In this document: piece after piece, positions 1-64,000 of the stretch
Numbering within the stretch: the stretch's first letter is position 1
How the letters are laid out: every line of letters starts with the position of its first letter
Origin: Anaeramoeba flamelloides
Lineage: Eukaryota; Metamonada; Anaeramoebidae
Reading direction: 5' to 3'
DNA: 64,000 bases
Assembly (NCBI GenBank): GCA_027625915.1
Contig: JANTQA010000033.1
Coordinates: 1,054,001-1,118,000, forward strand
Notes under the pieces: generated by a model
Databases searched by the model: none
The model's input: only the letters and a program-made list of their open reading frames with translations
What the model was told of the DNA's origin: nothing
Translations under genes and position numbers: made by a program

Positions 1-114
1 ATCAGTATTAGCCATATTTTCACAGAGTCAAATACAAGGGAAAATAAGACTAATATTTAGAATTTTTTATTTTATGAAAGGGAAAATATTGAATAACAAA
101 AAGGAGACAACCAC

Positions 115-430
115 ACTAATCTCAAGAAATACTTTATAATTTGATTATTTTTAATCAATAATTAATAACCCAATCTTAATTTTTTCAACAATGGGGTTAT
201 TAATAACCCAAAGATTAAATGTATCAATACACTCTACAATTATTTCTCAATTATTTATAGATTTTCAAAAAAATATACCTAATCGAAATTAATAAGCCAA
301 AATTATAATAAAAAAATTATATATTCTCAAATAACTGATTTTAATACAAATAGTTCCTTTTGTTTATACTCTGAATATTTAAAAAAGAATATTACGTAAT
401 CTTTTAAATCTCAATAACTGTATTATATAT
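115..430. repeat. Dispersed repeat, copy 1 (partner inverted at ~29990-30300)
   Basis: Read on the opposite strand, this segment aligns with about 29990-30300. Shared landmarks include a short 'tataaacaaggaac'-like stretch, 'gttattaataaccc'-like pieces and a run before the ATTATTTCTTGAGA end. It is diverged and edges are approximate. No open reading frame or terminal inverted repeat was found, so the class is unknown. Confidence 0.5.
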
Positions 431-819
431 TTGTAAATAAAATATATGATCATTTTTTTCTGAATCTTCGATAATTCAATATATATGATTATATTTGATT
501 GTATTTTTAAAATAAGATTAAATTTTCATGTTGTTTGTTCATATAGACTCTTAGAAATCGCCAAAAGTGAGATTTCTTCAAAATAAAAATGTCTATGCAA
601 ATTTTTCAATTTCTGTACTTTCATCCCAAAAATCTAAAAAAAAAAGAGATCTGGATTTTTTTATTGAAAATTAATAGAGAAATATGAACTCTTTAAAAAA
701 TTATAACCCATCTATCTAGAAGTTTATAAATGAAGTTGAATATTGAGTTTAATTTTACCCTTATGTGAATAATTACTCTATAATCCTTGGTTAAAAAATA
801 AATAAGAGTCAGTATTTGC

Positions 820-997
820 TTAAGGGACTAGTCTCTATTATTTTTTTTTGATCAATTTCTAAATAAGGATTCTTTATCTTGAAATATGTTTAATATGAAA
901 ATAAACAGGTTTTTCAAATATAAGTATTTGTCAAAAAAAATTTTCTCAATATCTATTAAATTGAAGTAAAAAAATATAATAGATCTTGTTCCCTTAA
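820..997 (+). mobile_element. TTAA-bounded miniature element, copy 1 of 6
   Basis: It begins TTAAGGGACTAGTCTCTATT and ends with the reverse complement of that terminus, flanked by TTAA at both ends. The right end also carries an inner hairpin made of the repeated TCTCTATTAAATT core. TTAA at both boundaries in every copy points to a piggyBac-type target duplication, but there is no transposase, so this is a non-autonomous MITE. This copy is the most diverged at its right terminus. Confidence 0.8.
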
Positions 998-1735
998 GGT
1001 AATTCCAAAAAAATAATTTTTCATTTTTTCCCACTTTTTCATGAAATCGTGGGGATGTGAATTATCGTTATTATATGGTTTTTGGTGATAAAGTAGGACT
1101 AATAGCGATTATTTTAATCTTATCGCCGAATTAATTGTTAATATCATGATTATATATGTTATCATCAAAACCTCAATTATTACCAGGAAGACCAAATGAA
1201 AAAGTTATTTAATCTGGTAATGAGAGAATTTTGAAGAGACTTAATTTGCAAACCCATATCCAAAGAGCATCTAAAATGGACACAGTTATGAGAAGTATTT
1301 TAAACTTGTTTCAGTTTTCTAAAAAAGAGGTGATAATAAAGAGTTTATATAAAAACAAATTAAAAAATTAAGTAAAAAAAAAAATAATCGAGTTAAAAAT
1401 AATTGATGAAAATTTGGGTTTAGTTTAGATTAAAAAATGAAAAAAATGTAAAAAAAAAAATATTTGTATTTGAATTTTATTGATTCAATTTACTATTTAG
1501 ATGAAAAAATTTTTTTCTGTTTTTTAAAATTTATTTAAGGACTAAAAGAATAAAAACAACAAAAATATTTCTAAATCTAATTTTTTTTTTTTTAATAAAA
1601 AACAGTTCAAATAAGGAATCAAAAAAAAAAAAGGAAGGTCTTTGAATTGAAAAAAAAAAAAAAATAAATAAAGAATATTTTTTTTATTTAATGTATTTGT
1701 ATTTTTGAAAAATATTAATTAATTTGTGGTATTAT

Positions 1736-1831
1736 CTAAAACTTTGAAGATTCAGATGTAGTGTCTTCATGATCACCAGAAGAGCTTTTATTATCAGATT
1801 TTTCAGAATTTGATTCTGATTTAAGATTTTC

Positions 1832-1862
<31 letters not shown>

Positions 1863-4800
1863 ACATCAACATCGTCTTCGTCGTCGTCGTCATCATCATC
1901 ATCACGACTATCTTCTTCTTCATCATCATCTTTATCATCTTTTTCATCATCATCTTTATTAGAAGAATCGGAATCTGATGATGAAAAAGAAGACGATTTA
2001 AATCCCTTTTTATTTAAAACTCGTTTAGTAACTGATTTTTTTTTTGATTGGTTAATTCTTTTTGTGATAAAATATTGGAAAAATGCACATTCAAATTCAT
2101 TTTCAAAAAAAATAAAAATCTTTTCAAGTGAAGGAGATTGCAAAAATAGTATTCTATTATCTTCTTCTGTGGAATTAATTTTTAATTTTTGACTTATTGG
2201 GGTTTGTATGATATTGGAGTTTTTTCGATGAGGTTCGACGATTATCAAATTATCCTTTTGGATGGAAACTAAACCCTTTCCATCACAATCTTTATTTTCA
2301 CTAATTATTTCGATGTCCCAATAATAATATTTATCGTTCATTCCATTATTCTTAATCATGGCATCTTTGTTTAAATTATCGTCTTTATTTTTTCCTCTTT
2401 TTTTTTTCTTTTTCATTTTTTCATCTTCATTATCACTATCGTCAGTGTTCAATTGTGCAGTATTTTCTTTTAAAAATTTTCTTTTAGAAAGTATTTGCCA
2501 AAGATACTTTTTTAATAGTCCAGTAAATGCAATTTTTGATTTTTGAGATCTAAAATTGAAAATGTATTCTTTTCTTTGTAACTGTAAAAGTAAAACGTTT
2601 CTATGCCTTTTCAAAAATTGTACCTTGACGAAAGGCATCTTCTTGTTATTAAAGTCAATTAAAAATCTTTCGTTAAAAAGTTCAACGGTTAAATGATCTG
2701 GTTCGATAATTAAATGGATATTTGTTTGAATTACCTCGTAATTCGAATTCAATAATTCGACAGAAAATACGCCTACTTTGGATTGCTTATTTGGCATTGC
2801 TTTATCTATAATTGATTCAACAAGATTTTGTTTAAAATAATTGATATTTGATTTAAAATAGGAAAACGCTTTTGTAAATTCCTCTCTTTTTCCATCATTT
2901 TCAAAATAACAAAATATTTTTTGCTTTTTGTTATTTTTTTTTGTTCGTGTGATTTTGGAAAGATTACCTACCATTTTGGAATTTGAAATTTTTGTTTGGC
3001 TTATCGACAATATTTTGTCTTGAATCAATTGTTCAAAGGAAAAAATAATTTTTTCTTGATTCAAATTAAGTTTTCCATCAATTGTATTTTTATTATGTTC
3101 AAATTTAAAAGTAATATTAAAGGTTAAATATTCTTTTCTTGGTTGCTTTTTGACACCATCGCCGATGCTGGTGCTTTTTACTTTATTTTCAATGGATTTA
3201 ATAAACACTTGGCATTGCTTTGAAGTTTGAAATTCAAAATTTATTATATTTCCATTTAAAAATATTAATGATAATTTATGTGGTTCTGAAAGGTATTGAT
3301 AAGTTTTAAGGCTTTGTAAGTCAAAATAAAATTCATTCTCGATATCCTCAACAATTACATCATGTTTTGCGTTTTTTTTATTTTTGTCTTTTTGCTTTTC
3401 TTGTGATTGTTTTTTCTCGTTTTTTTTGTGTTTGTCTGTTTTTTGATTTTTTGGATTCTTTTTCTTATTACTTTTTCTTTTTCCTTTTCCCCTTCTTTTT
3501 CCTTTTCCTTTTCCTTTTCCACTTTCTTTTTCTTTTCTTTTTCTTTCCCTTTCAATTCTTTTTTTCTTTTCGTTTTGTTTCTTCTTATTATTCTCATTTT
3601 CTTTTATTTTTACGATTTTTTCAATATTTTTAATGTTATTTAAATTTTCTTGATCGTTCTTGTTATCATCATTTTTCATAAAATAGATTTGATTATTGGT
3701 AATATTAATATAACAATTACCGACATTTTTGTAATTCACCAATATATTTGCTTTAAATATCCTTTTTTTATTAAAAATTGAATTATCAGTAATTAAATTT
3801 CGAGTTTTACTTTCTAAACGAAATAATTTGATTAAATCAAAAAGATTTTCCATTTGGATCGTGATTTCTTTATTGAATCCAATTTTTAATATGAATTGGA
3901 AATGATCAAAATCCTTAATCAATAATTGAGGGATTGATGAATAATAGATTATTAATTTATTCCTTTTTGTATATAAAAATATTTTGTCTTTATGGAGACA
4001 TATTTTCGAAGATATTAATTTATTTTCACGGCTAATTATTTTACAATTAAAATTAAAAGTAGAATAGCCGTTGGCTTTCGTTTCCTTTTCTTCAAGTTCA
4101 TTGTTACTGTTGCCATTGCCGTTACTGTTGCTTTTATTGTTATAATTTTCCATATTTAAGTTAAAACTGACTTTTTGTTCATTGGAGATAAATCTAATTG
4201 TGAGATAACTTTTTTCATCAATAACAAATTGGCCAAGCAGTTTTTCATTAGGATGAGAAATAAATTTTGTAAAAAAATTATACCTTCTGGTGATGTTTAC
4301 CGACTCGTTTAGATCTGGTGAATCTAAATATATTTCATAATAGCTTGGATACAAATAAATTGTTGCTTTGCCAGAGATTTTTCCAAAGGAGTTAAAGAGG
4401 TCTACAATATATTTACATTCCTCCATTTTCTTTTCAATTTGAATTTCCTTTTTTAATGCATCAGAAATCGTGTAGTTTGATTTTAATAATTTTTTTAATG
4501 TTGGTATTTTTGTTTTATACCCATCGATATTATTGGAATCAAAATTAGTCCAAAAATACTTGTAAGGTAATATTTTATCAAAATCTAGATCTTGGCTTTT
4601 GTGTTTATTATTGTTATTATTTTGTTCTAAAAATGATAAAAATGTGGATGCGATTAAATTTCTTTTTTTGATAGTATCTGTCGAAAAAATTACCGAATAA
4701 TCTTTATTATAAATTAAAAATAAATAAGAATTTGGATGAAAGACAATATTATATTCTAAATTTAATGTTTGTTCAATAATACTTTCAACCTCTTCCTCCT

Positions 4801-6436
4801 CATCGTCGTCATTTTCCAATTTTAATTTTTTTTTCTCTTTTTTTGCTTTTCTGTGTTTGTCCCTTTTTTCTTGTTTTTTTGTCTTTCTTTTTGTTTCTGA
4901 TCGACTATTTTTTTCTTTTTTTTTAGAAATGATAATAGACCAAGACTTTTCATTAATTTGGATGGATCCAGGTAAAAACCGATAATCGGTTTCCTTACAG
5001 CAAATGTTTACTCCGAAAAATGCCTTTTTTTGTTCATAGATCAATCTTTTAACTTCCTTTTTAATTTTCTTATTTTCCTTTTCTTTGTCGGTATTAATTA
5101 GACGATATAAAGATTGGTATTTTGGCTTTTCTAATTTTTGAAGATGAAAGTTTTGCCACGTCAAATATTTTTGTTCGTTTAATATCATTCGCGAATTTTC
5201 AAAACCAAATTGAGAAACAAAGCATTTTTCATTTGGGTTTATTAAGAAAAATTGATTTTTTAATAATTGGTTTTTAGCAGCATTATTAGTTTTTTTGACT
5301 TTTTTGTTTATGTTATTTTTAGAAATTAAATTCGAATTTGATAAAAACCCTATTAAACATCCTCTAAAAATCCATGATTGCTCCTTACTAGATAATTGGC
5401 ATATTAATAAAATCTCTTGCTCTTCCTCTTGCCCATGTTCTTCTTCTTCTTCTTCTTCTTCTTTTATTATTTCAATTTCTTTTTCTCGATCAATGCCATT
5501 GAAATTTTTCTTCACAGTCTTTGTGTTGATTTTTAAACTTAAAACTAATAAGTTACGAAGATTTTTTTTTTGAAACCCATAACTTGATAATTTCTTGTTA
5601 TCAATTTGTGAGAAAGGTAAAATCTTAATTTTTTCCTTGTCCCAATGCAGAACAAACGACGTACGCTCGCGGTTTGAAATTCTGATGGTTAAGTAATTTG
5701 AGCTGAATGTGATTACAGAGGGCGTCTTTTGTATGAGCACCTTGCTGTCGTTTGCTGTGCTTAGAATGCTCACCTTGCTTGAAAATTCCGCATTGCCCGT
5801 GCCAACTGCTCGCCCGCAAATGGACTCGATCTCGCCACTTGGTGGGTTAAGAATGTGGCCATGGAACGGAGCGCGTTCGGGTGATTTGCCACAATACCAT
5901 TGGTACATGCATAACGTCTTTTCCAAAATGATTGCGTTTTGCAAATCGCCTGCCGTGAGCTTGAACAGCTTGAAATTGGGTTTCTCTTTGTTTAAAATGG
6001 GCTTGTCATATTGGATCTCCTTGATCCTTGTTTTCTCCTTGGAGTGATCAAAGATTTTGATCGTAACAACGTTTGTTTCTTTGGACTCGCGGTAGATTTG
6101 CAATTCAGGCTCGGGAGACCAATTGAATTTCTGGGTGTTCGAATCAGAGATTTGAACGTCTTCAAGGATCGTAAAATAACTGGGCTTTAAATTGATGACG
6201 CCCCTTGAGGAAAATAAATTGGATGTGTTAGACCGGATTTCAACTGAAAACGTTGCAAACCCAGAAGCATAGTAATTAACCACCCTCGAGATCGTGGGAT
6301 CAATCTCGGTCTTTTTCCTGACAATTTCTGTTTCTGGATCCTCTTGTGGGATCGATAATTTCGGAACACTCCAGTTTTCGTTTGCAAAATCTGTTTTTTT
6401 AACATAGAAGCTTTTGAGATCAAGTGTAGTTGTCAT
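1736..6436 (-). CDS. Large protein of repeated PH-like modules with Lys- and Asp-rich linkers
   Basis: A single 1566-codon frame runs from ATG at 6436 to TAG at 1736-1738. I do not recognise a named family. At least eight segments of 80-130 residues repeat one pattern: short beta strands with a 'G.i.l....i.i' core, then an amphipathic helix. They lie near residues 60-150, 217-305, 474-605, 688-765, 795-875, 893-1085, 1105-1205, 1222-1320 and 1371-1460. The closing helices (for example ECAFFQYFITKRI) resemble the C-terminal helix of pleckstrin-homology folds. The module at 893-1085 is split by a Lys/Glu/Gly-rich insert at about 935-1025. The tail from about 1480 is Ser/Asp-rich and almost purely acidic. 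There is no signal peptide or membrane segment. The first ~260 codons are much more G+C-rich than the rest. Multi-PH lipid or protein scaffolding is an inference from fold pattern only. Confidence 0.85.
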
Positions 6437-6660
6437 TGGTTTTCTGGATATTTGGGAAAAATATTTTGAAGAAATATTAAAAAAAACAATGAATAATCAA
6501 CAAAAGTAAATAAAAATGAAAAGGGAAAAAATATTTGCTTTTGCATAGTTAAGAAATTAGAGTTGTTTTGGGTTAACGGTTGTTCTTTTAAATACTGTTG
6601 ATGTAAGTAGTTTTGTTTTTTTTTAAGATGTTTTTTTTTTTGCTGTGTTTCAACGTTTAT

Positions 6661-6784
6661 TTAAACATGTGATTGAATTTGAACAGGATACCTATATTTG
6701 TCTTGTGAAATATTCTTAGAATGTTGGAATTGAGACACAGATTCTGTTTTTAACCTTTCTAACTTTGATTTTGTTTCTTTTTGC
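6661..6784 (-). CDS. Candidate terminal exon of an unassembled minus-strand gene
   Basis: On the minus strand a TTTTCAG acceptor is followed by one base and then 40 open codons ending in TAA at 6663-6661. The translation begins QKETKSKLERLKTESVSQ and ends VQIQSHV. Its residue use is balanced and hydrophilic, unlike the F/K/N-rich noise of the surrounding DNA. I could not find a convincing upstream exon with a matching donor and phase. It could equally be a decayed exon. No family recognised. Confidence 0.3.
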
Positions 6785-7349
6785 CTGAAAATATACAAGT
6801 TTAATGATGTGAAATTGCAGTTAATAAAACTACTACTCAAAAATTGTGAGGAAATGAATTTGACGAAATATTCTTTTCTATTAAATATTTTTTTGTGAAA
6901 GGTTCAATAAAAAGTTAGTGTGTGATTTGTCCTCAAAGTGTCATTAAATTTATTCCCATTTTCAAGTAAACAAAAATAATAATAATTTGCTTTTTTTTTT
7001 ATAAATTACGTTCTTCGAATCAAATTTTTTAAACAATTTTTATTAATTCCATTTAAAATCAAAAAAGTTGAATTAAATACAAACAACTGAAACAATTGAA
7101 GAGTTATCGTTCTGTAATCTTTTTTTTTGCTTTTCCAATCAATTGGATTTCTTGTTTCTGTTCAAACGTTCGGATCAATAAACTTTTCAACAACATTAGT
7201 TCGAAAAATACTTCCCTAACAATTGGTATCCATTATTTGAACTATTTTGGTGTTGTTAAAATAATACATAGGGAAAAGTTAAATACTTTTTTCAAAATAA
7301 AAAGCGTCTATTTCTTTTTTCTCGAAAGACCTAACCAATAAAAGATCAA

Positions 7350-7720
7350 AAAAAAATGACAATAAACAATCAATATATATGATTCTGGTTTCTTATATTT
7401 CTATTAATAGAACAGAAATTATAAAAATGAAGGATCAAATTGGAAAATTTATCTCAAAAAATAGAGTTAATTAATTCAAGAGAAAAGTTTGAAAAAAAAC
7501 AATTTTCTTAAAAATATAGAAAAAATCATAAAAATTGTAAAACAATACAATTCTTAATTTCACTATTACTTAAAACAGCAAGGTAGTTTACTTTCAAAAT
7601 TGATTTCAACTTAGGTGTGCAAATGAATAATAAATTGCATTCCTAATTTGAAATTGACAAAAAAATCAAGGGGTTTACCTTCAAAATTGGTTTCAACATA
7701 CTCACACTCTTGGATCATGG
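7350..7720 (+). repeat. Dispersed repeat family R3, copy 1
   Basis: It contains the landmarks 'gatcaaatt.g.aatttatctcaaaaaatagagt', 'attgcattcctaattt' and 'tcaagg.gttta..ttcaaaattg'. The same series occurs at about 34350-34690 in this orientation, and at about 36850-37200 and 51560-51720 inverted. No protein frame or clear terminal repeats were found. Edges are approximate. Confidence 0.6.
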
Positions 7721-8190
7721 TTAGAGTTTTTGGAAACAAGTTGAAAAAAAAAGTACTTGTATGGTTTTTATTTGGAAATCGTTAGTATGAACAAATAAAA
7801 TTTCAAATTCTGAGTTCGACAAACCTACAATTTCAATTACAATTTCATCCTTGTTAATTGAGTTTATTCATAATATAATCAATATTCCACTTCTTAACAA
7901 TCTTGAGGCTGTTGTATTTATTGTTGTTAATAGTACCACCGATTTTTCAAAGTCTCTAGTTAAGAAAAAAGTTTATTTTGGGATAAAAATAACCGAACTG
8001 AACATCAAAAAAAAACTATTTATTTCTATTTAAAAGAACAAACAATTCTTCACTCATACTTTAAATAATTGATTACAAATTTGAAAAACACTATTTGTGG
8101 AAAATAAATTGGACAAAATTTTCATTCATCTTTCGAAAAAACGTTTTTTATACAGAAGTGTTAATAATCATGTTGACAACCTTCGACCCA

Positions 8191-8385
8191 TTACAAAAAT
8201 TTAACTCGTTGTTTTTTTTTCAGACTTGGATATTTGAAAAGAGGAAAAGAAGACCATAGGGCACTATTATATCCTTGGTTCGGATTTAAATTAACTTTAA
8301 AGGTTAGATCTTTGATTAATCGAAATATTTCAATAATATTAAATGTTTTTGTTTTAAAAATTTCTTCATATTTTACAAAATTTGT
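8191..8385 (-). other. Exon-like island, strand ambiguous
   Basis: On the minus strand, 64 codons stay open after a CAG acceptor and end in TAA at 8191. They include the unusually complex segment NLNPNQGYNSALWSSFPLF. On the plus strand the same DNA shows a poly-T tract plus CAG at 8221-8223, followed by an open stretch to a weak GTTAGA donor. Only one strand can be right. The G+C content is well above that of its surroundings. No family recognised. Confidence 0.2.
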
Positions 8386-11357
8386 CTGATTAAATGATTT
8401 TTTTTTTTAAAAATTCAAAAAATGAAATTTTGTTCACAATTTTTTTGTCAAAAAATTACAGTTTAATCTTTCAATATCTTCATAATTCTTTTTTAAAATT
8501 TATTTAAAGAACCCAATTTCTTGTTTATATGCTGGTTATATCACATTGATTTGTTTCTTTAATTTCTACACCCAGCCAATATTTTTCATGAGTTAAATTT
8601 CATTAATGGGTTAAAATAAAAAACACGGGTTTTTTACACCACTTTAAATCAGTTAACTTTCCATATTGTAAATAATCTTTAAAGAAGCCAAAATTTTTAA
8701 TTTTCCTCTTTTAGAAATGGGTACTTTGATGATTTTTTTTAATTCTTTCGAGAGGGTCAAGTTTTTTCGGAAAGCCGGTTGAAAATTTTGATCTATTTAT
8801 TTTGAAATTAACAGTAATCATCAGATTTAAAACACTTCCAAAATATAATAAAATGACCTCTTAGATGTAAAGAAAAAAATTTTCAATTTTTATGCTATTA
8901 AATTTGAAAAAAAATATTAATGAAAAATTGGCTTTTCTAATTTGAATTGTAAAATATCTTATAAAATATTTTTTGATCAAAGATCTTTTATTAGTCAATA
9001 GTGTTTATTCTAATTGAATTTATCTAAAAGAGTAAAATTAATAAATATTTAATTTTTTTTTGAAAAAATTTTTTTGAAATCCTGATGTGGATTATAATCT
9101 TTGGGCATACATTATTTTAGAAACAGTATCGAAATTAAAAAAACTCTTCCCCTTTCAAGTTGTACATCTAATCAAAGAATTCCACAACACCCGAAGTTGT
9201 TAATTGAGTTGCGATTTAGACAAATTCTCTTACATTTTTGTCATAGTGGAATAAAAAAAATATCACATGGTTTGGAATTAATCAAAGACAATAATAATTT
9301 ATTTAAAAAGAAAATTTTAGTAAAAAATTAACATCACCCCTAAAATATACACAAAAAGAAAAAAGAACATAGCCAAATATATCTGATTATATTTAGAAAA
9401 CAGGTTGAAAAAAAGTATTTAATAATCACAGAAACTTTTGAAAAGGACTGTTAATAACCTACTGCTAATTTAAAAAAGTACCCACAAAAATTTTTCACGG
9501 TAGGAATCCAAAACAGTCCAATTCACCCGTTTTAAGGACTATCCAAAATTTATATTTGCTAGAACTAAAATTAACCATTTTAAATGGAAAAAATGTCTAT
9601 AAAGAATGTGAATAAGGTAGGACAAAATATTAGCAATTTTTGTTTTTTTTAGTATATTAAAATTGGTGAAAAATATTCGTCCCATCAATTTGATCCCAAA
9701 AATTTTAATTAAATTTTTAAATAAAAAATATTAATTAAAAAAAAATTTTTTTTATTCCACATATTTCTCCAACTTTTTATCAATTTTTGGATTTTTATAC
9801 AAATATTCCAAACTCTATAACATATTAATATGAAGCCGAAAGTAAAAGAATCAAGATGATTTTGATTTTTTACCCTTTCACGGTAAAATTTGAATTTGGA
9901 TGATGAAAATAGTTTTTTTTTCATTATTTCCAATTTTAAAGAAAAAATCTAAAATTTTAAAAAAATATTGTTTTTTGTCTCGATACTCAATTAAGTCAAA
10001 AAAATGTATTTTCATATTTAAAATAACACTCTTGCATTATAACATTCAGATATCCCCACAGTTTATTTCAAATAGATGTAAAACCTTTGAAAAAAAATGA
10101 AATAATTAATATTTTTTTTGATGTTATTATTAAAATTAAACAGTTTAGAAACACAATTACCTTATAAAAGCAATTATTTAGATATTTTATCAACATATAT
10201 TATAAATATAGTTATATTTAATTTGTTATGTTTACTAAAAGCATTTAAAGATAAGAAATAACAGATAAACAATTCAATTTATTATTTTTTAACATAATTG
10301 CCGTGTAACGTTATTAAGTAATCATAATACTTGATTATTTAATCTAAATTAATCTAGATCTTGGAAAATAAAATTTGATATCTAGTCTTTTATTCAATAA
10401 TATGGTTTATTTTATGCCTAGATTTTAAAATGCCAAAAATAAAAAAAAAATCAAAAATTAATCAAAAAAAATCAATTATTAATCTGACTCAAAATATTCA
10501 CCAAATCATTTAAATTTGAAAAAAAAAATTGTTGAAAAAATTTTCCAAATTTTAAAATGAAAAACAAAATTTTGTTTTTTAAATTTAATTTATTTTTTTT
10601 TTTATTTTTTAATTTCTCCTCAAAAATATACATTAGTATTGAACGGAAATCAAACGATAAAATAAATTATCAGTGTGATTTTAAAATATCTTTTACAATG
10701 AATACATTCTATCTTATGGTATTTTAGATCATACTTTTAGTTGCATATTTCCCAAAAAATTACACTAAAGAATGGCATGTTTAAATCATTAAAAAAATAA
10801 GAATTTTTGATGTGTAGACAAACTTTTCAAAAAAAAAAAAAAAAAAAATTTCTTTTTTTTGATAAAATTCGGATGTAAAAAAAATAAAATTACCAAGAAT
10901 CTTTTAGAAATTATGAATGTTGAAAAAATTTTCAAGCTATTCTTTTATTCTAGCTACCCATACAATTTTTAATTCGGATTTTTTACATGATAAGATAATT
11001 GTTTGATATATTTCTATCTAGTAGAATCATTTCATAACAATTCAAACTAAAATAAATATTTCTAAAGTAATTTGGGGTGGAAGGGGTATATATTAGATGT
11101 GAATATCTTAAGGGTTTATTGAATTACCATAACTTTATCCCATGCTCAAGAGGCAACTTGAAACCAAAAACGGTATTGTAAAATTATACGTCTTTTGATT
11201 GACAAAATATAGAGATCTCAAATAAAAAATTCATCGGATCTGTTTGGTAAAAAATATAAAAGCAATTAAAAATTAAAAAAGTTTTAAAGAATTTCCAATT
11301 TCAAAAAATTCAGATATGGAATAACAATCTATAATTTCTTATTTTTTATTTTCAAAT

Positions 11358-11669
11358 GATTAAGCATTACAATCCCTGAAACGGGAAAGAAAATTTCTTA
11401 TATTCTATATGGTGATTTATTATTTTTGTTCTTCCCTGATCGATCTTCGACTGAATATGAAAATTGCTATTCATTACCAGAGTTAATTTTTAATAATTAT
11501 TTATTGGTGTGTCAAAATCCATTTCGGTGAGTAGAATACTAATAGATTTTTAGGTCTGTGAATAAAAAAAATGTGGTTTATGGGTTCTAAATTGAAATTT
11601 TTATTCAGGTTTGGTTTTATTGGGAGTTTTTTACAAAAAATTCTGATTTTTACCGGGATAATTGACTAA
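11358..11669 (+). repeat. Dispersed ~310-bp repeat, copy A (related to 17646-17950)
   Basis: The series TTACAATCCCTGAAA, CTGATCGATCTT, AAAATGTGGTT, TCAGGTTTGGTTTTATT and AATTGACTAA appears in the same order and at similar spacing here and at 17646-17950. No reading frame spans it. The conserved blocks are more G+C-rich than the spacers. That could reflect a structured RNA or the termini of a non-autonomous element. Confidence 0.65.
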
Positions 11670-12689
11670 TGTCATTTTCCAATTAAAAAATGAAAATTTT
11701 TATTTTATGTTCCAAAACGAATATTTTAATTATTACTGCTACAATCAAATTAGTAGAGTAAAAATTTTGTCTTAGGGTTCAAGAAGGAAGCTTAATTAGT
11801 GTCTAAAAATATCATTTCTAAACGATGTTGTAAAGATCTTTTGATTTTGTTCAACTCATAAACTAGAAAAATATTTTGGAATGTGATATAACAATTTTCA
11901 TTTTTTAATTGGAAAATAATAGTAAAAAGGAAATGAAAAATTCAATCAACAACCCTGAATCAATTTTATTATTAAATGTCTCACATATATTAGTATTAAA
12001 CACATGGATTAGGATTTCGAAATTAAAAAATAATCAAAAAACTATCTTTTCATCCACTAATAAAATTCATACCGAAGTACAAGATCGAACAGCCAAGAAC
12101 CAAAATAATAAATCATAATATAGAATAGAAGAAAAATTTTCTTCAGGTTTCTCGGGTTTCAAAAATAAATTTCTTGACTTTGAAACAAATTATTTTCTTA
12201 CCAGTTCAAAAAGCATTTATTTTGATTGAATTCGAATTTATAGTTATTTTGCCACCCTCTATATTTGATAAAGTAAGGGTTTTTTAACATTCTTAAGATT
12301 AAAACTAGCACTGTTGAGAAACGAAAATAATCAACAAAAAACTATCTTTTTGATCTTACAAAATGCCAAAGTCAGAAACTTCAAAATCAACTTTAGTTTT
12401 TTTCAAAATTATAATTCACAGCACTTAAATAGGAAATTGGGTAATGTATTTTGACGTGTTTTGTTAAAAATGTCCTCTATTTCCATTGTTGATTTTTGTG
12501 AAATTGCCCACACTTTTGTTGATTGGTTTTTAATTAGTTTTAAGTACTCAGAAATTATAAAAATGTTTTTTTCCCTTTCAAAAAATTATTTTTGTAATTA
12601 TGATAGACCCTTCAACAAATAACTTGAACCATAAATTTCTTTAAACCCTCATTACAATTAAACCCATAAGAAGAAAGAAGAACAAGTTG

Positions 12690-12900
12690 GGTGGGATAAT
12701 AGACTTTAAAAATATACAGGCACTTGAATTAAAGGAAAAATTTTTACATCATTTTCAATTTCCTTTTTCAATAGAAAGCATAAAATTTCAACCTATTTCT
12801 TTGAAAAATCAAATTAGAAAAGAAAAATCAGGAAAAAATAGATCAACATTTTTTCCATTTATTATTCAAATAAAAGCTTCTATAATAATAAAAAAGAAAC
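12690..12900 (+). repeat. Dispersed repeat family R5, copy 1
   Basis: It shares a diverged block (TTTTTACATCATTTTCAATT, then an 'aa.ttacaaccta..tctttga.aa' stretch and a '.aaaattttttcc.atttatta' stretch) with about 35275-35420 and 54820-54960. The open frame across it has no ATG and is not conserved among copies. Class unknown. Confidence 0.4.
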
Positions 12901-13548
12901 AACTATAATTTTTTCAGGTTATTTTTGAACACTAAATAATAGAAAGTTCCTTCATAAGCAAAGTAATAAAGAAAATTTTTTTCAATTGTCTAATTTAAAA
13001 ATCAAAATTTTCCAACAGCTATTCTTAAAAATCACATCCCAAGAGTTAAAATAAATTACCAAAGTTCCCAATTCTATCAGGGAAATTCATAATTTATTCT
13101 TCTTTTTGGAATACTAAATTTGAAGTTACATTATTGATAAAGTCTTTATGTACAAAGCTGAATGTAAATTTTGTTCTATTGATTTTGCAACAAATATCAA
13201 TTGTTTGATTGAAACAATTTAAACAAAGACCTAACAAGAATCAGCAAAAATTCGACTTTAAAAAAAATATAATACTTCGAAATATTCCAAAAAAATAAAT
13301 TAAGTAGATTAAAGTGAGAATTAAGAATGAGAAAGACATAAAAAGATTTCTTTTGAATTAAAAACTGTTTTGGAAATTGACTTTACGTTTGCAATTGTTT
13401 TGTTTTTTTAATTTACATCAATAGAAATATTCAAGCTTTAATAGGGAAACGATTGTTTTTCAATTAAAATGTTCAAATGGATTATTTCCATACATAATTT
13501 CATTTTTTTCAACTTTTTAAGTTTTTTTAACAAAGTATACTTGGTAGA

Positions 13549-14406
13549 ATGACTCAAGAATTGGATCCTTCATCAGACAACACCCAAAGCCAAAAGCAAT
13601 CTGACCAGCGATCAACAACTTCTGTTTTTTCAACAGAAGAAATTGAAGGAATTAAAAGCAGTTTAAATCAAGAAAACCGAACGTCAATCCATGAACTTGA
13701 AAATGAACTCAAAGTAATTAAAGAAATCACAAATAACGATCGAAAAGTTTTCCAAGAAGAAATTGAAAATTTACAAAGTAAAATACCATTCTTCTTTCTT
13801 CTTTTTCAATCTGAGCTTGTGTTTTTATTTATTTATTTATTTTTTTTTAATTTTTCTTTTTCTTTTTCTTTTTCTTTTTCTTTTCTCAAAAAAATCTGAA
13901 ACACACCATTTATAAAATAAATTCAAACAACAAAACTTACATTCTCTTTCCAATATTCCTCACAAGTTGTCATTGTTTCCACTTATTTCACAACTTTTTC
14001 ATTAATTTTTTTTTTTATTTTTTATTTATTACTCTTGTTCTTATTATCATTTTTATAACCCTCAGATCAATTAGAAAGAAGAATTAATGCACTTCAGGAC
14101 TCAAACGAATTACGAGAAAAAATCTCACAAACAAACAAAGAATTAAAAGAAAATAATTTAACTTTAAAAGAAGAGCTAGATCAATTAGAAGAAAAAATCG
14201 ATTTGATTGCGCTTGAGAATAATAAATTAAAATTAGAAATTTCTAAGGTTTCAAGTACAACTTTAAAAGAATTAGGACTTGAAAACTCTGAAAATTCTTC
14301 AGACGAAGAAAAGAAAAATCATCAGATTACCAATAAAAGTTCACCTAAAAAAACAAAAAAGAAAAGAAAGTTCTTGACTTTTAAGAAATCAAAAAAAAAA
14401 AAATAA
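13549..14406 (+). CDS. Coiled-coil protein with basic C-terminus, two exons
   Basis: Exon 1 is 13549-13777 and exon 2 is 14066-14406, with a 288-bp GTAAAA...CTCAG intron. The splice restores frame (phase 1), giving 189 residues ending at TAA. Residues 1-30 are Ser/Gln-rich and polar. About 30-145 form one long heptad-rich coiled coil (for example LEEKIDLIALENNKLKLEI). A Glu/Ser/Asn patch follows, and then a strongly basic tail of about 20 residues (KKTKKKRKFLTFKKSKKKK). There is no membrane segment or catalytic motif. The tail could act in nuclear import or in binding acidic partners, but that is inference. The family is not recognised. The ATG is the first in frame and follows an A/T-rich leader. 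Confidence 0.8.
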
Positions 14407-15529
14407 ATTCACCAAATAAATTCTTGTTGAATTATTAAATTTCAAATAAATTTGTGAATAATTTCTTTTTTTAATTCATTGATTTTGTTACAATTTTATA
14501 TTTTTGTTTTTTTAAGGCTTTAGAATTTTATTCCTGGTTTTGATTTATTCAAACAATGTGGTTTATTCTTTATTTTTTATTCTTTACTCCCGATCATCCA
14601 CTTTTTCAACAATGGGGAATTACAATTACACTATGAACAAAAAAAATTTTTAGACTCGGTTTCCTTACTTGTAAACAAAGATCTTTCGAAAATTAAATGA
14701 TTCTATCAATCCATTACACTTTTAATTTGTTGTTATTAAAATATCTTTTCCAATATTGAATTAAAAATAAATAAATTATTGGTTTATTTTTGATTTATAG
14801 TATAAAAAAAATACCCTGACATGAAAATATTCCCTTACAAGATTTTTAATTGTTAATATTTGGGAAATTGTTTTGTTATTGCCTTTATTTAAAAACAAAT
14901 CCTTTTTATAAATAACCAAATTTTTTCTGAACTCCGCAGTAAACTAATCTAAAGTTCTATAAAGGAGGGTGTTTCTAGAATGCAGATTTAATTGTTTGAT
15001 ATGGAAAGTAGATCTATTAATTTTGAAAAACAAGTAAGATTTATGTCCAGGTTTGCTAGAGTTTTGACAATGATAATTTTTTATTCTTGGTTTTTTGATT
15101 TATTTGAATATTGTTTTAAACATGTTTAATTTAATTAATCAACATTCTAATACTTGGTGAAATATAATTATCAAAGTTTGATTCTTAAATAAAAAAAATT
15201 AAACAAAAGCAATTACACAACAAATTCCCCCATATTAACAATTAAAAAACACCCCCTAAATTATTTTCATCTCTGATATTTTTTCGTACTATATTAATAA
15301 TTTTGATTTTTAATTCCTTTTTAATCATTTCATAGATAAAATGGTGAAATTTAGTTTCTTACTTTAAAACATCACATTAATAAAAGTTAAATATTATTGT
15401 AAAAATTCAATTTTTTTTTATCAATTGAAAATATTGCCAATAATAGGATTGTTTTATATCTATTTTAAAGACAAATAAACAATAATTCAAAAGTTTTAAA
15501 ACCCCGAAATTCAATTTTTGAAAAATAAA

Positions 15530-16200
15530 AACCATTATTTAATCAATCCTAGAAGGAATATCAAATTAGACACATTCACTAATTGAAATTTTAACAATTT
15601 TTTATAAATTACTAATACTTGCAAAACAAAAAATAAATAATTACCAATACTAATAAATCAAGAAAGTATTAAAAATTGTGGAGATGATAAAACAAAAAAA
15701 ATATCTAAAAATTTGTATAAATTCTTTTAGGAATATTGATCAGATCAAATGGCCAGATACCATTAATTAATTTTATTTCAGTTCTTCTATTTGGAACAAA
15801 CAACTCAAATCTATTATAAATGGTTCAAATAAATTATTTCTATGAAACCAAACAAGTTACATAATTTAAAAAATGAGTTGAAAACAAAAAACAAAAAGTT
15901 GAATACAGTCAGTTCCACAATTACAGCACAAACTTTCAAGGAAATTTAAGGTACACAAAAATCTCAAATTAAAGCACAAAATCTTGGAATTTTTTAATTC
16001 ACAAAGTAATTTTACTAGAAACTTAATTTTGTGCCTCAATTTGAGATTTTTATTTGCCTTAATTTTTGTTTAAAGTTTATGTATTAAAAGTGGAACCGAC
16101 TTTAAATGATTTTCATATTTTTCAAAAGATCAATTTTTTTTTCCAATTTGAATTAAATGGTATTATTGTGATTATTTGAATTGTTTTAACCATTGGTAAA
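15530..16200 (+). repeat. Dispersed repeat family R4, copy 1 (interrupted)
   Basis: It matches about 38138-38630 over most of its length. It also matches 23590-23905 (inverted), 44290-44595 and 60640-60960 in part. Shared landmarks are 'ataccat.aactaattttat', 'agttcttctattt', 'aacaaaaaacaaaaag' and 'attatttccaattt'. In this copy a 197-bp mariner-like element splits the repeat just after the 'caaaaagttgaa' stretch. Class unknown; no coding frame. Confidence 0.65.
15906..16102. mobile_element. Mariner-like miniature element, copy 1 of 5
   Basis: It starts CAGTCAGTTCCAC after a TA and ends with the reverse complement, followed by TA. The two halves are nearly complementary throughout (ATCTCAAATTAA.GCACAAA / TTTGTGCCTCAATTTGAGAT), so the whole 197-bp element can fold into a hairpin. 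The TA duplication and CAGT terminus are typical of Tc1/mariner elements. There is no transposase. Confidence 0.85.
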
Positions 16201-17645
16201 CTTTTGAATTTTAATTTAATTAAATTATTGAGGAGCTATTAACGACTCGAATTATGCTATTGATTACTTATATAAAAATATATTCTATTTTTATTTAATT
16301 GTTGACAAAAAGAGGCGTTTAAACAAAATTACTTCGTATTTGCTTTACGATTTTTTTTTAATTTAGTAAAATAAAATGAAAATTTATTAATTTTTCGGTC
16401 TATTTCTCAAATTAAAAAAAGAAAAACTTAAACTTACACAGAATTCAAAAGAATTAAGTAAAATATTTAATTTTACCCAATTTCCTTGAATTCTGGAAAA
16501 GAAAAATTAGGTTTTTTGGGAGTTTTTTTTGTTTATGTGGAAAATCAATTGATTTTGGTTAGGTTTTTTTACTTTTTGAAATAAACCGATAATTTATTAA
16601 AATTTTATGCTTAATTCAAAAAGTAATAAAAACCTAGAACACTTCAGAATTTAAAACAGAAAACCTAAAAAAAAACTTCGGCACTTGATAAAACTCTACT
16701 GCAAATGACAGTACTTTTCCTTATATTTTTACTTTTTTCTGAATTTTTTAAAAACCTAGCACTATACGACACTTAACGGAACTTTATGAAACTCTAAGTA
16801 TTTTTATTTTTTTTTTATAGTAGTTATAATGCTGACAAAATTTTGGTATATAAGATTTTTTATCGAAAAAAAATATTTACCTCTTAATATGAACAAGAAA
16901 AAGAGATAGAAAAAGAGAAAAGGAAGAAACCATTAGTAACAAAAGTTAAAAAATGATTTAAGCATTTTTTAAATATATGTGATATTTATTTTGTTATTAT
17001 TTCCCTTTGGATAATTCCACTTCAATCCATTTAATATCTAAACAAAAAAAGCAAATTTGATCAAGATTTAATCTTGTAAAAGACTATTGATTCTGAGCTG
17101 GATTTTATTATTTTTAGATACACCCCCTCAAATAATAATAAAAAAAATTAGTGGGATAAAATTAAGGTAATCAAATTGAAGATAAGAAAAGTAATTTCAA
17201 TAAAATCTACTTATAAATCAATCTAAAAAGTTATTTTACAAAAAATGAAAGAAAAAAATAACATAATTTTACTTTTCTTCAAATACAATTAAAAAAAATT
17301 ATTGAAAAACAAACAAAAAAAAACCAAATTGGGTATTAAAATCAACAAAGTCCCTTTAAATAATACAAAACATAATAATTTGTGTAATATTTTCAGTTTT
17401 TTGTCTTACAAACGATACTTTTTTATTTTTATTTACTACCTTCTTTAAAAACTAATAATTTAAAAATACTTGATTTGTTGTTAATTTTTTCGTTTAATTC
17501 TTATTTTTAGTATTGTTTTTCGTTATTTTATTTATTTTATTTAATTTAAAATTCTTGAGTTAAAGTTTGTTTTTATCTTTTTTTTTTGTTATACGTAACA
17601 TTACCTAAGTAAAAAGAAAAAAAAAAATATCTAAGGAGATATGAA

Positions 17646-18200
17646 TTAAGGTTTACAATCCCTGAAATTTGAGAAAAAAATATTTTGTGTAGGGTGTAGT
17701 GCTTGTTAATTTGGTTCTTTGCTGATCGATCTTGTTGTTGGTTTCGGAATTAAAAGTTGTTTAAAAGGGTAATTTATGACAATTTATTTATTTTTTTTCC
17801 GAAATCCAAATTTAAGTGTGTATGATTAATGGTTTGGAACTTAAGTTATAATAAAATGTGGTTCGTGGGTTTTTGATCAAAACTTTTAAATCAGGTTTGG
17901 TTTTATTTATATCTTTTAAAACAATTTTTTTAATTAGGTTAATTGACTAAAAAGTAAATAAAAATTTTTTTATACAACACAAAATTCAAAAGTTAGTATA
18001 ACTCCCTTTCGATCTTTTAATCTTATACTCTTCAATTCGGATTTCGGAAAAAAAATAAATAAATTGTCATAAATTACCCTTTTAAATAACTTTTAATTCC
18101 CAAACCAACAACAAGATCGATCATCTAAGAACCAAATCGACAAGCACTACACCCTACACAAAATATTTTTTTTTCAAATTCCAGGGATTGTAAACCTTAA
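17646..18200. repeat. Foldback: ~185-bp inverted arms around a ~185-bp loop
   Basis: The left arm (about 17646-17830) and right arm (about 18015-18200) are close reverse complements. They start from TTAAGGTTTACAATCC and run through TGTGTAGGGTGTAGTGCTTG, GATCGATCTTGTTGTTGGTT and TTAAAAGGGTAATTTATGAC. The left arm is also the first half of the ~310-bp repeat whose other copy is at 11358-11669. The arms are far more alike than the two dispersed copies, which indicates a recent inverted duplication or recent transposition. Ends reading TTAAG suggest a TTAA or TA target. Confidence 0.8.
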
Positions 18201-18910
18201 CATCTAAGATTCTAATAATAAAAAAATATCACCAACTTTTTAAAAAAATGAAATTAGCACAAAATGGTTTACTTTTTTGATACTTGCAAAAAATTTTAGT
18301 TTTTTCCAATATTTGAAATATTGTTTAACACCCATAAGATTATACTGTAAAAACTAAAATCAATAAATCGGAATCTTTCATAAATTATTTTTTTTTTTAA
18401 TAACAAGAAATATCACTAATTTCCTTCTGAACAACGTAATTTCTAAATTTTGATTTTTTTAAAGTTGATAAATATGATGAATTGTTTATATTGAAAAAAA
18501 AACAAATGTTCTAAAGTATTTCTTTCTTATAAATTTGTTAATTTTTACAAACAAAAAACAAACAAATAAAAAAATATAAATGGTGTTCTAAAAAAATATT
18601 CCACATTCATAAATATAAACTCAAATCTTAATTTGAATTTGTATTTATATTTTTTATTTATGATTTTAATCTGAGCCATCAATTATAAGAAAACTTCTAA
18701 TTTTTGAACAATCTAATTTTTTTTTTTTTTTTGTTTCTTGAAATTTAATTGATTTTCAAATTTTATTTTTAGTGTAAATAATATTTTTTGATCTTTTCCC
18801 CTTTTGTTCTAATTCTTTGAATTAGGTATTTTATTTAATTTTTTATCTCCTCTCCTTTTCATCAAAGGTGTGTATTTATAATATTGATTTTGTTGTTTAA
18901 TTTCATTTTT

Positions 18911-21900
18911 TCAAATTATTGTTTGGTTGTGAATGGTATTTTCGTTTTCTTTTTTCATCAACATCATTATCTTCGTTTTTCTTCTTCTCTTCTCATCCCC
19001 ATTCTCTCGATCCTTTTCATCAGATACATCATATCCATCACCCTTTTCTATATATTTAACATCTTCATATGAACCGCTTCTATCTTGAGAAAAACATTCG
19101 GCTTTCTTTTCCTTCTTATTTGATAAATTATCATTTTTCCTCAGTAAAGATTGTGTTTTTTGAGGGTTTTGGGAATTGAAACAATTATTATTGGTGTTGT
19201 TGATTAAAAAATCATAAATCTTTGAATGACTAAATAAAAATGTTTTATGATATTTTTTTGACATTCTTGTAATTGCTGATGAATCTTTTAAGGAGAATTT
19301 GGGTATTTTTTCACTTTTATCTAATTTATATTTAAGATCATGAATAATTTGATCTGATCGTGATAAAAATTTTGTTTTTTCAAATTCTTTTCTATTTGTT
19401 TTCGAATCCTCTTCGCTATCATCATCCGAATCTTCCACACTACCACCATCAGAATCTTCCACACAATTCTCATCATCATCATCATCCACATCATCATCAT
19501 AACTATCATCACTCTCAATATTTTTCCTTTTTCTTTCCCTTTCCCTTTCCTTTTCCTTTTCCTTTTCCTTTTTCTTTTTCTTTTTCCTTTTCTTTCCCCT
19601 TTTCCTTTTCTTTTTCCTTTTCTTTTTCCTTTTCTCCTTCTCTTTTTCTTTTTTTGTGATTTTTTTTTTTATTAAATCAGAATCTACATCATACCATTGG
19701 ATTTCATCCGAAAGCTGTTTCCATCTACTTGACATATATTTATTTTCACCCTTTTGAAGATCATTATCTGTGTTAGTATGAAAACTATTATTTAAAATGT
19801 CCTTTTTCAAGTTTTTTCCGCCTTTTTTTAGTTTTTTTTTTTTCGTTTCTTCTTTTTTTAATTTTTTTTTCAGGCACTTTGGGTTTATAGATTGCGGGAT
19901 CATTCTTTGATTATTTGGATAAAAAAAAAAGTTTTCAAAATTAATTAAACTTTGATCTATGGACTTTTTTTTTTTCAAATTCTTTTGGTAGGCCTTTTCT
20001 TCTTGCCCCTCTGTTGCCAAAATGACCACTTTGCCATTTCGCTTCCTCCCGGTTCTTCCAAATCTTTGTACACTTCTTTTTGGATCTACGTAGGAGTCAT
20101 AGCATATGATCAAATCAATTTCGCCAATGTCCAATCCCTCTTCGCCAATGCAAGTTGCAATCAGAGTATTGTAGTGGCCGTTTTTGAATTGCTTGATGAT
20201 CCGTTTTTGGTTTTTTTGTGAAACCCCTTTGCAGGTCAAAGTCGTTGCCTGGCCAATAAAGCTCATTGCATTCACGCCCTTGAGATCGCGCAATGAATTT
20301 TTGATATCGACGACACTATCCCGAAAGCTTGAAAAGATCATTACACGGGTGTCCCCGTTTTTATTCTTTTGGAAGTGCTTTTTTAAAATGTCTCTCAGCT
20401 TGGTGATTTTCGGATGTGAATATATGTCCTTTTTCAATTGCTTGGGCACTTCTTGAATGAGATCCTGATACACCTCTGATTTTAAAAACTCAAATTTGTA
20501 ATCCTTCAGATCGTCTGTGTGGATGTTGTAATTCCTCTTTAAAAAGGTGTGGAAGGGATAGATGCCATAGTCCTTCAAAATTTTGTAGCCGTAGAAGAGG
20601 CTCATTGATAACAAAAAGGTCTGTAGATATTGGTTGTAATCATTGTGATTCAGCAGTTGCCTTTTCCTGTTTTGCTGTGTTCTTTTTAAAGTGTTATAAT
20701 TTGCCAACAAAACGCCCCGTGTGATTTCGTTCACCTTGTTTGTGGCGATCAGGTGCCTTTGAAACAAATCAGTCAGCAGTTTGGAGAGGTATGGCTTGTA
20801 CACGTTTATGACGTGGTTCAATTCCTTTTCGTTTTGAAGCGTCACCTTAATGACCTTGACTGTTTTTTTATACATCCATTCCTTCAGCTCATGCGAACTA
20901 AAGTTGTCCTCTGTCCTGACCTCCAGCTTGGAGATCAGACAATTTGTGATCACCTCTTGGATTTGCCCCTCAGAGGTCCCGGGCGTGGCGGTTAGCCCAA
21001 CAACACGGAACTGGTTTGTGTCCAAAAGCAATTTCGAGACAATGCGGGTGTAGTCGTAGTGGCCCATCGCGTGGTGCGCCTCGTCAAAGACCACACACAC
21101 AATCTCCCCTGCAAAGCAGATCTGTCTTTCCAAATCATTCACAACTGTTTGCGGGGTTGCGAAAAAGACCCGTTTGCTTTTCCACAGGCGCTCTCGCTGC
21201 TTGGAGTCTGTCTCACCAGTCATTTCGCAGCAATCCGCTTTTGAGACCACACACACAATGTCTAAAAAGGCCTGGAGCTGCTGTTGGACGAGGGGCTTTG
21301 TAGGTGCCAAAAAGATGATTTTGCCCGAAGGGAACCAACGGTAATAGTTGTACATGACAACAGTCGCAATTAAGGTCTTCCCCAGGCCGGTTGGTAAAAC
21401 AATTAGGGTGTTGTGGAAGAGCGCAGTCTTGGTGATCTCAAACTGGTAATTCCTGATCGGATAGTTTGTTGGGTACACCCAATCCCTTGACTCTTGTAAA
21501 TCGATCTGTGGCAATTTGGATAAGTCATATTTGCGATGGTAAATTTTGTTATATTTTAATCGGCTTTTGTGAGCATTTTTTTTTCTTTGATTTTTCCTTT
21601 TGTTTTGTGTCCCGCACAGCTTTGGGCTGATCGCAAGAATGTTCCTTTTTGGCCTTAAATCCATCTTTTGAAAGTTTTTGAGATAATTCTGCATAATCTC
21701 ATAGTTCGAGGTGGTCTTTTTTGTAAAAGAAAAGACAGCAAATTTCTCTTTTTGATTTTTTTGAAAAGAATTTTTAACGTTTAATTGATTATTTTCATGG
21801 TCAAGTTTATAATTGTTGAATTCTTCGAGGTTTGTTTCTATTTCAATCACAATTTGTTCTTGTTTTTCTTTTTCTTTTCTTTTTTCTTCTTCCTTCTCCT

Positions 21901-22348
21901 TTTTCTTTTCTGTTGATTTGATCCTCTTATTATTTTTTGGAAACATTTCCACTTCTTGTTGATCTTCGTCATCTGTGTCAATACTGATGACACTTGAAAT
22001 GGTTTTTTTGATTTTCTTTTTCAAGACAGGAGAATTTGTAATATCAATAATGAGTCTTTGATTTTTGTTGAACAAGTTTGTTTTTTTTTGATTTGAAAAA
22101 GTTTGATCAACATCAATTGGCGAATTTAAAATGATTATTTGTTTGTTTTTCTTGTTTGGGGTAAAAGTTCGTGGTTTTTTATTCCAAATATCGTTGTTTA
22201 TTTTTAATTTATTCTTGGTTTGGGGAAGGCTCTTTTTATTAAGTGACCGTTGGTTTTTTTTTTTATTTTGTGAGTTTTGACAATTGTGGTAATAATAAAA
22301 CGTTTCGTGATTTTTTTGTGATTTTTTTTTATCGTAGCCATTATTCAT
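18911..22348 (-). CDS. FANCM: FANCM/Mph1/Hef-family DNA helicase
   Basis: An intronless frame of 1145 residues runs from ATG at 22348 to TGA at 18911. It is a superfamily 2 helicase or translocase of the FANCM branch, which remodels stalled replication forks and D-loops in the nucleus. Residues 1-290 are poorly conserved and Lys/Asn-rich. The DEAH core follows: YPIRNYQ (about 296), Walker A LPTGLGKT (318-325), LAPTKPLVQQQ, DEAH (422-425) and GLTATPG (451-457). The thumb-like insert spans about 480-650. The second RecA fold carries FSSFRDSV, FIGQATT, ATCIGEEGLDIGEIDLIICY and QRFGRTGRKR (761-770). A post-helicase NQRMIPQSINPKC motif, typical of FANCM/Mph1, starts the presumed MHF-binding region. 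From about 840 on, the sequence is Lys/Asp/Glu low complexity. I see no ERCC4-type nuclease domain. The core is markedly G+C-richer than the tails. The family identification is firm. Confidence 0.95.
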   Translation of the reverse strand: MNNGYDKKKSQKNHETFYYYHNCQNSQNKKKNQRSLNKKSLPQTKNKLKINNDIWNKKPRTFTPNKKNKQIIILNSPIDVDQTFSNQKKTNLFNKNQRLIIDITNSPVLKKKIKKTISSVISIDTDDEDQQEVEMFPKNNKRIKSTEKKKEKEEEKRKEKEKQEQIVIEIETNLEEFNNYKLDHENNQLNVKNSFQKNQKEKFAVFSFTKKTTSNYEIMQNYLKNFQKMDLRPKRNILAISPKLCGTQNKRKNQRKKNAHKSRLKYNKIYHRKYDLSKLPQIDLQESRDWVYPTNYPIRNYQFEITKTALFHNTLIVLPTGLGKTLIATVVMYNYYRWFPSGKIIFLAPTKPLVQQQLQAFLDIVCVVSKADCCEMTGETDSKQRERLWKSKRVFFATPQTVVNDLERQICFAGEIVCVVFDEAHHAMGHYDYTRIVSKLLLDTNQFRVVGLTATPGTSEGQIQEVITNCLISKLEVRTEDNFSSHELKEWMYKKTVKVIKVTLQNEKELNHVINVYKPYLSKLLTDLFQRHLIATNKVNEITRGVLLANYNTLKRTQQNRKRQLLNHNDYNQYLQTFLLSMSLFYGYKILKDYGIYPFHTFLKRNYNIHTDDLKDYKFEFLKSEVYQDLIQEVPKQLKKDIYSHPKITKLRDILKKHFQKNKNGDTRVMIFSSFRDSVVDIKNSLRDLKGVNAMSFIGQATTLTCKGVSQKNQKRIIKQFKNGHYNTLIATCIGEEGLDIGEIDLIICYDSYVDPKRSVQRFGRTGRKRNGKVVILATEGQEEKAYQKNLKKKKSIDQSLINFENFFFYPNNQRMIPQSINPKCLKKKLKKEETKKKKLKKGGKNLKKDILNNSFHTNTDNDLQKGENKYMSSRWKQLSDEIQWYDVDSDLIKKKITKKEKEKEKRKKKRKKKRKRGKKRKKKKKKEKEKEKERERERKRKNIESDDSYDDDVDDDDDENCVEDSDGGSVEDSDDDSEEDSKTNRKEFEKTKFLSRSDQIIHDLKYKLDKSEKIPKFSLKDSSAITRMSKKYHKTFLFSHSKIYDFLINNTNNNCFNSQNPQKTQSLLRKNDNLSNKKEKKAECFSQDRSGSYEDVKYIEKGDGYDVSDEKDRENGDEKRRRKTKIMMLMKKENENTIHNQTII

Positions 22349-25182
22349 TTTTTTTTATTGACAATAAAGAAATTATGAAATAGGAATGGTCTTTGTGAAA
22401 AATTAAAAAAAAATAAATTAATTTGAAAATTACTTTTGGAAATTAGGAATTAAAATAACTTTTTGAATTTTTCATTTTGTTCAAGACAAAGTCTCAGAAT
22501 CAGAGGGTATATCGTTATTGTATTATTTTTCATTCACTTCTCAAAAAGAATTTATGTTCTGTAGAAATTGTATAAAAAAAAAAATATTAATTTCCAAGCA
22601 AAATAAAAACACATAAAAAAAATTTCTCAAATAGATTTAAGAAACCAAATTATTTAAAAATAAACTATTTTAAGGGTATAGTCACTTAACATTGATTCGT
22701 TCAATAATCAATAGCAGACCTGGTTCCTCAAAAAAAGGATAGTGTGTCATTAATACTTCTTTTGTGTGTAAAAATTCCAAATAACAAAAAAAAATAAAGC
22801 TTTAAAGAAAAAACCCAAAAAAAAAAAAAAAAAAAAAAGGATTGTAAAATTCAATAACAAAAAAATTTCAAAAGACACTCAATATCAGAAATTTATATTA
22901 AAAAATAAAATTAAATTGTTTATGATTTAATACTTCCAAATTTTAAATTCCGTCAATTTCAAATAAATTGTTTTCTTTCTTGAAAAAATAATTTTTATCC
23001 AATTTAAACTTATCTGTTGTTATTTTCCAAATCTAATAATATTTGACAAAATAATGATTTCGGCATATTCTCTTTGTTATAAAATTATTTCTAAACAAAA
23101 TTCAAAAAAATGAAATTTAATTCAAAAACGAGTTTGAAAAATATTACAAAGAGCTTTGACCTTTTCCTTAAGTGCGTTTTTATAAAGTTTGTGTGTAACT
23201 CTCCTTTTTCAAGCTTTTATTAGATCTTTAATTTTTTTATCTTTGTCAAAAATAGCTTATTTAATGATTTTTTTATGTGAATCTCACCCATATTTTTCTG
23301 AATCAAAAAGAAAAAAAATGAATTAAAAGATTAAATTTTTATTCATAAAATTGTTTATGGTAACCTTGAAACATATGTAAGATCAAGAAATTATTTTTTT
23401 TTTATATAAACTAAAATTCAAAATTTCCCCAAACACAGCTAAAACGTTCCAAAAAATCACAATAATATACAATTTCATTGAAATTGGAAATTATTTTGAT
23501 TTTTTACAAATATGATTATCATTTTTTCATATTTTAGTTTTTCTTTTCATCTTTTGAGTTTTTTGTATTCATCTCGATAAGATCCTTCAGAAAATTTTTT
23601 TCCATTAATAGATATTTGGTTAAAGTCGAGTTGTTCAAAATAGAAGAACTCAAATAAAAAAGGTTTCATATTATCTACCCATTTGATCAATCAATATTCC
23701 TAATTGAATTTAAAAAAATTTAACAAGTATTTTTTCGTTTTACTCATCTCCAGAATTTTTAACACACCAATAATTTAAATAGTATTTATAATTCTTTATT
23801 TATTAGTTTCACGAGTATTGTAAATTATAAAAAAGTATTAAAAATTCAATTAGTAAATGTTTTTAATTTGGTATTTCTTCTAAAATTGATTAAATCAGAT
23901 TTTTTTTTTCACAAATTGATTTTTGGTGAGATAAAAAATTTTTAATTGGGGTTTAATTTTATTTTCTTATTAATTATTTCCATTTTTAATTGGTTGTTAA
24001 ATATTGATACACAAATAGAATATATTTAACTACTCTATTTATTAAAATATTCATTGATTTCCTGAGAAAATGGTTGGAATAATTCAGTTTTGAACAAAAA
24101 ATGTTACTTGAAATTGGTAAAATGCACTTACTTGTCTAAACACCTCTTTAAGATATTTGAAAATTAAGAAATTTCTATTTTGTTTCACCAAAATTTTAAA
24201 CAATTAAGTTAACATTTACATTAATTATTAAACAAAAATTATATCTAAAAATAAAAATCTAGATATAGATCATTTTTTTTATACAAAATCACAAAGTTTT
24301 TGAAAAAAAAGTTAACGACACAAAAATTAATGTATAAATATATATGAAAAACGTATAATTAATGATTGGTGATATTTTTTGTAGATATTTTTAGATTCTT
24401 GAACATTTTTTTATTTTCCCATAGTGGTAATCTGAATCCAAAATACCCAACCCCAGTTCGGTTCCCATATAGGCAATTTATTAATTGAGAAAACTAATCA
24501 AATTTTAAAAATACTATACCCATTTACTACGCATATATCAGCTACATTAAATCATCGTAGAAAATAAATAATAATAAATGAAGTTTCTCACTTCTTTCTA
24601 ACAATATTTCTCTTTTTTCAAGCTGGTTGGAAATAAATAAAAATTGTCTCCAAATCCCAAGAATCAACAAATATCTACATTTCACAAAAATACCCTAATT
24701 ATTGAAATCCCTGAAGAGTGGATTAATATTTTTTTCACTATTTTGCTTTATCTGCCCCCCCCGACCCCTAAAAAATAAAACAAAAATATTACAAAAATTG
24801 TATAAAACAAAAGAACAATAAAAAAATAATAATTTTTTCTATTTTATTTTTTTCAATTTGAAATTGAAGAATAAAAAAATAAAGAATCAAAATCAACAAA
24901 AAGAATCTTATGATAACTTTGTTTCAAAAAAAAAAAAAAAAAGTCACATTTAATTTAACCAAATTATATTATTTTTTTTAAAAAAAAGGATATTGAATTA
25001 ATAAAATAAATTTTAACAAAAAAAAACAAGAATTATTTAAAATATATCCAAAATCAAATTTTTTAGGAAATATTTATAATAATATTTATATTAAAATATA
25101 GAATTATTATTATTATTATCCCATCTATTATTGTTGTTTTTATTTAATAAATACATTTCTTAAATATAATAAAGATACCTTT
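22349..25182. other. Intergenic between two minus-strand genes
   Basis: This spans the upstream flank of the FANCM-like gene and the downstream flank of the G-alpha gene. It holds an inverted R4 repeat (about 23590-23905), a short C-tract near 24756 and a small G+C-rich island at about 24420-24480. Both frames of that island's minus strand are open for only 20-30 codons. No gene called. Confidence 0.55.
23590..23905 (-). repeat. Dispersed repeat family R4, inverted copy
   Basis: Read on the minus strand, this follows the copy at 38138-38630 closely: 'tgatttaatcaatt', 'agaagaaataccaaatta', a 'tattggtgtgt.aaaaatt.tgga' stretch, 'gatcaaa.gg', then 'tttgagttcttctatttt'. There is no coding frame. 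Edges are approximate. Confidence 0.6.
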
Positions 25183-26968
25183 TTAAATTATTGATATAGG
25201 TTTTCTCTCCAAATATTTTCTTATTGTTATATTGATGATTTTTTCAACCTAAAATAAAATTAATGAATAAAATAAAGGAAAATATAAAATTTAATAATAA
25301 ATATAAATAAAATTTTTTTGAAATTATTTCCATTTTAAAAAAGTGAAGACTTAAAGTTTTTACAAAGTATTGTTCAAACCACTTCAAAGATTGAATCAAA
25401 GAGTTTGTTAAATAGGTTATTAAAACATATCATCACTTTTTTCAAATAATTGTACTAGAAAAAATAATAATCATAATAATAATAATAATAAATTTACCTC
25501 ATTGTTCTCTGTTGCACAAATCAGATGACTACTAACTTGTCTTTTGTTTTTTTTTTTAATTGTTTTTATAAATAATTTTTGAATATATTCAGAGACTTGC
25601 TCATAATTATTTTCACCATCATATTTTGAGTAATACCTTTTAAATTCTGTTTTTTGAAGAGATCGTTTGAGTAAATCAGTTTTGGTAAATACTAAGGAAC
25701 AGTCTGTTTTTTTAAAATATTTGTTGTTTAAAATGTTTTTGCAAAGTGTTATACTTTCGTTCATCCTGTTGATTGTTTGATCTTCATCGAGCTTTTTATT
25801 AAATTCGTTAATTGCAATAATGAAGAAAACCAAGTTTACATCTTGAAAATGATGGATCCATTTTCTTCTTTCACTTCTTTGGCCGCCAACATCAATGATC
25901 CTTTTGAAAAAAAACAGAATGGAATAAAATATAAGAAATAAAAAATTAAGTTTTTGTGTTTTGGAAATTCATAATGTCCAGACAAAAATTTAAAAAAAAA
26001 TTATATAAAGTGTAAGTAACCCTAACAATACAAATCCACAGAAGTGGGACAAAAAATGAGAAAGTAAATTGAAGTAGAAATGTAAATTTGAAGTAAACTT
26101 ACTCCCATTTCGTATCTTGTGAATGGAAATTAATTTTGACGATACCAGTTGTTGGTATACGAAACAACACAATGTCTTCGTTTGTTGGTTTGAAATTCGG
26201 GCTACAGTATTTTTCTAGATTGTTAAAATAGCTAATTAAAGTAATCGAAAAATTTATATAAGAAAAATGGAAGGAAAAGAAAAGAACCAAAGAGAAAGAT
26301 ATAAATAAATAATTTTGAAAATTATTTCTCAAAAATTGGGAATGATCTTGTTAAGAAGAAGCAATTAACATACTAGTCTAGATTTTCAGGAACTTGAATT
26401 TCGCTTCTGTTATTCCAAACCGTTTGAATACTTTGGTCGTGCCATAATTGTTTCAGGGTGTAAACTTCTTTGTTACAATAGACCCCATTTCTCTTATAAG
26501 TCGGAAAATTGGCCAAGTACTCTTCAGAAAGTTGTTTGTTGACTTTGTCGTTGATGTGGATACCCAGCGACTTCCCATTTTGGATCAGCATTTTCATATT
26601 AATCCTCAGGCTTTTCTGGATTGCGTTTTTATATAGCTGCACTTGTTCACTTGGAAATCCATCACAATACAAGATCCTCATTTGCTTGATCATAGTTGAT
26701 TTACCTGAGTCACCAGTACCTTTTATTTATTAAAGAAAATGTATCACAAAAAAATTGAAAATTTCAATTTTTTTTCAAAGACTCAAAAAAGTAAAATTTA
26801 TTTTAAAGGGTAAAGATCCAAAAGCCAAAAATCAGAAACAAAATACTTACCACACAAGAGAATTTTATTGATTTGTTCAATAGTGTTTTCGTCCTTGAGT
26901 TGTTCCTCAATTCTTTTATTTTTCAACATCTCCTTCCTTTTAAGTTTTTTTTGATTATTGTTTCCCAT
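25183..26968 (-). CDS. Heterotrimeric G-protein alpha subunit, five exons, 353 residues
   Basis: Exons on the minus strand are 26968-26851, 26719-26374, 26231-26103, 25900-25498 and 25248-25183. All four introns are GT-AG (donors GTAAGT, GTATGT, GTAAGT, GTAAAT) and the joined frame is 1062 nt. The product is a membrane-associated GTPase that relays receptor signals. MGNNNQ at the N-terminus suits myristoylation on Gly2; there is no Cys3. P-loop GTGDSGKST is at 40-48, the helical domain at about 60-170, and switch I FRIPTTGI has the catalytic Arg179. Switch II DVGGQRSERRKW has Gln205, the C-terminal helix reads VEKIINITIRKYLERKPISII, and length is typical. Two guanine-recognition motifs are altered: NKxD reads TKTD (270-273) and TCAT reads ICAT (325-328). 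The C-terminus lacks the Cys at -4 that pertussis toxin modifies. Confidence 0.93.
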
Positions 26969-28369
26969 TTATTAAATTATAAATTAAATATTGATAAAAA
27001 AAATGATTCTGACAAAAAAACAAAAAAATCCCTTTCTTCTTTTTCAAAATTCAAATGATCTTTTCTTGTTTTATTTTATTTGATCTAGTGTCTTTTATGG
27101 TTTTCTTCAATTTGTTGTAACTGATCGTTATTTTACTTTTTTTGATTATTTTGTCCGACTAAAGCAGGAATTAATCATCAAAAAGAATCCATCACAAATT
27201 AAAGCAAGTGGAAACCAAAAACATTGTAAGGGTTGCTTGTTATCTTGGTACTGAATTTTCTCTTGAAGAATAATTTTTGAACTTTTGTAAATTCTTTTAT
27301 TTGTGATTTTTTCAAGCATTTTTGGTGATTAAAAGACAAAAAGGCTTGACAAGGTTTTGTTTTAATTATATAATTTATATTCTCTTCAATTTAAAATTCA
27401 TTGAGAAATTTTAAAAGAAAAATTTCTTCAAATAAAAAGTAGAAGCTTTATATTTTGAAAAAGGCTCATTAATGAAATTTTTTTAATGGAGAAATTTACT
27501 TCTTCAAAAGAAGAAAAGTTTCTGACTTTTGTAAAAAACAGAGAACATGGAATAAGATTTCAAATCAACAGAACCAATTTTTAACTTTATCATCATCGCA
27601 AAATAACATAGTTTAATAATTTCTTTAAACTTTTGTTAATTTTTTAATATCTTACCCAACCCTTTTGGTAAACTGAATCTTTTTTATTTACCTTTCGATC
27701 TCATTTTATAGATTTTTTTTCCATAATTCTGATTTTTCGATTATTTCTTTACTCTATCTTAATTGTGTTGATCAAAATAATTTTTTATAATTCCAAACTT
27801 TAATTATAATTATTATAAAAAGTTCAATTAGAAATGTTGAACTCATCTTAAACTATAAATTTTATCATCAAATCAAAGTTTGCAATTCAATTATGTTCTC
27901 TTTTGTCTGGAAAAAATTAAAATGATAAAAAAAAACATCATAGTCTTTATATGATAACAAACTTGGACCAAAATGTCTGTTTTTTTATTTTTTAGATATC
28001 AAAGATTTCCTTTTTTTCTCCCAAAACAAAAAAAAAAAAAAAAAGGAAATTTTGCAAAAAAAATTTGAGATCAAAACCCCCCTCAAATTTAATAGGATTA
28101 CTAAACACCCAAACTGAGATTAGTAGAGTGTTCTAAAAAATTCTGTTTATTAGTCAAAATTTTTTACTTTTTGTCAGAAATTTTTTTTCTTTTTCGGTAT
28201 ATTTATTTTGTAAAGTAAATCTTTATCAACGATTTCAAGACCACTAACTAATACCAAGTGGAGTTCAGTCAAGAATTTATATTCGTGAAAAAACAAATAT
28301 TTGTTGAAATTGAGATCTAAAAATTACGTATTCTCGGAAAACGGTTCAGCGATCGGACTCCAAAACCAC

Positions 28370-29610
28370 AGTGTAAAAATTTAAAATACCTTATTGGTGA
28401 TGTTATCTACTTCCTAATTTTGGCTGATATAAATTGTCAAAAAATTCTGCTCGACTCTGAAACCACAAAAAAGAAATTTTTTTATTAGATCAATTTTTTT
28501 TTTTTCATTTTTTTCTGAAAAAGAAAACTTTTAAATTCATTTTATTTCATACATTAAAAAAGTTTTTACCCTGTTTATTGCAATTTCCATCATTATTATA
28601 CAATACCAAGTCTTTGTTACCAGGAATATTAATATACTAGCATTAGTATTTTAAATGGGAAAAATTTTCACTTCATTTTCATATTCAATTTTTAAATCTA
28701 GATCGAAAAGAACAACTTCTTCTAGGAAAACTCTATTACTAGAAAAGAAGAACCTGGAAAAAGGAAATGAAAATTCTTTTCCAATTTAGAATTCAAATAC
28801 CAGTAAAGATTTTTTTTTTTCTTTTTTGAGATAATTCTTTGGGTTAACCAAAAAAATTGGATTATTCAACCGATTAATAAATAATTGTATTGGTTGAGGA
28901 ATTAGAGTTATATACATTATATTTTTATGGTCATTTAAAAATTCCACCAAGAAATTTTGTTTTTGTTCCAAAGATGAAATTCGATTTTTCAAAATAAAAT
29001 TTTCTTGAAGAAATTTGGGAATTTTGTAATTTATTCCTCAAATATTCAAAATCAATTTTTTTCAAACATAAATGATTTAAATTGTTATAAAGATTCTTTT
29101 GAATAAGACCAAACAATTTGTTAAAAAAATTTTTTGCATTTTTTTTTAGATTTTTGGAAAAGCAGAAAACAACTTTTTTAAAACACAAAGAGTAAAAAAA
29201 CAATTACTGAAAAGTTCTCAATTTAATTGAGAAATATTTGTTAAGCTTCTATCAAATCTTTGATTTATTTAATAACCTATACTCTAATTAGTTTTATTGG
29301 CTGATATTTATTTTGAAATATTAATTAAGAAAAAATAATAACAAAATAAAAAATTTTTTTTTCTAAATCAATACTTTCCCAAATTAAAAAGAAAAATATG
29401 TTTAACCATTTTCCAAGATTAACTTAATTATTAATAAAATAATACGTTGCTTTTTTTGTATTTTATGTTGAAAACATGCTGGTTTTGGATTTCAAAAAAG
29501 ATGCTCAAATTAATAAATTGTTTAAATGAGGTTAACTCATCTTTTTATTCATAAGTTGAAAAACAAATTACAAAAAAAATTGTTTTAAAGATCGAAAGGT
29601 AACTAGTAAC
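28370..29610. repeat. ~1.2-kb dispersed repeat R2, copy 1
   Basis: It aligns with about 58730-59815 over nearly the whole length, in the same orientation. Landmarks are TGTCAAAAAATTCTG, 'tttttctgaaaaagaaaact', 'gtttattgcaattt..atcattattata', 'aataagaccaaacaa.ttgtt' and 'aataaattgtttaaat'. This copy has about 160 extra bases near 28655-28815. The minus strand carries remnants of a Lys/Asn/Phe-rich reading frame (28786-29203) that is not intact in either copy. Element type is not recognised; it may be an old duplicated segment. Confidence 0.65.
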
Positions 29611-29989
29611 TCTTGTTTATTAATTTATTTTTAATTCCAAAGATGTTAGAGTAATTATTTGTGATACAATTCAGTTTGATAAGCAACAACGTTATCAACT
29701 TTAGAGAGTGAGTTATCATTTTTAAAAATAATTAATGATTCTCAATTAAATTTCAAGCAAAAAGATCAGATGTCTGTTTGTTATTTCGAATTTTTAGATT
29801 CAAAAGAGAAAAAAAAAAATTTGACAAAAAAAATTTTTTTTTGAAGAAATATCAAATTTAGTTATTTCTGAGAGTTTATATTCACAAATAATCATGGGTT
29901 TTTAATCTTATTTAAAAATGAAAGAAAAAGACATTGAATTTTTTATACTTGAAGATCAAAAAAAAATTGATCATTTATTTTATTTACTT

Positions 29990-30300
29990 TTGTAATTAAT
30001 TAAATTTCTTGAAATTTAATCCATTTGGCAATATTCTTTCCTCAAATACAGAGTATAAACAAGGAACTATTATTATTTAAATCAGTTATTTGATGTGATT
30101 TCTATTATTATTTTAATTATTAGAATTTTTATTTAAAGTAGTTCTTTTTGTTTGAGGATATTTAAAAAATTGAGAAATAATTGTAAAGTCTATTTATACT
30201 TTTAATCTTTGGGTTGTTAGTAACCTACTAAAAAATTAAGATTTGACTATTAATTATTGATTATAAATAATCAAATTTAAATATTATTTCTTGAGATTAT
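29990..30300. repeat. Dispersed repeat, inverted partner of ~115-430
   Basis: This is the reverse-complement counterpart of the segment near the window start, sharing an 'agagtataaacaaggaacta' stretch and the 'ttaatctttgggttgttagtaa' region. It is diverged. No frame, no terminal repeats. Confidence 0.5.
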
Positions 30301-33300
30301 TAGATGAATTTTCCAGGTTTTTAATAAAGTATTTTGTGAATATTTACAAATTTGATTGTTTGGTTTTTTTTCACATATTTTTTTGTTTCATAAAAAGAAA
30401 AATATTCCTTCGAACTGTTCTTTGAATTCTAAAAATTATTTTTAAGTATCAAAATAATTATTGTAATTTTTTTGAAATTAAAGTAGATATTTTATACTGG
30501 GTTATTTCAGAAATTAGTATCTTCATTTTGAAAATGTATTTTAGTACATATTCTTAACAAGCCATAAGATTTCTTACTTCTTCAATGAAAATATTTTATT
30601 TAATAATTCAGAAATATGTTGAACTTTGAACCTCAAAAAATGAGAAAAATAGATCAAACTTTTAAAAACAATAATTCATTTAGGAAAATAGTATCAAAAT
30701 ATATTTGTTTTGTAAACTCCAGTTAACTCAGAGTGGCCCACCCCAAAATGAAAACATCATTTTATTTTTAAGAATCAATCAAACTTATATTGTTTAGAAA
30801 TAAGAGCAATAATAATCTTCTTATAAGAGTTGATAATCATATCAAGAAAAGTCCGAACAAACTATAAATTTAAAAAAAAAAAAATTTTTTTTTAACCCCT
30901 TTCATTGTAACTTCTTGTGCAATATTCTCAATTTCTTTAGGAAATTAAAATTGGAGAGAATAAGATTTTTTACTTGTAAATATATTAATTCTAAAAGAAC
31001 ATATAAAGCCTCACAATTCTTAATGTTAATTTCGAGCTTCAAAATTTTTTTTATTCAAATTTAATTGTAAAAATAATAAAAAAAAAAAAAACAAAAAACA
31101 AAAATCTAAAAACAAATCGACTAAATTAAAAAATGATTTGATAATATCAGAAAAAATGATCTAAATTTAATAAAAAAAAAATTTAGAAAATGATAAAAAA
31201 TGATTTTGGACTAAAAATTGAAATTTTAATTTGAGAAGTGTATGGATTAAAATCATAGAATATGTTTTATTTCTTCAATAAAACTGGGTCTCTTTAACTG
31301 AAAAAGAGTTTAGTAATCAGATTTTTTCATTATTTTGAGAATTTCAAGATGTAGTAATTTTTTTTTAAATTTACTTTTAAATTAACTTGAAGATTTTTTT
31401 TAATAGTTTAATAGTACCTTCACAAGATTTCATTTTATTTTTAAAAAAATATCACTTCTGTAAAATCAAATTAAACACATCAAACTTTGTTCCAAAGGTT
31501 TCTTAAGGAAGTATAATCAACTTTTCGAGAAATATCACTTCTAATTATTATGTTAGATTCTTTGGGTGCGATTAACCCAATAATTAGTAAAATATTTTTC
31601 AACTTAAAAACTATTCTTAATAAAAAAAAATTATGTCATATTTGATTAATTGGAGTTTTCATTAAAAAGTGTAGAAACTGTAAACATAAATTTAATTTTT
31701 AAAATTCTTATGAATAGCCTATTAATCCCACTTTAAATTATTAAATGATATTTTTTTTTTTAGAATAATAAAGTCTTCAGTTTCTATTAAGATTTATAAG
31801 CAAATAAGTGAAAATTCCCAAAGTGGTAATTTTAAACTTGCTTTATCTTAATAAGAATTCATTTTTTTTTCTGGAATTAACCTAAAATAATTCAGATTAA
31901 ATATTAAGGATTATGTATGAAAGTTGAAATTTGTAAGATATCAATTGTCCAAAAAATGTATACTTTCCCATTTTTACCACTCTTTTCAATCAAAATAGAA
32001 AATTTTCATTTTTTAGATGATCTACTTGAGGTATCTTGATGAAATGGAAATAAAAAAAAATAAAATTTAGATGATATGGTAACTAAAATGTTATATTCAC
32101 ATTTGAATTCTTAATATCTTTTAAATATTTCTGGTGATTTTGAACGTATCAAGATGCTCACAATTAAAAATTTAATTTTTGATAAACAAAGTTCCCCACT
32201 TTTTTTTAACATTTTCCTGTTTTTTCACAACAAGAACCAAATAGTACTGTTTCCAAAAATAAATTAATGGTATTTTAAATTATCAAAATCAAAAAAAAAA
32301 AAGACTACATAAAGTTCAACTAAAAGGAAACGATTTTATGGGGAAAAAATGTCAAAGTATAATATTTCTGTTTATTTTGTTTTTTACAATTTGATTGGAA
32401 AATAAAAAATTGTAAAACAAAGCTAAAAATCAAAAAGAATTCGTCCAATATATCTATTTTTTCAATAAGTAATTAAAAAAATATCAGATTACCTTAGAAA
32501 AATTAAAATTAGATGAATTAACAGAAAGAATGAATCGGATAGCATTATCTTTATGAAATCCTTTCATTGTAAAAAGTAATTTCTTTACTCAAAAATTTGT
32601 TAAATAAAAATTTTTTAATGAAAAATTAAAAATAGTACTACTTAAAGAACAAGTAATTGTATCAACTATTTATAGATAAGATCAAGAAATAAATGATTTT
32701 TGATATTTTTTTGAACAATTTTTTTATTTTTTTGATTTTAATTTTTTAATTGATATCTCAAAATATATATTCTATGATATCTGAACACACCCCCCATCAA
32801 TTAAAATATTGTTTTGTTTAGTAAAATGAATGATTTAAATGATTCAGTTTTTAATAAAATATAGTTCTCAAAATTTGTAAAAGTTCCTTATTCCCTGATA
32901 AGAAAAAAATAAAAAATTCAGATTTAAAATATTAAAATATATGTTTTCTTTCAGATTTATTCCAAAATTTGAACCAAAATATTTTTCTTTAAATTCCAAT
33001 AATTCATATTAAAACCTTGGTTAAAATTATCCATTTTATTAGAACAGCATTATCTCACAAAAATGACCAATAGATATTTGATTAAAAAAATCAGATTCTA
33101 CAGTATTTAAGAATTTACTGTCTGTTAAGGACAAGCCAATAATCAAAATATGTTGTTATTAGGCGTAAATCATATTAGTTTAGCCTGGTTTGAAATGTCT
33201 CTAAAAAAATCTATTAGTAAAGTAGTAATATAGTTTGATCTCATCAATTAAAAATGATGCTTATATTATTAAGTTAAAAACCCAATAATTTCAAAAAAAA

Positions 33301-34349
33301 TCTGGATTTCGCCACATATTTAAAGGTTGAATTATCAATCTTAAGACCCCAAAGTTTCAATATATATTCTTTAAATTTGTGGTGGATAGTAGATTAATAC
33401 CAAACAAATCAATTTTTTAGATTGTTTTCCATTCCCCCCCTCCTGGCTGAAACTTCTTTATATCGGGAAGATGAGTTTCAACGGAAAACGGTTAAGTGGT
33501 TTCTTGCTAATACTGTGACACTGGAATAAAGAAGTAGGAGTAACTTAAAAATAAAAACAAAAAAGTAAAGGATAAAAATGACCAAATTTTAAAGCCAATT
33601 TGATCAAAAAAAAAAAAAGAAATTACTAGAACTTAAACAAAGATTCCCAAGTTAACATTTATGATCAATTATCAATTTATTAAATCAACAAAAAGTATTA
33701 TGGCTGTGATTTTGACAGTCATTAATTTAAGATGGTATTTTTTTTTTTAATTGATTTTTTACCAATTGCTATTTATAAACCCTTTTTAAATTTCTTTAAA
33801 TTTCAATTTTTTTTCCTTTTTTGCTTTTGCTTTTTAAACATATAAAAAAATGGGTATATCTTTCCCTTGAACAATTGTGAAATCTATGTTTTTACTCTTA
33901 ATTTGCCTTTTAGGAAATTTAAGTAAAAGGTCATCAAGAGTGTAATTTACACTTTTTCCATCAAGTATAAATCAATTTTTTTATAAAATTAAAATATTAA
34001 AAAATAGATTGTTTTGACAAATTATTTCTGAAATATTGAAAATATTTTGTAATTAACTTTATAAAAAGCAAATTAAACTAATCATTCTTTGGGTTTTTAT
34101 GTTGATAATTATCGAGTTAATCTTTGAAATTGAAAAAATACTAACTTTTGGAAGTACCAAATATGAATTATTAAATACTGTCAAAAGATTGTTATGAGTT
34201 TCTATTTTTAGATTTGGAAAAAGAATTAAAAAAAAAATTCCAAAATGAAAAATTTTAATAGTGATCCTTAGTAAAAAATTAACTGTTGTCAAAATAAGTC
34301 ATATTGAAATGTCTAATCCTAGTTTTTAAAAAAAAATTTTTTTTTTTTT

Positions 34350-34690
34350 TTGATAGAGAAGACCTATACATTAATTGATCCAAGAAACCAACAATAAATC
34401 CCAAGTAAATATTCTATTGATTTCTTAAAGTTCTAATATTTAAAAAGAAATTCTCAAAATATGGGATCAAATTACCTAATTTATCTCAAAAAAATAGAGT
34501 AAATTTTTGAGAAATTGTTTATCACAAAAACAAAAAAATTCAAAAAATATCAAAAAATAGAAAAATTTTAAACTAATTGCATTCCTAATTTAAAATTGTA
34601 CTGAAAATATCAAGGAGTTTAACTTCAAAATTGATTTATAATTAGGGATACTATTGGGTAGTGAATTGGATGTTTTATTGGTGCAAGGAT
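34350..34690 (+). repeat. Dispersed repeat family R3, copy 2
   Basis: Same orientation as the copy at 7350-7720 and inverted relative to 36850-37200. Recognised from 'gaccta.acattaattgatcc', an 'aagaaaccaacaataaa' stretch, 'atctcaaaaaaatagagtaaa', 'attgcattcctaattt' and 'tcaaggagttta'. Confidence 0.6.
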
Positions 34691-34923
34691 AAAAAAAATC
34701 CTTAATTCAATTTTGAAACAAGGATTATTGTCTTTGAGAAGGCATTATTTTGAAAAGTGTAGAGATAATTTAAAAAAATTGTAATAATTTATTGTGCTAT
34801 TAAATTTATAATAGATTTTTTTAGATCTAAAGTGACTATTTAATCTTTGTAAATTACTAATATCATTTTCACCCAATTAGGACATATTGTATTTTAAGAA
34901 TAATCTATAGTGACATAAATCGC

Positions 34924-35101
34924 TTAACGGACTCGTCTCTATTATTTTTTCCTTGATCAATTTCTAAATAAGGATCACTTATCTCGAAATATGTTTAATA
35001 TTGAATATAAAAGGAGTTTATCCAATCTAAGTAATCCACAAACATTTTCCCAATCTCTATTAAATTATGGTTAAAAAATTTAATAGAGATTAGTCCCTTA
35101 A
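34924..35101 (+). mobile_element. TTAA-bounded miniature element, copy 2 of 6
   Basis: TTAACGGACTCGTCTCTATT opens the element and AATAGAGATTAGTCCCTTAA closes it. The inner hairpin is at the right end, the same orientation as copy 1. It lies about 500 bp upstream of the lipid kinase start codon. Confidence 0.85.
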
Positions 35102-35274
35102 TACAGTAAATATGATTTTTTTTTGCTTCTATTTCCCAGTAAATAATATTAACAACAGTTGACTTTCAAGAATAAAAGAAGAAAAATTCACACACTAATG
35201 TTGAATTATCTGCTTATTCTCAGGAAATAGAAGAGATGAATTACTTAGATCTTACTCGTATTTGAATTAAAAGT

Positions 35275-35420
35275 TGGAAAAAATTTTCACTTCTTTTTCA
35301 ATTTCCCTTTTTAAAAAGAAACAAATTACAACCCACATCTTTGAGAACTCTTTTTAGCAAAGAAAAATATGGAACATCAAGTTAAAATTTTTTCCAATTT
35401 ATTACCGAAATATCCATATT
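35275..35420 (+). repeat. Dispersed repeat family R5, copy 2
   Basis: It shares TTTTCACTTCTTTTTCAATT, an 'acaaattacaaccca.atctttgag.actctt' stretch and a 'taaaattttttcc.a' stretch with about 12690-12900 and 54820-54960. It lies just upstream of the lipid kinase gene, so part may belong to its promoter region. Class unknown. Confidence 0.4.
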
Positions 35421-35600
35421 AGGAAAAAAATAAAAACAAGTTTTTTCCAAGATAAAAACAGAATTTCCTGAAATGTGAACCCAAAAAACTTCTTCACTAC
35501 TCACAAAGACTTTGAAAATTTTTCAACATTTCTTGTTTAGAAAAAAATCCACATTTTTAATTATTTTTTATCATTCTCTTAAACTTTTAATCAAAATAAA

Positions 35601-38600
35601 ATGGGACTTAAAGCAGTATTATTAAGAAATTGGGATCTGCACCGACAAGAATTGATTGTAATAATGGGCTTTTTAGGTGTATGTGCTTTTCTAGCCATTC
35701 TGTTCTTATTTTTCAATCGCCAGATGCAAAAAGTTTTGAGATCTCTTAACATTATGAGAGTTCATAAGTTAAGGAGCGTTTTTAGAGAGATGAGAAGAAA
35801 AGGGTTTCACTTAGGTGGTAAGTAATTCCTCTTATTTTTCAAAAATTTTCTTTTCTTTGCAAAACATACTTTGAGATCAAATTTGAATTAGATCAATCTG
35901 ATTTTCACAGTAGTTTATTTACAAAGCAAGAAGAATAGACAGAGAAATCGTTTACACAAAAATAATTCGCCAATTAAAAAGAAAAGAAAGAAAAGAGGTC
36001 TCTTTTTTTCAGAATTAAAAAAAAAAAGCCACTCAAAAAGAGAACACAAAAAAAAAATTAACGAAATCTTTCAAGATTTTTGTTGCAGTTTTTATTGCCT
36101 TGAAGAAATTAAACAATGGAAATGAATTTCTACAATTACACCACTAAAGCAAACAATTAGACAATGTATCTGATTTTTTAATGGGAAACACTTTTCATCT
36201 CATTTTCTTCAATCTTCTTTACAAAGGGATAAATTTCTTTTTAATTCTCTCCTTTTTCTTGAATTACCCCCCATTTGAAAGATCTTGTTATCAAAATTTA
36301 AATGCGATCAAACTCTCTTCTCATTTTCTTTCGTTCGGTTGTTCTTTCTTTTAACTTGGGAATTGCTCCATTAATACAAAAATTAAAGAATACAGATTTA
36401 ATGGTATTTGAAAAACAAGTATGCAAAGCCAAAAAGAATTTCTATTCGACAACACAAAAGTTAAATATCAAAGCTAGTACAGGTTTTTACGATCTTAGAG
36501 CCAAAGATCTAAAGAAATTTTTTTTGGAAAAATGAGAGTTTTTTCCAGAAAATTTGAATTTTAAACATTGTTCTTTATTCAAATTCTCAACAACTTACAC
36601 TCGCCTTGTAATTAAGTTTAGTACTGACTTGCTGTTAATTGCTAAATAAAAGGATCAAAATTTTCACTCAACTTTCCAAAAAATCCAAAAGAATTACAAT
36701 AAAAAAAAAATTATAAAAAATCCCCAGAAAAAAAAAAAAACAAAGTTCCCAATTCTAAAAGGGAAATTTATAATGAACTACAGTGATCAAAATAATGCGT
36801 GTACAAAGACTATAGTCTGTGTTTCAAAATATTGTCCGTGATTTTTTTTCTTCTTGTTCCAAGGCAACACCCAATCTACTACCAAATAGTATACCTAAGT
36901 TCAAATCAATTTTAAAAGTAAATTCCTTGATATTTTAAGTAAATTTAAATTATGAATGCAAATTGTTGAAAATTTTCCATAATTTTCTCAATTTTTTTGA
37001 ATTTTTTTGTTTGTTTGATTGATTAAAATTCCCTTTAAAATTTACTCTATTTTTTGAGATAAATTTTGCAATTTGATCCTTCATTTTTAGAATTTCTTTT
37101 TAAATAATAGAACTTTAAGAAACCAATACCATATTTTTTTAGGCTTTTTGTTGGTTTCTTTAATTGCTTAATCTATGGGTCTTCTATAACAAAAAAACAC
37201 GCTTTTTATTTTGAAACACGCATTAATTTTTTTTGCACACTTTATTTTGACTACAGTATATTTCAAAATCATTGGTCCATTAAAACTCAAATTTTATAAA
37301 TAAACATTTTTATAAATTGAAATTACTGTTGTGGAAAAAAAGTGAAACTAGAAAAAAAGTGAAACACCGTTTTTAATTGGGAACATTACTGAAAATTAAA
37401 AGTAAAATCAATAAAAAGAAGAAACCAACTAATTTCAAATAATAAACCATTGTATTATTTTCAATAGCCCAACAAACACAATTTAGATCTATGTGATTTA
37501 TCGAAATTATTGGTGTGGTTTTGGAGATCTCAAAAATAGTCAATTTTTTGAACAAATTTTTAATAATTGATCAATCAAAGAAAAACCTAAGACCAAAAGG
37601 TAGTATTAAAAAAACTGTTCTTGAATTAAATACTTCATTTTGTCTTTATTTATTTATTTATTCTTTTATTAATTGATTTTACTTTTGAATTTTCAGGTTT
37701 CTGTGATTTCTGTGATTCTATTAAGGGACTAGTCTCTATTAAAAAATTTTTTTACCTAAATTTGATAGAGATTGAGAAAATTTATTGCCAATTACTTAGA
37801 TTTGAAAGACCCTGTTTATTTTCATATTAATCACATTTCTAGATAAGGAATCCTTATTTAGAAATTGGTCAAAAAAAAAATAATAGAGACTAGTCCCTTA
37901 AGGTTTACAATTAACCAATGTTTTTCACTTTTTACCCCAAATTGTTAAATAACTTTGACAATTAGCTTTTGTATTGTCGAATTGGAATTCTTTTTGGCTT
38001 TCCAACCTTAAATCGGATAAAATTTCAGCTGATTCTCTTTTTCAGTTCTGAAAAATTCTTTTCATTTCGAGTTCTTCGTTGGCACAATATTTACGATGAA
38101 AAAGATCCAAAAAAATAAAAATAGAAACACAAATGATAATCTTATTTAATCAATTCAAGAAGAAATACCAAATTAGAACCATTAACATATTGAAATGTTA
38201 ACGATTGTTTATAAATTACAATACTAACGAAACAAAAAATTAATAATTATCAATACTAAATAAATCATTGGTGTGTGAAAAATTTTGGATCGAGAAAAAC
38301 AAAAAAATGGATTCGTAAATTTTTTTAAATTATATTAACAATTATTGATCGATCAAAGGGTTATATACCATCAACTAATTTTATTTGAGTTCTTCTATTT
38401 TGAAGAACTCAACTTTAACATAATATCAATCATTTCAGAAAAAAATTTGATCTACCGAAACAAGCTACGTAATTCAAAAAACGAAATGAAAACAAAAACA
38501 AAAAGATGAAAAAATAATTTTGGTTTTTTTACAAAAATCAAAATTATTTCCAATTTGAGTGGAGTTATATTATTTTGATTGTTTGAAACATTTTAACTCT

Positions 38601-41600
38601 GTGTAAAATTTTGAATTTTATTTTATTAACCATACTTGATAAGGGTTTAAATCTTGATAAATTAATTTAAATTCCGAATTGAAGCTAAGTCATGAAAAAT
38701 AATATACTAAAAAAAAAAGTTCATCAATTGTCTAAAATTGCATATTACCAATAAAAAAGATTAGTCAAAGAAAAAAAAAAAAAAAGATATCACCAATTTC
38801 AATTTATTTCTTTGAAACTCATGTAGAGCAAATAAACATAGAAAAATCACAAGACAAAATTTTTTCCGACTATCAATTTAAATATCAGAAATACAGATGC
38901 ATGAAAGTTTGTTGTTGAAACGTTTGAAAAAAGTATACCCAAAAAAGTTTTCAAAAGGTTCATTTATAACAAATATATGAACAAAATTCAATCGACATAT
39001 TTTTCGTAATCTCTTGAAAAAAATTTTTTCAAATGGATTTTTCTTTTTATTTTGTTCTATTTTGCTTTTAATCTTAAATTCCTACTTTTTGATAAATAAA
39101 AAATAATTTGACTAGTTTTATTTAAAAAAAAAGACAATAGGATCAAAATTCCTTTATAGATCGTGGGATTAGCAGTTTATAATTGTTATAAAGTGAAAAG
39201 AAATACTTAGGATAATTTGATTTTCATAATTAGCCAAGATTTTTTCAAAAATCTTTTCGGAGAGAATTGTATAAAAATAGATTTATTGAATTTTGACAAT
39301 CTATTTGTTACAAATCAACTTTTGAAACTTTTTTTGTAAGCACTTCTTTCAAATACAGCTGTTCCAAATCCACTATGAAAATTTATAAGAAAACCTATGA
39401 ATTAATTATCTATTAGAATTTTTTATTCTGAATGACAAACGGTTAAATTAGGTTATCACATGTTATTTCCAATTGTAAATTTTATAAATGTGGAACAAAA
39501 TTTATTTTATCCAATTTTTTCGTTTTTAGCATTGTCAAACAAATTCAAAACAAAAAATATACATTAATTTGTATCTTCAATATACAAAATTTAGAAAAAT
39601 CGGATGTTTAAATAATTTAATAAAAAAAACTTTTTTTTCTCAAATTAACAAAGACAAAACCTGTTTTTAATTGAGGAAAAAAAAACAAAGAAAGTCTTAA
39701 AGAAAAGAAATCACAGAAATCTTGAAAGAAATTTTTTCGATTATTTCTTTTAAGATGTAAGAGAAATTGGAATTTATATCGTATTTTATGACAGGAATTG
39801 AATTTTATATATAATAAAATACAATTTTCTAAATAGACCGTTAACTATTCTGCAGGGTTTATAAAATTTCATGGTGCGTTTGGAACCGCTGTACCATCTC
39901 ATCTCATTTCATCTAATCCTATTTCGTCTAATCCTATTTCATCTCATTTCACTCCATATCATATAATATTAAATAGGGATGATTTATCCAACTTTATTCT
40001 ATTTTGGAATTAAAATGGGATTGATTACCCGTTTTCAATTTAGTTTAGTATTAGGGATCATGAGCTTCGTTGCTATTGGTGTTGAAGTTACAAGATTCCG
40101 ATGGCCAAAATTCCAACAGTTTGTACTCTTAATAATAGGTAAAATCATGAGAAAAAGAGAATACAAACACACATCGGGAATGACATGGTTTACAAGTGGT
40201 ATTTTTATATCAGGTGTATTTTTCCACCCATTAATAGCAATGACTTCAATGTGGTGTCTGATTTTTGGCGATTTAATGGCGGCAATTATCGGAAAAACAT
40301 TTGGAACAACGAAAATATTTCATCAAAAAAGTTTACAAGGATCAATGGGCTGCTTTTTTGCATGTTTTAGCATCACATTATTTGGATTTCGTTTTTTTGG
40401 TAGATTGTCAATCGCCGATTCTCTGATCTTAGGTAAATTACATTTACATTTTTTCCTTCTTTTGAATTTTCTTTCAGAATTTATTTTCAGTAAAAACACC
40501 AGATTGTTGAAATTAGAACAAGTTCACTTATTTGGGAGAAAATAACTTCATTTCAAACCATTTTATTAAATGAAATTATTACAATAAAAGATAAAAGATA
40601 AAAGATAAAAGAAAAGAAAAATTTTCCAAAGGGATCAATGTTAACCAAGAGAAGATCATAATTACAATTTTCAAAATAACCAGTGAAATAACTAATATCG
40701 ATAAAGTAAAATGTTACACCTTTCCAACCTTACATTGAAATGTTATCAGATCATAGAGATTAACTGTATATTTATAAAATTGTCTTTTATAAAATAGAAA
40801 ATTCAATTTCGGTCATATCATACAATACAAATCTCAATTATTGTTACATCATATACAACAATTTTTTTTTTCAAAAATAAAAAAAAGACAAAAATTGAAT
40901 TTTTTGAGGAAAGAAATCAAAGAAATAACAGAAATCACAGAAACTTGAAAGTATTATTTAATTACTACTTTTAAATTGTAAAAACCCGAGATTTTAACAA
41001 TTTTAGAAATTGAAGATATACATTAATGTATATTTTTTGTTTTGAATTTTTATGACAATGCCATAAAAGTAAAAAATGGATAAGATAAATTTTGTTCCAC
41101 ATTTATAAAATTTACGATTGGAAATAATCTTTGATAACCCAATTTTAAGGCTGGCAATACAAAATAAAATTTTATAATAGAAAATCAATAAATAGGTTCT
41201 TATAAATTTTCATAGTAGAGTTGAAACGGCTAAACATTTTTCAAAAAACTGTTATTTTTATTTCAATTTAATGCGTTGAAAAGTTTATGAGAACAATTAA
41301 TTATGTTTATATAAAGTTCTTCTTAGATAAAAAAAATTATTTTGATTGAATTTTGAGAATATAATTATTTGAAAAAAATGAAAATATCTCAAAACTTCAT
41401 ATTTTTTTTTATTTTTAATTTTAAAAATTTCCCATTTTTATGTATTTCTAATTTATTTTTTTTCATTTAGTTTATTGATCAACTGTTTCTAAAAAAATTT
41501 TTCTCATTTTTTTTTTTGTTTTTTTACAACAAATAATAAAAACCCAGAAACACAAAGTCGTAATTTAAATCTGAAACCAACCCCCTGATAAAATATTTTC

Positions 41601-43552
41601 CTACAGTTATTTTCAAATTTAAGGCACAATCTTTCAACAAAATTTAAGGTACAAACTTAAAAAGCAATTCAATGGCACAAAAAAATCTCAAATTAATGCA
41701 CAAAATTTGGAATTTTTTTTTTTACAAATTATTTAACTAGAATCTGAATTTTGTTTTTTAATTTGAGATTTTTTTTTGTGCCATTAAATTTGTTCAATAT
41801 TTTTTTCTTAAAAGTTGAACTGGCTGTTATTATACTCCTGATTTATGATTATTGGACTATTGTTTTTTTAATTATTTGTAGATTTATCAACTGTTTTTCT
41901 TTTTTTCCCCCCCCCCCCAGAAACAACAAATTTATTTATTACAAAGTCTTTTTAATATTGATTTTGAAAAATAAACTAAATTTCAAAATTTTGTACCCAG
42001 TTTAAAAAGTTGAAAGAATAACAATACCACACTTTACAATCGATTTGGAAATAATTTTGATATTCCAAACTATTTCATTTTTTGTCTTTTTTGTCTTGTT
42101 TTCATTTCCTTTTTTTTAATTACAGAATGTTTCCTTAGATCTGGTATTTTTTTTTCAATGGTTGATATAAGGTTATTTTTGATTTTGTTAAATAGCAAAA
42201 TCACATGCAATTATTGGTTGATGGTGTATCTTATCATTTGCTCGATCAACAATTTTTGGTGAAATTTCAACAAATTTACCAATAAAATTTTTTGTTCAGC
42301 TCGTTTCATTATTTTGGACACATGATTTTTGATTTTTTTGAGTTTTATATTTTTTTCTTTTATTTGGATGAAAATGATTCCCTTTAAAAACATTTATAAT
42401 AGGTAACTTGAATATGGTTTATATTTAGGTTCGGAAAAATAAAATAAATTTGGAGTTTTTTTTGCCTATTTTTGATTTTGGGTGTGTAAAAATTTTTTAA
42501 ATGGGGTTTATTATTTGTTGAAAAAGGCACAGGAAAACTTTTTAAAACTAAAAAAATTTAAATTTAAAATAACTTGGAGTGTTTTTTTCCCCACTACACA
42601 CATTTTTTATGAGAAGGATCTTTCACAAAAAAAAATGTAAAAAAACTATAGATAATCGAAATCAAACCAAAAAACCCAAATAAGCATATCACAAATTACA
42701 AACATGATCATTCTTCAACAAAAAAAACATAATTTTTCATATTCAAAGTAAACATTTTTTTTACATCAGAAACACTCAATTGTTGAAATAATTTCTTGCC
42801 TTTGCCAAACTTTTTTTCAAAATAAGTTACTGTTTATCAAATTGATTTTTAGGAAAAAAAATATTTTAATTTAACAAAAAACTAAAATTCTTTAATTTAT
42901 TAAATCAAAAGGTTTTTAAAAATCCACAAACTTTCTAAAAAAAATTTTCTGGCAATTTTCAATCATTAAATGATTTTTGAACATTTTTTTTATTTTATTC
43001 CATTTTAACGATCGTTTAAACAGTATTTTTTAAATGAAAAAAAATATTTTAATTTTAAGATGATTAACCTTTTTTTTTTTTTAAAAAAAAAACTATAAAA
43101 TTTTTTGAATTAAAATTCCCCAAAAGATCGAATATTTTAATAATACTCTTATAATTCTCAAGTGGATTTTAATTTTTTTTTTTGTTTAAATTGACCATTT
43201 TTTAAACTAAATTTATTGTTTTTTCTTTCTTTTTTTTTTTATAATTTAAAATATTTTTTTTTTATTATCAATATTTATTATTATTTAAACTTATTATAAT
43301 TCTTATATATTTATAATCAAATGAACAAAAATTAAATAAAAAGCAATTATTTCCAGTTTGACAGCAACGTTGGCAGAATTATATACATATGGAAAATTTA
43401 ATGATAACTTCACAATACCAGTTTCAACTTGTTTAACCACTACACTTGCAGTGAAAGTTTTTAACATAACTCTGCCAATTATTATTAAAAAAATATCAGA
43501 AGTTGAAGAAATGTCATCAATAGAACAAATTGATGATATTGAACAGATATAA
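35601..43552 (+). CDS. Dgk1/phytol-kinase-like CTP-dependent lipid kinase, three exons
   Basis: Exons are 35601-35817, 39977-40432 and 43344-43552. They join as 882 nt, 293 residues ending at TAA; yeast Dgk1 is about the same length. The family is a polytopic ER enzyme that uses CTP to phosphorylate diacylglycerol or related lipid alcohols. Residues 17-40 form the first membrane segment. RRKGFHLGGMIYP spans the first junction and matches the family's RRKxxH signature. Others are KHTSGMTWFTSG (136-147), FGDLMAAIIGKTFG (169-182), KSLQGSMG (190-197) and TATLAELYTYGKFNDNFTIPV across the last exon, all family hallmarks. Exon 3 is best entered at an AAAAG acceptor at 43343, because it keeps phase and gives ILAIISSLTATLAEL. 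A TTCCAG at 43356 is out of phase. Introns are 4159 and 2911 bp and packed with transposon remnants. Substrate is not determinable. The nearest alternative is dolichol kinase. Confidence 0.85.
35911..36125 (+). CDS. Possible alternative exon of the lipid kinase gene
   Basis: The GTAAGT donor at 35818 could instead join a TTTTCACAG acceptor at 35910, through a 93-bp intron. That splice stays in frame and opens 70 further codons, beginning VVYLQSKKNRQRNRLHK, becoming Lys/Arg-rich and ending in TGA at 36123-36125. The resulting protein would keep only the first membrane segment of the kinase. It does not resemble the family beyond the junction, so it is either a truncated isoform or chance. Confidence 0.2.
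36302..36535 (+). CDS. 77-codon ORF inside intron 1 of the lipid kinase
   Basis: An ATG-to-TGA frame (MRSNSLLIFFRSVVLS... KKFFLEK) with mixed codon use and few homopolymers, unlike most noise frames here. The N-terminal ~20 residues are hydrophobic with two Arg, as in a mitochondrial presequence or a membrane anchor. The rest is Lys-rich and hydrophilic. It is on the same strand as the host gene. No family recognised. It may be a nested gene, an unused exon or chance. Confidence 0.3.
   Translation: MRSNSLLIFFRSVVLSFNLGIAPLIQKLKNTDLMVFEKQVCKAKKNFYSTTQKLNIKASTGFYDLRAKDLKKFFLEK
36850..37200 (-). repeat. Dispersed repeat family R3, inverted copy
   Basis: This is the reverse complement of the copy at 34350-34690, including the 'gggtcttctat' end, and lies in intron 1. 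Together the two form an inverted pair around exon 1, although the left partner is outside the gene. Confidence 0.6.
37721..37901 (-). mobile_element. TTAA-bounded miniature element, copy 3 of 6
   Basis: TTAAGGGACTAGTCTCTATT starts it and GAGACTAGTCCCTTAA ends it, an almost perfect terminal pair. The inner hairpin lies at the left end, so the orientation is opposite to copies 1 and 2. It lies inside intron 1 of the lipid kinase gene. Confidence 0.9.
38138..38630 (+). repeat. Dispersed repeat family R4, uninterrupted copy
   Basis: This is the reference copy for the family. It runs from 'aatcttatttaatcaattc' through a 'tataccatcaactaatttta' stretch to 'aaaattatttccaatttgag'. It lies in intron 1. 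It lacks the mariner-like insertion found in the 15530-16200 copy. Confidence 0.6.
39356..39891 (+). mobile_element. Mariner-like non-autonomous element, 536 bp, intron 1
   Basis: The left terminus CAGCTGTTCCAAATCCACTA follows TA. The right terminus is the reverse complement of CAGCGGTTCCAAACGCACCA and precedes TA. Similarity of the terminal repeats continues for about 35 bp (ATGAAAATTTATAA). There is no transposase frame. It ends 85 bp before exon 2 of the lipid kinase gene. A second, inverted copy lies at 40717-41232. Confidence 0.8.
39892..39966 (+). repeat. Pyrimidine-rich short tandem repeat before exon 2
   Basis: Imperfect repeats of an ATCTCATTTC/ATCTAATCCTATTTC unit fill the gap between the mariner-like element and the exon 2 acceptor (AAATAG at 39976). 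The tract probably supplies the polypyrimidine signal for that acceptor. It differs in composition from all flanking DNA. Confidence 0.6.
40717..41232 (-). mobile_element. Mariner-like non-autonomous element, inverted second copy, intron 2
   Basis: Its left end (CACCTTTCCAACCTTACATT after TA) corresponds to the right end of the 39356-39891 element. Its right end (TTATAAATTTTCATAGTAGA, then GTTGAAACGGCT) corresponds to that element's left end. Internal blocks such as a TTTTGTTCCACATTTATAAA stretch also match in reverse. It is diverged, particularly at the last bases. Confidence 0.75.
41604..41826. mobile_element. Mariner-like miniature element, copy 2 of 5
   Basis: It has a degenerate CAGTTATTTTC start after TA, ATCTCAAATTAATGCACAAA in the left half and its complement in the right half, and ends in GTTGAACTGGCTG. 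It lies in intron 2 of the lipid kinase gene. At 223 bp it is slightly longer than its relatives because of a short internal insertion in the left half. Confidence 0.75.
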
Positions 43553-44089
43553 AAGTTAAATTGGTTCTGAATATTTTGGAACTAATATTTATTTATCTTA
43601 ATTTTTTTTTTGATATTTAATTTTTTTACATCTTTTTTGATACTTTAACTGAAAATAAAAATTTTTATAACATTTTTATTAATAATAATATATATATATA
43701 TATAAATTATTCTGTATTTTGTGATTTTCTTTGGTTTTATTTTTCTTTTTATAATAAATGTGTACTCTTAATTTGAAATTAAAATTATTTCTTATGTAAT
43801 TCGGATCTCGTTGTTTTTAATTGAAAAATCATAATCTTTATCATATGGTTTCTGTGAAAAATAGCAAAATATGTTAATATTCCAAAGATGAATTGAGATT
43901 TTTTTATTTAATAATAAAAAAAAAATGGAAAGAATAGTTAATTCAAGGTTGTAAAAAAAAGATTTTTTTTTCTTTTTCTTTTTTTAAAAAAATTTATTAA
44001 TGCTGTGATTATTGTTAAAAAGTAGCGGGTTTTTACACACAATGATTAAATTAATAATTTTCAACATAAAATTTTTTTACACTTTAATA

Positions 44090-44595
44090 AACCCCATTCC
44101 AAAAATATTGACACACCTAAAATTTAATTGTGGAGAAAGAATAACATTTATTTCTATTATGTAAAACTTAATATTGTATCACTTTTAACTTACAGTATTA
44201 ATATTGTTAAATTTACCTTTTTTATAGAGGCAAAAAAAAATAAATTAAAGTCTAAAAATTCTAAATCTAATGTGTTTAAAATAATATAAAAAGTAGAAAA
44301 AAAAAATTATCGGGGTAAATTTGTTAAAATTTCACCAACAAAGATTGATCTATCAAATGATTAGATCATATCAACTAGTCCTATGTGTATATTTTTATTT
44401 ATTAGAACTCAATTTTAACCCCATTTTAAGATTTCGAATATTAATATCTGAGATAATAAAAAAGATTACTTTACTGAAAGAAATTAAAATGAAATCATAA
44501 CAAAAAAAAAGAAAAATGAAAAAATAGTTTGTAAAAAAAAATATTTCCAAATTGAATAAAACTACAGTATTTTTATACTTGAAACCTTTTTTATA
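44090..44595 (+). repeat. Dispersed repeat shared with ~60420-60960 (R4-related)
   Basis: It opens with CCCCATTCCAAAAATATTGA, matching CCCCATTCCAAAAATTTGGA at 60428. It continues through TAAATTTGTTAAAATTTCAC and 'gatcaaatgat.agat' into the R4 core ('aa.tattatttccaaattgaat'). The opening resembles a Tc1/mariner-type terminus, but I could not find the matching other end. Confidence 0.5.
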
Positions 44596-44789
44596 CATTC
44601 AGTTCCACTGTTAGGGCCCAAACTTCAGCGAAATTTAAGGCACAATAAAAATCTCAAATTAAGGCACCAAATTCAGATTCTAGTAAAATAATTTCTAAAA
44701 AAAAAATTCCAAATTTTGTGTATTAATTTGAGATTTTTTTGTGCCTTAAATTTCTTTTTAAGTTTATACCTTAAATTTTAAACTGACTA
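44596..44789. mobile_element. Mariner-like miniature element, copy 3 of 5
   Basis: CATTCAGTTCCAC after TA opens it, and the right end reads TTTAAACTGACTA. Left and right halves pair through AAATCTCAAATTAAGGCACC and its complement. It sits directly next to the R4-type repeat. Confidence 0.8.
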
Positions 44790-45091
44790 AATGTACCAAA
44801 ATTTTGGGTTTAGTAATATGAAGAGTTTTATGAGAAAAAAGATATAATCGGTAAATAATCATTATATCATCACTATAATATAGTATGATACATACTCCCA
44901 CAGTTAAGGGGGCCTTTGATATATTTTCTGGTTATTTAAACTTTTTCTTTTATGTTGATAAGTGAAATCATTTAATTAGTTATATTATATCTGGCAAGGA
45001 ACTTAATATTTTTTTTATTTAGAGTATATCCAAAAAACATCTTGAATAAACTTTTTGAATCATTTTTTTTCTTCGGAATCCAAATCTAATG

Positions 45092-45118
45092 TTATATATA
45101 TATATATATATATATATT
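45092..45118. repeat. (TA)n microsatellite
   Basis: An uninterrupted run of TA dinucleotides of about 26 bases, followed by a short TTATATTATATT stretch. Confidence 0.9.
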
Positions 45119-46037
45119 ATATTATATTGCAAATTTTTTATAATAAATTTCAAAAAATACTTTTGTCAATATTGATAATATGATAGGCATATAACTTAGT
45201 GTTAAAAATTAAGTTATTTTTTTATTTAAAGAACAATTCTTTGTCTTGAAGAAATTTTGATAGATTTTTTAATAGAGTTTTATTATATTATTTCTTATGT
45301 TTATGTGAGTTTTGAGTAATTTTTTAAATATATTTTATCTTTTTTTCTTGTGTTTTATTAAAAAATATAATTTATCTACAAATTCTTACATTATATTTAG
45401 ATAATTTATAAAAAAAATCCAGATCATTTTCCAATTATTTAAATAATAATAAATTAAAAAAAAAACATCATTTATGAGAAAGTGTTGAATTACACTCTAT
45501 TTGCCTTTATATACAAATTAATTTTCAGACTTTTGAAGTGTTTAATAAAATATCACCATAGAATGTTGAGATAGGAGTAAATCAACAGCCGTTTAACATT
45601 TCTCAAATTTGATTAAACAAATCAACCTAGGATTCTATTATTGTCTCTGATTTTATATATGAAAAAAAAAAAAAAGATTGCAATAAATTGTTAAGGAAGA
45701 GTATTTTGAAAAATAAAAAGCAACTGGACAATCCAAATTAAAAAAAATTGTTTTCTGATCTGCTTTGTATTTAGTAAAAAAGTGAAAATTTTAACTTTAG
45801 ACTACTATTTATTTAAGATAACAAAAAAAAAATAAAAGAAAAATTATTTAGTTAGATCAGAACAAATTATAAATAACATTTAATATAGTTTTCCCAGAAC
45901 CAATATTTGCTTGGAAAGTACCCCAGGAAAATTTACTTGGTTCTTTGGTATTTGTTGTTTATTTTGAACTAAGAATAAATGGGCCCAGTCCTAATTAACA
46001 ATTTCTTCATTTTTTTCATTTTTTAGTTTTATCAATA

Positions 46038-47377
46038 ATGTTTAAGAACAGGAATGATAGTAGTTCCAGAAAATCTTCTTCAAGAAGAATAAATTCAACA
46101 AAAAGATTTGAAACAAATGATCAATATAGTATTAGCCCAGTAACAAACTCACCAAAATCCAAACCACTCCCAATTTTTATGATTTCTTCATCCAGAAGAG
46201 TAGGAATAGACCTCCTTTTTTTTTTTTTTTTTAAATTGTATTGTTTTCTTTAATACCACCCTTTTCTAACATAATTTGAGACATAATCTAAAATTTAACG
46301 ATTCTTTTTTTAAATTTTTACTTTTGATTTTTTTTTTTTTTGATTGTTTTGTAGAACGAAATGAGATCTCCTTCTAGAAGAAGGTCAAGCAACAAAAAGC
46401 AAAATTTCGGAAAACAAAGAAACATCCGTGGAAACAAAGAGAAGTATTATGGTGAAGAGTTAACAAGTTTTGGACAGAGGCATCACGATTCCAATAAAAA
46501 AGACTTTTTTGAATTTTCAAATCTTTCACCATATGAATTAAATGAATTTAGCTCCCCAAAAAGACCAAGCAATAAATTAAAACAATCCCAATTTGGATCA
46601 AAAAAAAAACAGCAAAAAGAACAAGGACTCTTTTATTTAGAAGACGAAGAACCTTTGTATGATTATGGAGAAAGCGATGATTCTGATTACGAAAAATTTT
46701 CACAAAAAAATAAAAAGAGAAATGACAAACAAAAAAAAAAATTCAACAACAATTTGCAAGATCCTAACCTAACAACAGAAGACAGCAATGAAGAAGAAGA
46801 AGAAGAAGAAGAAATAGATTTTTCTCATTGGGTAACACTTGTTGGCATTTATAACACACGCCAACAAAAGGACGTGTTTAATGATTTGGAAAGGAACGGG
46901 TTCAATATCTTGAGTTTCCAATCATATGAAAACGAAAATTTTATTCATGTTGAGCTGCAACAACAAAAGGAAGCCCAAGAATTGTTAAAAAGGGCTTGGT
47001 TTCCTTTATATGACGATATTTTAATTGCAGTGATTCCATTTATTGGGAAAAGATCAGACTTTTATCGAAAGAGGCTAATGAAATCGCAATCCCAAAACCC
47101 CAATTCGACAAAAAAAATAGGTAAAAGGAATGGCGAAAATTCCAAATCTGATTTTTTAAAAAATATTCAAAATGAAGAAGAATCTGAAGAATCTGAAGAG
47201 GACAATTATGATTATTATGATGATGATGAGGATGAAGATCAAAAATTAGATCAACAAATACCAATTGAAACTAACTCTAAAAAAAGTTATTTTTCAGATG
47301 AAAAAACACAAGGAATCTCACCTCAAAAAAATGAGAGTGTTTTATCCAAAATCACAAATTTTTTTTGGGGGGATTAA
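46038..47377 (+). CDS. NUP35/Nup53-family nucleoporin, two exons
   Basis: Exon 1 is 46038-46199 and exon 2 is 46355-47377, with a 155-bp intron (GTAGGA...TTTTGTAG, phase 0). The product has 394 residues. This family is a membrane-proximal component of the nuclear pore inner ring. The N-terminal 54 residues are Ser/Arg-rich and contain SKPLPIFM, like the short conserved PLP motif of NUP35. Residues about 55-205 are a Lys/Ser/Glu-rich spacer ending in a Glu run. The diagnostic NUP35-type RRM fold spans about 208-285, beginning FSHWVTLVGIYN and ending YDDILIAVIP. A second acidic linker precedes the C-terminal amphipathic segment VLSKITNFFWGD, which matches the membrane-binding helix at the end of Nup53/NUP35. 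I see no FG repeats, as is usual for this family. The RRM and the tail together make the call solid. Confidence 0.88.
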
Positions 47378-49492
47378 ATCTGTTTCTTTATTAATTAGTT
47401 AATTATTATTTGTAACAATAGTAATAGTTCCATAATAGATGTAAAAGAGAAATTTGGTAATAAGTCTAACAATAAATGTTATTATTTTTAAACAAATGAA
47501 CTTTTAATTTTTTTGATTGTTTTTTTTTTGATTAAAATTATTATTTTTGGACGTAATTTATTACCTAACTAGCCTTAAACAAATCTACACTTTAAAATAT
47601 TTGAACTTCTTTTTTCAGATATACTAAAGTTTTTGTATATTTTCCTATTTTTTGTTCCTTTTCTGAGCTGTTTTTGTAAACTACTAAAAATATCTTTTGT
47701 GATTACTTGATTAAATCAATTATAATAAAAATTTAAAATTACTAAAAGTACCGGTAACGGTTTAGGACAGATTAAAAAAAAAATTTGATGATTTTAAACT
47801 CAACTCGGTTTTACTAAAAGAAGCATCATATAAATGATAAATTTATATTTTTTTTGCAGATTCAACTAAACATAAGATTAATTAGAAAAAAGAGAAATAT
47901 TATAATTCAGATTAAAGTTGATACTCGTAAAAGAAATACTCGAATAAACTATATATTTCCCAAAAAAACATAAATATAAAAAAAATTGGAAACATATAAT
48001 TCGAACTTTTGATGCAAAAATTATGATTTTTTTTTCTATAAGTAAAATTGTTGATAATTAATATTTTATAATAGTAAATGTTACTATTTTAAATGAAAGT
48101 ACATTGTATCATTTTTAGTCAAGTTAATTTGGAGTTTCAAATATTTTTTTTTTTTTTGATGAATTGACTCTCTTAATAAAAATAATATAAATAATATAAA
48201 ACAAAAATTAAAAAGAAAAAATAAAAAAATGAAAATAAAAAAAAAATAAAAAATGATCAGATTTAGGAATTGAATATATAATTTGAGAAGAATCTTGAAC
48301 AAAACTCATCATTTTTTTATTCATTTAATTTCAACTTGTACAAGATTTTTATATCGTGTTTGGAGTAGATTTATTTCATATATTATCAAGTTTATTCTTT
48401 GATTTATATTATTCAAATTCTGGTTTATTTATTCTAAAAAGGTTAAAAATGCAAAATAATAGATATCTGTATTTTCTTGTCCCCTTTAACAAGAAAAAAG
48501 TTTATCTATTAAAGAAATAAGTTATAGAAAGATAATATTTATGGAAATTATCTTAAATAGTAAAGATCATCTTGTAGAATATGATGACAGAGATAAAATA
48601 GTCTACTTATGAAATGTATATCTTGTTAATATTGTATAGTTGATATCTAACAGCTAAATTTCAAAAATAGGGGCAGATTTTTCATTATAAAAAATTTTTT
48701 TAATTGTTTTTTTTTTTTGAATAATAATTTATTTTCCTAAAGTTCTTATATATAATAACCAATATAGATTACTATCAATCTGGTGTAATCATTTTAATTT
48801 TGAAAGACAAATGAAAAAAGAAAATAATAATAATAAAAAATTTGTATCTAATTTTGAAATTTTGTTTATATACTAAAATACCACCTTGGATTACATGAAA
48901 AAACTTTACATTTAGATTATTGACACCATCTACCGATGGTTATATTTTTTAGGGGATTTTCTCGAAAAAATTTTTTGTTGGTTTTAATTATCATTTTTTT
49001 TTTAATTTATTTTTTTTTTTAAAAAAAAATTTGTGTATGAAAATCCCTTTTTACCAAAACAATTATTTAGATATTGTCTCAAAATATTTTATATTTTTCT
49101 TAAATCCTTATCATTATTAAATACATTTACAAATATTTTTTTAAAAAAATAATACCAAATAAAGCACAAAATTTTTAATTATCAAGACATTTCTCAATAA
49201 TTCTTCTTTGTTTTTTTTTTCAAAATATAAAATAATTTTTCTAATTTATTAATTTGAGTATTATTAATATGTTCATTTAAATAATTTTTCACTAAAGTAA
49301 GAAAATTATTATGATTTTGTCATTTTATTGGAATTTTTTTATTTGACTATACACTTAATGCATATACTAAATATCAATTCTTAGTCTAGAATAATAAATA
49401 CCGAATTATTTTTAAAAGATTTTTGGATATTCTTTTCATAGAACAATATTTACATAAGAATTTGAATAAACCAATATCATTACAGTAAGTTT

Positions 49493-49680
49493 CACTTTTA
49501 AGGCACAAACTTTCAATGAAATTTAAGCCACAAAAAAATCTCAAATTAAGGCACAAAATTTGGAATTTTGTTTTTTTACAATTTATTTTTACTACAATTT
49601 GAATTTTGTGCTTTAATTTGAGATTTTTTGTGTGCCTTAAATTTCGTTGAAAGATTGTGCCTTAAAAGTGAAACTGACTG
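49493..49680. mobile_element. Mariner-like miniature element, copy 4 of 5
   Basis: CAGTAAGTTTCACTTTTAAG after TA opens it and TTAAAAGTGAAACTGACTG before TA closes it. The long near-palindrome includes TTAAGGCACAAAATTTGG on the left arm. At 188 bp it is one of the better preserved copies. Confidence 0.88.
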
Positions 49681-51104
49681 TATACAAAATCTAAATTATC
49701 TTTTAAAAAAAATTTTTTAAATTTAAATGTGAAAATTTTGAAAAATAATTTTTTTTGGCAGCTAACAACTTATTATATAAAATCTTTCAGAAGTATTTTA
49801 GAGAAATAATTATCTTTCAAATGGTTAATAAATTATTTTAACTATTAAAGAATTATTTGTTCTTTTAAAGTGAAAATGATATTAGTTTTTCGATTTTTCC
49901 GTTAGGTTTTTTTAATTTTTGTAAAAACAGAAAATTAAATAAATTTTTCATTACTTTCTAAAGTTATAAACTGCTGTTATATTTTACCGAATTTAAAGGA
50001 ATTAAGAAATGTCAAAGATTTTACTCTTCTTTTGAATTCTGAAATTTTTTTTTAAGTTTTTTTTTACTTTTTGAAATATAAAGAAGATATATTTAATTTT
50101 CTTTTCATTTCAAAAATTAAAAAAATAAACTCAAAAATACTTGAAGGATACTTTCTTATCGGTTTTCCGGATAAAAATTAAAATCGAGCAAAATCTCTTA
50201 TTTTAGTCTTTTATTTTGAATTCTGGAAAACTTCCATTAAATATTCTTGATTTTTCTGTTTATTTGTGAAGTCTTCTAGGTTTTTTGAGGTTTTCTATTT
50301 TATTTCGAAAATATATTGATTTTCGTTAGGTTTTTTGGAGTTTTATATTTATTTGGAAAAACAAAAGTATACTAAGTTTTTTTTTTCTTTTTGATTTAAA
50401 CAGAAAATTTATTAAAATTTTCTGTTTTTTTCAAAAAATAAAAAAAACCTAATGAAAATTTATATATTCTATAAATAAATACATAAGTACTCAAGAAAAC
50501 CAACACATTCAAGGATACTTGATTATACTTGATGGGCACTCTAAGATACTTTGATTTCGTTTTCCAGAATTTAATTAAACAGAAAATTGATAAGATTTTA
50601 CCTTTATTTCAATCTTGAAACCCGAGGACTAATATTGATCAGTTATTTTTTCTCGGATTTGAGCTTATTTAGTTGAATATAGTGTTTTCATAACTATTAG
50701 TTATCAGATATTCAATTAAAAATCATAGAGTTGGATTTACCTAAAATTTATTGTCACATTTATTTGTAATTTTTTGTTCCCAAAATAAAACCTTTTTTCT
50801 CGACTAGAGACTTTTTAAAAATTTTGTAGAACTATTAATAGCAATAAATATCAAAGCTTCAAGATTTTTAAGTATTGTAATATAGGTTATATTGTGAATA
50901 AAATTTATTATCAAAGGGTTGAATGATGACTAAAGTTGTAGTTTTATCTAACTTGAAATTTCCAATTTTAGTCTTTTCATACTTTAAATCTTTTAAAATA
51001 TAACATGTGGTTTGTTTTATTTTTTTTCTAATATAATATTGTTTTCATTACTTAATATTATACTTAAATTCAAATCTAATTTTATTGTAAAACCATTTGA
51101 GGGT

Positions 51105-51481
51105 TTAAGGTACTATTCTCTACAGTCAGTTCCACTTTTAAGGCACAAACTTTCAAAGAAATTAAAGGCACAATAAAAATCTCAAATTAAGGCACAAAAT
51201 ATAGATTCTAGTAAAATAAGTTGTAAAAAAAAAAAATTCCAAATTTTGTGCCTTAATTTGAGATTTTTTTGTGCCCCAAATTTCGTTGAAAATTTGTGCC
51301 TTAAAAGTGGAACTGGCTGTATTATTTTACTTTGATCAATTTCTAAATAAGGATTCCTTATCTAGAAATAATGGTTAATATTTAAAATAAACAGGATTTT
51401 TCAAATCAAAGTAATTGGCAAAAAATTTTCTCAATCTCTATTAATTTTAGCAAAAAAATTTAATAGAGATTAGCCCCTTAA
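51105..51481 (+). mobile_element. TTAA-bounded miniature element, copy 4 of 6, split by a mariner-like insertion
   Basis: TTAAGGTACTATTCTC at 51105-51120 is the left terminus. The sequence resumes at 51322 with TTATTTTACTTTGATC and runs to AATAGAGATTAGCCCCTTAA at 51481. The inner hairpin is at the right end. The interruption is the mariner-like element 51123-51319, flanked by a TA duplication at the single TA of the terminal CTCTATTA motif. Without the insertion the element would have the usual size. Confidence 0.88.
51123..51319. mobile_element. Mariner-like miniature element, copy 5 of 5, nested
   Basis: CAGTCAGTTCCACTTTTAAG opens it and TTAAAAGTGGAACTGGCTG closes it, at exactly 197 bp like copy 1. 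The flanking TA pairs (51121-51122 and 51320-51321) duplicate a TA of the TTAA element it landed in. This shows the target site directly and dates the insertion as younger than its host element. Confidence 0.92.
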
Positions 51482-51559
51482 ATAAAATCTAAATTCTGAA
51501 TTGAATTGGTTTAATTTTTTTTCGGAATTTTATCATTTTCCTTTTAACATTTTTCTTTT

Positions 51560-51720
51560 TTTTTGATGAAAATTATTTTCTTGAAATTTTACTCTATTTT
51601 TTAGATCAACTTTACAGTTTAGACATACTTTTTAGAATTTTATTCTTTAATAGAATTTGAAGAAATCAATATCATATTTTCTTCTTGTTTATTGTTAATT
51701 TCTTTGAACTTTTTCACTTT
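51560..51720 (-). repeat. Dispersed repeat family R3, inverted remnant
   Basis: It shares a 'tttactctattttttaga' stretch, 'tttttagaatttt.ttctttaatagaa' and a 'gaa..aatcaatatcatattttctt' stretch with about 36990-37150. Only the central part of the repeat is present. Confidence 0.5.
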
Positions 51721-52146
51721 GTAAACTTTCTTGTTAAAAGTGACAGAGCTTTACATATTTATCACGATTTATCCAAAACCGGCCTGGGTTATTTAAACGG
51801 CATTTATCTAATTAATATTTAAATAGGTGTTTTTAGATAGTTTGGACGCTTTAATTAATCAAATAAGAAAAAAAAATATTTTTTTGAAGGTGTAATTCTT
51901 GAATAAAAGGCAGATATATTTTTTTAGATATTCCTTAAAAAAAAACAGTTTGTGTGTTAATATTGATCTTTTTTGGAAGATTATTTGTTTTTGAGTGACA
52001 CTTATTTTGATTCATTAATACTTTTTATGTCATTAGATAGAGTATGTTTAAAAGTGGGGGAGCATTAATAAATGATAACAAAAAATAATAAATTATCTCA
52101 TATAACTAATTTTATTTAATTAAAATCTGTTTTTTTTTATACTAAA

Positions 52147-52755
52147 TACTTGAAACATTATATTACATAATCTTTGAAATTTCAGAAAATTGTATAAATT
52201 TTTGTTAATACTAATAAAGTCAAATAAATTTAACAAATGTTTTGGATCAATTGCCATTTTGTAAATTCATATTTTGACTTTTAAAACGGCTCTTCAAGAA
52301 AGAATCTGTTCAAGGAAAACCAATTTTACAAAGTTTATTTGCATTTAAACCAATAAAATACTTTCTTTAAAGTTTGTGTAAAAAAATTTGAAAAATGGAA
52401 AATGAAGTAAAAAATTTGAAGAAATTTATTTTAAATTTATCAGTATATAAAATGTCAATTTTTTTTTATCTTCAAGAATTAAATCTTTGTGATTATTTTT
52501 CTTACATTTACTGCTAAATTCAAATAAATTTATTAAAAGTTTTAGTTCAATTACAGATTTTGTAATTGCATATCTTAACTTATAAAACAACTCAAGAGAA
52601 AGATATTTTTGAAGTACAACCAATTTTACAAATATTTTTTAACACTTAAAAGAATAAAATGCTTTCTTTAAAGTTCGTATAAAAACATTTGAAAAAGGGA
52701 AAATGAAGTAAAAATTTTCAAATATTTATTGGAATTTATCAGTATTAAAATATTA
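52147..52755. repeat. Tandem duplication, two ~300-bp units
   Basis: Unit 1 (about 52147-52450) and unit 2 (about 52451-52755) align head to tail. Shared landmarks are 'aaccaattttacaaa', 'caataaaatactttctttaa', an 'aaagttygtrtaaaaa.atttgaaaaa' stretch, 'ggaaaatgaagtaaaaa' and 'atttatcagtat.aaaa'. No frame is conserved between units, so this is a non-coding duplication that has diverged. Confidence 0.7.
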
Positions 52756-53475
52756 TTAAATATTCAAATTTATTTCTTCAAATAGGTATCAGTAATTACA
52801 AAAAATAAGTTTTTAAAGAAATAAAATTTTTTATTATAGATTACTTTTTGATTTTTAAATACAAAAATTTTAACAAACTAGACATCTGATCTTTTGACTG
52901 AAAATTAATTGAGAAAAATGAAGTCTTTTGCAAAAAATAATAAATTCCAATCACTAAAGGGTGTAAACAAATTTTTTATGGGGTTTAATTGAAATTTTAT
53001 CACAATAAGTTCTCTGTTACCTTTTGGGTAAAAAAATAAAGAAGACTTTCGAAGAACTTTATAATAAGAATAAATAATATTTAACTCAACCGAAACCCGA
53101 AATTATGTGTATTTCAATTTCCTTAAAAACCGTATTAACAAAACTAATAATACAAAAATTACACTTCCCAAATTTGTTGATTATTTTTTAATCCTTGTGC
53201 AAAAAAGTTACATTTTTTAAAGGTTAAAAAGTCTACTCGTTTACTCAATTTATCAGACTTTGGTACAGGAAATTCAACATAATTTAAATCCTATTTTCTT
53301 AACAAATAAAAGACTTTAATTCACCACAACAGTTTTCAAGTAAACTACATTCTCTTTCCAAAAAAAAATTGGAAATGAGATATTCATTTTCAACATTTTT
53401 TTTATCACAAAAACTTTGCAAAAGCAAACTCAACAAAAAACCAAAAAAAGCCACTTTAATTTTTTTGAACACTTT

Positions 53476-54303
53476 ATGAAAACATCTGTCCTCGCAAATT
53501 CAATTATTTTGCAAATATCTTTACTGTTTCTCAGTCTCTATTCCTTGTTCCGTTTAGTCAAACTTTATCGCTCGAAAATCTACCGCTCTTATCAAAACCT
53601 TTTTTATTGGTGTGTCTTTCTCGGGTGCTTGGGCCTCTGTGTGAATGAGTTTTGGTTGTCACTACGATATTATGATGGCATGGATTTGAAGTTGTATTAC
53701 ACGATCGCCATTCCTTTTAATTTCATCATTTTGTATTCCTATCTCTTAATGATCCCCGTGCAGGCGGAATTATATTATTTGTGTAAAGAAGCAAAGACCG
53801 GGAAACATTATGACAAGAACAAGATCGTCCGCAACCTGCACATTTTAATCACAATCATGACAATGACTAATATGGTTGTACATTTTGTTTTTTATACCGT
53901 GGAGGTGAAAAAATACTACATTATTGATCCCTGCCTAATGCTACTCGCCACCGTTGTTACAATTGGGTTTTGGCTCTACTATGGAATCCAGCTGACACGC
54001 ATCGTGAAAAACGTCGCAGGCGAGGCCATGTGGAACCAGACCCGTAAGCTTTTCATCGTCGAAATCATTTGGTCAGCAATGTACATCACAACAGTGGTCA
54101 TTGTCTTTCTCAGCAATTCAAAGTCTCGTTTCCACCCCGAAGCGAAATACAGCTGGGGAGAATTAGTCTTCATCTATATCCAAAAGGTTATCCCTTCGCT
54201 ATTAATCATGGTTGTCGTTTTTGAAACGCCAAAAACTATCAAACCAAAAAATCTGTTGTTGGTCAATTTGAATACCACCTCTTCAGACAACGACGAATAT
54301 TAA
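53476..54303 (+). CDS. Seven-transmembrane protein, TOM1/THH1/GPR137-like
   Basis: An intronless frame of 275 residues, ATG at 53476, TAA at the end. The frame is open for 20 codons further upstream but without an ATG, so I take this start. Seven hydrophobic segments lie near residues 8-30, 42-63, 75-97, 120-143, 150-173, 190-213 and 229-250. Loops are short and the tail is acidic. A charged loop (LCKEAKTGKHYDKNKIVRN) follows TM3, and ETPK follows TM7. Topology, length and the 'AE.Y' end of TM3 recall the THH1/TOM1/TOM3 and GPR137 group of vacuolar or lysosomal 7TM proteins. The match is by pattern only, and another GPCR-like family is possible. Codons are far G+C-richer than the flanks. Whether it couples to the G-alpha of this window cannot be told. 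Confidence 0.8.
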   Translation: MKTSVLANSIILQISLLFLSLYSLFRLVKLYRSKIYRSYQNLFYWCVFLGCLGLCVNEFWLSLRYYDGMDLKLYYTIAIPFNFIILYSYLLMIPVQAELYYLCKEAKTGKHYDKNKIVRNLHILITIMTMTNMVVHFVFYTVEVKKYYIIDPCLMLLATVVTIGFWLYYGIQLTRIVKNVAGEAMWNQTRKLFIVEIIWSAMYITTVVIVFLSNSKSRFHPEAKYSWGELVFIYIQKVIPSLLIMVVVFETPKTIKPKNLLLVNLNTTSSDNDEY

Positions 54304-54513
54304 ATTAATTATTGTTAAGTTTTATTTCATATTCCATATTTTGTACTTCGTGTTTCATTTTTCAGAGTTCGTTTATTCATTTCGACTTGATGTAAATTTC
54401 CAATGAAAATTTTCACATAATCTCTTTTTCATTCAGAAGGTGACATTTTCAGAAAGAAAATTGAACAAACTCTGTGTGTTTTGTACAATATTCTTCTTGC
54501 TGGTATTTGAAAT

Positions 54514-54691
54514 TTAAGGGACTAGTCACTGTTATTTTTTTTTTTGACCAATTTCTAAAAAAGGATTCCTTTTCTAAAAATAAGTTTACTATTTAAAATA
54601 AACAAGGTTTTTCAAATCTAATTAATTGGCAAAAATTTTCCAATCTCTATTAAATTTGAGTAAAAAAATTTAATAGAGATTAGTCCCTTAA
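54514..54691 (+). mobile_element. TTAA-bounded miniature element, copy 5 of 6
   Basis: TTAAGGGACTAGTCACTGTT opens it and AATAGAGATTAGTCCCTTAA closes it. The inner hairpin is at the right end. It lies about 210 bp downstream of the 7TM gene's stop codon. Length 178 bp, equal to copies 1 and 2. Confidence 0.88.
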
Positions 54692-54819
54692 CCGATGAGA
54701 ATTTTTTTAATGATTATCTTTTTTTTTTTAATTTGGAAAACTTGTCTTTAATTTGAGGGTTATTAGTTCATCCAATAGACCAATATAAACAATCATAAAA
54801 AAGGCAATGAAAAAATAAA

Positions 54820-54960
54820 TAGAGAATACAAATTACAATCTATCTCCTTGAATGCTCTTGGTAGAAAAAGAGAAACAAAAAAAGGGTTAAAATTTTTTCC
54901 CATTAATTATTCAGTAATCATAAAAACAAATTTTCAATTTTTAGATCAGAACCATTTTCG
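54820..54960 (+). repeat. Dispersed repeat family R5, copy 3
   Basis: Contains 'acaaattacaatctatctcc', 'ttgaa.gctcttggtagaaa', 'gggttaaaattttttcccat' and 'ttttcaatttttagatcaga', related to about 35330-35410 and 12780-12880. Confidence 0.4.
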
Positions 54961-56022
54961 TAAAAGCCCATCAAAAGGTATATAAATCAAAATTAACACA
55001 AAAAGCGCAAGAAAATATCACAAAAAGGTACAAAAATGATTGTCATAAATGTAGTTTTTTTTTAAGTAAATCAAACAATTGACAAGGGTAAAATGATAAA
55101 TAAAAATTGTTTATATTTTTGACTAATTTCTAAAACAAAGGTTTCTGATCTTTAAATTTCAAATTTAAATTTTTCCTCTGTTGTTGTTCATTAATTAATC
55201 AATAATTACCAATAATTGGGTGAACAAACTTTATTGTTTTGGGTTTTTTTTCTTTTTTGAAATTAAAATTTTTTGTTTGTTTCAAAGAAAAATAGAAAAA
55301 AAAATGAATTGACATTGATTAAAATTTTCCATTCAGTTTTCGACTGTTGAAACCATTTGTTATTTTTGTTAAGAGTCAAAATTTTAAGTGAGTTTATTCG
55401 CACTGATAAGTTGATTAGTAAAGTAAGAACTTTTTTTTTTTTTTAAGTCAACTAAAGTTATTATATCATTTTACCTTTTTAACGTATATTCATTAGATAA
55501 TGATTCCTCTAATATTTGAAATTTTTCAAAACAAAAAGTAATATTTAAAGAGATGTGTTGTTATAGCAGTTATTTATTATGAATTTTGGGGATTTTAATA
55601 ATTATATCCATTTGAAAATTTTATTTCTTTTGATTTATTTTATTTGTCAAGAATTAATTTTGTTTTTAGGAAAATATTTTATTTTGATAAAATAAATTTA
55701 AAAATCTAATTTTAGTTAAATAAAACCTCAAAATGATTTGGATGAGTTGAAATGAGCTTAGTAAATAAACATTAATTATTTCATATATCAAAGAATAAAA
55801 ATTATTTTATTTTTATTTTTTGGGATTTTTAACTTAAATTCTTATTTCAATAAAACCAATTTTAAATAATATTTTGAAGAACTGATAGATATGGCTTATT
55901 TATCCTTATCATTCTAATATTAAAAATGTTCCAAAGTTACCATTTATTTTTCTCAATATCAAATATTGATGTTGATAATGATTTTTTAAAAGTATAATAT
56001 GATGAAAATAAGGATAATATTG

Positions 56023-56023
<1 letters not shown>

Positions 56024-56053
<30 letters not shown>
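56024..56053. repeat. (AT)n microsatellite abutting a TTAA element
   Basis: About 30 bases of AT dinucleotides that end one base before the TTAA of the element at 56055. Confidence 0.9.
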
Positions 56054-56054
<1 letters not shown>

Positions 56055-56058
<4 letters not shown>

Positions 56059-56230
56059 GGGACTAATCTCTATTAAATTTTTTTACCTCAATTTAATAGA
56101 GATTGAAAATTTTTTTACAATTACTTAGATTTGAAAGAATTTGTTTATTTTCAATATTAAACTTATTTCTGGATAAGGAATCCATATTTATAAAAACGTC
56201 AATAAAAAATAATAGAGACTAGTCCCTTAA
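56055..56230 (-). mobile_element. TTAA-bounded miniature element, copy 6 of 6
   Basis: TTAAGGGACTAATCTCTATT opens it and GAGACTAGTCCCTTAA closes it. The inner hairpin is at the left end, so the orientation matches copy 3. The TTAA boundaries are intact on both sides. Confidence 0.9.
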
Positions 56231-56421
56231 GTGAATTTTCAAGGATTTTTACTGATATTCAAAAAATACACTTTTAGAACCGAAAATAACTCTAAAAATT
56301 GAAAATTAGTTGAGAAAAGAAAAAATAAATAAATAAAAAAAAATTTTTTTTTGAACATTTTAGAATTTTTATTTTCCGAATAATTCATTTATGAAAGAAA
56401 TTTGATATGAGCTTTATTATC

Positions 56422-56512
56422 ACTGTCAAATCTAAAACCCAGAAATTTTCATAAACCTGGTAATTCCATTTTTCCGATCAATTAAAAATTTCCGGGTTTT
56501 GGATTTGACTGT
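56422..56512. mobile_element. 91-bp palindromic mini-element
   Basis: ACTGTCAAATCTAAAACCCA on the left pairs with TGGGTT-like TCCGGGTTTTGGATTTGACT on the right, and the pairing extends into AAATTTT. The outermost bases resemble ACAGTC termini of mariner-like elements. I found no second copy in the window, so it could also be a structured regulatory hairpin. Confidence 0.6.
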
Positions 56513-56574
56513 CGTCATCAAATTCAACTTTTACAAAAATCAATATCAACATCAAAATTTTATATCAAAAAAAT

Positions 56575-56598
56575 TTCATGGTAGCCTTGGAACAGCTG
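56575..56598 (-). mobile_element. Solitary terminus of the 0.5-kb mariner-like family
   Basis: Reading AATTTCATGGTAGCCTTGGA and then ACAGCTG before TA, this matches the right end of the 39356-39891 element. I did not find the other terminus at the expected distance. A TTAA element and other sequence occupy that space. Confidence 0.5.
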
Positions 56599-57668
56599 TA
56601 TTTTATCTAATAAAATCAAATATATAATTTTCCTACAATTAAGTTGATTATTAAAGAATTTCCAAAAAAATCAAATTTGGCCCATTGAATTAGAGACTTT
56701 ATCTGGTAAGATCTAGAATAACTAGTTAAATTTCAAAACTTTTAAAAATTTTAAATTTCTCAGAATCAAATTCCTACTTGGAATTAAGGGGTGTTTTCAA
56801 AGCCATTCTCTTTCTACGACATGTGTTATCTCGTTTCCAATAAAAAACCTTTGAAAAAATCAATACCTATTAAAAATGGTTGGGTTCTGGTTTGTATTAC
56901 AAAAAGACTATAAAAAATTCGATCATGAAGAATTTCAAATTCCTAAAATTTCTATTTTTAATAGTTATTCTAGATCTCAATAGATAAATTCTATAATTCA
57001 ATAACATTTTGACCACAAAGTTCCCTCACAATGGCTTTATTTTAGATAGTCATGAATAGACAAGACAATTCATAATTTCTATGATTTGTCCTACAAAATA
57101 ATCGAAATACAAAATTCAATTTTCATTAATATTTAGCACAGATTCCAAAGTGCGAACTTTTAATTTCTGTAGCGATCGATAATAAACGAGAAAATAACAT
57201 TTGCTGTTGGGAACTACTTTGACTAATTTTCCAATTCCAAAAATTCAAAGTAGCTCCTATTTTGAGGTTGTTGAATTCTTAAACAAATTCTTTTTTTGAT
57301 TTAGTGTTTTGTTTATGTAAAAAGATACTAAGGATCGTCTAAAAACAAAAAGAGAAAATTGATTTGTATTTAAAAAAAAACAGAAAACATTGAAAAAATG
57401 TTTATTTGTAACACAACACCAATAAAAAAGCGAGAATGAAATAAAAAAGATTATAAAGAAAGAAGTAAAAAACATTGTAAGAAATTAGTAAAAAACCATT
57501 GGTTCATTTTTGGATATTATCAAAAGCAAACAAGGAATTTTTACCGTTTCTTTTTTTCTTTGGAGAAAAATCAAATCAAAATTGAAGATCCAAACGAATG
57601 TCTTTTTTTTCTTTTTTCTTTTTTCTTTTTTTTTTTTTTTTTTCTTTTTTATCTGTTTCTCTTTTTGT

Positions 57669-58265
57669 TTAGTTCTCAATTAAATTTTTAATTCTTTTAA
57701 TTTCAGATGTGTATTTAACCAAACCTTCTTCTCGTTCTTTAAGTTCTTTGTATCTTTTGTTGAGTTCTACTCTTTCTTTCATAATTTTCTTTGTTTTTTT
57801 TTTTTCATGTGAAAAAAATTTTTTTTTTTTTCGTAATTCGATCTCAAGTTCCTTACAGTTTTGAATTTTTCTTTTTGAACTTCTCTTACGGTGGTGTTTG
57901 TGAGTGTGTTTGTGGGTGTGTTTATGTTTCGATTTAGATTTAGTTTTGGCCGATGAACTGTGTTTTTTTTCATTCTTAGGTTTATTTCCTTGCTTGTGTT
58001 TTTTTCCATGATGGTGTTTATGTGAACTTTTGTGGCTGTGTTTATGTTTAGACTTATGTTTACTTTTGACCGAAGAACTGTGTTTTTTTTCATGCTTGTG
58101 TTTTTTTCCATGACGATGCTTAGATTTATGATTGTGCTTGTTCTTGGTTTTGTGTTTGGATTTGTGTTTCTTTTTTTCAGGTTTTTTTTCGTCCACAGAA
58201 GTTGACGAAGAATTTGAAACATCTTTGTCACTCTCACTCTCGCTCTTGCTACTACTTGAACTCAT
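57669..58265 (-). CDS. His/Lys/Ser-rich repeat protein with C-terminal coiled coil
   Basis: An ATG-to-TAA frame of 198 residues. I do not recognise a family. Residues 1-27 are Ser/Glu/Asp-rich and phosphorylatable in appearance. From 30 to 130 the sequence is almost entirely His, Lys and Ser. It includes two tandem units of about 35-40 residues, each starting HGKKHK and containing EKKHSSS and SKHKH (about 52-85 and 86-125). Residues 130-198 are predicted helical and coiled (KERVELNKRYKELKEREEGL). Such SR/HK-rich tails occur in nuclear-speckle and splicing-associated proteins, where His runs direct speckle localisation. That is a compositional inference only. A shifted frame across the same DNA (57779-58237) is a shadow. 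No introns. Confidence 0.7.
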   Translation of the reverse strand: MSSSSSKSESESDKDVSNSSSTSVDEKKPEKKKHKSKHKTKNKHNHKSKHRHGKKHKHEKKHSSSVKSKHKSKHKHSHKSSHKHHHGKKHKQGNKPKNEKKHSSSAKTKSKSKHKHTHKHTHKHHRKRSSKRKIQNCKELEIELRKKKKFFSHEKKKTKKIMKERVELNKRYKELKEREEGLVKYTSEIKRIKNLIEN

Positions 58266-58729
58266 TCGATTTTGTTTTGATTTTAAATGGTATTTTCGGT
58301 GGTTTATTTGGAATGAAAATAGTGCAAGAAAAGAAAAAATGGAAAAATTGATAGCTGAAAATTTTTTTGTTATTCCATTCAGAAAATAGAAGAAAACTTT
58401 GAAAAAAAACCTTTCACAGATTCGGAAAAAAGACTACTAAAAGGTTTGGTGAACACTTGGAAAAAAGTGGTTCTTTCGTTTCTTTGAAAGAATCTGTTAT
58501 TTAAAAAAAAGATTCTATTTTAAGGGGGTTAATACCTTTTACTAATTAAAAGATACTCAGTTTCTCCAAAACAAAACCCCAAAATTCTTTCTTTAACTTA
58601 ACAGACGAATGTTTCAATAAATGGGGAAGTGAAAAAAAAGTCTTTCATTCGAATTTCGTACTTTATTATTTTTTCTAATTTCCCATAACCAACAACCAAT
58701 ATAATATTAAGCATTCAGTCATCTACAAC

Positions 58730-59815
58730 AAGTCTAAATTTTAAAATTACTTATTGGTAGTATTCTCTACTTACAAATTTTGTATATACTAAGTGTCAAA
58801 AAATTCTGATTGACTAAGAAAGCCATAAAAGAAAATTATTAGTTTAATGAGATCAATTTATTTTTTCTATTTTTTCTGAAAAAGAAAACTATTAAATTCT
58901 TTTTTTTTCTCACAATTTATCAAGTTTTTACCCCGTTTATTGCAATTTTGATCATTATTATACTATAAAAAGTCTTTATTACGAATAATATTAGTATTAA
59001 TATTTTTTTTCCTTTTTTGAGATAAAACTTTTGTATAACCGAAAAATTGCTATATTCAACTGATTAAAAAATAATTGTTTTTTTTTAAGAAGAATAGTTT
59101 TAAAAATTAAAGTTTATTTTGTAATTTAAAAGATTTTACTCAGAAATTTTGTTTTTGTATTAAGATAAAATTGGATTTTTCACAAAAAAATTTTCTTGAA
59201 GATATTTAGCAATTAGTTAATTTTATCCTCAAAATTCAAAACTATTTTTTTATGGAAAAAATTATAAAAATTTTTTTAAGGATTCTTGTAAATAAGACCA
59301 AACAAGTTGTTCAGAAAATTTTTTAAATTTAAAATTTTATTTTAAAGATTTATTTTCATTTTTAAAAAAAAGAAAACAACTTTTTTGAAAGATTAAAGAT
59401 AAAAATTTTTATTGTATAATAGATCTCAATTTAATTGATAAAATGTGGTTAGTATTCGACCAAATATTGATTTATTGAATCACCTATTCCACAAATAAGT
59501 TTTATTAGTTATGATTTGAATAGAAATATAAATCAAATAAAAAAAAACATAAAATAAAAATGTTCTCTTGAAATCAATACTTTCCAACATAAAACTAAAA
59601 ATATGTTTTCCCATTTTCAAGAATTAACTTATTTCTTAAACAAAATAATAGGTTACATTTTTTTTGTTTTATATTGGAAACATGCAAATTTTGGATTTCA
59701 AAAAAATATATTCAGATTAATAAATTGTTTAAATAATGTTAACTTATCCATTTCATAAGTCGAAATACATAATTACAAAAAAAAAATTGAAGATCTTTAA
59801 AATGTTTTATTTTAT
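58730..59815. repeat. ~1.1-kb dispersed repeat R2, copy 2
   Basis: This is the same-orientation counterpart of 28370-29610, lacking its extra ~160 bases. It matches from 'aaaatta.cttattggt' through the block ending 'aataaattgtttaaataat'. The minus-strand frame remnant is more degraded here than in the other copy. Confidence 0.65.
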
Positions 59816-59885
59816 TTTCAAAAATGACTACTCCCATAAAGCATTTTCAATTTTAAAAATTGAATGGGAATGTTTGATCAATAAA

Positions 59886-59887
<2 letters not shown>

Positions 59888-59949
<62 letters not shown>
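59888..59949. repeat. (TA)n microsatellite, ~60 bases
   Basis: The longest simple TA run in the window, uninterrupted for about 60 bases. Confidence 0.95.
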
Positions 59950-59951
<2 letters not shown>

Positions 59952-60419
59952 ATAAGAAACTAAAACAATTCTTAATCAAGTGTTGGAATATAAATAAAAA
60001 CTCAGTAATTTGGAATTGAATGAACAGTTAATAATACAAAATTTGAATTTTCTAATGTTAAACAAGTTTAAAAACTCTATTTTTTGATCAAAAGTTATTT
60101 CTCATATATAGATTTGTCATGAAAAATGTAAAAGTAATGAAATCCTTTAATTTTTCGAAACTGAAGAAAGGTATTTATTTTTTTATCGAAAACTTTTTTC
60201 AAAAAAAAAAACCACAATTTCGAATGTTGAAGGATAAAAACTTAATTTCGAGTGGTAATAAGACTGTAAAAAAGCAATAAATTGATTTTTTTGAAGTGGA
60301 ATTCTCTTTAAAAAGGTAATTCTTCAACAAAAATCAGAGATTGTGTATGTAATGATTTTCTTTAATATGATTAACTTTTTTGAGATTATTTATTTCCAAG
60401 AGGGTTTGAAAATTAGCAA

Positions 60420-60960
60420 ATATAACCCCCATTCCAAAAATTTGGAGACACCTAAAAACAAAAAATAGGAAAAAAAATAATTATAATTCTTTATATTTTT
60501 CCAAACATAATATAAAACGATATTTAAGTTACAGAGTATATTTTTTTTTATAAATAATCATTTTTTTATATAAATAAAACAAATCAATATAAAACAAAAT
60601 AATAGAAATGGATGCGTCTAAAATAATGTAATGAGCAGAGATGAACGAGTTTGAACAAAAAATGAATTGGTAAATTTGTTGAAATTTCACCAATAATTAT
60701 TGAAAGATCAAATGATAAGATACCATGCACTAATTATTTGTGTTTTTTATATTTAACAAATTCAACACTAACTTTATGTCAACCATTGAAAAAAAACTTC
60801 CAGATCTAATCAAACAGATTACCTAAATATAAAAAAGGAAATGAAAAGATAACAGAAAAGACAAAAAATCAAATAGTTTGAAATATCAAAATTATTTCCA
60901 AATTGAATTCAAAGTGTAGTATTGATGCTATTCTATCAACTGTTTAAGATGTGTTTGACT
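60420..60960 (+). repeat. Dispersed repeat, counterpart of ~44090-44595 (R4-related)
   Basis: It starts with CCCCCATTCCAAAAATTTGG then AGACACCT. It continues through 'ggtaaatttgttgaaatttc', 'agatcaaatgataagatacc' and 'aattatttccaaattgaatt', following the order seen at 44090-44595. No mariner-like insertion in this copy. Confidence 0.5.
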
Positions 60961-61900
60961 TTTTATAATTTTGTTTTCTTTTGAAAGAAAACCACTAATA
61001 ACTTGAAGGTTTTGAAAGAGTTAGATTTAATTGTTTTTATTGTGGTAAGTAAAAAAAATAAATAAAAAAACAAGATACAGTTAATTTTTTAACCAATTGA
61101 GAAAATAATTTAATTTTCATTTTATTTTGAAAATTGTTTTAAACAAATGGTGTATAATACACTAATTAATAAAAATGGGAGTTGAATTTTTTCATAATTA
61201 GAATTATATTTAAATTTCATTTAGTGAAAAAAATAATTTATTTCTCTTTTTTGTTCCTATTCTCAAATAATATAAACAAGTAAGTTTAAAAATCTTTTGA
61301 CAATTCTTTAAATATTTTTGATTTTAATAACTCCTAAATAATAAAATGTTGAAAATATTTTTTTTTTTTTGAATTATTAGCAAAAGATTCTTAAAGTTAA
61401 TTTAACCAAATTAATGAATCAAGAGTATAGATAAAAAGTATTTAAATCGAATTTAGATACAATATCCTTTAAAAATAATTCTTCAAGAAATCATTCTCTC
61501 TGTATATTAAGATAGTTATTTAGAAATACGAGAAATAATAAACTTCGGATTAGAATTGATTTTTATATAGAAACTACGGGAAAAAATCATAAATTTCAAA
61601 AAAAAAAAAATGTTAAAAAAGTTTCTGTCCTTTTCATTTGGAATGAATTGTGTAAAATTCTCACTTTCTTTGGTAAATTAAAATTGTTTATTATATGATT
61701 GTTTTATTGTCAATATAACAATTCTAAAATAAAATTAAAAAACTTTCATTATCTTTTAAGAATTTTGAATAACAAAAATCAAAAGCTAATGTAAAGAATC
61801 ACTTCATTTAAAAGATATAATAGGAGACTTCTGTAAGATTAACAAAATTAACCAAATTAATTTATTTTTTTATCAATTTTTAACTTGCTTGGTAACTGTT

Positions 61901-64000
61901 ATGAGCCAAAGCAAAGATAATAAGTCTCAAACAAAAAGGAAAAGTTTTTTATTAAAAAGGCTATCCAACCAAAAAGACAGCTCAAATTCTAGTGACTCAA
62001 ATAAGTCAAGTGACTCAAACGAGTCAAACAAATCAAGTGGATCAAGTGAACCAAGCAATTCCAAAAAAAAGCCCTATAGACTCCGACAGAGGAATGATCG
62101 GCTCAATTATAGTTTAACCAAATTTGGATCCATGGGGAACTATGTTCAGAATCGTGACAAAAGGGTGTTGAAGAAATACCAAGAAACAGATTCTGAGGAG
62201 GAGGATGCCCAAAATAGCCAAGACAACGAATCCAAGGAAGAAGAAGAGGATGATGAGTATCAAGAAATACTTTCTGATCTGACCACGGAACAGAAGAGTG
62301 ACTCAGATGACTCATGGATGCCAACAAAAGAACGGAAGAGGGTGGAAAAGGAAAAACGAAGAAAGGAAAGGGAATTAAAAAGGAAGGAACGGATGGAAAA
62401 CCAAAATAAGAAAAAGCGTTCCCGAAACAAGTTCCACCAATTCCGAAGGCGGCATTTTATCAGCGATAGTGGCATTGAGAGAATCAACCCGAGGGTTTCA
62501 AGAATAAGTTCTTTAATTCCTGATAACAATTCCGAGGAGGACGAGGACTTCACATTACCTGACGAGGACAACTCAAGTGAGTTTGAAATTCTCGAAGACA
62601 AGTTGTCAATTGAGCAAAATTCTGAAGAAGAAATGCGGAACGTTCAAGAGGAATTACAAAACCTTTCACCAATAAAAAATCAAGGCGAAGAAGAAAAAAA
62701 AGAATACAATTTGCGCTCAAAGAATCCCATACATTACGAAACCGAGGAATCGGAAGAATCCGAAAATATGGACAATTTCTATTATGCAGACGAACTAAAT
62801 AACGAGAACACAAACGAAATTAACAATGGAAATCAGAATAGGAATAAAAAGAAGAATAAGAATAAAAACCATTTCTCTTCCTTAAAGTATACAAGATATT
62901 TGTTTAATCATTTTAATAAGTTTGAATTAAATTTACAAAAACAAATCGAAGAATTAAAAAATATTGAAACAAGATCTTTAACTTTATCACCAAGAAAGCA
63001 AGTCAACTCAAATAAAAATAAAAACTATTTTCATCAGAACCTCTCAGATCTACCAAGCTCGCCAGGTGGCATTTCACATACAAAGGAATATTTGTCGTTA
63101 CTGAAAAAAAATTCAATTGGTGGCAAAATTCATGATCAGATTCCAAGCTCTGAAGAAGAGAATAATTTACTTTGTGAACCAATTAACATTAACAACAACA
63201 GCAATAACAATAACAATAGCAACAGTAACAGTACTGGCAATAATAATGAAAAAAAAAAATCTAGTACTTTGCGAGAATCCAACAAAAATAATGTGATGGG
63301 GCCCATTACAATTGATCAAGCAATTTCCTTTAATTCAGTGGGTGGCCTAAAAGAACATTTAAGAGCATTAAAGGAGGTAGTAATGCTACCTTTGTTGTAT
63401 CCTGAAGTGTTTACTAAATTTGGAATTAAGCCTCCCAGGGGGTTATTGTTTACTGGGCCACCGGGCACTGGTAAAACCTTAGTTGCAAGAGCTTTAGCTA
63501 ATTCGTGCCAGAGTATTCATGGTAAAAAAATTTCCTTTTTCATGAGAAAGGGTTCTGATTGTTTGTCGAAATGGATTGGTGAAGCTGAAAGGCAATTAAG
63601 GCTCTTGTTTCAAAATGCTAAAAAATATGAGCCTTCAATTATCTTTTTTGATGAAATAGATGGATTAGCCCCAGTCCGATCCTCGAAACAAGATCAAATC
63701 CATAGCTCGATAGTTAGTACCTTATTATGTTTACATAAGGATACACCAATATATTTGGAGAATAATAGAATAATTAAAATTGAGAAATTATGGAAATCAA
63801 CAAAAATTAAAAAGAAATTAATTATGAATCCACAAGGTGAAATTACTCAAATTAAAAAATTAAAGAACAAAACGAAGATTTATGGTTTAAATAAAGAGAA
63901 TAAAATCAACAAATCACAAATCAAATATATTTCAAAAACGAAAATACGGGATCCAATTAAAATTGTTTTTAAAAATAAATCTCAAATAATTGGCTCAAAA
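61901..64000 (+). CDS. ATAD2/Yta7-like AAA+ ATPase with in-frame intein, cut by window edge
   Basis: One open frame of 700 codons from ATG at 61901 runs off the right edge. The family comprises nuclear AAA+ chromatin ATPases that act on histones or nucleosomes. Residues 1-470 are acidic, Ser/Asn-rich and basic by turns, as in ATAD2/Yta7 N-termini. The first AAA domain starts at VGGLKEHLRALKEVVMLPLL (480 on). Walker A GPPGTGKT is at 519-526, the ATAD2-type FMRKGSDCLSKWIGEAERQL segment follows, then Walker B FFDEIDG (584-585 acidic pair) and APVRSSKQDQIHSSIVSTLL. This is a near-verbatim family match. At residue 610 the frame leaves the family and becomes intein-like, where LMDG should follow. 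The second AAA domain and any bromodomain lie beyond the window. No introns are visible. Confidence 0.92.
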   Translation, partial: MSQSKDNKSQTKRKSFLLKRLSNQKDSSNSSDSNKSSDSNESNKSSGSSEPSNSKKKPYRLRQRNDRLNYSLTKFGSMGNYVQNRDKRVLKKYQETDSEEEDAQNSQDNESKEEEEDDEYQEILSDLTTEQKSDSDDSWMPTKERKRVEKEKRRKERELKRKERMENQNKKKRSRNKFHQFRRRHFISDSGIERINPRVSRISSLIPDNNSEEDEDFTLPDEDNSSEFEILEDKLSIEQNSEEEMRNVQEELQNLSPIKNQGEEEKKEYNLRSKNPIHYETEESEESENMDNFYYADELNNENTNEINNGNQNRNKKKNKNKNHFSSLKYTRYLFNHFNKFELNLQKQIEELKNIETRSLTLSPRKQVNSNKNKNYFHQNLSDLPSSPGGISHTKEYLSLLKKNSIGGKIHDQIPSSEEENNLLCEPININNNSNNNNNSNSNSTGNNNEKKKSSTLRESNKNNVMGPITIDQAISFNSVGGLKEHLRALKEVVMLPLLYPEVFTKFGIKPPRGLLFTGPPGTGKTLVARALANSCQSIHGKKISFFMRKGSDCLSKWIGEAERQLRLLFQNAKKYEPSIIFFDEIDGLAPVRSSKQDQIHSSIVSTLLCLHKDTPIYLENNRIIKIEKLWKSTKIKKKLIMNPQGEITQIKKLKNKTKIYGLNKENKINKSQIKYISKTKIRDPIKIVFKNKSQIIGSK
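63728..64000 (+). other. N-terminal part of an intein in the ATAD2-like ATPase
   Basis: Ninety-one in-frame codons follow STLL, starting with Cys610. CLHKDTPIYLENNRIIKI matches intein block A: catalytic Cys1, then 'DT.I' and a second strand. Further on, TKIYGLNKENKI and a run of alternating short strands ending in IKIVFKNKSQIIGSK resemble the stretch that leads into block B (TxxH), which would start right at the window edge. No stop codon appears in this very A/T-rich DNA. Intron retention is unlikely because the junction lacks a good donor and because of the motif match. Block B, any homing endonuclease, blocks F/G and the +1 extein residue are outside the window, so activity cannot be judged. 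Confidence 0.8.

Follow-up and report, generated by a model that had tools for sequence, protein, structure and literature searches.

Inteins in eukaryotic nuclear genes are known from Prp8, VMA1, RNA polymerases, ThrRS, GLT, CHS, and eIF5B (PMC5784728, Table 1). Like the insert analyzed here, they lie in frame in nuclear genes of conserved proteins (PMC5784728). The table of most common hosts in that 2018 paper contains neither ATAD2 nor AAA proteins. Among inteins of solved structure, the nearest sequences by profile are archaeal V-ATPase (VMA) inteins (PDB entries 4o1s and 7qss), which differ in host and site from the intein reported here.

The histidine of block B has been described as more highly conserved than any other intein residue, and a very small subset of natural inteins lacks it (PMC6333167). 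Members of the Tko CDC21-1 group are His-less and also carry a bulky Leu at position -1; in an engineered intein, bulky -1 residues can substitute for the block B His (PMC6333167). Going by that description, inteins of the Tko CDC21-1 type are alike in the missing block B His and the Leu at -1, but their host and site are different.

The genus Anaeramoeba has already been connected with inteins: PMC12722695 cites a paper by Gallot-Lavallee (2023) whose title begins "Massive intein content in Anaeramoeba...". Anaeramoeba genomes are AT-rich and their gene families are expanded, and two A. flamelloides strains have an ortholog identity of 94.8% (PMC11550330).

An in-frame insert in AAA domain 1

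The DNA stretch analyzed (the window; 64,000 nucleotides) corresponds to bases 1054001 to 1118000 of a 10.7-Mb contig in the 254-Mb genome of A. flamelloides, an amoeba that is anaerobic and lives freely. The feature under study sits at the right window edge, beyond which the contig runs 9.6 Mb further. This continuation is designated L009 (window position = L009 position + 61799). A reading frame starting with ATG at 61901 on the forward strand has no stop up to the window end. The whole open frame, including the insert, ends with a stop codon at L009 6294-6296 and encodes a protein of 2064 residues. Its first part (61901 to 63727, + strand), the putative N-extein, comprises the N-terminal 609 residues of an ATAD2-type protein, with the best Pfam AAA stretch at residues 515 to 612 of the protein. 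The Walker A motif (GPPGTGKT; 63455 to 63478, + strand) and the Walker B motif (IIFFDEID; 63638 to 63661, + strand) of AAA domain 1 were read directly. The N-side host sequence ends with FDEIDGLAPVRSSKQDQIHSSIVSTLL (...HSSIVSTLL, final codon to 63727).

A first-pass annotation, made from the window sequence, had described an ATAD2-like AAA domain interrupted in frame right after STLL by a sequence that begins Cys-Leu-His-Lys-Asp-Thr-Pro-Ile and stays open for 91 codons up to the window end. Both the junction and the open frame were confirmed by direct reading. The 91 codons inside the window (63728 to 64000, + strand) start with CLHKDTPIYLENN and contain Cys1, block A (CLHKDTPIY), and, with KSQIIGSK, the first part of the block B region, assigned from the sequence, from TIGR01445, and from homologues. 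The complete insert extends over L009 1929-3083, or 63728-64882 in window numbering, and has 385 codons (1155 nt) without a stop. It ends with MYDLCTGNENFLAGSDQPIIVHN, and the AAA domain picks up immediately afterward as SMMDGLEDRGNVVVIGATNR, so that the predicted resumption was found, with an LMDG-equivalent segment. The first-pass annotation had also anticipated a terminal HN followed by Cys, Ser, or Thr, and the downstream sequence gives IIVHN and then Ser+1, preceded by block F.

The model TIGR01445 (intein_Nterm) scored 34.2 bits on the excised insert (cut-off, 24.5) and matched all seven paralogous inserts described below at E <= 1, with a best value of 3.6e-9. With Pfam Intein_splicing none of the scores was significant, the best E being 0.069 in one of the seven members, and 0 families were returned for the window copy. 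The solved intein 4o1s was matched weakly, with an E of 0.036 for the single sequence and 7.8e-5 with the seven-member Anaeramoeba profile. The match to 7qss (7.7e-32) came from a profile in which five of the seven rows are CDC48 inteins. An Rfam scan of the window gave 0 matches.

Since the open frame is continuous, the end motifs are those of inteins, the AAA domain is resumed, and TIGR01445 scores above its cut-off, the insert in the window gene can be identified with high confidence as a Cys1 (class 1-type) intein in an ATAD2-type protein. This agrees with the original proposal of a class 1 intein between Walker B and the LMDG segment, for which the Cys1 type, the HN, Ser+1, and the AAA domain resuming downstream speak. 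Under the usual criteria for class 3 inteins, the presence of Cys1 and of the block F Asp rules out that class. A window-end or assembly artefact is ruled out as well, given the continuing contig and the agreement of seven loci.

The host is an ATAD2-type protein

Analysis of the host protein revealed an AAA domain (PF00004), an AAA lid (PF17862), and a bromodomain (PF00439), each over the cut-off. A second, degenerate AAA domain was recognized by eye, without a separate domain call. The host signature reads ...SSKQDQIHSSIVSTLL..., and QIHSSIVSTLL is shared with named ATAD2/TBP7 proteins. By these sequence features the host is assigned to the ATAD2-type bromodomain AAA family, which bears out the ATAD2-like AAA+ ATPase identity given to it earlier.

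In a protein search with the AAA region, 3927 proteins passed. Among the best 120 of these 3927, 113 are uninterrupted at the site (112 by pattern and P0025 by eye), four are interrupted by an intein (two from Anaeramoeba and the CDC48 proteins P0010 and P0012), and three are without the site motif (P0009, P0011, and P0017). The two residues that follow STLL were surveyed in 116 ATAD2-type proteins, a sample that leans to fungi and insects and includes five off-pattern proteins. The uninterrupted ATAD2-type proteins (n = 111) have Ala-Leu in 110 cases and Ser-Leu in one, and the Anaeramoeba host has Ser-Met at +1/+2 in all seven paralogues. Serine at +1 is a nucleophile usable for protein splicing. 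The Anaeramoeba host therefore appears to supply the nucleophile needed for splicing.

The intein occupies all seven ATAD2 paralogues found

A genome search with the intein revealed seven loci on seven contigs. The same seven were returned with 268 to 295 bits by a search with the N-terminal AAA half; the next score, 113 bits, belongs to CDC48 genes of Anaeramoeba, which read uninterrupted VVSQLLTLMDGL at the site. In this second search 150 of 203 candidates were scored, and no empty ATAD2 paralogue was found among these 150. The intein thus occupies the identical site in 7/7 ATAD2 paralogues found. The first-pass annotation had placed it in one ATAD2 gene, which holds for the window gene but not as a single copy.

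The insertion site, Cys1, the YD of block F, the HN, and Ser+1 are invariant in all seven copies, which end in MYDLC..., VHN or IHN, and Ser+1. The seven inteins have 371 to 428 residues and a pairwise identity of 56 to 89%. They are very AT-rich (GC, 0.16 to 0.20, versus 0.35 to 0.37 in the flanks), and Asn-rich, low-complexity stretches are present.

The host tree (7 sequences, 827 columns) and the intein tree (7 sequences, 325 columns) have an identical topology. This congruence indicates that the intein predates the ATAD2 duplications: most likely a single ancestral ATAD2 gene already carried it, and the copies have inherited it since. In the closest pairs, dS values of intein (0.10 to 0.47) and host (0.22 to 0.37) are of the same order. 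Separate recent homing into each paralogue is disfavored by the equal topologies and by these similar dS values. In deeper pairs the intein dS is often below that of the AAA parts (for example, 0.5 to 0.6 versus 1.3 to 2.1 between the copies C34 and C57), which may reflect base composition or an older intein exchange between paralogues.

An AU test between the intein and host trees was trivially indifferent, the topologies being equal.

The nearest relatives found are CDC48 inteins of DPANN archaea

The CDC48 proteins P0010 and P0012, identified as such by TIGR01243 and the only two of the 13 CDC48-type proteins below to which this model was applied, are interrupted at the homologous position (VSQLL/CLHP.T..., the slash marking the junction). 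BLASTP alignments cross both junctions, with 184 and 153 bits and with 161 and 152 bits. On the N side, they pass out of the N-extein and cover about 100 residues of the intein. On the C side, they take in the final 37 (P0010) or 23 (P0012) residues of the intein and continue in the C-extein. With the P0010 intein as query, 22 proteins were found, 13 of the CDC48 type and nine intein proteins with other hosts. Both junctions were read at the homologous site in 10 of the 13 CDC48-type proteins; those of the other three (P0127, P0129, and P0130) were unmatched by the patterns used. A scan of named genomes yielded eight loci, three from Aenigmatarchaeota, one from Pacearchaeota, and four from Woesearchaeota. 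Seven of these have both junctions at the site, and the eighth, at a contig end, has the C junction alone. Three loci duplicate proteins (L024 = P0121, L025 = P0125, and L031 = P0128). The CDC48-site set therefore comprises 14 distinct inteins, of which eight are tied to named DPANN records (the proteins of L024, L025, and L031, P0123, and L026 to L029).

A profile built from the seven Anaeramoeba inteins recovered all 13 CDC48-type proteins among 140 proteins with E values of 1.9e-18 to 4.5e-5, whereas each of the nine intein proteins with other hosts stayed at an E of 0.12 or above. Profile-profile comparison gave a probability of 98.1% over 134 columns. A Hint tree was built from 198 columns of seven Anaeramoeba, 14 CDC48-site, and eight other-site inteins, the last being a small sample. 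Support (SH-aLRT/ultrafast bootstrap) was 100/100 for the Anaeramoeba inteins and 92.4/86 for the CDC48-site inteins. Both groups stand jointly apart from the eight other-site inteins with moderate support (91.1/92). Judged by sequence, the nearest relatives found lie in the CDC48 proteins of DPANN archaea and occupy the homologous position.

The site in DPANN CDC48 reads V..[QT][LIM]L/C...HN/T.MDG and lies at the homologous position in AAA domain 1. All seven Anaeramoeba inteins and 11 of the 14 CDC48-site inteins start with CLH (the other three with CLD). The end MYDL.T is found in 7/7 Anaeramoeba inteins, and MYDLTT in 13/14 CDC48-site inteins, which have a Thr in block F where Anaeramoeba has Cys. 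The two sets differ in their host, which is CDC48 in the archaea and ATAD2 in Anaeramoeba, and in the +1 residue, which is Thr in the CDC48-site relatives (Thr-Met in several hosts) and Ser in Anaeramoeba. The CDC48-site inteins have 551 to 563 residues in 13 of 14 cases; P0131 is a mini-intein of 211 residues.

Arrival of the intein in Anaeramoeba via a virus or another Anaeramoeba intein, and not directly from an archaeon, is possible, if rather doubtful. A dsDNA-virus origin has been proposed for some eukaryotic inteins (PMC5784728), and the genus is intein-rich by the title of the 2023 paper. Two short-peptide-pattern scans of viral contigs, a limited kind of evidence, revealed no relative of either intein set, so that a viral carrier is without support here.

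It is improbable that the likeness to the DPANN CDC48 inteins arose by convergence on a favored AAA site and not by common descent. Inteins do favor conserved sites (PMC5784728), and the low identity of 23 to 28% over the aligned length, as well as the moderate support for the joint group, would be compatible with convergence. However, both sets share the CLH start, the MYDL.T end, and a His-less block B, remnants of the same endonuclease region can be aligned between them, and the Anaeramoeba profile is specific for the CDC48-type set.

Block B, the endonuclease region, and selective constraint

Block B starts at intein residue 84 and straddles the window end. A TxxH block B had been expected within the next few codons, but a Thr stands where the His was expected, at intein residue 93 (64004-64006 in window numbering, just outside the window). 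In 7/7 Anaeramoeba and 14/14 CDC48-site inteins, block B resembles S..(N/I)T(K/R).L and lacks the His, and the residue at -1 is Leu in all of these. Together with the published precedents, this constant Leu makes a compensated, His-independent first splicing step plausible. The first-pass annotation had named downstream sequence without block B, the C-terminal His-Asn, and the AAA domain as evidence against an intein; the block B His is indeed absent, whereas the His-Asn and the resumed AAA domain are present.

An optional LAGLIDADG domain had also been suggested. Alignment of the seven Anaeramoeba inteins revealed a remnant of a LAGLIDADG-type endonuclease, in which both motifs are lost. In 7/7 copies the first motif, now LSLILK[SA].EFS, no longer has its acidic residue, and the second is either decayed or absent altogether. 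In contrast, a clear F(L/I)AGL.EGDG motif is present in 10 of the 14 CDC48-site inteins. An active homing endonuclease is ruled out on these motifs. Because the endonuclease has decayed, homing has most likely ceased, and the Anaeramoeba ATAD2 intein most likely no longer homes.

Values of dN/dS, which are rough owing to the extreme AT bias, were determined for six pairs. They were 0.00 to 0.12 for the two AAA parts, 0.04 to 0.24 for the C-terminal host region, 0.14 to 0.27 for the N-terminal Hint part, 0.09 to 0.41 for the short C-terminal Hint part (the closest pair having the highest value), and 0.27 to 0.53 for the middle part, the endonuclease remnant. These values bear on the view that the insertion is dead and does not splice, the ATAD2 copies being pseudogenes or cleaved halves. 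The missing block B His, the decayed endonuclease, and the lack, among the copies found, of a working one without the intein would fit such a view. We nevertheless consider it very unlikely, as the AAA exteins are under very strong constraint, the N part of the Hint region has remained at low dN/dS, the catalytic residues at the ends and Ser+1 do not vary among the seven copies, and the His-less state is common to all 14 CDC48-site relatives examined.

Chance and RNA splicing

The insert has 0 stops in frame, whereas the two remaining forward frames contain 35 and 71; at its base composition the probability of a 385-codon open frame by chance is about 8e-20; the insert is therefore not explained by chance. 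All seven copies are open over 371 to 428 codons, for which their composition gives P values of 7e-22 to 5e-19. At none of 25 offsets (-12 to +12) did a GT..AG pair fit the boundaries in any of the seven copies, so that the insert does not look like a GT-AG intron, which is ruled out by the open frames and the boundaries. An RNA intron, retained or spliced, that is open by accident is hardly credible: the insert GC of 0.18 versus 0.36 in the flanks and the 91.86% A+T reported for introns of the related A. ignava (PMC11550330) would suit it, but the seven stop-free frames, the lack of GT..AG pairs at any consistent offset, and the protein homology of the insert to the same-site CDC48 inteins argue against it.

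Relation to known Anaeramoeba inteins

A protein search with the intein returned the window gene's own protein and P0002 alone. P0002 (2106 residues) is named "intein-containing aaa domain-containing precursor [Anaeramoeba flamelloides]" by NCBI, and its sequence agrees letter for letter with a part of the C26 paralogue's open frame. The window copy is a different paralogue, with an intein identity of 58% to P0002/C26. The first-pass annotation was aware of no intein in ATAD2-family proteins, but NCBI already names an identical A. flamelloides paralogue as intein-containing. A literature search for inteins and ATAD2 gave no entry on this subject, judged by the bibliographic entries. Anaeramoeba strains are said to hold tens to about a hundred inteins each. 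With inteins of the genus known by the title of a paper and one ATAD2 paralogue already named, the finding is not new in kind, and the ATAD2 inteins belong to the published Anaeramoeba phenomenon. What is above the ordinary is the occupancy of 7/7 paralogues without a working endonuclease and the His-less relatives at the same position in DPANN CDC48.

Discussion

Taken as a whole, the sequence data make it very probable that the insert represents a class 1-type intein whose homing endonuclease is dead and which occupies all seven ATAD2 genes found, entered the family in an ancestral gene, and is presumably spliced. From the sequences we infer translation of the precursor, protein splicing, past homing, and a transfer between archaea and Anaeramoeba.

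In the proposed mechanism, the whole 2064-residue precursor would be translated. The Hint fold, predicted from sequence profiles, would begin with an N-S acyl shift between Leu(-1) and Cys1; transesterification to Ser+1 would follow, the terminal Asn would then cyclize, and another acyl shift would complete the reaction. STLL would thereby be joined to SMMDG, giving the spliced junction IVSTLLSMMDGLEDR and restoring AAA domain 1. Because block B has Thr in place of His, some mechanism would have to compensate for this in the first step, as is the case for the few inteins known to lack the His.

With regard to its history, the intein may have entered a single ancestral ATAD2 gene at the AAA site homologous to the DPANN CDC48 intein site. 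It would then have spread with gene duplication. The element may have become trapped because its precise loss is hard, its splicing competence being kept by selection on the host. On balance, we lean toward the reading that a His-less lineage crossed from DPANN CDC48 into the paralogous ATAD2 at the homologous site, of an anaerobic eukaryote, with Ser-Met replacing the nearly constant Ala-Leu at +1, lost its endonuclease, and became a lasting and obligatorily spliced component of a seven-member family of chromatin ATPases. The comparison hints at a mobile element that crossed between domains of life and was then trapped.

The presence of the intein in every ATAD2 paralogue found, without a working endonuclease, opens its persistence without homing to study. 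The 21 His-less inteins with Leu at -1 (seven from Anaeramoeba and 14 from CDC48) provide a set for testing the proposed compensation for the missing His. The ATAD2 family of Anaeramoeba thus offers a candidate case of intein transfer across domains of life, between ATPases that are homologous, one that would be older than the set of duplications.

Intein-bearing ATAD2 paralogues and the uninterrupted CDC48 genes of Anaeramoeba flamelloides

The C26 copy of the ATAD2 paralogues was compared with P0002, the NCBI intein-containing AAA domain-containing precursor, and the two matched letter for letter. Despite this match, the contig stated for P0002 has a length of 8,710,556 bases, versus 8,705,000 bases for C26. 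The inteins of the C9 and C57 paralogues (L020 and L021) carry long low-complexity runs, rich in Asn and Asp, between the splicing blocks, and the location of these runs differs from paralogue to paralogue.

The genome that holds these ATAD2 paralogues also has five CDC48 genes (L001-L008; contigs C13, C26, C29, and C48) with uninterrupted VVSQLLTLMDGL sites. Thr+1 is present at these sites, yet no intein is found there. P0005, a protein of 1685 residues recovered in the database searches, is a tandem fusion of two CDC48 units (TIGR01243, two stretches).

Other open frames in the window

Pfam analysis identified a DEAD/ResIII helicase with a Helicase_C domain (1145 residues; window 18911-22348, minus strand), which may be FANCM/Mph1-like. 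An open frame of 1566 residues (window 1736-6436, minus strand) had no Pfam match at E <= 0.001; judged by eye only, it seems to contain repeated units. A membrane-protein-like open frame of 188 residues (window 39979-40545, plus strand), also without a match in Pfam, resembles by eye only a dolichol kinase or related CTP-transferase.

Several possible inteins in one archaeal CDC48 gene

The CDC48 gene of the Woesearchaeota locus L029 has an open frame of 2553 residues with four intein-like C-terminal junctions, located ahead of SEK, TTMDG, TNR, and SEK. Three such junctions were observed in P0124, a further protein from the database searches. CDC48 genes with multiple inteins in DPANN archaea may represent a hot spot.
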